Source: a virus
DNA length: 32,684 bases
Virus record (IMG/VR): IMGVR_UViG_3300030451_002260
Span: 1 to 32,684 of that record
Direction: 5' to 3' (one strand)
A program made the translations under genes and the position numbers. This document shows positions 1-32,684 of the stretch, one piece after another. Within the stretch, counting starts at the first letter, position 1. Each line of letters begins with the position of its first letter. The notes beneath the pieces are model-generated. The model saw only the letters and a list, made by a program, of their open reading frames with translations, was not told the DNA's origin and ran no database searches.

Positions 1-340
1 CATGCCATACTCAAGTATGTGCTTAAATAGAATTGTTTTTAGATTTAGAACAATGACTTCTTCATCTAATATGACTATATCACTTGGAACTATTAATGAT
101 GGACAAGCTGTTACAAGTACAAATTTCAGCATATTAGCATCAGCAACATTTGCTCAGGATGCAACAGATAACAAGTCTTATATTCTTAATCATAGTGATT
201 TTAACGTAACGCCTGAGGTCACTCAAACAGCAACAACAGGGAATGGGAAACTGGTAGCTATGAGGCTACAGTCAAGTGCAGACCCTCAATCTGCGAGTGG
301 TGAGATATACGTTACAACATCTTGGGGAGTAACTCTATGA
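1..340 (+). CDS. Short fibre/receptor-binding protein, C-terminal part (gene split by contig ends)
   Basis: This is the 3' part of a gene whose first 97 codons lie at 32390-32684. The contig ends share CATGC, and merging that 5-base overlap keeps the frame open and gives a 209-residue protein; the ATG at position 2 is codon 98, not a real start. The part seen here is Ser/Thr/Asn-rich and beta-like, with no transmembrane segment, as expected of a virion surface protein. Residues just after the junction (MPYSSMCLNRIVFRF) align with APYNMRLVKFVAKP in the downstream neighbour, so the two are paralogs. It ends in an ATGA overlap with that neighbour. A fibre or receptor-binding role is inferred from composition and position after the head genes. 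Confidence 0.72.
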   Translation, partial: MPYSSMCLNRIVFRFRTMTSSSNMTISLGTINDGQAVTSTNFSILASATFAQDATDNKSYILNHSDFNVTPEVTQTATTGNGKLVAMRLQSSADPQSASGEIYVTTSWGVTL

Positions 341-1527
341 GTTCATTAACCGACAAGCAATTAAAGGACACCTACAAAGGTTTACTAAAAACAACTGGCG
401 ACAATTCAGAATTAGACAGTAATTATCAAAGAATTACAGATGGTAATGGTAACGATTCAGGATTAGAACTAAAAGGAACATCGAGTGGTGATGCTAGGTT
501 TGGCGGTAAGGTTCAGGTCGAAGGTGACTTGGAAAAAGTAGATAGTGGCGGTAGCGTAACAGGAACGTATAAAACCGAAACTGAGAATGACTCTAGATAC
601 TTGCAATCTATACCCTCGGAATATTTAACAGAAACAGAAGGGGATGCGAGATATATTCAGCAAGGTGGTTCATCTGAGGTTAATGATTTGAGCCAATCGG
701 TTACTTGGGCAGATGTTCCTGATGCTAATATTACACAATCAAGTGTTACTCAATATCAGGGTTCTCTAGATATTGCTTCTAGCCAAATAACTAGCGGTAC
801 TCTAGATGATGGTAGAATAGCCGAATCCAGCGTTACACAACATCAATCGGCACTTAGTATTACCGAATCACAAATAAGCGATTTACAGCCTAATCCTACA
901 GACTTTGTTTCTCAGTCTAGCGGTGGAACTTTTGGGGGTATGATTCAGGTTCCTCATTCTACTTATGGAACTACTGGAGACTTTAAGGTATTACACAGAG
1001 GCGAGTTTATTCAAGCCTTTCAGCATAATATTATTTCAGGCGGAACTACCCTTACAAATAATTGGTATCGTCTCCCTTGGCAAACTAACGACACAGGAAA
1101 CGAAGGTACTGGTGGATATAGTTCAACAGATAATCCTGATGGCAAATACAGATTTCTCGCTCCCTACAATATGCGTTTAGTTAAGTTTGTAGCTAAGCCA
1201 GCCAATAATACTTTTAATACTTACACAGGAAACCCAACTGTATCGGTACAAATCAATTACAAACAGCCGATTGACTCAACAACTGCTAGTCCAAACCTTA
1301 CTGCTAATGGTACGTTTACCATGTCAGCGGGAACAACCGCACCTGCAGGCATAGGACAACAACCTCACATGGTATTTGAAAATGATATAGATGACTACAC
1401 AGAGATGAGTACATTGCAAGGGTTTCAAGAAGGTTACGAAATACTTTTACTTTTCAAGTTTGATACTGCACCGTCTAATAACTTCAGTTGGTTATTTACT
1501 AGCGTTTGGGCTTGTTCATTGGGTTAG
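337..1527 (+). CDS. Tail fibre/receptor-binding-like structural protein
   Basis: This is a 396-residue protein. I chose the ATG at 337, which overlaps the previous stop (ATGA) and follows GGGGAG at a good distance, over a TTG 15 bases upstream. The N-terminus (LTDKQLKDTYKGLL, then a TDGNGNDSGLEL segment) matches that of the gene starting at 32390. The first third is beta-helical in character (GDARFGGKVQVEGDL, ESRYL-like DSRYLQSI). Two imperfect repeats of about 28 residues around SSVTQYQGSLDI and SSVTQHQSALSI occupy roughly residues 130-185; such VTQHQ repeats are familiar from phage fibre shafts. The C-terminal 190 residues form a globular head paralogous to the neighbour's C-terminus. No chaperone or enzymatic motif is visible. 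Confidence 0.72.
   Translation: MSSLTDKQLKDTYKGLLKTTGDNSELDSNYQRITDGNGNDSGLELKGTSSGDARFGGKVQVEGDLEKVDSGGSVTGTYKTETENDSRYLQSIPSEYLTETEGDARYIQQGGSSEVNDLSQSVTWADVPDANITQSSVTQYQGSLDIASSQITSGTLDDGRIAESSVTQHQSALSITESQISDLQPNPTDFVSQSSGGTFGGMIQVPHSTYGTTGDFKVLHRGEFIQAFQHNIISGGTTLTNNWYRLPWQTNDTGNEGTGGYSSTDNPDGKYRFLAPYNMRLVKFVAKPANNTFNTYTGNPTVSVQINYKQPIDSTTASPNLTANGTFTMSAGTTAPAGIGQQPHMVFENDIDDYTEMSTLQGFQEGYEILLLFKFDTAPSNNFSWLFTSVWACSLG
730..893 (+). repeat. Two-copy imperfect tandem repeat in fibre shaft
   Basis: Two units of roughly 80 bases encode ITQSSVTQYQGSLDIASSQI and IAESSVTQHQSALSITESQI. They are visible at both DNA and protein level. Repeats of this kind form the shaft of trimeric phage fibres and often vary in copy number between relatives. 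Confidence 0.6.
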
Positions 1528-1529
1528 AC

Positions 1530-1658
1530 ATGGTTGGCGGGTTCCTGTTAGGGTTTCATATTTCTCAGGAATACACCATGCAAGAAATACAAGGGTTTAC
1601 CCTTCTCTACTGGGAATACAAAGATTTAAACTTCCATATTTATATGGCCGAGGCATAA
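1530..1658 (+). CDS. Small hypothetical protein (42 aa)
   Basis: A 42-codon ORF starts MVGGFLLGFHISQEYTMQEI and ends in TAA immediately before the next ATG. It fills the 131-base gap between the fibre gene and the next gene almost exactly, in a genome with nearly no non-coding space. The N-terminus is hydrophobic and glycine-rich and the rest is aromatic-rich. I see no strong ribosome binding site, so translation may depend on coupling to the fibre gene, which ends two bases before it. Function is unknown. Confidence 0.42.
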   Translation: MVGGFLLGFHISQEYTMQEIQGFTLLYWEYKDLNFHIYMAEA

Positions 1659-1934
1659 ATGAATCAAAGACTCAATGATGAGTTGCAAATAAAGATATCT
1701 GTAAAATGGGCAATTCAAATCATTGTGTTTATTGTATCATTGGTTTCCGCTTATTATACTTTAAAGGGTACTATAAGCGACAATACAAACGAGATAGTGA
1801 AGATTCAGGAGTCATTAATAGAATTTGAGGAATTGCTTGACGATAGAGTAGCGAGGTTAGAAAGATTTAAAGAACAAGAACTAGAGGAAATGAACAAAAG
1901 CCTACTGGATAAGGTTTTAGGGAAAAAAGATTAA
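1659..1934 (+). CDS. Membrane protein with C-terminal coiled coil (lysis candidate)
   Basis: This 91-residue protein has one transmembrane segment at about residues 16-36 (AIQIIVFIVSLVSAYYTL), followed by a highly charged helical tail (IVKIQESLIEFEELLDDRV, then LERFKEQELEEMNK) that should form a coiled coil. The start abuts the stop of the preceding small ORF, and the stop overlaps the ATG of the next gene. One transmembrane helix plus a coiled coil, a few genes before an endolysin, fits a holin-like or spanin-like lysis role. No sequence motif proves that, and a tail-associated membrane protein is the alternative. Confidence 0.6.
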   Translation: MNQRLNDELQIKISVKWAIQIIVFIVSLVSAYYTLKGTISDNTNEIVKIQESLIEFEELLDDRVARLERFKEQELEEMNKSLLDKVLGKKD

Positions 1935-2251
1935 TGGATTTTATGGAGATATACGGAGAGGCGGGAATGATAGGCGTAGTTGGTGCTATGTTTGTTTATC
2001 TTGTAGTGTCTCTGAGTAACAAATCCGCACAACAACAAGAAACACTTGAGAACCTTAAAACAGAAAATAGAGGTCAATCTGAGACTTTAGAGAATATGGA
2101 AGGAATGATAATAAAATTAATTGAGCGTTGGAACAAGTCTGATGATAAAATGGACAGAAAATTTGATGCTATGACTAAAGAAATCAATGACTTAGATAAT
2201 CAGGTAAGTAGAGTTGAAGGTTCTCTATCTCGAATCAATGGGAAACACTAA
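1934..2251 (+). CDS. Holin-like membrane protein (TM plus coiled coil)
   Basis: This 105-residue protein has a short N-terminus, a transmembrane segment at about residues 10-28 (AGMIGVVGAMFVYLVVSL), and then a long amphipathic region rich in E, K, N and Q (QQQETLENLKTENRGQSETL onwards). One N-terminal helix with a charged coiled-coil tail is the plan of BhlA/UviB-type holin-like proteins as I remember them. It shares this plan with the gene before it, and the two start and stop codons overlap, so they are probably translated together. Its place upstream of the endolysin supports a lysis role. The specific family is an inference. Confidence 0.6.
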   Translation: MDFMEIYGEAGMIGVVGAMFVYLVVSLSNKSAQQQETLENLKTENRGQSETLENMEGMIIKLIERWNKSDDKMDRKFDAMTKEINDLDNQVSRVEGSLSRINGKH

Positions 2252-2538
2252 TGGCTAAAGACCCTAGATTAAAAAGATTTGGATTGAGCGACTTTAACAA
2301 GCCAAAAAGAACGCCTAATCACAGAACCAAGAGCCATGTTGTTTTGGCAAAGGTTGGTTCTAAGGTAAAGTTAATACGTTTTGGACAACAGGGAGCAAAG
2401 ACTGCGGGGAAACCCAAGAAAGGGGAGTCTAAAGCTATGAGATTGAAAAGAAAAAGTTTCAAGGCAAGACATAGAAAGAACATCAATAAGTTTGGAAAAC
2501 TCGGAGCAAGTTGGTGGGCTAATAAGGTGAAATGGTAA
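2251..2538 (+). CDS. Small basic conserved phage protein (95 aa)
   Basis: This is a strongly basic 95-residue protein with no membrane segment. The segments NKPKRTPNHRTKSHVVLAKV, KLIRFGQQGAKTAGKP and the C-terminal WWANKVKW match a small protein I recall recurring in marine podoviruses and siphoviruses, whose function is not established. The charge suggests contact with DNA or RNA. It starts on the overlapping stop of the holin-like gene (TAATG) and is followed by a second basic protein, so the pair forms a basic-protein island within the presumed lysis region. Confidence 0.7.
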   Translation: MAKDPRLKRFGLSDFNKPKRTPNHRTKSHVVLAKVGSKVKLIRFGQQGAKTAGKPKKGESKAMRLKRKSFKARHRKNINKFGKLGASWWANKVKW

Positions 2539-2936
2539 TGGCTGTTAAAAGAACAAAGCCTAAACTATGGAAGTCAATAGTCGCAAGTGTGAAGAGAGGA
2601 AGCAAGGGCGGAAGGAGTGGAACTTGGTCTGCGAGAAAAAGTCAATTAGCCGTTCAAAGATATAAAAAGGCGGGCGGTGGATATAGAGGTAGAAAATCAG
2701 CTAGTAATAGTCTTACAAAATGGACAAAACAGAAATGGGGGTATGTAACAAAAAGTGACTCAAAAAAACCAAGAAGAAAGCGTGGACGTTACCTACCTGA
2801 ATCAGTTAGGAAAAGTCTTAGTCCCTCGCAAAAAGCTTATGAAAACAGAAAGAAAAGAAAGGCATCCGCACAGGGAAAACAAAGAGCCAGTTATTCAAAA
2901 AAAGTAGGAAGGAAAGTATCAAGGAGAACAAAATGA
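2538..2936 (+). CDS. DUF5872-like basic protein
   Basis: This is a 132-residue, very basic protein. The N-terminal core (KPKLWKSIVASVKRG, GGRSGTWSARKSQLAVQRYK, KAGGGYRG) resembles the small domain called DUF5872, found in phages and large viruses. The C-terminal half is an Arg/Lys/Ser-rich tail (SRRTK end). Of two in-frame ATGs I prefer 2538: the AAGGTG site lies 8 bases upstream of it, but only about 2 bases from the ATG at 2532. It starts inside the stop of the previous gene (TAATG). Nucleic-acid binding is suggested by charge only. Confidence 0.68.
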   Translation: MAVKRTKPKLWKSIVASVKRGSKGGRSGTWSARKSQLAVQRYKKAGGGYRGRKSASNSLTKWTKQKWGYVTKSDSKKPRRKRGRYLPESVRKSLSPSQKAYENRKKRKASAQGKQRASYSKKVGRKVSRRTK

Positions 2937-3088
2937 GGGAAAGCCTATTCTATGGCTCTGTAAGTCTATCGAATTACGCGATTGGCTTAACAGAAATACA
3001 CATTGTTTTACAAATGATAGTTGCCTTATTATCTATAGTTGCTATTTTAAAAAATTTAATTCACAAAAAAGGAGACAAGGATGTCTAA
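2933..3088 (+). CDS. Small single-TM protein (51 aa), lysis candidate
   Basis: This short ORF encodes 51 residues, starting on an ATGA overlap with the basic-protein stop. It has a hydrophobic helix at about residues 22-40 (IHIVLQMIVALLSIVAILKN) and a positively charged end (LIHKKGDKDV), so the C-terminus should face the cytoplasm. It fills the gap before the next gene and overlaps its start by 8 bases. A small single-helix protein two genes before an endolysin could be a holin, antiholin or pinholin. That assignment is inference; the ORF itself is well supported by the tight packing. Confidence 0.55.
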   Translation: MRESLFYGSVSLSNYAIGLTEIHIVLQMIVALLSIVAILKNLIHKKGDKDV

Positions 3089-3326
3089 GAAGTTAATTCA
3101 GAGCTTAATCTTGAAATTTGGAAAGGGATTACTTAAAGACTTTGTACAGGAAAAAGTGAAGCACTGGCAATCTGATGAGTATGAAGAGAAAATGGCTAAG
3201 ATTATTGCAGACAAGATTCCTGATACGGAAGCGTTCCCTAACGATTTACAAATAGCATTAATCAAAGATGTCATTGACCACTTTACAGACAACTTAGCTG
3301 AAAGTGTAGACCTCAAAGCTGACTAA
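3081..3326 (+). CDS. Hypothetical helical protein (81 aa)
   Basis: The start is supported by AAAAAAGGAGACAAGG just upstream of the ATG. The 81 residues are predicted mostly helical, with an amphipathic N-terminus (LIQSLILKFGKGLLKDFVQE) and an acidic C-terminus (NLAESVDLKAD). No transmembrane segment, cysteine motif or recognisable domain is seen. It lies between the small membrane protein and the endolysin, so a lysis-associated role is possible but not shown. About 55 bases separate it from the endolysin, one of the larger gaps in this block. Confidence 0.6.
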   Translation: MSKKLIQSLILKFGKGLLKDFVQEKVKHWQSDEYEEKMAKIIADKIPDTEAFPNDLQIALIKDVIDHFTDNLAESVDLKAD

Positions 3327-3382
3327 ATACAATATCGAAGCATTAGGTACTAAAGTAGTTAGTATTATTTACGGAGTCTGTT

Positions 3383-3871
3383 TTGTCATTTGATGAAATG
3401 ATAGAAATTATACTTGGACACGAAGGTGGATATGTAAACGACAAGGCAGACTCAGGCGGAGAAACCAATTGGGGAATCTCAAAAAGAGCATTTCCTGATG
3501 TAGACATAAAAAATCTTACCAAGCAACAAGCTAAAAATATATACAGAACGCATTATTTTGTACGTTCTAGGGCAAAAGAATTGCCAAGCAACATAAGACT
3601 AACATATTTCGATATGTGCGTTAATATGGGGCAAAGAAGGGCGGTCAAGATTTTACAAAAAGCAATCAATGGTAAGGGAAAATACAAGGTAGAAGTAGAT
3701 GGTCGCATCGGTCCAAACACTATCAGGTCAAGCAAAGGTCTCGAAAACGAAAGGCTAAAATCTTATAAAGTATTATTCTATGCCGAAATAGTAATCAGGA
3801 AACCATCACAAGAAAAGTTTTGGTTTGGTTGGTATCGAAGGGGGATATATGACCATAAGAAAAAAGGATGA
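3383..3871 (+). CDS. Endolysin, GH108-type N-acetylmuramidase
   Basis: This peptidoglycan hydrolase should cut the glycan backbone of the host wall. Residues 14-20 (EGGYVND) and 25-33 (GGETNWGIS) are the signature of glycoside hydrolase family 108, with Glu14 the expected catalytic acid. The C-terminal half (VDGRIGPNTI and onward, ending FWFGWYRRG) matches the peptidoglycan-binding domain usually fused to it. At 162 residues it has typical length. It has no signal peptide, so export needs a holin. The start is a TTG six bases after GGAG; the first ATG would remove five residues. It overlaps the next gene by 23 bases. Confidence 0.88.
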   Translation: MSFDEMIEIILGHEGGYVNDKADSGGETNWGISKRAFPDVDIKNLTKQQAKNIYRTHYFVRSRAKELPSNIRLTYFDMCVNMGQRRAVKILQKAINGKGKYKVEVDGRIGPNTIRSSKGLENERLKSYKVLFYAEIVIRKPSQEKFWFGWYRRGIYDHKKKG

Positions 3872-4892
3872 TGTTGCTCTCTGTAATAAATGCGGTTCGG
3901 AAAGACTACATGGGGATGGAGTTTCTAGTCATAAAGACAAGAGCAAACAAAAACCTAGATATAGATGTAGAGATTGCGGATATCGTTCCCATAAAGTAAA
4001 ATGGGTATCTACTGCACCTTATGAGATAGCCGAAGAACCGCCTGACCAGGAAATGAGTCTTGAAGATATAATATCTTACAGGACAAAAAAGTTTAAAAAG
4101 AAACAAGCCTTTCGTGATTATCACAACTTAGTAAATGTAAATGTCAAGCTTACTGGTCCAATAGGCATAGCCCACTTTGGAGACCCTCATGTAGACGATG
4201 ATGGAACAGACCTTTCAGAGATACTAAATAATGTTAGGTTAATTAACGAAACTGAAGGGATGTTTGCGGGGAATCTTGGAGATGTCCAAAATAATTGGGT
4301 TGGAAGATTAGCCAGTCTATACGCTCAACAGTCTACAACAGCCAAAGAATCTTGGCTCTTGACTGAACACTTCATCTCATCCTTAGACTGGCTATATATT
4401 GTAGGCGGTAATCATGATGTATGGTCAGGTGATGGCGACCCTCTAGAGTTTATGATTAGAAGAACAAAAGCTGTTTACTCTAATCATGGAATTAGAATGA
4501 ATCTAAACTTCCCTAATAAAAGAAAGATTCGCGTGAATGCTAGACATACATTTAAAGGTAATTCGATGTGGAATACTGCTCATGGAGTTTCTAGGGCTGT
4601 ACAAATGGGATTCCGCGACCATATAGTTACTGCGGGACATATTCATGTCTCAGGATACAATGTTTTAAAAGACCCATCATCGGGTTTAATTTCTCATGCG
4701 TTACAAGTTGCCTCGTTTAAGAGAATAGATGGATATGCTGATAAGCTAGGGCTACACGACAGTAATATTTTTAATTGCCCTGTAACTATCATTAATCCAA
4801 AATACGAAGATAACGACAATAAATTAATTCAGGTAATACTGGATTTAGAAACAGCGTGTGATTACTTAAAATTTTTAAGGAACAAAAAATGA
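3849..4892 (+). CDS. Zinc-ribbon plus calcineurin-like metallophosphoesterase
   Basis: This 347-residue protein begins at the ATG preceded by AAGGGGGATAT; a longer TTG version lacks a site. Residues 12-46 form a zinc ribbon (CNKC and CRDC, Cys12, 15, 40, 43) like the DNA-binding ribbons of transposases. The rest is a binuclear metallophosphoesterase: FGDPHVD (110-116), NLGD (142-145), GGNHD (186-190) and GHIH (263-266) supply the metal ligands and catalytic His/Asp. Known relatives include nucleases of the Mre11/SbcD type and other phosphodiesterases; a DNA-directed nuclease or phosphatase is inferred from the ribbon. It sits oddly between the endolysin and virion genes. Confidence 0.83.
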   Translation: MTIRKKDDVALCNKCGSERLHGDGVSSHKDKSKQKPRYRCRDCGYRSHKVKWVSTAPYEIAEEPPDQEMSLEDIISYRTKKFKKKQAFRDYHNLVNVNVKLTGPIGIAHFGDPHVDDDGTDLSEILNNVRLINETEGMFAGNLGDVQNNWVGRLASLYAQQSTTAKESWLLTEHFISSLDWLYIVGGNHDVWSGDGDPLEFMIRRTKAVYSNHGIRMNLNFPNKRKIRVNARHTFKGNSMWNTAHGVSRAVQMGFRDHIVTAGHIHVSGYNVLKDPSSGLISHALQVASFKRIDGYADKLGLHDSNIFNCPVTIINPKYEDNDNKLIQVILDLETACDYLKFLRNKK

Positions 4893-5884
4893 GTACAATA
4901 AAAGATAGCTACTGCAATACCTCGACAGACCTTTTATTTGTTGAGCCTGAATTATCATCCTATAACCAAAGAAAGGTTTTGCCTAATAACTGGGTAGCTA
5001 GTGGTACGTCTAATTTGTTTTATCTCTACGAAACAGGATATGTTGAACAGCTATTTTTGAATGGTGCTGAAATGAATCCTGTAGTTGCTCAACCATCTTC
5101 TACCCAAGAATATAGATATGTTGTTTCTGAAGATAGGCTTGAGTTATATCTAACTGCTCCCGATTCTGACCATATTACTAGCCATGTTTTCGAGGGCGGA
5201 AGAGATTGGGAATCATTGAAAACTGATGCGGTAAGAAGGGCATCTTCATTTATTGATTCATACGTTCCCTTTCCGATATATCAACAAAGAGGAGTCAATG
5301 CTCAAGATACTACTGCGAGAAACTATCCTGAGATAATTGTAAGAAGTGCCAGTCACCTAGCTGTTGAGAGCATTGTAAGACCACAAGACCCTGAGAAGGC
5401 TGACTCAATCAGAGATATAGTTTATAATGAAAATGAAACTGGTTGGTTAGATAAAATATCTCAGGGGAAAATAAGCCTTGAACAGAATGATGAAGCTGTA
5501 AAGCAAAAAGGCGTTATTAGATTGATTGCTCAAAACGCTCTAAGTACAGGAAACATACTTGATGTCTCAGGTATGCCAACCGCTACTTATGACAAGATAA
5601 AAATTATAATTACAGGCGGGGGAACAAAGAGTCTAGGTTCTGAGGTTAGCGGAGTGACGTTCTCAAGCTATGTTGCAGATGCTGACAATTTAGGAACAGA
5701 TATAACGGCTGTTGATGAAGAAATTAATTGCCAGTATCAGAATGTAGGTAGAGGTATGTCTGTTAGATTTAGCGAAGGTATATATACGGTTGGAGATGAG
5801 TGGTCTCTTGAAATATCAGGTAGACTTGATAGGTCTGTCTTACCAATTAAGAATGCAAAAATGAAAAGAATTTCCTATAGATGA
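4889..5884 (+). CDS. Putative head-tail connector/structural protein
   Basis: This 331-residue protein starts on an ATGA overlap. The N-terminal region is beta-like, and near residue 110 it has DAVRRASSFIDSYVPFPIY, a pattern reminiscent of gp36/DUF1320 head-tail adaptor proteins (arrays of A-x-x-R-A-S-x-x-I-D-S-Y). The C-terminal half is a beta-rich domain (IIITGGGTKSLGSEVSG, WSLEISGRLDRS). The following gene looks like a tail terminator and then comes the tail tube, which fits a connector between portal and tail. It has no enzymatic motif. The connector call rests on position and one weak motif; a neck or virion surface protein is the alternative. Confidence 0.55.
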   Translation: MSTIKDSYCNTSTDLLFVEPELSSYNQRKVLPNNWVASGTSNLFYLYETGYVEQLFLNGAEMNPVVAQPSSTQEYRYVVSEDRLELYLTAPDSDHITSHVFEGGRDWESLKTDAVRRASSFIDSYVPFPIYQQRGVNAQDTTARNYPEIIVRSASHLAVESIVRPQDPEKADSIRDIVYNENETGWLDKISQGKISLEQNDEAVKQKGVIRLIAQNALSTGNILDVSGMPTATYDKIKIIITGGGTKSLGSEVSGVTFSSYVADADNLGTDITAVDEEINCQYQNVGRGMSVRFSEGIYTVGDEWSLEISGRLDRSVLPIKNAKMKRISYR

Positions 5885-6390
5885 AATGGATTGATTCAGA
5901 TTACTGGAATAATGTAGACGTTCCTTGGAGTGAGTTATTAACTGAGCAAGTTATTACTAATAATCCGCTTACCTATGAAAACGTAATTAATGACAGGGTA
6001 GTTAAAGAACTGACGAAATTATTAAACAATGAATTTAAAGTTCCTGTTGTATATGATGAGCATAAAGGGAATCAAAGCTTCCTGATTCATAACCTATCTG
6101 AGTCTATTGTTAATTATCTATCTAATGCGGAACATCGAGATTTTTCAGTCACTATTCAATACAGGCTAAAACAGCCTAATTACGGAACTTCATTTAATAC
6201 ATTGAATCAGGTTAGTCTTAGAATGGAAAGATTGAGAAAGTTAATATTCACTAATAGAACCTTAAACAACGGAGCAACTTGGTTTGATGCTAGGATAGAT
6301 TCTGTTGAGTACCTAAGAGACGAAGAAGAAAATAATTTTATTTTTAGTGATGCAGAATTCGTCTGTTCAAGTATAATTTTAGGTTCATAA
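5881..6390 (+). CDS. Putative tail completion/terminator protein
   Basis: This is a 169-residue protein with an ATGA overlap to the connector candidate. Size, mixed alpha/beta make-up and order (connector, this gene, tail tube) fit the tail terminator family, which caps the tail tube and joins it to the head. Recognisable pieces are FKVPVVYDEHKGNQSFLIH, a segment VTIQYRLKQPN, a helix LRMERLRKLIF, and a closing strand pair with an acidic turn (LRDEEENNFIFSD). These are consistent with DUF3168/gpU-like folds but are not diagnostic. It is a minor virion component if right. Confidence 0.52.
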   Translation: MKWIDSDYWNNVDVPWSELLTEQVITNNPLTYENVINDRVVKELTKLLNNEFKVPVVYDEHKGNQSFLIHNLSESIVNYLSNAEHRDFSVTIQYRLKQPNYGTSFNTLNQVSLRMERLRKLIFTNRTLNNGATWFDARIDSVEYLRDEEENNFIFSDAEFVCSSIILGS

Positions 6391-6405
6391 CTAATTGGAA
6401 TTATT

Positions 6406-6597
6406 ATGAAAATAAAAGCAAAAGATACCTTTAATCGATATAAAGCAAATTTAAACTTCTTATCTAAACAAGAAGTAAAGGACTTGAAAGACGGAAAAGC
6501 GGTAGATGTAAAAGACGTTGTTGGTGAGGCTTTGGTCAATATGGGTTGGGTAGAGAAAGATTCACCAAAAAATTCAAAGAAAAAGGAAGGTAAATAA
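6406..6597 (+). CDS. Small Lys-rich hypothetical protein (63 aa)
   Basis: This 63-residue protein has an N-terminal KIKAKDTFNRYKANL, a central LSKQEVKDLKDGKAVDV and a lysine-rich tail (KKKEGK). It lies between the terminator-like protein and the tail tube, and its stop overlaps the tube start (TAATG). Short proteins of this shape, with a K-x-K-A-K-x-T-F opening and an x-DGKAVDV segment, often precede phage tail or head genes, but I know of no function. The Lys-rich tail could bind nucleic acid or an acidic partner. Confidence 0.6.
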   Translation: MKIKAKDTFNRYKANLNFLSKQEVKDLKDGKAVDVKDVVGEALVNMGWVEKDSPKNSKKKEGK

Positions 6598-7682
6598 TGG
6601 CATCATCAACAGTTAGGATTCCAAGTAATAGTATAGTCGGAGTTTTAAGGGAGGCGACTGGTGGAACTCCAACAGTAGCTAGTGCAACAGATACAGGAAC
6701 ATACAATAGATTAAACGTAGCGGAAGCAACACCGCCTGTTTATAATGTCATCAGGGAATCAAGGCTTACCTCAGGGGCGGGTAGCGTTAAAGATTTAGAT
6801 GACACTTTCACAACTAACGCGGGAGCAACCGCTGAATTAGAGTTTGAAATGCCAGCCACAGCTGAGTTATTACCTCATTTTTTAGCATCTGTTACTCAGA
6901 ACGGTTCAGGAACCGCAGATTATACGTTTAATGTTAGGGATACCAACAGAAACAGCGTTCCTATAGGTTCTGCTCATGCTTCAATAGTTGACCCTTACTT
7001 GTTCACTTTGGCGTATTTAGAAAACCAAAACGAAGCAACAGCGGGATTGAGATTAGCTGGTTGTATTGTTCGCGAACTTACCTTGACTTGGCAAGCGGGA
7101 AGTAATGGAAATAATATGATGGTAAGCGGTGTAATTATGAGTGGCGTAACTGTAGGGAGTGCATCTTCAAGCCATCGTCTAGTAACTTACAGCCCAGCTA
7201 CATGGGTAGACCCTGCTTTGGCATACTACAATGGCTCAGAACTAGCAACAAAGACTCTAGATATCGGAGTTGCTAATAACAGAGACTTAGTGATTAATTC
7301 CTTTAGTGTTACAATCAATAACAATGCCCAAAGGTATGGCGGAGATTCAAGTGGAGATGCCGAAGGATATATGTTGCCTGAGTACACAGTTACAGGAAAC
7401 CTATCTGTAAAGAGCGATGGTAACTCGCCTTTCGTTAATGCGGGTATGCTAGACGATTTTATCGCGGGTGAAAAGTCAAGCTTAGACCTAAGATGGGGAA
7501 GTTCATTTGCGAGTGATGGAGATTTGCAGATTACTGGAGAGGTTCAATACTCAGGACAGCCCGACTTACAATTAGATGATGCAATATTTGTTAATCTACC
7601 ATTAGAGTTTGGACAAGACAGCACATTAACCGAGGCTTTAAAAATTCAACTCTATGGTTCAAGAGCGTTGGCTGATTGGTAG
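6597..7682 (+). CDS. Major tail tube protein
   Basis: This 361-residue protein has the make-up of a phage tail tube subunit. The N-terminus is SNSIVGVLREATGGTPTVAS, the core carries AGATAELEFEMPATAELLPH, and the C-terminal domain has VTGNLSVKSDGNSPF and LDLRWGSSFASDGDLQITG. The repeated A-E-L-x-F-E-x-P pattern followed by a second related domain is typical of siphovirus tube proteins built of two tandem tube folds. It is directly followed by the frameshifted chaperone pair and the tape measure, the standard order of long-tailed phages. Subunits would stack as rings around the tape measure to form the DNA channel. Confidence 0.78.
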   Translation: MASSTVRIPSNSIVGVLREATGGTPTVASATDTGTYNRLNVAEATPPVYNVIRESRLTSGAGSVKDLDDTFTTNAGATAELEFEMPATAELLPHFLASVTQNGSGTADYTFNVRDTNRNSVPIGSAHASIVDPYLFTLAYLENQNEATAGLRLAGCIVRELTLTWQAGSNGNNMMVSGVIMSGVTVGSASSSHRLVTYSPATWVDPALAYYNGSELATKTLDIGVANNRDLVINSFSVTINNNAQRYGGDSSGDAEGYMLPEYTVTGNLSVKSDGNSPFVNAGMLDDFIAGEKSSLDLRWGSSFASDGDLQITGEVQYSGQPDLQLDDAIFVNLPLEFGQDSTLTEALKIQLYGSRALADW

Positions 7683-7719
7683 AAATGAATCCGTAAAATA
7701 AAAACATAAAGGGGGACTT

Positions 7720-7995
7720 GTGCATATAGACACAAAGAAAGGAAGCATTGAGGTTAATGACATAACCCACTCGGAAAGGCGTAAACTTTACAGGAAGGTT
7801 AAGTCTGTATTTGAATCTCAGGATACGGAAAAATTACATGACTTACAGGATGAGTTTGGAATCATTGCATTTGGTAGCGAAGAAAAATTTGCCGAAGCAT
7901 TAGGCGAATATTCGGCTGTAGAAGAAGATGAAATTCTCGTAAGTATTATTATGCAATACATGGGGATGCAAAAGGGAAATATGACTGGCGATTGA
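7720..7995 (+). CDS. Tail assembly chaperone, short form (gpG analogue)
   Basis: This 91-residue acidic protein starts with GTG just after GGGGGA; there is no upstream ATG. Place and size between tail tube and tape measure match the gpG-type chaperone that coats the tape measure during tail assembly and is absent from the virion. The sequence is helical (HSERRKLYRKVKSVF, EEKFAEALGEYSAVEEDEIL). The last codons contain a double slippery sequence at 7971-7980 that would let some ribosomes move to the -1 frame and make the longer form. The short form ends with NMTGD. Confidence 0.78.
   Translation: MHIDTKKGSIEVNDITHSERRKLYRKVKSVFESQDTEKLHDLQDEFGIIAFGSEEKFAEALGEYSAVEEDEILVSIIMQYMGMQKGNMTGD
7971..7980 (+). 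promoter_or_regulatory. Programmed -1 frameshift site (AAAGGGAAAT)
   Basis: In the reading frame of the upstream gene this reads A AAG GGA and G GGA AAT, two overlapping X_XXY_YYZ heptamers (AAAGGGA and GGGAAAT). A -1 slip at either joins the frame to the downstream ORF 15 bases before the zero-frame stop. Conserved frameshifting at this point in tail genes is well established for long-tailed phages. Confidence 0.85.
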
Positions 7996-8402
7996 GATTA
8001 TCTGTTTGGTGCTCCGTTCTCGGTACACCTGATTCCCCCTTCACGCTTCCATACGATGCTCAGTCGCCAAGTCTATCTAAGGTTTTAAAATTTGAAAGTG
8101 AAGAAGATGTTTTACAGGAAATTGAACGCCTTATTGATGAGGCTGAGCAAAACGGACACCCTGTGGCTCGTTCTTTATATCTTCAATGCCCCTTATTTGC
8201 TGATATCCGCACTTTTATTCATAAATGGCATATTGATATGGTTAATGACTATTGGGCGGTTAAAACGCTTAATATTCCACTAGCCACTTCTCTTGATAAA
8301 ATCAGCGTTTCGACCTTAGACTCAATGATGATAATTGAACAAGAATTAAATGATATACAAAAATATAGAACCCAAATAGCGAGACAGAAAAATGAGCAAT
8401 AA
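7980..8402 (+). CDS. Tail assembly chaperone, frameshift extension (gpGT analogue)
   Basis: This frame has no proper start: the TTG at 7992 is inside the overlap and lacks a useful site. It is instead entered by a -1 slip at 7971-7980, giving a fusion of 87 upstream codons with 140 codons here (about 227 residues). The junction reads TAT GAC TGG CGA, so YDWRL leads into LSVWCSVLGTPDSPFTLP, like the D-W-R segment at the start of gpT-type domains. The remainder is helical, with VARSLYLQCPLFADIRTFIH. The fusion should bind tape measure and tube protein during assembly. It overlaps the tape measure start by 11 bases. Confidence 0.82.
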   Translation, partial: YDWRLRLSVWCSVLGTPDSPFTLPYDAQSPSLSKVLKFESEEDVLQEIERLIDEAEQNGHPVARSLYLQCPLFADIRTFIHKWHIDMVNDYWAVKTLNIPLATSLDKISVSTLDSMMIIEQELNDIQKYRTQIARQKNEQ

Positions 8403-10773
8403 AAGATTACAAATTGATTTAGATGTTCGCGGTGCTAGAAAATCCAAAAAAGAAATACAGGGAGTAGATAGTGCTGTATCTAGATTGGGAAAATCTGCAC
8501 TTGTAACTGCGGGTGCTTTCTTTGGAGGTCGTGCATTACTTGATGGTTTCCGTTCTGCGATTAATCTTGCGGGTGAACAGCAAAGAGTCGAGGCACAGCT
8601 TAATCAGGTAATTAAGTCTACAGGCGGAGTTGCGGGAGTTACTGCAAAGCAAGTGAAAGAAATGGCTTCTGCGTTTCAACAAACTACAAGATTTGGGGAT
8701 GAAACAATTATCAATGCCTCAAACCTAATGCTTACATTTACTAAAATTGGAAAGGATGTATTTCCTCAAGCAATAGAATCTGTCTTGAATATGTCTCAAG
8801 CTATGGGACAAGACTTGCAACAGACTGTAATTCAGGTCGGAAAGGCTCTTAACGACCCCATTTTAGGCGTTACAGCTTTGAGGCGTGTTGGAATACAGCT
8901 TACCGATGAACAGACGAATATGATAAAATCCTTTATGGATGTGAATGATGTTGCATCTGCTCAGCAAATTATTCTTGGAGAACTAGAAACTCAGTTTGGC
9001 GGATTAGCAAAATCAGGACAAGACACTTCGGAGTTTGCACTTGCTCAAATGGGGAATGCGTTTGGTGATTTAGCGGAGAATATTGGAACAGCACTTACTC
9101 CCGCATTAAAGGTTGTAACTCAGGGAATGAAATCATTATCTGAATCAATGGGTGAAGTGATAACTGGTAGCCCTGTTGATAATCTAAGAGAACAGCAAGT
9201 AGAACTAAATGCACTTGCTAATGCCCTATCTAAAAATTTAGATAATGAGGAAATGAGGGAAGATTTAATAGGTAGAATAAACAATTTGTATCCGTCTTTT
9301 TTAAAAGGAATGAAGGCTGAAGAGTTAGGTGTAAAAGATATTACCGAAGCATTAGTAGAACATAATCAAAAGTTCCAAGAAAGAATAAACCTTGCGGTTG
9401 CCGAAACATTAGTAAAAGAAAAAATTGAAGCATCAACTGAGGCGTTTGAAAATCAAGTTCAAGCAAATTTAGACCTAGCCGATAAGATACAATTAGTATC
9501 CGAAAGAACAGGAGTTGCGGTAGACGTTAATCAATCATTTGAAGAGCAAATAAAAACCCAAAAGAAAGCATTAGAAGATATGACAGGACAGGCTACTGTA
9601 TCATCTACGGCTATGGACATAATGTCTAGTAGTTTTATGAGTGCGGGTTTTGGAGCGATGGATGCTCAATTATTAATTGATAACATGAACACCGCTTTAG
9701 AAAACACAAAAACAGCGGAAGATGAAGTTGGAAAAGCTGTTGATGAGGTAACGGAATTTAGAAATGAATTAAATGATGTTATGAATAGTAGCCTAACTAT
9801 TCAAGACGAGATAATAAGGGGTAATTCTGATGAGGAAGAGTCTACTTATAATCTAGCTAGAGCTTACGCAGAACTTCAGAATAACAAGAATGTCAAGAAG
9901 GTCATGGATGACATTGACATGGATGAGATGATAATTGATTTCGATGAAGAACAGTTGGCTGATGAAATGGCAATGCTTCAGGAAGATTTAAACAAGTTTG
10001 ATTTAGAGTTACCGCCACCACCACCGATTGATTTTGGAACTTCTGTAACTAACTTTTTAGAAGAACAGGCTCCCGCACTCGAGGCTGGGTATAACGAGTT
10101 TGTTAATTCCCTTGTAGATATTGAAATGACAGGGAAGGAAAGAAGAGAGCAAATGTTTATAGCTACCAGGAATATGTTTATTAGAACTACTGGTGAGATG
10201 TTAAAGGCTCATATTAAAAGTAAGATGTTAGAAGATAAAGTAAGCGAATCTTCAGCAACTAAACAATTAGCAATAAAAACTTTTACAAGTGCCAAGACTT
10301 TAGCAATAGAAAAAGCATCAGCTTTAAAATCAATGATAGTAACTAACACTTCAGCGATTGCGGGAGTAGTGGCTAATATGGCAAAGGCTACAGCTTCGGC
10401 AATAGCGGGATTAGGACCAACAGCATTGATTGGTGCTCCTTTAGTGATTGCGGGCATGGCTGCTCTGACCAACGCCTTGAAGAGTCAAGTGATGAATCGC
10501 AAGGCTTTTGCACAAGGCGGTATGGTTGAAGGAGTAGGGAACACCGATAAAGTACCCGCTGTATTAACTGCGGGAGAACTTGTTTTAAATTCAGCACAGC
10601 AAGACAGATTAGCCGATAATTTACAAGGTCAAGGTAGTGTATTTAATATTCATATTGAAGCACCGCTAGTAGATGAAACTATAGTAGAAACTATCATTCC
10701 AAAGATAAATGATGCTGTTGTCGAGGGCAGAGCGATACTGAGAAGCACAATAAGTCAATTTGACCGATTCTAG
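8392..10773 (+). CDS. Tail tape measure protein
   Basis: This 793-residue protein is the longest helical protein here. It has an N-terminal RLQIDLDVRGARKSKKEIQG, a hydrophobic patch at about residues 35-55 (LVTAGAFFGGRALLDG), and a conserved block around residues 95-190 (MLTFTKIGKDVFPQAIESVL, ALNDPILGVTALRRVGIQL) typical of tape measures. Long helical stretches follow, with a PPPPP run near residue 540, hydrophobic segments at about 635-695, and a C-terminus with GNTDKVPAVLTAGELVLNSA, a motif common at tape-measure ends. At about 0.15 nm per residue it would set a tail of roughly 120 nm. I see no lytic domain in it. Confidence 0.93.
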   Translation: MSNKRLQIDLDVRGARKSKKEIQGVDSAVSRLGKSALVTAGAFFGGRALLDGFRSAINLAGEQQRVEAQLNQVIKSTGGVAGVTAKQVKEMASAFQQTTRFGDETIINASNLMLTFTKIGKDVFPQAIESVLNMSQAMGQDLQQTVIQVGKALNDPILGVTALRRVGIQLTDEQTNMIKSFMDVNDVASAQQIILGELETQFGGLAKSGQDTSEFALAQMGNAFGDLAENIGTALTPALKVVTQGMKSLSESMGEVITGSPVDNLREQQVELNALANALSKNLDNEEMREDLIGRINNLYPSFLKGMKAEELGVKDITEALVEHNQKFQERINLAVAETLVKEKIEASTEAFENQVQANLDLADKIQLVSERTGVAVDVNQSFEEQIKTQKKALEDMTGQATVSSTAMDIMSSSFMSAGFGAMDAQLLIDNMNTALENTKTAEDEVGKAVDEVTEFRNELNDVMNSSLTIQDEIIRGNSDEEESTYNLARAYAELQNNKNVKKVMDDIDMDEMIIDFDEEQLADEMAMLQEDLNKFDLELPPPPPIDFGTSVTNFLEEQAPALEAGYNEFVNSLVDIEMTGKERREQMFIATRNMFIRTTGEMLKAHIKSKMLEDKVSESSATKQLAIKTFTSAKTLAIEKASALKSMIVTNTSAIAGVVANMAKATASAIAGLGPTALIGAPLVIAGMAALTNALKSQVMNRKAFAQGGMVEGVGNTDKVPAVLTAGELVLNSAQQDRLADNLQGQGSVFNIHIEAPLVDETIVETIIPKINDAVVEGRAILRSTISQFDRF

Positions 10774-10775
10774 TA

Positions 10776-13217
10776 ATGGCTCTTTCATCTGATAATTTAG
10801 AAAAGGTTGTAGAACACAAGGAAAACTGGTTATTTGAATTAGTAAGTAGTTATTCAGCTGAAGATTGGGAAGATGTAAGCGAGGATTGGGAATCTGAAGT
10901 TGATTTTTGGGAAGGTCGTAGAGAATCTGTTTACCTTGCTTATCAGGATTACCATGATGGAACCCGATTATATCATGGTGCAATAAAAAAACATATAACT
11001 ATATCCGAATCAATAGACCTTGAAAATCAAAAAGCGACAACATCAGGATTTACTTTGTCTATTGTTGATTTTGATTTATCAGGCGTTCCATTATCTCAAG
11101 AATTGTTTGGCGGGTTAAATTCGTATCAAAACCAAGAAGTAATAGTAAGTATCAGGGTTAGCAAAGAAACCATTGAAATAGGGCGTTTTAGGATGATGAA
11201 CATATCCTTTGATGGTCATACGATTTCTATTAGTTGCCAATCCGCTAGACCTTGGGATGATGTAATGATTCCACAGGACAGAGATTCTAGCGATGTTTTA
11301 ATACCTTTGGTTTATGGATTATTCAGGAAGAACGACACTCCAAGCGTAAATGCTGACGCAAGATATTATTCAAAAACTCAACCCTATCTACTAAGACCAA
11401 TTCCATTATCGCCAAATATCAATATAGACGACTTATCGAGTGGATTTGTGGGTTTAGAGGACGCCTTAACTCATTATTACATAGGCGGATATAATCCTAG
11501 TAAAATATCAGGAAGTCATAACGCTGATAATTATCAAATGAGTCTTTATAAATATGACTCAGGTCTAGATGCTTTCATTCAATTAGAAACAAATGGAGCT
11601 TTTCAAACCACTCTGAGCGGTAACTTAGAGATTCTTGATGCGATAGTCAATTCTAGAAACGTCTATTATTTGATGGATATGGATTATATTCTTAATCCAA
11701 AGCTTAGGCTAACGTCATCTTTTAAGACTAAACCATCAGGGGCAAGGAAGGTAGCGGGTGGCGGGACATTGCTCAATATAGGAAACGCAATTGATTTAGA
11801 ACAGGATTATTTGACAAGCACACCAACCTCAGAACCGCATGACACAAATCACGCCTTGCTTACTTTTACAGGCATCAGTCAAACAACATCATCGGCAAAT
11901 GAAACAGCTATTATTGAATTTACGCTTCCGCCTTTTGATGGTGAATTATTAACTAACCAAGTAAAATTCTCTATTTATTACACAGCGGGAGTATCTTTGG
12001 CAGACCCTACTATGACAAATACGGCTAATTTTAATGTTTCTTATAAATGGGATACATCTGCTCCGACTGGTGTGTCATCTTCGGGATACACTAGCTTAAT
12101 CTCAGGAAGCGATGCTGGTCAAGTTGGTGACGTAGAAGCGGAGTCAAGTACGTTTATTAATGATGTCGTTTTATCAGGAGCGACAGAGGATACTTTTGAG
12201 CAAACTGGAAGTCTAACGAAAGAACATAAACTCTATCTTAGATTTAATACATCCTCAAATGATTCAACTGGCTTAGCGGGATATACTGGTTTTTATAAAA
12301 TTAAAGACATCAGGTTTCAAATAAGCACAGGTTCAAGAATTAGTAAGCCTGAAAAAGTGCTTTATACTTCAATGAGAGGCGAACAATCTTCTGTCACTAC
12401 TGCGGACACATTATCAGGAGCGAGCAATGAGTCATTTAATGGTCCTGATGCTCACAGAGATTTATTAATGCGATTCACAAATATGTCAAATAGTACGCCT
12501 ATAGGTTTTACTGATTTACAAAGTTCTAGGGATACTAATGGTTGGGATTTGCAATACAATACACTTGAACAAGTTTCTTTAAAATCTGTTCTTGATTTAA
12601 TACAAAAAGAACACGCTTTTATATTTAGATATAAACAGGGAGACATATCAAAACCTCAATATATATTCGTAAAAGATTCTTATTCTTCAAGTGATTATAC
12701 TGTTTTATCTAAAGAGGATATTTCGAGACCTAATTTAAGCATTACACCATTTAGTAGCCTGACCACTAAATTGATAATTAATCACTTAAAACATCCCGCA
12801 AGAAATGATTTCATTAGAACAACTGAGTCTGAGGTTTCAGGCGTTAGAGATGATTTAAATATCGGGAGTCGCGAAAATATAAAGACCATTGACCTAGAGA
12901 CATTGATTCCAACATTTTCTAGTGTAAGCCCTTCCTACGTTGAGACTAGCGGAGTGACCTACACAGGGACTACACCAAATAAAAGTTATGCTGACTATTA
13001 CTTGAATCTATTCGGTGAACCTAAATTACTCATAGATTTTCTTCTAGTTAATCCTAGATATAACGATTTAGAGGTTGGTGATGTTCTTCAGTTTGATAAT
13101 TCAAATATGTTCCCTAAAAAACCTTTCGGACTATCAAGTTGGTCAGGAATTAATTTTATGATTACAGACACAAGAAAAAAGCTAGGCTCGATTAAAATTT
13201 CAGCGAGGCAGATATGA
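10776..13217 (+). CDS. Tail-tip/baseplate hub-like structural protein
   Basis: This 813-residue protein follows the tape measure directly and is the largest in the genome. It begins with an acidic tryptophan-rich segment (SYSAEDWEDVSEDWESEVD) and continues as a mostly beta protein. Segments such as DSSDVLIPLVYGLFRKND and, near the end, NPRYNDLEVGDVLQFD plus ITDTRKKLGSIKISARQI resemble tail-hub proteins that close the tube and carry fibres. I find no peptidase, lysozyme or collagen-like motif. In long-tailed phages the gene after the tape measure is usually Dit or hub; hub is preferred because of size. The exact family is not recognised. Confidence 0.6.
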   Translation: MALSSDNLEKVVEHKENWLFELVSSYSAEDWEDVSEDWESEVDFWEGRRESVYLAYQDYHDGTRLYHGAIKKHITISESIDLENQKATTSGFTLSIVDFDLSGVPLSQELFGGLNSYQNQEVIVSIRVSKETIEIGRFRMMNISFDGHTISISCQSARPWDDVMIPQDRDSSDVLIPLVYGLFRKNDTPSVNADARYYSKTQPYLLRPIPLSPNINIDDLSSGFVGLEDALTHYYIGGYNPSKISGSHNADNYQMSLYKYDSGLDAFIQLETNGAFQTTLSGNLEILDAIVNSRNVYYLMDMDYILNPKLRLTSSFKTKPSGARKVAGGGTLLNIGNAIDLEQDYLTSTPTSEPHDTNHALLTFTGISQTTSSANETAIIEFTLPPFDGELLTNQVKFSIYYTAGVSLADPTMTNTANFNVSYKWDTSAPTGVSSSGYTSLISGSDAGQVGDVEAESSTFINDVVLSGATEDTFEQTGSLTKEHKLYLRFNTSSNDSTGLAGYTGFYKIKDIRFQISTGSRISKPEKVLYTSMRGEQSSVTTADTLSGASNESFNGPDAHRDLLMRFTNMSNSTPIGFTDLQSSRDTNGWDLQYNTLEQVSLKSVLDLIQKEHAFIFRYKQGDISKPQYIFVKDSYSSSDYTVLSKEDISRPNLSITPFSSLTTKLIINHLKHPARNDFIRTTESEVSGVRDDLNIGSRENIKTIDLETLIPTFSSVSPSYVETSGVTYTGTTPNKSYADYYLNLFGEPKLLIDFLLVNPRYNDLEVGDVLQFDNSNMFPKKPFGLSSWSGINFMITDTRKKLGSIKISARQI

Positions 13218-14341
13218 GTTACGGAAGAGTAGATAAAATAAAGATATATCAAGATTTAATAAAGTTTGGGTTAGCTGTTGATTGGCTAGACCCCGCAGAC
13301 ATAGTTGCTCACAAACAAACATTAACAAATTTTACATTTCAGACATCTACAAATACACCATCATTTAGTAATAACAATAAACTGGATTTCTTTGATGGTA
13401 AACCAACTAATGTTACCGAGGCTTTGGCAAGTAATAAGCAATGGGGAATTAGAATAAATACAAAAATGACAACTAATGCCCTAGCTGAAACAAGCTATCT
13501 TGCATTATTAAACCATAATTTTAGAGATGCGGGAGTCAGGATTCGGGCATACGTAAATGATGACCAATTCAATTCATCAGGAACCGCATTTTCTGTAAAC
13601 AAAATAGTTGAGACTGATGCTACTGTTTACGGTTCAGGAGTTATTACAGCCGATGCTATAGCGGGAGACCATTACTTAGGATATAATGATTCAAGTGGTG
13701 CGGGTTACCAAAATGGTTGGACTATCATAGAATACCCTACTCCTACGACTGATAATCAATACTTGTTTATATTTTTTACTCCTGATGGGGGATATAATGC
13801 CAACTTCGATGACGTTGTGAAACTGGGAAGTATAGTTTGGGGAGAATCTTTTTCATTCCCTCGCTCTGTAGATATGAAGATGAGTCACAGAATTGATTAC
13901 ACCGAAGGATTAATAAAGCATCGTTCTGTGGCGGGTAACGACTATATAACTGCATCTCATTATGGAAGCCCAACTTGGGTTTCAGGTTTGCCTTGGCAAA
14001 ACACAGCAACATCAGGAGCGGAAGGATATTCCTTTCAGCAAAGATTCGGAAGGAGAAGTTATAAATTCAATATGTCCTACGTTGATGAACAGGAATTGTA
14101 TTCTGAAGATTCGGTCAGCCCTGTTACCAGTAGTTGGTTTGATACAGAGACATTTCACCAAATGTTCTACAACAGGACTCTTGGTGGCTCTATTCCTTTT
14201 ATTATGAACACACAAGCGGATAACTCAAATCCACCTGAAGATGCTTTTGGATATTATCGTTTATCTAAAAATATTCTAGATGCAAAGCAAGTTGCTCATC
14301 GAACTTATAATTTAAGTTTTGACATAGAAGAAACATTCTAG
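13214..14341 (+). CDS. Minor tail/tail-tip protein
   Basis: This 375-residue protein starts on an ATGA overlap with the hub-like gene and is the last gene of the rightward virion block. It is beta-rich, aromatic and Asn/Ser-rich, with no membrane segment or catalytic motif. The C-terminal third (SFQQRFGRRSYKFNMSYVDE, then ETFHQMFYNRTLGGSIPFI, then YRLSKNILDAKQVAHRTYNL) reads like a virion domain found in marine phage minor tail proteins, as I recall. It probably belongs to the tail tip. The structured region after its stop would lie in the 3' end of the long structural transcript. Confidence 0.6.
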   Translation: MSYGRVDKIKIYQDLIKFGLAVDWLDPADIVAHKQTLTNFTFQTSTNTPSFSNNNKLDFFDGKPTNVTEALASNKQWGIRINTKMTTNALAETSYLALLNHNFRDAGVRIRAYVNDDQFNSSGTAFSVNKIVETDATVYGSGVITADAIAGDHYLGYNDSSGAGYQNGWTIIEYPTPTTDNQYLFIFFTPDGGYNANFDDVVKLGSIVWGESFSFPRSVDMKMSHRIDYTEGLIKHRSVAGNDYITASHYGSPTWVSGLPWQNTATSGAEGYSFQQRFGRRSYKFNMSYVDEQELYSEDSVSPVTSSWFDTETFHQMFYNRTLGGSIPFIMNTQADNSNPPEDAFGYYRLSKNILDAKQVAHRTYNLSFDIEETF

Positions 14342-14349
14342 GAAGGAGA

Positions 14350-14450
14350 GGGAAGGCATAGTCAAGATGCGGAGTTCTATCGCTTTGACTATAACATAGT
14401 CGCCTTCCCCCTATGGAGCAAATGCTAGGTGTCTAAAAGTTCAGCATAGG
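14350..14450 (+). ncRNA. Structured RNA element at convergent gene ends
   Basis: Between the last tail gene and the leftward HTH gene lie about 150 non-coding bases packed with complementary segments. An 8-bp outer stem (GGGAAGGC 14350-14357 with GCCTTCCC 14402-14409) runs directly into ATAGTCAA (14358-14365) pairing with TTGACTAT (14385-14392). GACTAT (14387-14392) can instead pair with the following ATAGTC (14396-14401) through a 3-base loop, so two inner hairpins exclude each other. A second stem, CCTATG (14410-14415) with CATAGG (14445-14450), abuts the first. There is no U-run after it, so it is not a standard intrinsic terminator. A small RNA, an mRNA 3'-end stabiliser or a two-way stop are possible. 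Confidence 0.5.
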
Positions 14451-14490
14451 AAAGTAACTAACAAAAAAAACCATGCTGATAAAACCCACC

Positions 14491-14727
14491 TTAGATTTGC
14501 GAGTTTGTAGTCGCGTTATTACTAGATAGTAATTCATTGTAATTTCTAGCTACAGATAAAAACGTCATCAACTTATCCCACTTATCATCTGATAATTTTC
14601 TTTGACCACTTAATACAAGACTCATCATTGAAGTGCTTATACCTAGATGTTTAGCTATGAAAGATTGCTTAACACCTGAGTCAATAATTTGACGTTTAAC
14701 TATTTCAAGCATATTTGAGTTCTGCAT
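14491..14727 (-). CDS. Cro/XRE-type helix-turn-helix protein, likely repressor
   Basis: This 78-residue DNA-binding protein is encoded last in the leftward operon. Residues 18-60 hold the helix-turn-helix: KQSFIAKHLGIS as the first two helices and TSMMSLVLSGQRKLSDDKWD as recognition helix and turn, the classic XRE/Cro pattern with L-S-G-x-R. There is no dimerisation or peptidase domain like that of CI. The start overlaps the upstream gene by 23 bases; ATG 14712 is an alternative without a site. An autoregulator of this operon, acting on palindromes near 17378 and 17480, is inferred. No integrase or CI partner is present. Confidence 0.8.
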   Translation of the reverse strand: MQNSNMLEIVKRQIIDSGVKQSFIAKHLGISTSMMSLVLSGQRKLSDDKWDKLMTFLSVARNYNELLSSNNATTNSQI

Positions 14728-15424
14728 TTTCAGGTTTGTCCCATTCTGCGATTATACATTTCGAAGCAAGAAAATTTAAAAAATGACTCTCATCTTCAAA
14801 TGGTAGTTTAGAGTTTCTATGGAATTTATGCAAACGATTATTTACAGATTCCATGTACTCAACGTTGTTTCTTACATCTTCATCAAATGTTCTAGACTTA
14901 AACATCCTAACTATTTCAGATGCATTTCCTGATACCTTGTTTTCATCAACGATAACATTCCATCTGACATTTGAATTTCTGTCTACGTTAAAATAGCCAT
15001 TGTAGATTGGTTTACATCTTTGGGCTACCGAACTATGGCTTGAGACATAAAACTCCGCTATGCCCCTGATATCCCGCTTAATTAAGCCATCCTTATCCCA
15101 CTTCTCGATTGAAAATTCAAAGTTTTCAGCTTTATAATGAGTCGGTACTCCTTCTAGGGTTCGGATGTACTTTAAGGTTTTCATTGACACTTTCCAAACT
15201 TCGCCTAATACCTTATACTCATCTGTTCCTGTTTGATTGTAAAAGTCTTGAAGTATGGCAACTGGTACGTCTCGCTTATGTAAGATGTATGGAAACCAAC
15301 CATTGTTAAACATATAATGATTGTCTAGATAGGTTCTGCCTATGTACTCAGAGTTTCTGAGTAGAAAGTTGTTCTTTCCGCCTACCTTCAAAGTTCCATA
15401 CACAAATATGTATTTACTTTTCAT
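14705..15424 (-). CDS. Gamma-glutamylcyclotransferase-like (AIG2/GGCT) protein
   Basis: This 239-residue protein has an N-terminal GGCT-fold domain. FVYGTLK (7-13) is the family's substrate-binding loop, and LGEVWKV (73-79) with TLEGVPTHY (89-97) gives the expected catalytic glutamate, Glu91. Family members release 5-oxoproline from gamma-glutamyl amines or peptides. Residues from about 115 onward form an extra basic domain I do not recognise (VAQRCKPIYNGYFNVDRNSN, DEDVRNNVEYMESVNNRL); typical members stop near 120-150 residues. AAAGGAT lies 8 bases upstream of the ATG. It follows the glutamine amidotransferase by 4 bases, and Iyer and colleagues noted AIG2-type cyclotransferases beside amidoligases in prokaryotes and phages. 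Confidence 0.82.
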   Translation of the reverse strand: MKSKYIFVYGTLKVGGKNNFLLRNSEYIGRTYLDNHYMFNNGWFPYILHKRDVPVAILQDFYNQTGTDEYKVLGEVWKVSMKTLKYIRTLEGVPTHYKAENFEFSIEKWDKDGLIKRDIRGIAEFYVSSHSSVAQRCKPIYNGYFNVDRNSNVRWNVIVDENKVSGNASEIVRMFKSRTFDEDVRNNVEYMESVNNRLHKFHRNSKLPFEDESHFLNFLASKCIIAEWDKPENAELKYA

Positions 15425-15428
15425 CTTA

Positions 15429-16373
15429 TTATCCTTTTATCTTTTTAATAGTTGAGCCATCTGATGCCTTGAACATCTCTAGCTGGTCGCGATAGCTGAA
15501 TCGAGGAACAAAGTTATCTACTGTCTCTTCATAGTTTCGGTCAAATGTGAAACGCTTGGTAGGAGTAAACCGAGGATTCCTCACTTTCCTCTGATACGCT
15601 CCTATCTTGTGATTGTATATTCTGTTTGAATACTTAGGTTGTAGAATCTTGACACTTGATACTTTGTACTTCAATGTCCGCGTATCTATGCGAACCAATG
15701 TATTTGCCTTGATTGGTACTTCCTTCAATCCTGATATCCCTGACTTGCGAACTGTGTTTACTGTACTTCCATAAATAAAAGCGTCATATTCGCGGGAATA
15801 ATAGCATTCAAGCGGATTATTGCCCTTGTAGAGATATACAATATTTGGGTTCTTAGTATCAGCCCAAACCATCGAAACTCTACCTCTAACTTTTGGTAGC
15901 CTATTGACTACAAAGTCTTTGATATCTTTAGCTGTAGCAAACAATCTAAACAGTACCTCACTATCCACTTGAGCAAAACGCTTCATCTTGAATTGCTTGA
16001 ATAGACTCTTGTGATTCTGTACCGAACCATTATGAGTTCCGATAACTGACCGCGTTCTGATTGGATGATTATTAGCATTGTTATGCCTACTTCCTAAAGT
16101 TCCAAACCTAGTATGTCCCATGATTATACTTGTCGTTCCATCTACTAGGTCTAAGGCTGAAACAGTATCTTCAGAGTTCACAAAATCGGTTGCGGGATTT
16201 GGTGCTTTATGAATCAGGAACTCGCTTGATGAATCTATGATTGCAAATCCAGTTGCATGATTCCCGCGTTTCTCTGCCTCAATTAACATATCCCGAAACC
16301 CTTTGGTGATTAGGGCGGTTTGATGTTCCGCCCTATCTTTTTGTTTTAGTATTACACCTGCTAATCCGCACAT
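15429..16373 (-). CDS. Class II glutamine amidotransferase (Ntn-type)
   Basis: I start this 314-residue protein at ATG 16373, so that Met removal exposes Cys2 (MCGLAGVI), the N-terminal nucleophile of class II glutaminases. A GTG nine bases upstream would bury the Cys. GGAGG lies in the upstream gene's last codons. RGNHATGF (36-43), GHTRFGT (86-92), NNHP (101-104), GTHNGSV (112-118) and QVDSE (135-139) are glutamine-site and oxyanion-hole elements. It should hydrolyse glutamine and pass ammonia to an acceptor. The C-terminal 140 residues contain no synthetase domain of GlmS, PurF or AsnB type, so the adjoining amidoligase is the natural partner. Confidence 0.9.
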   Translation of the reverse strand: MCGLAGVILKQKDRAEHQTALITKGFRDMLIEAEKRGNHATGFAIIDSSSEFLIHKAPNPATDFVNSEDTVSALDLVDGTTSIIMGHTRFGTLGSRHNNANNHPIRTRSVIGTHNGSVQNHKSLFKQFKMKRFAQVDSEVLFRLFATAKDIKDFVVNRLPKVRGRVSMVWADTKNPNIVYLYKGNNPLECYYSREYDAFIYGSTVNTVRKSGISGLKEVPIKANTLVRIDTRTLKYKVSSVKILQPKYSNRIYNHKIGAYQRKVRNPRFTPTKRFTFDRNYEETVDNFVPRFSYRDQLEMFKASDGSTIKKIKG

Positions 16374-16374
16374 C

Positions 16375-17331
16375 TTAAACACCTCCCATTACATATTCAT
16401 AATCTCTTGCTCTTGTGTAGTCTGCTTCCCTTCTGTTGAACTTGGTGAATGTTTTCTTCATCCATTCGTTAGCTTCTTGACCATGTCCACAGCTTGTCTT
16501 GTCTAAGCCTAGTGCTTTTCTGAATTTGCCCATTCCCTTTCTTCCGCCATCAACATAGCTTAGATGCACAGTTCTCTTTGATTCAACAGCATTTAACATC
16601 ATCTGAGTTACTACAATCCAGTTGGATATCTTTTCGTAGTTCAAAGAACCTTGATGATATCTGAACTCGATACTTCCGCGAGTAAAGACATGATACATAT
16701 TCAATCCGCAAGTTCTACTGTACTGTGTTCTGCTCATACGCTCACCGCCTACACAAGCCTTTACTTGCTTTTTGACTTTCTCATTCTTCTCAGTTCCGCC
16801 ATTCATTAGGCTGTACATTGGAGCACCGTCTACGTAGTATGTCTTGCGAACTGGTGTGGAGAACTGGCGAGATAATCTACTTGGAGCAATTAGCTTGTAG
16901 ATGCAATGTTCGAATTTTGCAACGAACTTGATTGTCTTTTCGATGAAAGCTTGAGCATCTTTTTTCTGTGCTTCCCTGATTGTAGGTCTAACATCATGAT
17001 GAACATGTAATCCGCAAGATGCATTTACTGTACATCCCAAGTCATTCAATACTTCAAGGACTGTATTTAGTATGATGAATCCGTTGTTCTCTCCGCTAAG
17101 TATTGGGCTAACAATTTCGTTACGACCGATTTGGTCAGGAGTAGTTGCCCTTACTGATGAATCGCTAACAATCTTCCACCATCTTCTAGTTTCGTGGTTG
17201 TATCCTTCTACTCTGCAGTCAATCCCTCTTGCAGATATTCTTGATGCGATGTCCTGATTAGTTACTACCGCTGGTCTTGAGTATTCTATCTCTACTCCGA
17301 AACCTCTTGTTTGATTAAAAACTCCTTTCAT
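16375..17331 (-). CDS. GS-like amidoligase (COOH-NH2 ligase, Amidoligase_2 type)
   Basis: The 318-residue protein carries the hallmarks of the glutamine-synthetase-fold amidoligases: GVEIEY (12-17), SDSSV (56-60), NEIVSPIL (71-78), CGLHVHHD (106-113) and SIEFRYHQG (220-228), which should bind metal, ATP and substrate. Such enzymes form amide bonds between a carboxylate and an amine or ammonia; here the substrate is unknown. I place the start at 17331 because GAGGAG lies six bases upstream; an in-frame ATG at 17376 would add 15 Asn/Thr-rich residues. One base separates it from the amidotransferase. It is the first gene of the leftward operon, behind a TTGACA promoter. Confidence 0.88.
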   Translation of the reverse strand: MKGVFNQTRGFGVEIEYSRPAVVTNQDIASRISARGIDCRVEGYNHETRRWWKIVSDSSVRATTPDQIGRNEIVSPILSGENNGFIILNTVLEVLNDLGCTVNASCGLHVHHDVRPTIREAQKKDAQAFIEKTIKFVAKFEHCIYKLIAPSRLSRQFSTPVRKTYYVDGAPMYSLMNGGTEKNEKVKKQVKACVGGERMSRTQYSRTCGLNMYHVFTRGSIEFRYHQGSLNYEKISNWIVVTQMMLNAVESKRTVHLSYVDGGRKGMGKFRKALGLDKTSCGHGQEANEWMKKTFTKFNRREADYTRARDYEYVMGGV

Positions 17332-17363
17332 GTTTGACTCCTCATTTGTGTTTTGGTTGTTTG

Positions 17364-17378
17364 TGTCATTTGTCATGG
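17364..17378 (-). repeat. Mirror leader repeat, left copy (CCATGACAAATGACA)
   Basis: Read on the minus strand this starts five bases after the -10 of the leftward promoter and contains an in-frame ATG at 17376. The same sequence with one change (CCATGACAAATGATA) lies on the plus strand at 17536-17550, also five bases after a -10-like hexamer. The pair is an inverted repeat of 15 bases with 14 identities. Confidence 0.7.
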
Positions 17379-17394
17379 TTAAATGTAGTTTAAC
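17378..17394. promoter_or_regulatory. Palindromic operator candidate (GTTAAA-N5-TTTAAC)
   Basis: Perfect 6-bp arms flank TGTAG and cover the -10 of the leftward promoter, where a bound repressor would block it. The Cro-like protein at the end of the same operon is the likely ligand. That pairing is inference. Confidence 0.5.
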
Positions 17395-17411
17395 GAAATA
17401 ATACTTGTCAA
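17382..17411 (-). promoter_or_regulatory. Leftward sigma70-type promoter for the amidoligase operon
   Basis: On the minus strand a perfect TTGACA (17411-17406) is followed after 18 bases by TACATT (17387-17382). Transcription would start near 17376-17374, at or just inside the upstream ATG of the amidoligase ORF. Translation from the Shine-Dalgarno start at 17331, or leaderless initiation at 17376, both fit. Confidence 0.6.
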
Positions 17412-17467
17412 GAAATATTTACAAATAATTTAAAATAAATAATTTTACCGAGAGTATATATATAAGG

Positions 17468-17473
17468 TATAAT
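17468..17473 (+). promoter_or_regulatory. Possible second rightward -10 (TATAAT)
   Basis: A consensus TATAAT follows TTTACC (17444-17449) by 18 bases. It would give a longer leader for the rightward operon. In so AT-rich a stretch a chance match is possible, so it ranks below the candidate at 17504-17532. Confidence 0.35.
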
Positions 17474-17479
17474 AAAAAA

Positions 17480-17496
17480 GTTAAAAAAAGTTTACA
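17480..17496. promoter_or_regulatory. Second, imperfect operator candidate (GTTAAA-N5-TTTACA)
   Basis: It has the same layout as the site at 17378-17394: GTTAAA, five bases ending in G, then TTTA plus two changed bases. It lies between the two rightward -10 candidates. The match is partial and the region is A-rich, so this is tentative. Confidence 0.3.
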
Positions 17497-17503
17497 AAAA
17501 CAT

Positions 17504-17532
17504 TTGCACCTAGTGTTTGAAATGTGTATCTT
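17504..17532 (+). promoter_or_regulatory. Rightward promoter candidate for early genes
   Basis: TTGCAC (17504-17509) is followed after 17 bases by TATCTT (17527-17532). The hexamers are imperfect, but the arrangement mirrors the leftward promoter: five bases after the -10 comes CCATGACAAATGA in both directions. It would drive the long rightward early transcript. Confidence 0.45.
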
Positions 17533-17535
17533 ATG

Positions 17536-17550
17536 CCATGACAAATGATA
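17536..17550 (+). repeat. Mirror leader repeat, right copy (CCATGACAAATGATA)
   Basis: This is the partner of the minus-strand copy at 17364-17378. Its ATG (17538) is in frame with the Shine-Dalgarno-supported start at 17571 and would add eleven residues (MTNDNKQETQN). The left copy similarly adds MTNDTNNQNTNEESN to the amidoligase. Both extensions are short, Asn/Gln/Thr-rich and alike. Confidence 0.7.
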
Positions 17551-17570
17551 ATAAACAGGAGACACAAAAC

Positions 17571-17783
17571 ATGAGTCAAGACAGAGACTACAGAGTAGTC
17601 AAAAGCAACCATAAGCATAATGAAAAATTTATGCACAATGGCAAAGAGTATATCAGACTATACATTGCGGGAGCAATCTTCGACAAAGAGACTGATACTA
17701 CTGAGGCAGTAAGAGAGTTCAAAGCAGATACCAAGCTTTGGAAAACCAATAAAAAAGCGTACTATAAAAAGTACGAAGTATAA
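17571..17783 (+). CDS. Small early protein (70 aa), unknown
   Basis: This is the first rightward early gene. I start at ATG 17571, nine bases after AGGAG; the in-frame ATG 17538 lacks a site but is part of the mirror leader. The 70 residues are basic and soluble: NHKHNEKFMHNGKEYIRLYI, then GAIFDKETDTTEAVREFKAD, then a Lys/Tyr-rich end (KAYYKKYEV). No family is recognised. As the first gene transcribed after infection it may act on the host or on regulation, by analogy with other phages; nothing in the sequence proves that. Confidence 0.6.
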   Translation: MSQDRDYRVVKSNHKHNEKFMHNGKEYIRLYIAGAIFDKETDTTEAVREFKADTKLWKTNKKAYYKKYEV

Positions 17784-17794
17784 GGGGGTATAAA

Positions 17795-18226
17795 ATGGAA
17801 TATTTAAACGACCTAATGAAAGCACAAGACTTGCTCAAGAAGGGAAACAGAGTAGTAGCTTGTAGGAACTTCAGAGGTGCAGAGATGGAGTTATTGAAGA
17901 ACAGCGGACAGTATCCGAAGGATTTAAGAATGGGAGTCATCACAGACATTGGTTTAAAAGACAATGAAATTGTAGTAGACTTTCAATTACTAATGGAATC
18001 AGATGAAGATGGCGAGAAATCATTTTACAAGATGCCATCAGATGAGACTAAGCCTGAGGAAGAAAGAACAGCATGGTGCTACCTTAACCAAGTCTTAGAG
18101 ATTATTGAGAAAGATGAAGCGTGTTATAGCCAAGACATGATATGGCAGATTGATGAAGAACCAGTTAAAAATGCACATCTTGAAGAGCCAAGTCTTTTCA
18201 CAAGAGCACCTTGGGATAGGGTATAG
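17795..18226 (+). CDS. Early hypothetical protein (143 aa)
   Basis: AAGGGGGTATAAA precedes the ATG, a strong ribosome binding site of the type used throughout this block. The 143-residue protein is acidic, with a helical N-terminus (LNDLMKAQDLLKKGNRVVAC) and a central beta-like core (MGVITDIGLKDNEIVVDFQL) that resembles small SH3-like or Hfq-like barrels only in outline. The C-terminus ends FTRAPWDRV. No cysteine motif or membrane segment is visible. Function is unknown. Two bases separate it from the next gene, so they are co-translated in one operon. Confidence 0.65.
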   Translation: MEYLNDLMKAQDLLKKGNRVVACRNFRGAEMELLKNSGQYPKDLRMGVITDIGLKDNEIVVDFQLLMESDEDGEKSFYKMPSDETKPEEERTAWCYLNQVLEIIEKDEACYSQDMIWQIDEEPVKNAHLEEPSLFTRAPWDRV

Positions 18227-18228
18227 CC

Positions 18229-18447
18229 ATGTATAAGAATCCACCGCTTACTTACGAGATGCCCAAAAAAGAAATCGAATGGGATGATGAAACTGTACTA
18301 GAATTTGCAATCATAGCCCAAAGAGGTAGTTGGGGAGACTACTATGGTTTGAGAAAAATTGGGGATAAATTAAAAAGATTCAAGGAAATCAAACTTGGAT
18401 TGTGGCCTAGAAAATCATGCGATTGCTGTAAGGGGGTATGCAAATGA
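18229..18447 (+). CDS. Early hypothetical protein with C-terminal Cys cluster (72 aa)
   Basis: This 72-residue protein has a central EWDDETVLEFAIIAQRGSWG segment and ends PRKSCDCCKGVCK, with four cysteines in nine residues (C-x-CC-x3-C), which could bind zinc or form disulfides. The start follows AGGGTATAGCC, and the stop overlaps the next ATG (ATGA). No family is recognised. The stretch AAGGGGGTATGCAA near the stop doubles as the ribosome binding site of the next gene. Confidence 0.58.
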   Translation: MYKNPPLTYEMPKKEIEWDDETVLEFAIIAQRGSWGDYYGLRKIGDKLKRFKEIKLGLWPRKSCDCCKGVCK

Positions 18448-18926
18448 AAGAATGTTTTTGGTATGCTGAAATAGAGTTTGATAATATCGAATGTGATTTC
18501 GGAGTAATAGTAGAAGATACATTCGAGAACCTAGTCAATCATGTCATAGATGCGAGGGTTAAAAAGTTTGACTATGGTCTTGGTAGTTGCCCAAATTTAA
18601 AAGTATTAAATGTCGGTTATGATAACAAGAACTTGAAAGACAAAACAAGTTTGCTAAAAGGAATCATGACTCGAATCGAAAAATTAGAGGGGAGTGAGGA
18701 TACCCGCCTTTCAAAAGTGGACTCCGTATCATTTGTCAGCTCACTTCCCTCATCTTTTATTTCAGACACAGTTGAGATGATTGAAAGCCTTTGGACTTGC
18801 TACGACACAACCGAGCATCAGAATCCAAAAGATATGGAACACTCACTTCAGAAGATTCAAGATGAGATATGGAGATGGAAAACTAAATATAACGAAGAGA
18901 TTGAAAACGTAAGAGATGGCAAATGA
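18444..18926 (+). CDS. Early hypothetical protein (160 aa)
   Basis: I choose ATG 18444, seven bases after GGGGG and in ATGA overlap with the previous stop; the ATG at 18438 is too close to the site. The 160-residue protein is acidic. It opens with a beta-like CFWYAEIEFDNIECDFGVIV and ends in a helical region (MEHSLQKIQDEIWRWKTKYN). The middle (RIEKLEGSEDTRLSKVDSVS) looks like a linker. No catalytic motif is seen and the function is unknown. It is one of four short tandem genes between the control region and the replication genes. Confidence 0.6.
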   Translation: MKECFWYAEIEFDNIECDFGVIVEDTFENLVNHVIDARVKKFDYGLGSCPNLKVLNVGYDNKNLKDKTSLLKGIMTRIEKLEGSEDTRLSKVDSVSFVSSLPSSFISDTVEMIESLWTCYDTTEHQNPKDMEHSLQKIQDEIWRWKTKYNEEIENVRDGK

Positions 18927-19321
18927 ATATCTGCCTATGTGAATCATGCAAAAGTCATCATAAGGATTTTGACAATTTCAATGTTATGCTTTATGAAGTT
19001 AATCGCAAGATTGATGTAATTAGTCAGCTACAAAAAAAGCAAATAAAACCTAATTGTGATGAGATAAGAATTGCATTCGCGGGAGCAGATGGATTTGAGC
19101 CTAGAAAGGGATTAAACTTGATTGATGGTTGGAGATATATCTTTAAGTGGTGGAATCTCTTTCGTAACTGTTTCGTAAAGATTAGGGACAGGGAAGATAC
19201 AGTTAGGCACTTTAAACAAGACTATCTAAAACCATTCAGAGATACAAACCATCGGTTTGTTGAAGAGTGCGGGGATTTAATTAACCAGCTAGAAGGGGAA
19301 CAGAATGAAAAAACCAACTAA
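18923..19321 (+). CDS. Early hypothetical protein with N-terminal C-x-C-x2-C-x2-HH
   Basis: The 132-residue protein starts on an ATGA overlap. The N-terminus CLCESCKSHHKDF is a plausible metal-binding knuckle, followed by helical sequence (NVMLYEVNRKIDVISQLQKK), an aromatic block (GWRYIFKWWNLFRNCFVKIR) and another helix. The aromatic block is too charged to be a clear membrane helix. I recognise no family. It overlaps the next gene, a winged-helix protein, by 17 bases. Confidence 0.58.
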   Translation: MNICLCESCKSHHKDFDNFNVMLYEVNRKIDVISQLQKKQIKPNCDEIRIAFAGADGFEPRKGLNLIDGWRYIFKWWNLFRNCFVKIRDREDTVRHFKQDYLKPFRDTNHRFVEECGDLINQLEGEQNEKTN

Positions 19322-19514
19322 GAAGTCTCAGATAAAATCATGGCTTGAATCAGGAAGGACTATTACTCCAAGAGATGCGATTCAGAAATTCAACAGCTAT
19401 AGATTATCAGCTATCGTTCATGACTTGAAACAGGAAGGAATGAATATTCACAATATCCGAAAGTCAGGACACGCGGAATACAAGTTGATACCAGTTGGGG
19501 AATTGGCTTTATAA
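19305..19514 (+). CDS. Small winged-helix DNA-binding protein
   Basis: The 69 residues fit a small phage winged-helix family: SQIKSWLESGRTITPRDAIQ as helices one and two, then KFNSYRLSAIVHDLKQEGMN as the recognition helix region with the R-L-S-A-x-I-x-D-L-x-x-x-G pattern, and a wing ending GHAEYKLIP. I recall this pattern from many phage early regions, where its role is undefined but presumably DNA binding or regulatory. AAGGGGAACAGA precedes the ATG. It has no effector domain. Confidence 0.75.
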   Translation: MKKPTKKSQIKSWLESGRTITPRDAIQKFNSYRLSAIVHDLKQEGMNIHNIRKSGHAEYKLIPVGELAL

Positions 19515-19515
19515 G

Positions 19516-19863
19516 ATGCCAGTTCTAGCGAATAACAAATGGGGTATTAGGCTCGGATACTACAAGTGGAATAAAAGGGGTGATGGGTTGGCGTTTATCA
19601 CCGAAGCCACAACAAAGGCACTTAATCATAATAGTATGATTTGGTGTAGTCATAAAGACGAAGAAAGGATGAAGGAAGTAGCCCGAGTCTTTTACCCTAT
19701 GATTTTTGAAGATATTAAAAGCATGAAACGTCAAGGATGGAAAGGTGTGGTTTTACAAAAAACATTTTTTCAAGATGAAGATGGCAAGCATGATAGAACT
19801 TTTTTTAATAACTTAATTAATGAATATGTAAACATCAGGGGGAAAGTAGAATGGAGAAAGTAG
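19516..19863 (+). CDS. Early hypothetical protein (115 aa)
   Basis: I start at ATG 19516, one base after the previous stop; a TTG at 19495 would add seven residues, and neither start has a strong site. The basic protein contains GIRLGYYKWNKRGDGLAFIT, a helical CSHKDEERMKEVARVFYPMI and GWKGVVLQKTFFQDEDGKHD. No family is recognised. It lies between the winged-helix protein and the acidic-tail protein, in the segment where replication or recombination genes begin. Confidence 0.55.
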   Translation: MPVLANNKWGIRLGYYKWNKRGDGLAFITEATTKALNHNSMIWCSHKDEERMKEVARVFYPMIFEDIKSMKRQGWKGVVLQKTFFQDEDGKHDRTFFNNLINEYVNIRGKVEWRK

Positions 19864-19937
19864 AAAATATTTTTATCCGATTAATAACTATCGGTCTAAT
19901 CATACAGCTAATAAGGGGGATAATTATATGCCTTTAA
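19851..19937 (+). CDS. 28-residue hydrophobic peptide
   Basis: A 28-codon ORF with a good site (AGGGGGAAAGTAGA before the ATG) encodes MEKVENIFIRLITIGLIIQL followed by IRGIIICL. It is almost entirely one hydrophobic helix. It overlaps the gene before it by 13 bases and the next by 10. Such micro-proteins are easily missed; it could be a membrane peptide or only a coupling device that carries ribosomes to the next start. Confidence 0.4.
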   Translation: MEKVENIFIRLITIGLIIQLIRGIIICL

Positions 19938-20620
19938 AAATGAAGATAACAAAAGCATTTAAGAATAAGGTTTTTGTTATACAATGTCTAGAAGATATTG
20001 AACAGCTAGTACCATCTCAAGACAGCTATGGGAATACTGTTTTTCACATGGATGCCAAGTTAATCAAAGGTCGTCTTGTATCAGGTAAAGATAAACAGTA
20101 TGTAGTTGAACAGGGGGATAACTTTACTTATGAGTTTTCAAATGCTCTGTATAATAAAATCAAGTCTGAGAACATTGAGGGCAAAGCAAAGCTTGGGATA
20201 GAGATGAGTGTTCAAGGCGATTCTACCCAATGGCTTGTTTCAGATATGGATGATGAAACAGAGTTGCCTTGGATGGGAGAATTTGCAAGTGATGGTAAGA
20301 CATCGGAAACAAGTAAAACCGATGAAACGAGCCAGTTAAATACGTCTCAGGGTATGAACTACGGATATAAAGATGTCAAGCATCGAGATGATTCTAGAAG
20401 TTTAGATATCAAATGGGGGATGTCGTTTAATAAGGCGGTTGAACTTGTGATAGCTGAACATGGAGATACTAAATTCTTTGAAGATAAAGAAGAGGTACAA
20501 GTAGCTATTAGAAACATGACTCACCGATTAATGGACATTGCAACTGGCATTGACATTTGGATTAAGGAAAAGCAAAGCGAAGAGGCATTTGAGCATTCAA
20601 TAGATGATGAAAAGTTCTAA
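19928..20620 (+). CDS. Hypothetical protein with SSB-like acidic C-terminus
   Basis: This 230-residue protein begins with MPLKMKITKAFKNKVFVIQC and a beta-rich domain to about residue 115, has a Ser/Thr/Gln-rich linker (KTSETSKTDETSQLNTSQGM), a helical section, and ends EHSIDDEKF. A beta domain, a low-complexity linker and a D-D-x-x-F acidic tip is the plan of single-stranded DNA-binding proteins, though the core has no clear OB-fold signature and a helical domain intervenes. It lies just before a nuclease and a replisome organizer. SSB-like or recombination function is therefore a guess. AAGGGGGATAATTAT precedes the ATG. Confidence 0.5.
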   Translation: MPLKMKITKAFKNKVFVIQCLEDIEQLVPSQDSYGNTVFHMDAKLIKGRLVSGKDKQYVVEQGDNFTYEFSNALYNKIKSENIEGKAKLGIEMSVQGDSTQWLVSDMDDETELPWMGEFASDGKTSETSKTDETSQLNTSQGMNYGYKDVKHRDDSRSLDIKWGMSFNKAVELVIAEHGDTKFFEDKEEVQVAIRNMTHRLMDIATGIDIWIKEKQSEEAFEHSIDDEKF

Positions 20621-21036
20621 TGGCTTGGGGCAAGTCTGTAAAAAGAAATAAGTACGACAAGGTTTTCTCGGATTACATAAGAACGAGAGACAAATGGACT
20701 TGTCAAAGATGCGGGAAATACTTCCCTGAGTCGAGTAGTAGGGGTGGTTTACATTGTAGCCATTATCATGGAAGAAGAGCCTATGCCACAAGGTTCTGCG
20801 AATTAAACTGTGAGGCGTTGTGTTATGGATGCCACTCCTACCTCGGAAGTCATCCCGAAGAACATAGAAAACATAAGAAAATAAAGTTAGGTCGAGATAA
20901 ATTTAATTTATTAATGGAGAAGAAAAACAAAAGAGTGAAAAGAAGAGATTATGAGAATCCTGACTTCTACAAACTCTTAAAAATGAAACTAGAGAAAGCA
21001 AGGGGGCAAAATGGCAAAGGGAAGGATGATAAATAG
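20620..21036 (+). CDS. NinG/HNH-like zinc endonuclease
   Basis: This is a 138-residue basic protein. Cys28-x2-Cys31 and Cys68-x2-Cys71 form a zinc site around LHCSHYHGRRAYATRF (residues 44-59), whose S-H-Y pattern and following ELNCEALCYGCHSYLG match lambda NinG (Rap)-like and HNH nucleases. NinG-type proteins act on recombination intermediates. HNH nucleases can instead aid DNA packaging, but those usually sit near terminase. The tail is lysine-rich. It starts at the stop of the acidic-tail protein (TAATG) and overlaps the replisome organizer by 26 bases. Confidence 0.78.
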   Translation: MAWGKSVKRNKYDKVFSDYIRTRDKWTCQRCGKYFPESSSRGGLHCSHYHGRRAYATRFCELNCEALCYGCHSYLGSHPEEHRKHKKIKLGRDKFNLLMEKKNKRVKRRDYENPDFYKLLKMKLEKARGQNGKGKDDK

Positions 21037-21778
21037 GACTATAGCAATAGACCCTATATTCAATCAATTAAGTATAGAAGCACAGTGGTTATACATGAGA
21101 ATGTTACCTTTCATGGATGACTACGGAAAGATGACAGGAGACTGTTTTGAGATAAAGTATCTCTGCATTCCATCAAGTAATAGACCGCCAAGGTGGATTA
21201 AAGAACAACTAGATGACATGGCGAGATTAAATTTAGTAGCTTTTGAACAGGGTGTCTGTGTTCAGTTTTTAGGATTTGAAAAGAACCAAAAAATAGGACA
21301 TAGGAGAGCAACTTCACAGTACCCAACCCTAATAGATGAGGAAAGGTCGGAAAAGGTAGACAAAGGTCGCAATAATATAATAGAAGAGAATATAAAAGAA
21401 CCTAATTTAAAAAAAGATACTTATTCTAAACCGACACTAAAAGATGTAGAAGATTATTTTCTTGAAAAAAAGATTCCAAGTTATAAAGAAAATGCTTTGA
21501 AGTTTTGGAGTCATTACGAATCAGTTAATTGGTTTCGTGGAAAAACTAAAATTAAGAAATGGAAGATGTGCGTAAAGAACTGGGATTTTGGTTCGGATGA
21601 TGAGGTGCAAAAATCAGGGATTGACTTTTCACAGTTTGAGAAAAATGATATCAATGGCGAGATGAAAGCGTACTGTACAAAATGCGAAAAAGAATATATT
21701 CATAGATTCCCTTTTGAAATTGCAAGAGGTTCTAGATGTTGTAATAAACCATATAAACCAAACAGGAGTACAAAATGA
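21011..21778 (+). CDS. DnaD-like replisome organizer with C-terminal zinc finger
   Basis: The 255-residue protein starts after AGGGGGCAAA. The N-terminal winged-helix region (FNQLSIEAQWLYMRMLPFMD, DDYGKMTGD) is typical of phage replication organizers, which recognise the origin and recruit the host helicase. A linker is followed by PTLKDVEDYF and KFWSHYESVNWFRGKTKIKK, a segment found in many such proteins. The last 40 residues contain Cys222-x2-Cys225 and Cys243-Cys244, probably a zinc finger, which is less common. No helicase, primase or polymerase gene accompanies it. The origin may lie within or near this gene, but I see no clear iterons. Confidence 0.72.
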   Translation: MAKGRMINRTIAIDPIFNQLSIEAQWLYMRMLPFMDDYGKMTGDCFEIKYLCIPSSNRPPRWIKEQLDDMARLNLVAFEQGVCVQFLGFEKNQKIGHRRATSQYPTLIDEERSEKVDKGRNNIIEENIKEPNLKKDTYSKPTLKDVEDYFLEKKIPSYKENALKFWSHYESVNWFRGKTKIKKWKMCVKNWDFGSDDEVQKSGIDFSQFEKNDINGEMKAYCTKCEKEYIHRFPFEIARGSRCCNKPYKPNRSTK

Positions 21779-21957
21779 TAACACCTAAGTTTGATGACGT
21801 TAAGCTAATAAAAACAAAGAATGGTTGGACATTAAGAGTCGAGAGAAATCCTGATGGCGTAGTTAGTGAAGAAGAGTTTGAACAGGCTGTAATGAAGCTG
21901 TCAAAAGCATTAGCGGATTTTGATATAAATGTTAGATACATAAAAGGGCGTGATTAA
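21775..21957 (+). CDS. Small hypothetical protein (60 aa)
   Basis: The ATGA overlap and CAGGAGTACAAA site make this 60-residue ORF credible. It contains a beta-like KFDDVKLIKTKNGWTLRVER and a helix EEFEQAVMKLSKALADFDIN. No motif is recognised. It sits directly after the replisome organizer, so association with replication is possible only by position. Confidence 0.6.
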   Translation: MITPKFDDVKLIKTKNGWTLRVERNPDGVVSEEEFEQAVMKLSKALADFDINVRYIKGRD

Positions 21958-22169
21958 TGTACCTTTCTTGTCATTTAAAGTATTCAGGCGATACTAACAA
22001 CGTAACTGGTGGGATGTGTCCATTTTGCGGAATTTATAAAAAAGAAAAATATTGCGGGATAGCAAAACAAACTAATAAATTATCCGAGATGACAAAATGT
22101 CCATATAAACGCAAAAAAAGGATAACCACCTTAACCAATGCCTACAAAGACCTATTTGAAAAACGTTAA
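21957..22169 (+). CDS. Small Cys-rich, zinc-binding-like protein (70 aa)
   Basis: Cysteines at 5, 21, 24, 33 and 48 (CPFCGIYKKEKYC in the middle) suggest one zinc site, and the C-terminus is basic (CPYKRKKRITTLTN). The gene starts in a TAATG overlap and its 3' end overlaps the ParB-like gene by 32 bases. No family is recognised. Small zinc proteins recur in this block (23685 is another). Confidence 0.55.
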   Translation: MYLSCHLKYSGDTNNVTGGMCPFCGIYKKEKYCGIAKQTNKLSEMTKCPYKRKKRITTLTNAYKDLFEKR

Positions 22170-22743
22170 AAAAGTTGATTTCCCTGTCTCAGATTTAGTT
22201 GGTGCAGAGTATAACCCTAGACAGATTACAGAAAATCAATTTAACGAATTAAAGGAATCTATCCAAAAATTCGGATTTGTTGAACCTATAATAGCAAATA
22301 ATAATCCCGACAGATTAAACGTAGTAATTGGCGGACATCAAAGACTTAGAGTTGCAGAGTTTTTAAATATGGAATCTGTTCCTGTTGTATTTGTTAATCT
22401 AGATGAAGAATCAGAAAAAGAGTTAAATATAAGATTGAACGCTAATGGCGGTACTTGGAACTGGGATATGATTGCTAATGAATGGGATTATGACAAGCTA
22501 AGAAACTGGGGATTAAAAGTTCCAAACCCAACATTTGATTATCCCGAATTACTGGAAGGCGGAGAAGAATCAACACTTGGCGGGACTGAGGTAGAGAAAG
22601 GCAGAGATAGGACTGATTTTATAATTGACATCTCAAAAGAAAACAAAGCTGAATTGATGGAGATATTAAATAGAGTAAAGCTTGACCAGGAAATGACAGA
22701 TACGGAAGATGCTTTGATGTTTATAGTGAGGGCGTATGTTTAG
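22138..22743 (+). CDS. ParB/Srx-superfamily protein
   Basis: This 201-residue protein opens with VDFPVSDLVGAEYNPRQIT (NPR at 26-28) and GGHQRLRVAEFL (65-76), the two hallmark motifs of the ParB N-terminal domain, which binds nucleotide. LNIRLNANGGTWNWDMIANE follows, as in phage ParB-like proteins often found near methylases or PAPS-reductase-like enzymes. The C-terminal third is unassigned. There is no ParB-type helix-turn-helix centromere-binding domain, so plasmid partition is unlikely; a modification or nuclease-like role is more plausible. The ribosome binding site is weak. Confidence 0.8.
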   Translation: MPTKTYLKNVKKVDFPVSDLVGAEYNPRQITENQFNELKESIQKFGFVEPIIANNNPDRLNVVIGGHQRLRVAEFLNMESVPVVFVNLDEESEKELNIRLNANGGTWNWDMIANEWDYDKLRNWGLKVPNPTFDYPELLEGGEESTLGGTEVEKGRDRTDFIIDISKENKAELMEILNRVKLDQEMTDTEDALMFIVRAYV

Positions 22744-22930
22744 ACATTACTGGGAAGTAATATTCAGCACCGAGTATTTTCCATACTGGGAGTTTACTAT
22801 GTTGTGCGTTCTATGTTTAAATTTATCAGCACTTTATCACTTACATAAAATCAGAAATGAGTTTGAGATTTTAAAAGACGGACTCAAAGGCAAAAAGATA
22901 TGGTTCAGAAAGAAGCTAATGAAAAAGTAA
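22736..22930 (+). CDS. Small single-TM protein (64 aa)
   Basis: The 64-residue protein has a hydrophobic segment at about residues 17-36 (YWEFTMLCVLCLNLSALYHL) and a basic C-terminal tail (GLKGKKIWFRKKLMKK), so the tail should face the cytoplasm. It is embedded by overlaps in the ParB-to-bicupin stretch, starting within the ParB stop and overlapping the bicupin gene by 31 bases. Function is unknown. Confidence 0.55.
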   Translation: MFRHYWEVIFSTEYFPYWEFTMLCVLCLNLSALYHLHKIRNEFEILKDGLKGKKIWFRKKLMKK

Positions 22931-23688
22931 ACCCAAGCTTTAGTAGTTGGGATGATGAGCATGGCTTGTTGTATGATTACACAGAAAACAGATTTCCAGT
23001 AAAGCTTTATAATCACACCAAAAAAGATGCAAAATTTATTTGCGAAGAATCAAATGTTGGTCACTTCATATATGTTCGAACTGGTGAATATTCAATAGCC
23101 ACAAATAACAGGAAACCGATAAATATTACAGATGGTATGTTCGCAAGTGTTGGCGAAAAGTTTACCTTTACACAGCACACAGAAGGACAGGCGATTCTAA
23201 TTAAGATATATAATGAAAGCCCTTTTTTCTACGTTGGGGGACCAATAGAAAAAGAAGGAAGATTAAAATACATAGATGGCTGTACTGATTCGCTTTTAAT
23301 ATCCCCAACTAAATTGGGTTTGAGTTGTTTGAACCACTTGCATTTCCCAAAAGAAATAGACCAAACAATGCACACTCATCCATCAATGCGAGTTGGTATA
23401 GTTGCAAAAGGAAGCGGAAATTGTATAACGCCATTTGGGGACATTGAATTATACACAGGGCAAGTTTTTATTATACATGAAGAAACAGGGAATATTCACA
23501 AAGGTCTAGATGGTAAAATGCACCTTGAAGGTTCTCATTGTTTTCAAACATTTGAAGGAGAGATGGATGTAATTGCTTTTCATCCTGATTCAGACTATGG
23601 ACCGCAAGACGAAGAACATCCAATGATTAATAGAACCATTGTTGATGGCATAAGTGCGAAGTACATAGATGAAATCAGAACGCAATGA
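22900..23688 (+). CDS. Bicupin protein (metal-binding cupin)
   Basis: This 262-residue protein has two cupin-like halves. The first, at about residues 45-105 (HFIYVRTGEYSIATNN to FTFTQHTEGQAILIKI), lacks a full metal motif. The second, at about 140-230, has HTHPSMRVGIVAKGSGNCIT (158-177) with His158 and His160, then GQVFIIHEETGNIHKG and AFHPDSDYGP (226-235) with His228, enough for a metal site. Cupins include dioxygenases, isomerases and small-molecule sensors; the reaction here is unknown. Lying between a ParB-like protein and a PP-loop enzyme, it may take part in the same modification pathway. Confidence 0.75.
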   Translation: MVQKEANEKVNPSFSSWDDEHGLLYDYTENRFPVKLYNHTKKDAKFICEESNVGHFIYVRTGEYSIATNNRKPINITDGMFASVGEKFTFTQHTEGQAILIKIYNESPFFYVGGPIEKEGRLKYIDGCTDSLLISPTKLGLSCLNHLHFPKEIDQTMHTHPSMRVGIVAKGSGNCITPFGDIELYTGQVFIIHEETGNIHKGLDGKMHLEGSHCFQTFEGEMDVIAFHPDSDYGPQDEEHPMINRTIVDGISAKYIDEIRTQ

Positions 23689-23948
23689 GTCGGGATTTTG
23701 TAGTTTGGGGAAAGAAAAGGCAAAGTTCATATAAGCCTAAAAAATCAGGCAGATATAAAAACAAAGATTCAGAACAGGCAGATGCTAGAATCAAGTATTG
23801 TAAATACTGTTCTCATTGTTGGGAACGCGAATCTGCAAGAGGGGGAGACAAGGTTTGGTATTACAAAGACTTTGTAACCTATGGTAAACAGCGTTTAATG
23901 TGTCCAAAATGCGAGTTAGACAAAAAAGAGGTATCAAAGCATGGCTAG
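23685..23948 (+). CDS. Small zinc-ribbon protein (87 aa)
   Basis: The basic protein has CKYCSHC at residues 39-45 and CPKC at 73-76, a likely zinc ribbon, with a lysine/arginine-rich N-terminus (KKRQSSYKPKKSGRYKNKD). It starts on an ATGA overlap with the bicupin gene and ends 8 bases inside the PP-loop gene, so all three are translationally coupled. A nucleic-acid-binding helper of the PP-loop enzyme is a reasonable guess from this coupling alone. Confidence 0.62.
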   Translation: MSRDFVVWGKKRQSSYKPKKSGRYKNKDSEQADARIKYCKYCSHCWERESARGGDKVWYYKDFVTYGKQRLMCPKCELDKKEVSKHG

Positions 23949-25185
23949 TATCAGAAAAGCAAAAAGAATCGAAGCAAACGTATATGAAAAGGCGATAGAA
24001 CGAGTCAATTATTTATATGATTATTATGATAACGTAGTAGTCATGTTTTCAGGCGGTAAAGATTCAACCGCTGTTTTACAATTATGTCTTGAGGTAAGAG
24101 AACAAAGAGGAATCAAGAAACCTTTAGATGTGATATTTTTTGATGAGGAAGCAATACATCCGCCAACTATTGAGTACGTAGATAGGGTTTCAAAATTTCC
24201 TGATGTCAATTTAAAATGGTTCTGTTTACCAGTTAAGCATAGAAACGCCTGTTCGTATGAGCAACCATGGTGGTACACTTGGGACAGGAATAAAAAAGAC
24301 CTTTGGGTTCGCGAGTTACCTGAACAAGCAATAACTGACCATCCGCTTTGGAAGGATGATGCGGACATGGACGTTGAGAGTTTTACAAAACTGATGTATG
24401 AAGGAAAGCATTGGGCGGTTGTATTAGGTATAAGAACTCAGGAGTCAATCAGGAGATACAGGGCAATAGCTAGTAAGGAAGGAGAACTTGCTTGGTTACA
24501 GCAAAATAGAAGGGCAATGAATGTAGCTAAAGGTAAGCATCGGTATATAAGAGCAACAAATGGCTACCCTATTTATGATTGGACAAGTGAAGATGTTTGG
24601 AGATATGTATTAGAACGCGGATATGATTACAATAAGACGTATGACATATTTAATAAAACAGAACTTTATAACTCACTAGGGAAACAAAGAGTATGTCCGC
24701 CTTTTGGAGAAGAGCCATTGAGAAGTTTGCATTTGTACAAAGAATGTTTCCCTGAGTTATGGGATAAGATGTTAAATAGGGTTGAAGGGGTAGCTACGGC
24801 TATGAGATATGCCAATACTGAATTGTATGGAACTGGATTAGGTGCAAGTACCAAGAAAGAGGTAAAGCCTAGCAATCTTAGTTGGAGAGAGTTCTTTGAT
24901 GTTATACTTGATAACTATGATGGTCAAAAAGCAAAAGAAATCAAGGGCAATATCAATAGATTAATTAAAAGACATTATGGAGTTACTGATAATCCTGTAC
25001 CTGATGAAATACCGCACTTAATAAGCGGTGCAAGTTGGAAGTTCTTTACTAAGGTTCTATTGAAGGGTGATTTAAAGGCGAGACAGGCGGGAAGTATGCA
25101 GATATTGGGTAACTCAGAAAGAAAGAAACAAGGAATATCAGATAAGGAGGCGTTTGTTCGTTATGGCAAAAAAGAAGAAAAGTAG
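23941..25185 (+). CDS. PAPS-reductase-family PP-loop enzyme (IbrA/YbdN-like, DUF3440 type)
   Basis: This is a 414-residue ATP-pyrophosphatase. SGGKDSTAVLQL (residues 37-48) is the PP-loop, VIFFDEEAIHPPTIEYV lies where PAPS reductases hold substrate, and VVLGIRTQESIRRYRA and YPIYDWTSEDVWRYV are further family motifs. The length and C-terminal extension match the E. coli YbdN/IbrA group rather than CysH or DndC; no DndC-like cysteine cluster is apparent. Family members adenylate or thiolate small molecules or nucleic acid. In E. coli IbrA is encoded beside the ParB-like IbrB, as here with the gene at 25163. The physiological reaction is not known to me. Confidence 0.83.
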   Translation: MASIRKAKRIEANVYEKAIERVNYLYDYYDNVVVMFSGGKDSTAVLQLCLEVREQRGIKKPLDVIFFDEEAIHPPTIEYVDRVSKFPDVNLKWFCLPVKHRNACSYEQPWWYTWDRNKKDLWVRELPEQAITDHPLWKDDADMDVESFTKLMYEGKHWAVVLGIRTQESIRRYRAIASKEGELAWLQQNRRAMNVAKGKHRYIRATNGYPIYDWTSEDVWRYVLERGYDYNKTYDIFNKTELYNSLGKQRVCPPFGEEPLRSLHLYKECFPELWDKMLNRVEGVATAMRYANTELYGTGLGASTKKEVKPSNLSWREFFDVILDNYDGQKAKEIKGNINRLIKRHYGVTDNPVPDEIPHLISGASWKFFTKVLLKGDLKARQAGSMQILGNSERKKQGISDKEAFVRYGKKEEK

Positions 25186-25714
25186 TTGGGAAACTCAACC
25201 TATTAATGCCGTTCAATGGGTAGATAGGGAAAGGTTAAAACCTAATAACTATAATCCAAACAAGGTTGCTCCCGCAGAACTTAAACTATTAAAGATAAGC
25301 ATTCTTGAGAACGGTTGGACTCAGCCGATAGTTGCGAATCTTGAAAAAGAAATAGTAGATGGGTTTCATAGATGGACTGTATCAGGACATGATGAAATAA
25401 AAGAACTTACTAATGGGTTAGTTCCTGTAGTATGGTTGAAGAAGATGGACAGGACAACCACTCAAATGGCAACGATTAGGCATAACAGGGCAAGGGGAAA
25501 TCACTTAGTTCTTAATATGGCAGAGATAGTTAAAGAGATGATTGAAGCTAATTGTTCCATTGAGGAGATAATGTCTAGATTACAAATGGAAAAAGAAGAG
25601 GTTGTTAGACTCGCAAATAGGGTTGGAATCCCTCAGAGTGATTTGATTAGAGATACAGAATGGTCGAATGCTTGGATTCCAGTAAACAAGAATGAACTTG
25701 ATGAAACAAGTTGA
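25163..25714 (+). CDS. ParB/Srx-superfamily protein (IbrB/YbdM-like)
   Basis: The 183-residue protein starts at ATG 25163 behind a perfect AAGGAGG, inside the end of the PP-loop gene; a TTG at 25154 is less likely. LKPNNYNPNKV (25-35), IVDGFHRW (64-71) and TIRHNRARGNH (104-114) are the ParB-like nucleotide-binding motifs in the short IbrB-like form. A helical C-terminus (EIVKEMIEANCSIEEIMSRL) could be a small DNA-binding or partner-binding domain. It directly precedes the terminase genes, so it may be co-expressed with packaging. Confidence 0.8.
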   Translation: MAKKKKSSWETQPINAVQWVDRERLKPNNYNPNKVAPAELKLLKISILENGWTQPIVANLEKEIVDGFHRWTVSGHDEIKELTNGLVPVVWLKKMDRTTTQMATIRHNRARGNHLVLNMAEIVKEMIEANCSIEEIMSRLQMEKEEVVRLANRVGIPQSDLIRDTEWSNAWIPVNKNELDETS

Positions 25715-25730
25715 TACAAGTTGAAATAAT

Positions 25731-26090
25731 ATGAATAAAACAGGAAAAGGTGGGTTCAGCGATAACCCAAAAAACATAAACAGGAATGGGCGACCAAAAG
25801 GTGTAAATAGCATACCTGACTTATTAAGACGTATTGGTGAGGAATCTGTACCTGATGATTTAGCTGAAGCATTGAATGAAAAATTTGATGCTGATTTAAG
25901 CGAACTAACAATGCAAGAAGCGGTACTAAGAAGCACATTTGCTTATGCTGTTAGTGGTAAAGCTTGGGCGGTGCAATTTATAGCTGACAGAATGGAAGGG
26001 AAACCAGTTATGAAAATGCAAGTAGAGAGTCATGAGCCAATACAATTATTAAGAACAGGAATTGATGAGATAGACAACCCTGATGTTTAA
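25731..26090 (+). CDS. Putative terminase small subunit (DUF5681-like)
   Basis: This 119-residue protein directly upstream of the large terminase is the natural small subunit, which recognises phage DNA for packaging. The N-terminus GKGGFSDNPKNINRNGRPKG matches the G-F-x-x-N-P-x-N-x-x-G-R-P-K-G pattern of DUF5681 proteins commonly annotated near phage terminases. The rest is helical (QEAVLRSTFAYAVSGKAWAV, QFIADRMEGKPVMKMQ). It overlaps the large subunit by 8 bases. The ribosome binding site is weak. No classical helix-turn-helix is obvious, so the call rests on motif and position. Confidence 0.7.
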   Translation: MNKTGKGGFSDNPKNINRNGRPKGVNSIPDLLRRIGEESVPDDLAEALNEKFDADLSELTMQEAVLRSTFAYAVSGKAWAVQFIADRMEGKPVMKMQVESHEPIQLLRTGIDEIDNPDV

Positions 26091-27288
26091 AGTCACTCCT
26101 GTAATGGAGAAAATTGCCCTAGACAAACATAGATATAAAGTGATTGTAGCTGGGCGAAGATTTGGCAAGACCTATCTTTCAATCATGTGGCTATTGATGG
26201 GGAAGTTGCGAGAGGGCGAGAGGAGATGGATAATTCTACCAACCTATAGGCAAGGTCGCATGGTTGTATTCCCTATACTTACCAAGATTGCAAGACAAAC
26301 ACCTTATGCGGTCATAAACAATTCTACTTTAACAGTTAATATTGCGGGATGTGAAATATCGGTTAAAGGTTCAGATGATGCTCAAAAATTAAGAGGTTCA
26401 CATTTAAACAGAGTTGTTCTTGATGAGTACGCTTATCAAAAACCTAATGTATGGGAAGAAGTTATTTATCCAATGATGACAACAGACCCAAATAGTCAGG
26501 CGTTGTTTATTGGCACTCCTGATGGATTTAGTAATGGTTTTTATGATTTATATATCAAAGGACAGTCAGACGATAAAGAATGGAAATCATGGCAATTTAA
26601 AAGCATAGAAGGTGGTTGGATTCCTAAGTTAGAGATTGAGAAAGCAAGGAGAAGTCTAGACCCAAGAATATTTGCACAGGAGTTTGAAGCAAGTTTTGAA
26701 ACAGCACAGAACAGGGTGGCTTATAACTTCGACAGGAACAAACACATAAAGCAAACATCTAGTATTTCAGAAGTCAAGTATATTGGCTTAGATTTTAACG
26801 TCTCGAAAATGTGTGCGGTTTTTGTTACAGAGTATTCAGATGGCACGATTCATTACTATGACGAGGTAGTTCTTCATAATTCAAATACGGAAGAAATTTG
26901 CAAGGAAATGAGATTAAGACATCCTGAGGTTAATATTATTTATCCCGACCCTGCGGGGCATAATCGTTCTACCCAATCATCAAAGAGTGACTTTGCTATA
27001 CTTAGAGAAAATGGTTATATAATTAGGGCAAGAAAAAACCATCCTACACAGAAAGACCGCCTAAATGCTTTGAATAGGAAGTTACTAGATGCGGATGGTA
27101 ATATTAGCCTATCTATAGACCCGAAATGCAAAGAGTTAATTAAAGATTATGAACAATGCACAAGAACAAAAACAGGCGGGATTGATAAGACAGACCTTGA
27201 GAGGACTCATTGCCTTGATGCCTCAAGTTATCTTATTGAATACCGCTTTCCGATAGTTCATTCAAGGGCGGTAAGTAAGAAATGGTAA
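26083..27288 (+). CDS. terL: Terminase large subunit
   Basis: This is the 401-residue packaging motor. AGRRFGKT (23-30) is Walker A, VVLDEY (111-116) Walker B with catalytic Glu, and FIGTPDG (142-148) the coupling motif. The C-terminal RNase H-like nuclease has GLDFNV (235-240), YPDPAG (287-292) and CLDASSYL near residue 380, giving the acidic metal site that cuts concatemers. Length is at the short end of the usual 400-600, as in many marine phages. It would dock on the portal encoded next. Packaging type (cos or headful) cannot be told; the circular map fits either circular permutation or cohesive ends. Confidence 0.95.
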   Translation: MFKVTPVMEKIALDKHRYKVIVAGRRFGKTYLSIMWLLMGKLREGERRWIILPTYRQGRMVVFPILTKIARQTPYAVINNSTLTVNIAGCEISVKGSDDAQKLRGSHLNRVVLDEYAYQKPNVWEEVIYPMMTTDPNSQALFIGTPDGFSNGFYDLYIKGQSDDKEWKSWQFKSIEGGWIPKLEIEKARRSLDPRIFAQEFEASFETAQNRVAYNFDRNKHIKQTSSISEVKYIGLDFNVSKMCAVFVTEYSDGTIHYYDEVVLHNSNTEEICKEMRLRHPEVNIIYPDPAGHNRSTQSSKSDFAILRENGYIIRARKNHPTQKDRLNALNRKLLDADGNISLSIDPKCKELIKDYEQCTRTKTGGIDKTDLERTHCLDASSYLIEYRFPIVHSRAVSKKW

Positions 27289-27300
27289 GGAGTAGTTGAA

Positions 27301-28659
27301 ATGATAAATTTTGGTAAGTCTGTAAACACTATCGTATTTCCTGAGTATTCAGAATCAGAGGTTATAAAATCTCTTGTACGCTCAGCACAGGATTACAAAG
27401 AAAACGAGAAGGCAAAGCGGAGAACAGCCTTAGACTTCTATTTATACCAAAACACAGATGAGCATGTTCAACAATGGTTTGAATCTGAGTCATTGCAACA
27501 AGTACCAGTATATCCCCAAGCTGTTGTTCAAAGATTCGCTAGGGCGAGGATGATGCTTTACAAATCCCCCGCGAAGCGATACATAGGCGGAGAAATAAAT
27601 GATGATTATAATTCCATTTGCTATATGCTTGATTCTAAAATAAAGATGTTTAGCGAGATTGCTTGGTTACTAGGGGACTCTTATTTAAAAACATCTTATA
27701 ACTCACACAAGGAAAGGCTCGAATACACTATACTGCCTGAAGTAAAAGAATATCATGTAATGGGCGAGAGCGTTCCTTTTGGTATGTCCTATGAGGTAGA
27801 GTCACCATTTAAAAATAAAAGAATGTTTGTTTATTGGTCAGAAGATAGAGATGGAGTCAAAGGTAGTCATTTTAAGTTTGACCAAGATGGAAAGAGGTAT
27901 GCGGTTGGAGATAACACCGAGATGATAAACCCTTATGGTATCTTGCCAATTACCAAGGTTGATAACTTGCGTAACTCTTATGATGTAGTTCGTTCTGCTC
28001 TTCAAATATCCATTGCTATGACCGAGATAGCTTTAAATGTTCGCTTTAGGCTTGGGCAACCAGTATTCACAGGAATTGACGAAGGACAGTCAGAGATAAA
28101 ATCAGGAATAGATAATGCCATATTTTTAAGTGAAGGTTCAGACTTTAAATACGTTGCTCCAAATGGAAACATGATGGAGATGATTGAAGCTGTAAAATTA
28201 TTTGCAAATATAACAGCGGAGAATAATCATCTTAGAATCCGTTGGGGTGAAAGCGGTGGGAACGCACCTAGCGGTGAAGCGTTGCGTATCTTGGAACTTG
28301 AGAATCATGAATCAAGAGAGTCGGATATGTTATTATATAAAGAGTTTGAATCCGAAAGATACAAGGTAGACAGAAAGATTTTAGAGGTTCATAATGTTAT
28401 GAATCTGCCTGAAGAATATCATATTGATTTCGGAGAGGTTGAGTATCCAATGTCTGTTGAACAGGAATTAAAGATGCTTGACTGGAAGATTGCAAACAAT
28501 GTGATGACTCAAAAAGATGTATTGCAATATTTTAATCCTGATATGTCCGATTCAGAATTGGAAAGCAAATTAGGAGAAGTGCAAGAAGAGAAGAACCAAG
28601 CCAATGAACAGGAGCGTGCAAATCAGCCTGTATTTGGGGGACTGAGGACGCTTGGCTAA
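27301..28659 (+). CDS. Portal protein
   Basis: This 452-residue protein directly follows the large terminase behind AAGGAGTAGTTGAA. It carries portal-like sequence: an N-terminal helical wing (LVRSAQDYKENEKAKRRTAL), YMLDSKIKMFSEIAWLLGDS, a central IRWGESGGNAPSGEALRILE (the S-G-x-A stem loop region typical of SPP1 gp6-like portals), and a C-terminal acidic helix (MSDSELESKLGEVQEEKNQA). Twelve copies should form the ring at the capsid vertex through which DNA enters and leaves. The assignment rests on these patterns, size and position. Confidence 0.88.
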   Translation: MINFGKSVNTIVFPEYSESEVIKSLVRSAQDYKENEKAKRRTALDFYLYQNTDEHVQQWFESESLQQVPVYPQAVVQRFARARMMLYKSPAKRYIGGEINDDYNSICYMLDSKIKMFSEIAWLLGDSYLKTSYNSHKERLEYTILPEVKEYHVMGESVPFGMSYEVESPFKNKRMFVYWSEDRDGVKGSHFKFDQDGKRYAVGDNTEMINPYGILPITKVDNLRNSYDVVRSALQISIAMTEIALNVRFRLGQPVFTGIDEGQSEIKSGIDNAIFLSEGSDFKYVAPNGNMMEMIEAVKLFANITAENNHLRIRWGESGGNAPSGEALRILELENHESRESDMLLYKEFESERYKVDRKILEVHNVMNLPEEYHIDFGEVEYPMSVEQELKMLDWKIANNVMTQKDVLQYFNPDMSDSELESKLGEVQEEKNQANEQERANQPVFGGLRTLG

Positions 28660-28888
28660 AAAACTGATTACAAAGTACCTTGATGATATTCAGATAATGC
28701 AATTCAAGATGGAAGAAGATGCTGAGAAGGTTCTAGAAGCAATCAATATTGACGAGATGTTAAAGATGGGAGTCAGACCATATCTTCAAAAGCTTGGTCA
28801 AGAATACCTAAAAGCACATAAGAAAGAAATGCAAAAAGGATATGATAGAGGGGAGAGGTTCGCAGAGGATGTTATCAAAGAGTCTTGA
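28652..28888 (+). CDS. Small helical protein between portal and morphogenesis genes (78 aa)
   Basis: The frame starts with TTG at 28652, four bases after GAGG and inside the portal's last codons; the first ATG would remove a large part. The 78 residues are helical and charged (DDIQIMQFKMEEDAEKVLEA, LKAHKKEMQKGYDRGERFAE). Position fits a small head-assembly or neck factor. No motif is recognised. Confidence 0.58.
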   Translation: MAKKLITKYLDDIQIMQFKMEEDAEKVLEAINIDEMLKMGVRPYLQKLGQEYLKAHKKEMQKGYDRGERFAEDVIKES

Positions 28889-29042
28889 TTCGGTATTTAT
28901 CACTTTTGATAAAAAATATTTTAAAAACCATACTTCAGATACTGTTTCTGTAGCATTTTTCGGGTATTTTACGGAAAAAGTTTGGGAAAACAGGAATAAA
29001 GTTTGGGAAAATCGGAAGAATGAAGATAACAAAGAACTTTAA
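28869..29042 (+). CDS. Possible small protein with W-E-N-R repeat (57 aa)
   Basis: This ORF covers the only gap between the two neighbours. It reads MLSKSLDSVFITFDKKYFKN and then VWENRNKVWENRKNEDNKEL, with the unit K-V-W-E-N-R repeated. The DNA repeats too (AAAGTTTGGGAAAA twice, 21 bases apart). Another start at 28842 is possible, and neither has an ideal site. A short Trp-Glu pattern also occurs in the ORF at 32276. Expression is uncertain. Confidence 0.38.
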   Translation: MLSKSLDSVFITFDKKYFKNHTSDTVSVAFFGYFTEKVWENRNKVWENRKNEDNKEL

Positions 29043-29550
29043 TTTAAAGAAAGTAGTGAGAAACCTAGACCTCACGAAAGAAATTAATCTTATGGCAGAT
29101 GCGATAGCTAAAGACCACAAGAAGAGAGGTAAGTTCGGTGTAGGAGTAAATGGCTCAAAACTAAAAAGGTTGAAGGGTGGAACTATTGCACAGAAAAGAG
29201 CAACATTCAAAAGTAGACCTAGAATCCCTTTGTATGGTGAAGGCGTGATGACTGATGTAATGGTTACGCAAAGAGCGACCAGGAATAACCAAAAAGCAAA
29301 GATTAGACCACCTAAGAGTAGGCAAGAGATTGGTGTATATCATCAAAACGGAACAAGACCTTTTACAATAAGAACAAGAAATGCTAATGTGCTTGGACCA
29401 ATGTATGATTCAAGAGGTCGCAAATTTTTTGCAAAAAGTGTCCGAAATGGCGGTTTGCCTAAGCGTGAATGGTTTGGTATCACTAAAGAACAAGAACGCA
29501 AAGGATTGCGTAGAATGGCGAGAAAAATAGACATGGCTCTGAGGTCATAA
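29020..29550 (+). CDS. Phage virion morphogenesis protein (Mu gpG/HK97 gp10-like)
   Basis: This is a 176-residue basic protein. The N-terminal helix (KEINLMADAIAKDHKKRG), the core segments PRIPLYGEGVMTDVMV and EIGVYHQNGTR, and the C-terminal LPKREWFGITKEQERKGLRR match the virion morphogenesis family, whose late motif is L-P-x-R-x-W/F-G-I/L. Members help complete heads or tails. Its place between portal and minor head protein fits head-tail joining. It overlaps the next start (TAATG). Confidence 0.8.
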   Translation: MKITKNFNLKKVVRNLDLTKEINLMADAIAKDHKKRGKFGVGVNGSKLKRLKGGTIAQKRATFKSRPRIPLYGEGVMTDVMVTQRATRNNQKAKIRPPKSRQEIGVYHQNGTRPFTIRTRNANVLGPMYDSRGRKFFAKSVRNGGLPKREWFGITKEQERKGLRRMARKIDMALRS

Positions 29551-30068
29551 TGCCTAGTAGACTTGACGAACTAGAAATACTAATTGGTACTCAGATTGAA
29601 GCGGTGGCAGAACAAACAGCAATCGCTATAGAATCAGCCGTTGCGACTATGGTAACGTCTAGAATGAGTCAAAGTGCTATTCGTAAAGTATTACTTGATG
29701 ACTTGAATGAGGGAGGCGTAATATTCGGTACTTATAGGAACGCCATTAAAAACACAACCAATACTGCGGTTAGAATGGCAAGTACAGAAGCAACAAGACA
29801 GGTTTTTGAAAATAGAGGTGTGAGATTGTTCAAGTGGACAACTGCGGGAAACAATGTTTGTCGTGATTGTGAACCTAGACATGGACAAGTTGATACATTC
29901 CAAGCTTGGGAAGAAGTTGGATTACCAAGGTCAGGATTTTCGGTTTGTAAAGGGAACTGCCAATGTGTTTTAGTTCCTAGTTCATACACAGGAGAACAAG
30001 AAGATGGTATCTTATACCGACAGGAAAGAACAAGACAACTAAGGAAGAGATATGCCAAAGGTGGGTAA
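29550..30068 (+). CDS. Minor head/head morphogenesis protein (SPP1 gp7/Mu F-like)
   Basis: This 172-residue protein is a short form of the phage head morphogenesis family (PF04233 type). Residues 60-111 (TYRNAIKNTTNTAVRMASTE, then FKWTTAGNNVCRDCEPRHG) and 133-139 (CKGNCQC) supply the Cys104-x2-Cys107, His111 and C-x3-C-x-C residues found in the family core. Such proteins sit inside the head near the portal, and some carry ADP-ribosyltransferase or toxin tails; none is present here. The start abuts the upstream stop, and its last codons overlap a small basic gene. Confidence 0.85.
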   Translation: MPSRLDELEILIGTQIEAVAEQTAIAIESAVATMVTSRMSQSAIRKVLLDDLNEGGVIFGTYRNAIKNTTNTAVRMASTEATRQVFENRGVRLFKWTTAGNNVCRDCEPRHGQVDTFQAWEEVGLPRSGFSVCKGNCQCVLVPSSYTGEQEDGILYRQERTRQLRKRYAKGG

Positions 30069-30159
30069 AAAGAAATTCCCCTATACTCCGAAGGGGATTA
30101 AGCGAGCCAAAAAGGTCGCCAAGAAATCGGGGAGAAAAGTAAAGTATGGGAGAAAATAG
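30052..30159 (+). CDS. Small basic protein (35 aa)
   Basis: A 35-codon ORF behind AAGGAAGAGAT encodes MPKVGKKKFPYTPKGIKRAK and then KVAKKSGRKVKYGRK, nearly half Lys/Arg. I recall closely similar short basic proteins with a K-F-P-Y-T opening beside head genes in marine phages. It overlaps the minor head gene by 17 bases, and its stop shares a base with the scaffold GTG start. A nucleic-acid-binding or structural role is possible; none is established. Confidence 0.6.
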   Translation: MPKVGKKKFPYTPKGIKRAKKVAKKSGRKVKYGRK

Positions 30160-30695
30160 TGTCTGAAAATACTAATCAAGACAATGCTCAGGTAGAGCCA
30201 CAAGTGGAAACACAACAGGAAGAGAGTTCGGTAAACAGCACGGAACCGAATTTGATTGCAGAAAGCAAGAAGTATCGCAAGCGTGCTCAGGAATCTGAGG
30301 CTCTTAATTTAGAGTTAAAGAAAAAGTTAGAGGAATTTGAGAATAAGCGACTTGAAGAACAAGACAAATACAAGGAATTAAGCGAGAAACACAAGGCAGA
30401 GTTGGATGCAATGAAGCCTGAGTTTGCGAGATTGAAGGCGATGGAAGATGCGAGACGAGAATCAATGATTTCTAAATTTCCTGAAGAAGAGAGGGCATCC
30501 GTAGAGAATCTACCTATGGAAACCCTAGAATATGTTTACAATAAAACAATGTCTAAGCCAAGTACAGATTCCGTACCTGATACAGACAACACAACACCAA
30601 GAACTTTGAATCCTGAAAACAAAAAATGGACTGATATGTCTGCACAGGAAAGAAGAGATAATTGGTCGGCTGTATTGGATTCTTACAAGTCTTAG
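30159..30695 (+). CDS. Capsid scaffolding protein
   Basis: The 178-residue protein starts with GTG six bases after GGGAG. It is highly charged, low in aromatic residues and mostly one long coiled coil (KKYRKRAQESEALNLELKKK to EKHKAELDAMKPEFARLKAM), followed by a disordered linker (SKPSTDSVPDTDNTTP) and a short helical C-terminus (WTDMSAQERRDNWSAVL). This arrangement immediately before the major capsid gene is typical of scaffolds, whose C-terminal helix contacts the coat protein. I see no protease domain here or nearby, so scaffold may exit intact. Confidence 0.83.
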   Translation: MSENTNQDNAQVEPQVETQQEESSVNSTEPNLIAESKKYRKRAQESEALNLELKKKLEEFENKRLEEQDKYKELSEKHKAELDAMKPEFARLKAMEDARRESMISKFPEEERASVENLPMETLEYVYNKTMSKPSTDSVPDTDNTTPRTLNPENKKWTDMSAQERRDNWSAVLDSYKS

Positions 30696-30722
30696 GCTGT
30701 ACGCTCTTAAAGGAGAAAAAAG

Positions 30723-31616
30723 ATGGCTAAACACTATCAAGGTACTTCCGCAGGTCCAACTTCGGATACCGAATTTATCCCTCAGGTTTGGGCTGAAGGG
30801 ATTTACAAATACTTCGAAAGAAAGAGCATATTCAGAGGATTAATTGATGATTACTCCGCAAGTTTTGGCGGTGCTAAAAAAGGCGATACAATCCACATTC
30901 CTGAAGTGTCTCTTATTTCTGCAAGTGATAAACTCGAAAACAACGATGTTGAGTATGATGCAACAGCTTCTACTGAGACATTGCTTGTGGTCAATAAACA
31001 CAAATATGTCGCTAAATTATTCGAAGATATTTTAGAAATTCAGGGAAATCCTGATTTAGTATCTAAATATACTCGTATGATGGGAGAGGCATTATCTCGT
31101 CAAATGGATGCTGATATTTGGGCAGAGTTACAAACTTTGAACCAGTCAGTTACTCTTTCCGCAGATGACGTTCTATCTGCAGATAAGTTTGAGGAAGCTC
31201 TAGCTAATCTTGGAGAGAATGACGTTCCTTATATGGAAGGCGACACTTTCATGGTTGTTAATCCAACATTATATGCTGATATCTTGAACCCATCAGGCGG
31301 ACTTGCTCAATACTTCATCAGAGCAGACGCGGGTGGCGAAGGTAACGGACTTAGAAGCGGAATGGTTGGCTCACTTTACGGAATAGACGTATTTATGAGT
31401 AATACTATATCTGCGGGCGGAACAGCATCTACTATTAGTGGTGCAATATTCCATAGGTCAGCGGCTGCAATTGCGGTGCAAAATGATGTTAGACTTCAGA
31501 CCGAATACTCGATTGATGCACTTGGAACCAAGATTGTTTCTGACGTTCTGTATGGTGTAAAAGTTCTTGATGATTCGGATAATATCAGAGGAGTCAAGTT
31601 CACAAACGTTACTTAA
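30723..31616 (+). CDS. Major capsid protein
   Basis: This 297-residue protein follows the scaffold behind AAAGGAG and is followed by a strong terminator, as expected for the most abundant virion protein. Sequence features of HK97-fold coats of the marine and T7/P22-like type include FIPQVWAEGIYKYFERKSIF at the N-arm, GDTIHIPEVSLISASDKLEN (E-loop region), EALSRQMDADIWAELQTL (spine helix) and VQNDVRLQTEYSIDALGTKI near the end. I see no N-terminal protease-cleaved delta domain. Confidence 0.93.
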   Translation: MAKHYQGTSAGPTSDTEFIPQVWAEGIYKYFERKSIFRGLIDDYSASFGGAKKGDTIHIPEVSLISASDKLENNDVEYDATASTETLLVVNKHKYVAKLFEDILEIQGNPDLVSKYTRMMGEALSRQMDADIWAELQTLNQSVTLSADDVLSADKFEEALANLGENDVPYMEGDTFMVVNPTLYADILNPSGGLAQYFIRADAGGEGNGLRSGMVGSLYGIDVFMSNTISAGGTASTISGAIFHRSAAAIAVQNDVRLQTEYSIDALGTKIVSDVLYGVKVLDDSDNIRGVKFTNVT

Positions 31617-31640
31617 TTGTTACTGTTTGTTAGTATCTCG

Positions 31641-31680
31641 AAAAAGCCCTGTCTTAATTGATGGGGCTTTTTTGTTTGTA
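31641..31680 (+). terminator. Intrinsic terminator after the major capsid gene
   Basis: AAAAAGCCC (31641-31649) pairs with GGGCTTTTT (31664-31672) around a 14-base loop, and the 3' side runs on in T-rich sequence. Being A/T symmetrical at its ends, it could also stop transcription from the right. It separates the head genes from the decoration and fibre genes. Confidence 0.9.
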
Positions 31681-31730
31681 TGATTAAGACATAAAGCAAT
31701 AAGTTTTGTAAAAGATTTTAGGAGAATTAA

Positions 31731-31904
31731 ATGTTGCAAATATGGAAACATCCTAAGAAAGCAATGACTCACAAGGTGGAAGATAGACAGGCTAAAAAAC
31801 ATCCTGAGTTTATTGTTAAATTAAAAAGAGAGGGTTTCGAATTAGTGAATCCCCCGAAAAAGAAATCTGCAAAAAAGAAGAAAAAGAAAGCGGATAAAAA
31901 ATAA
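31731..31904 (+). CDS. Small Lys-rich protein (57 aa)
   Basis: A 57-codon ORF has a strong site (TTAGGAGAATTAA before ATG). It starts MLQIWKHPKKAMTHKVEDRQ and ends in a run of lysines after NPPKKKSAKKK. The tail is like those of DNA-binding or decoration-associated proteins. It follows the capsid terminator, so it needs its own promoter or read-through; I found no convincing promoter in the 60 bases between. Function is unknown. Confidence 0.62.
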   Translation: MLQIWKHPKKAMTHKVEDRQAKKHPEFIVKLKREGFELVNPPKKKSAKKKKKKADKK

Positions 31905-31923
31905 CACTTAACGGCTCATTCAC

Positions 31924-31939
31924 GGTTGAGTCATCAACC
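31924..31939 (+). other. Short perfect hairpin
   Basis: GGTTGA-GTCA-TCAACC forms a 6-bp stem with a 4-base loop in the leader of the decoration-like gene. There is no T-run, so it is not a terminator. RNA processing or stability is possible. Confidence 0.35.
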
Positions 31940-31959
31940 TTAGAGATTAGGAGAATAAA

Positions 31960-32283
31960 ATGGCTAACAACTTTCACAAGTATTCGGTTCAAGAATCTAA
32001 TAACCTACAGCTTGGACAGAACGGAGCATTATACGACAGCACAGGCGGTACTTTCCATGAAGGCAATTTCGTAGCCTTTCAAATAGTGTCGAGTGCATCA
32101 TTCACAGTTTTAGAGGTTGCTAACGGAAGGCACATAGGAACAGCACTAGACTCAGATGGCGACAGCCAAACTATCTCAGGCAATAGTATTACAGGAGTAA
32201 CATTCAATGCGGGAACTGTTATATTTGGGAACTGGGTAGGCTTTGAGTTAAATAGTGGTTCGGTGATTGCTTACTATGGTTAA
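31960..32283 (+). CDS. Head decoration-like/structural protein (107 aa)
   Basis: The 107-residue protein is beta-rich with no long helices: LGQNGALYDSTGGTFHEGNF, VAFQIVSSASFTVLEVANGR, then VTFNAGTVIFGNWVGFELNS ending YYG. The V-F-x-A-G-T-V-I-x-G-x-W pattern is common in small phage head or tail surface proteins near the capsid gene. TTAGGAGAATAAA gives a strong site. A capsid decoration protein is the best guess from size, composition and position; a tail-fibre-associated protein is the alternative. Confidence 0.65.
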   Translation: MANNFHKYSVQESNNLQLGQNGALYDSTGGTFHEGNFVAFQIVSSASFTVLEVANGRHIGTALDSDGDSQTISGNSITGVTFNAGTVIFGNWVGFELNSGSVIAYYG

Positions 32284-32389
32284 TCTTGGCTTAAAAATAA
32301 AAACAACAATAATTGAGGTTCTCGGACAATTTTGGGAATCGTATTCAGATTTATGGGAAAATAAAGACGAAAATTGGGAGGGTGCTTAA
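32276..32389 (+). CDS. Small Trp/Glu-rich protein (37 aa)
   Basis: A 37-codon ORF overlaps the decoration-like gene by 8 bases and ends immediately before the next ATG, leaving no gap. It reads MVNLGLKIKTTIIEVLGQFW then ESYSDLWENKDENWEGA, with W-E three times at 7- to 8-residue spacing. The same W-E-N pattern recurs in the ORF at 28869. Its last codons (GGGAGGGTGCTTAA) provide the ribosome binding site of the fibre gene. Expression is plausible but unproven. Confidence 0.45.
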   Translation: MVNLGLKIKTTIIEVLGQFWESYSDLWENKDENWEGA

Positions 32390-32684
32390 ATGTCACTAAC
32401 TGGTAAACAGATTCAAAATTCATACAAAGACTTATTGCAAATGAATAAAAGCAATGTTGGTATAGACGGAACTCTTGGTACTGTTCAAGATGGAGAAGGT
32501 ACTTCTTCGCCATTAATGTTGTCGGACACTCAAATAAAGTCTACTAGCAACACAGCTATGCGAAGCGGTATCGTAGGGTTTGTTCATAATTTTGCAGATG
32601 ACTTATCAACTGGGAATCATTATATCCCTTGGTCAGACGAGATAGAGAGTACACTCGCGGGTGGTAGGTATTACTATGCCATGC
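32390..32684 (+). CDS. Short fibre/receptor-binding protein, N-terminal part (continues at position 6)
   Basis: ATG follows GGGAGGGTGCTTAA. The 98 codons here continue at the other contig end after removing the 5-base overlap, giving 209 residues. The N-terminus (LTGKQIQNSYKDLLQM, then VQDGEGTSSPLML) closely matches that of the next gene (LTDKQLKDTYKGLL, then TDGNGNDSGLEL). This shared motif probably anchors both to the same place on the virion. HNFADDLSTGNHYIPW pairs with HNIISGGTTLTNNWYRLPW in the paralog. With its short shaft it may be a decoy or second receptor-binding protein. Confidence 0.72.
   Translation, partial: MSLTGKQIQNSYKDLLQMNKSNVGIDGTLGTVQDGEGTSSPLMLSDTQIKSTSNTAMRSGIVGFVHNFADDLSTGNHYIPWSDEIESTLAGGRYYYAM

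Follow-up and report, generated by a model that had tools for sequence, protein, structure and literature searches.

The window analysed here, i.e. the whole stretch of 32,684 bases of a virus record, represents the genome of a tailed marine phage, or most of one, with a GH108 endolysin gene at 3383, a tape measure gene at 8392, a terminase gene at 26083 and a capsid gene at 30723. Its genes run rightward, except for four leftward genes at 14491-17376, which are transcribed from the minus strand in the order amidoligase, class II amidotransferase, AIG2-type cyclotransferase and Cro-like helix-turn-helix (HTH) protein. The operon and its flanking elements are the following:

14345..14492, no strand assigned: convergent intergenic region between the tail operon and the amidoligase operon, with a strong GC hairpin (fold z -3.5)
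14491..14727, minus strand: Cro-like HTH protein, final gene of the operon, matching PHROG repressor families
14705..15424, minus strand: AIG2/GGACT-like gamma-glutamyl cyclotransferase with a C-terminal extension (PF06094, 37.6 bits; cut-off 22.8)
15429..16373, minus strand: class II glutamine amidotransferase with an N-terminal Cys nucleophile (PF13522, 57.4 bits; cut-off 27)
16375..17331, with the ORF reaching 17376, minus strand: glutamine synthetase (GS)-fold amidoligase (Amidoligase_2, PF12224), assigned from Pfam, an AlphaFold model and invariant residues
17366..17378, minus strand: leader repeat CCATGACAAATGA, candidate operator upstream of the amidoligase gene, one half of an exact 13-nt inverted pair
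17382..17411, minus strand: sigma70-like promoter of the operon, TTGACA-18-TACATT
17536..17548, plus strand: leader repeat, other copy, preceding the divergent early gene and completing the exact 13-nt inverted pair

The four genes are tightly packed, with 1 nt between the amidoligase and amidotransferase genes, 4 nt between the amidotransferase and cyclotransferase genes and a 23-nt overlap between the cyclotransferase and HTH genes. This is as described in the original prediction, made from the nucleotide sequence, which had also taken them for the only minus-strand genes of the window; indeed, no other minus-strand ORF of at least 80 aa is free of a longer overlapping plus-strand gene, and all catalytic motifs quoted there for the three enzymes were located in the ORFs. 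Because the operon is conserved in order in two related phages, L002 and L003, with the encoded proteins being 54-75% identical, chance ORFs can be ruled out.

The amidoligase matches PF12224 with 95.0 bits (Pfam cut-off 22). The ATG at 17331, also chosen in the original prediction, is likely to be its start in preference to 17376, given that GAGGAG stands just before it, that the structural model shows the longer form to be disordered over roughly its first 14 residues and that the preceding stretch is a leader common to the divergent gene. In the AlphaFold model, built from 50 homologues (mean pLDDT 88.6), a GS fold is predicted to span residues 22-319 and to carry the metal and phosphate site residues of the GS catalytic fold (ExE, E, HxH and ExR). 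The best PDB matches to this model in a Foldseek search were glutamine synthetases, bifunctional glutathione synthetase and YbdK, with structural alignments reaching Z 13.4 over 239 residues for YbdK and Z 13.4 over 227 residues for GS, and gamma-glutamyl-methylamide synthetase is also among the nearest folds. The GS-type ligase fold proposed earlier is thus borne out. The link to GS comes through the fold search: no solved protein related to the amidoligase by sequence was found up to an E-value of 1, and the protein matches none of the NCBIfam GS models. Across the 50 homologues, D72, E87, H124, H126, R167, R221, E237 and R239 are invariant and E29 and E31 nearly so; judging by the motifs, these residues would correspond one-to-one to those of GS. 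The catalytic sites, the loss of which would have spoken against a functional ligase, are intact across the relatives, and the predicted ATP-dependent formation of an amide is well supported as the chemistry of the family.

The second enzyme begins with MCGLAG, placing the nucleophile at Cys2, and its closest solved relatives in a profile search are the glutaminase domains of GlmS (E 5e-26). Conserved positions include C2, H87-T-R89, H114-N-G and D137, so that the features of class II (Ntn) amidotransferases, namely, a Cys directly after the Met and the GHTR, THNG and DSE motifs, are all present. Class II amidotransferases pass ammonia to a synthase domain, which is usually fused to the glutaminase. 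The protein from the window contains no fused synthase domain, and since the amidoligase is the only candidate synthase beside it, we take the latter to be its partner.

The model of the cyclotransferase matches the fold of human GGACT (3juc), which is its closest characterized relative. Both the FVYGTLK loop, corresponding to the YGSL-type loop of the family, and the catalytic Glu (E91) are invariant in 14 cyclotransferase sequences. The protein is further extended at its C-terminus by about 110 aa, and no convincing fold match was found for this part when it was searched within the whole model; a shorter form of the extension is common to the lineage. GGACT acts on gamma-glutamyl-lysine, and in cyclotransferases of this fold, the free alpha-amine of the L-glutamyl residue attacks the gamma-amide. 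In the normal peptidoglycan stem, the alpha-amine of D-glutamate is bound to L-alanine and hence is not free. The enzyme is therefore not likely to act on ordinary peptidoglycan stems, which makes one version of the scheme originally put forward, amidation of gamma-D-Glu followed by cleavage by the cyclotransferase, chemically awkward. A role in peptidoglycan degradation, under which such proteins have been listed (PMC5498523), appears unlikely, and the editing of a small gamma-glutamyl compound more likely.

The HTH protein encoded by the last gene matches PHROG repressor families (best E-value 1.8e-6), with its Pfam match remaining below the cut-off, and is 70-73% identical to proteins encoded at the same location in L002 and L003. 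The two copies of the leader repeat are complementary at 13/13 positions; a search of the window allowing up to 2 mismatches revealed no further exact copy of the leader 12-mer, and for the leader 11-mer, the number of exact copies expected by chance is about 0.04. Both copies are kept in L002, and L003 has one copy and a degenerate second one. Slightly upstream of the leader repeat lies the TTGACA box, which is conserved in the window, L002 and L003; the overall number of sites in the promoter scan was no higher than in shuffled sequences. At the opposite end of the operon, the hairpin is likely to be a two-way terminator, and GC-rich inverted repeats are visible at the corresponding place in L002 and L003. 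Given the divergent promoter region with its leader repeats, the conserved TTGACA box and the convergent hairpin, the operon most likely is a transcription unit of its own, in agreement with the separate control that had been proposed for it. The Cro-like protein may bind the leader repeats, the candidate operators.

To assess whether the three enzyme genes travel together, as predicted, we scanned viral contigs with the amidoligase alignment and obtained 80 loci. The amidoligase-bearing records considered further number 50, including 18 closest relatives (40-65% identity) and 32 distant homologues (at most 38%). Searches of the whole records of the 18 closest relatives detected the glutaminase in 16 and the cyclotransferase in 16, the exceptions being L005 and L016, in which the contigs end inside the glutaminase gene; wherever it is visible in this group, the order and strand of the trio are identical. 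Among the distant homologues, the cyclotransferase is found in 22/32 records, the glutaminase in 8/32, both in 4/32 and neither in 6/32, bringing the counts across all 50 records to 38 for the cyclotransferase and 24 for the glutaminase. Wherever the glutaminase was detected in the scanned viral loci, near-duplicate contigs included, its gene directly follows that of the amidoligase on the same strand, either overlapping it or within 370 nt.

The control set comprised 43 viral records, none shorter than 14 kb, chosen by an unrelated 16-mer, with L002 as the positive control; it was substituted for a set built on the PAPS reductase gene, which had given too few loci. Neither the cyclotransferase (0/43) nor the glutaminase (0/43) was found in the control records. 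Fisher tests against these controls yield p values of 9e-16 for the cyclotransferase and 2e-8 for the glutaminase with the 50 records, and of 1e-11 and 6e-4, respectively, with the 32 distant homologues; these values overstate independence, since many of the counted records are related. Phages with a related terminase and no detectable amidoligase, including records of 33 kb and 31 kb, likewise were found to carry neither the glutaminase nor the cyclotransferase. Hardly any matches came from searching with the single proteins P0002 and P0003.

The operon has been passed on along with the rest of the phage inside the lineage, in which two arrangements are observed. In the window, L002 and L003, the trio is inverted and lies between the tail and early genes. 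In L007-L019, it is co-oriented with its neighbours, lies between the early genes and the terminase, and is not accompanied by the HTH gene. The terminase and the next gene are still about 50-65% alike between the two subclades. Because the trio is inverted and differently placed in the two, with different adjoining genes, it has been relocated and turned round as one block within a single phage lineage. Just upstream of the trio in L007-L019 there is either a methyltransferase-like gene or glycosyltransferase-like and epimerase-like genes. A role in base modification was considered and rejected, given that genes of these kinds are missing next to the operon in the window and that the trio remains constant where the genes upstream of it differ.

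The trio is not new, having already been reported in other phages. Iyer and colleagues reportedly predicted amidoligase systems of this kind in 2009, and the podovirus cassette of the RIO-1/phiEco32/CW02 type is reportedly covered both there and in Hardies 2013. The prediction of 2009 is cited in two later papers (PMC10580990, PMC10945688), and a 'peptidoglycan modification cassette' has been described in RIO-1-like podoviruses (PMC5498523). Phage ZRK32 carries amidoligase, glutaminase and cyclotransferase genes along with a glutathione-synthase (ATP-grasp) gene, for which nitrogen metabolism has been argued (PMC10945688), and clostridial prophages carry an amidoligase and a cyclotransferase (PMC11318856). 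According to another report, PF12224 occurs with PF13522 in more than 30 OM43-type phage genomes (PMC10580990); by this description, phages MEP401 and MEP402 and their relatives resemble the phage studied here in being marine and in combining the two families, although the passages on these two families make no mention of a cyclotransferase. In the literature searched, which did not extend to Iyer 2009 and Hardies 2013, we found neither biochemistry nor a measured product of a phage amidoligase cassette, in line with the earlier statement that the product in phages is unproven.

In our searches, the trio was also present in CW02, ZRK32 and Arthrobacter phages. The RIO-1/phiEco32/CW02-type cassette likewise combines PF12224 (tested in CW02), PF13522 and PF06094 in one genome region. 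However, the podovirus-type cassettes examined carry, in addition, the phiEco32-type COOH-NH2 ligase PF14395 and mostly a RimK-like ATP-grasp enzyme, whereas the lineage of the window has neither: PF14395 is found in 4/4 multi-ligase phages (CW02, Ab22 and ZRK32, with a weak, below-cut-off match in Vibrio 172P1) and RimK in 3/4, and the same searches gave no match to either family in the window or five relatives. The Arthrobacter phages Ottawa and Wheelbite and their relatives resemble the window in that the amidoligase gene is followed on its own strand by that of the glutaminase, with the cyclotransferase gene just upstream, and in that PF14395 and RimK are lacking. Their cassette differs from that of the window in gene order, in the sequence of the amidoligase (about 29-33% identity) and in that no HTH gene is annotated at its end and no divergent control region is seen. 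Thus, there are two cassette subtypes, a multi-ligase one with PF14395 and mostly RimK, and a single-ligase one without them, and the window belongs to the latter, to which it adds an HTH gene and a divergent control region of its own. Among cellular enzymes, PuuA/GmaS and GGACT share their folds with the operon enzymes, and judging by the motifs, the catalytic chemistry would be the same, although PuuA/GmaS are less than 15% identical in sequence to the amidoligase.

Overall, the operon is probably, if by no means certainly, a self-contained amide-forming module, in which ammonia from glutamine would be used to convert an acid to its amide, the cyclotransferase would remove gamma-glutamyl groups and the Cro-like protein would provide autoregulation. 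The amidotransferase would hydrolyse glutamine and supply ammonia to the amidoligase, or serve as a glutamine-specific amine donor, with the amidoligase replacing the synthase domain normally fused to class II amidotransferases. The amidoligase would activate a carboxylate with ATP by the glutamine synthetase mechanism, via an acyl phosphate, yielding the amide. From this product, or else from an undesired gamma-glutamyl by-product, the cyclotransferase might strip a gamma-glutamyl group, released as 5-oxoproline. The Cro-like protein is probably a repressor acting on its own divergent promoter region, which would confine expression to early infection. As family chemistry, the glutaminase and amidoligase steps are well supported; we infer the transfer of ammonia between them, the direction of each reaction, the regulation and the timing. 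Evidence against the module always needing a glutaminase comes from the distant homologues, 24/32 of which lack a PF13522 glutaminase, so that the amidoligase does not always depend on one and, where it is absent, may draw on free ammonia or some other amine. Only tentatively do we propose a more specific version, in which the GS-fold ligase and the free-standing class II glutaminase would together form a minimal two-part amidotransferase that, in the early phase of infection, produces on some molecule of the host an amide not known before; the cyclotransferase would be an editing step built into the module, and the Cro-like protein would regulate its own operon. The acceptors suggested originally, free glutamate or peptidoglycan, with a change of the host wall, are not favoured by the present data over another acid.

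Since 2009, the product of the phage amidoligase cassettes has been a matter of prediction, and in the larger cassettes, tests are confounded by the presence of several ligases. With one ligase, one glutaminase, one cyclotransferase and a promoter of its own, the operon in the window is a very small natural set, such that three purified proteins could settle both the chemistry and the cell-wall question. Its value is therefore practical, in opening an old prediction to a direct biochemical test.

The class II amidotransferase enzymes LtsA and AsnB amidate mDAP, an established precedent for alteration of the envelope, whereby the operon would amidate a carboxylate of a peptidoglycan precursor (the alpha-carboxyl of D-iGlu, or mDAP) and so alter the wall to counter superinfecting phages or ill-timed lysis. 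Such a role is possible, if somewhat doubtful. The phage's own endolysin, being a GH108 glycan hydrolase, need not be blocked by stem amidation, and two reports propose the same for homologous phiEco32/RIO-1-type cassettes (PMC5498523, PMC10580990), although there, too, as a prediction by analogy. However, the cyclotransferase would require the alpha-amine of the gamma-glutamyl residue to be free, as it is not in normal stems, and the operon includes no transport, lipid II or membrane component. A different use of the same folds, which we consider unlikely, would have the amidoligase form gamma-glutamyl amines from free glutamate through its gamma-carboxyl, like PuuA or GmaS, and the GGACT-like enzyme reverse the reaction, as a way of handling an amine or a protein lysine, with the amidotransferase giving glutamate and ammonia. 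Such conjugation fits with glutamine synthetases, YbdK and gamma-glutamyl-methylamide synthetase being among the nearest folds of the amidoligase, with GGACT, generally known for its gamma-glutamyl-lysine substrate, being the nearest characterized cyclotransferase, and with the more frequent linkage of distant amidoligases to the cyclotransferase (22/32) than to the glutaminase (8/32). Nevertheless, it leaves unexplained why the glutaminase adjoins the amidoligase in 18/18 close relatives (two cut by the contig end), and, unless another step followed, nothing would be gained by making and cleaving one bond.

Assistance with host nitrogen assimilation or recycling during infection, as proposed for phage ZRK32 (PMC10945688), is improbable for the trio, given that the amidoligase, which matches no NCBIfam GS model, is no canonical GS, and that ammonia drawn from glutamine brings no net nitrogen; moreover, the evidence from ZRK32 is the growth of phage-treated cultures rather than tests of the genes (PMC10945688). 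Hardly credible is the reading of the three enzymes as independent accessory genes that merely are adjacent in one phage lineage. The inheritance of the operon with the rest of the phage inside the lineage is compatible with it, but the same trio is present in unrelated phages, the enrichment over controls is strong, and the block stayed intact when it moved and was inverted. Defence, the other accessory function suggested in the original prediction, was rejected: PADLOC models match none of the three enzymes, and the only PADLOC match in the operon is a weak one (22.8 bits) between the HTH protein and PDC-M69A.

We also considered the idea, prompted by CW02 gp2, that a C26 gamma-glutamyl hydrolase takes the place of the cyclotransferase as a non-homologous substitute, and rejected it, since CW02 encodes both enzymes and C26 occurs in 1/30 records. 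Separately, a short contig, L121, carries a different, lone glutaminase gene.

The slot upstream of the trio (amidoligase, class II glutaminase and AIG2/GGACT-type cyclotransferase genes) varies among relatives L007, L011, L012, L017 and L019, while the trio itself is constant. A glycosyltransferase-like gene lies immediately 5′ of the amidoligase in L011, L012, L017 and L019, accompanied in the first three by an epimerase-like gene, and is replaced in L007 by a C5-methyltransferase-like gene (8120-9211), all these names reflecting sequence motifs judged by eye, not a profile search.

Further features of the window are:
14705-15070, C-terminal extension of the cyclotransferase
22138-22743, first ParB_N-type protein
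22900-23688, cupin-like protein
23941-25185, PAPS-reductase/DUF3440 protein
25154-25714, second ParB_N-type protein

The extension is conserved across the lineage; a search with the whole predicted cyclotransferase structure identified no fold for it. Within 22138-25714, the PAPS-reductase/DUF3440 protein is flanked on both sides by ParB_N-type proteins, an arrangement resembling IbrA/IbrB pairs. The cupin-like protein of this region, without a match in Pfam or PHROG, is kept in the related phages L002 and L003.

The 4-kb contig L121, devoid of an amidoligase, encodes a lone 189-aa class II glutaminase (700-1269) flanked by two PAPS-reductase-like genes. The actinobacterial loci L089-L094, mostly from Streptomyces, contain two or three amidoligase-like ORFs; in most of them, a gene for a class II glutaminase lies close by in convergent orientation.
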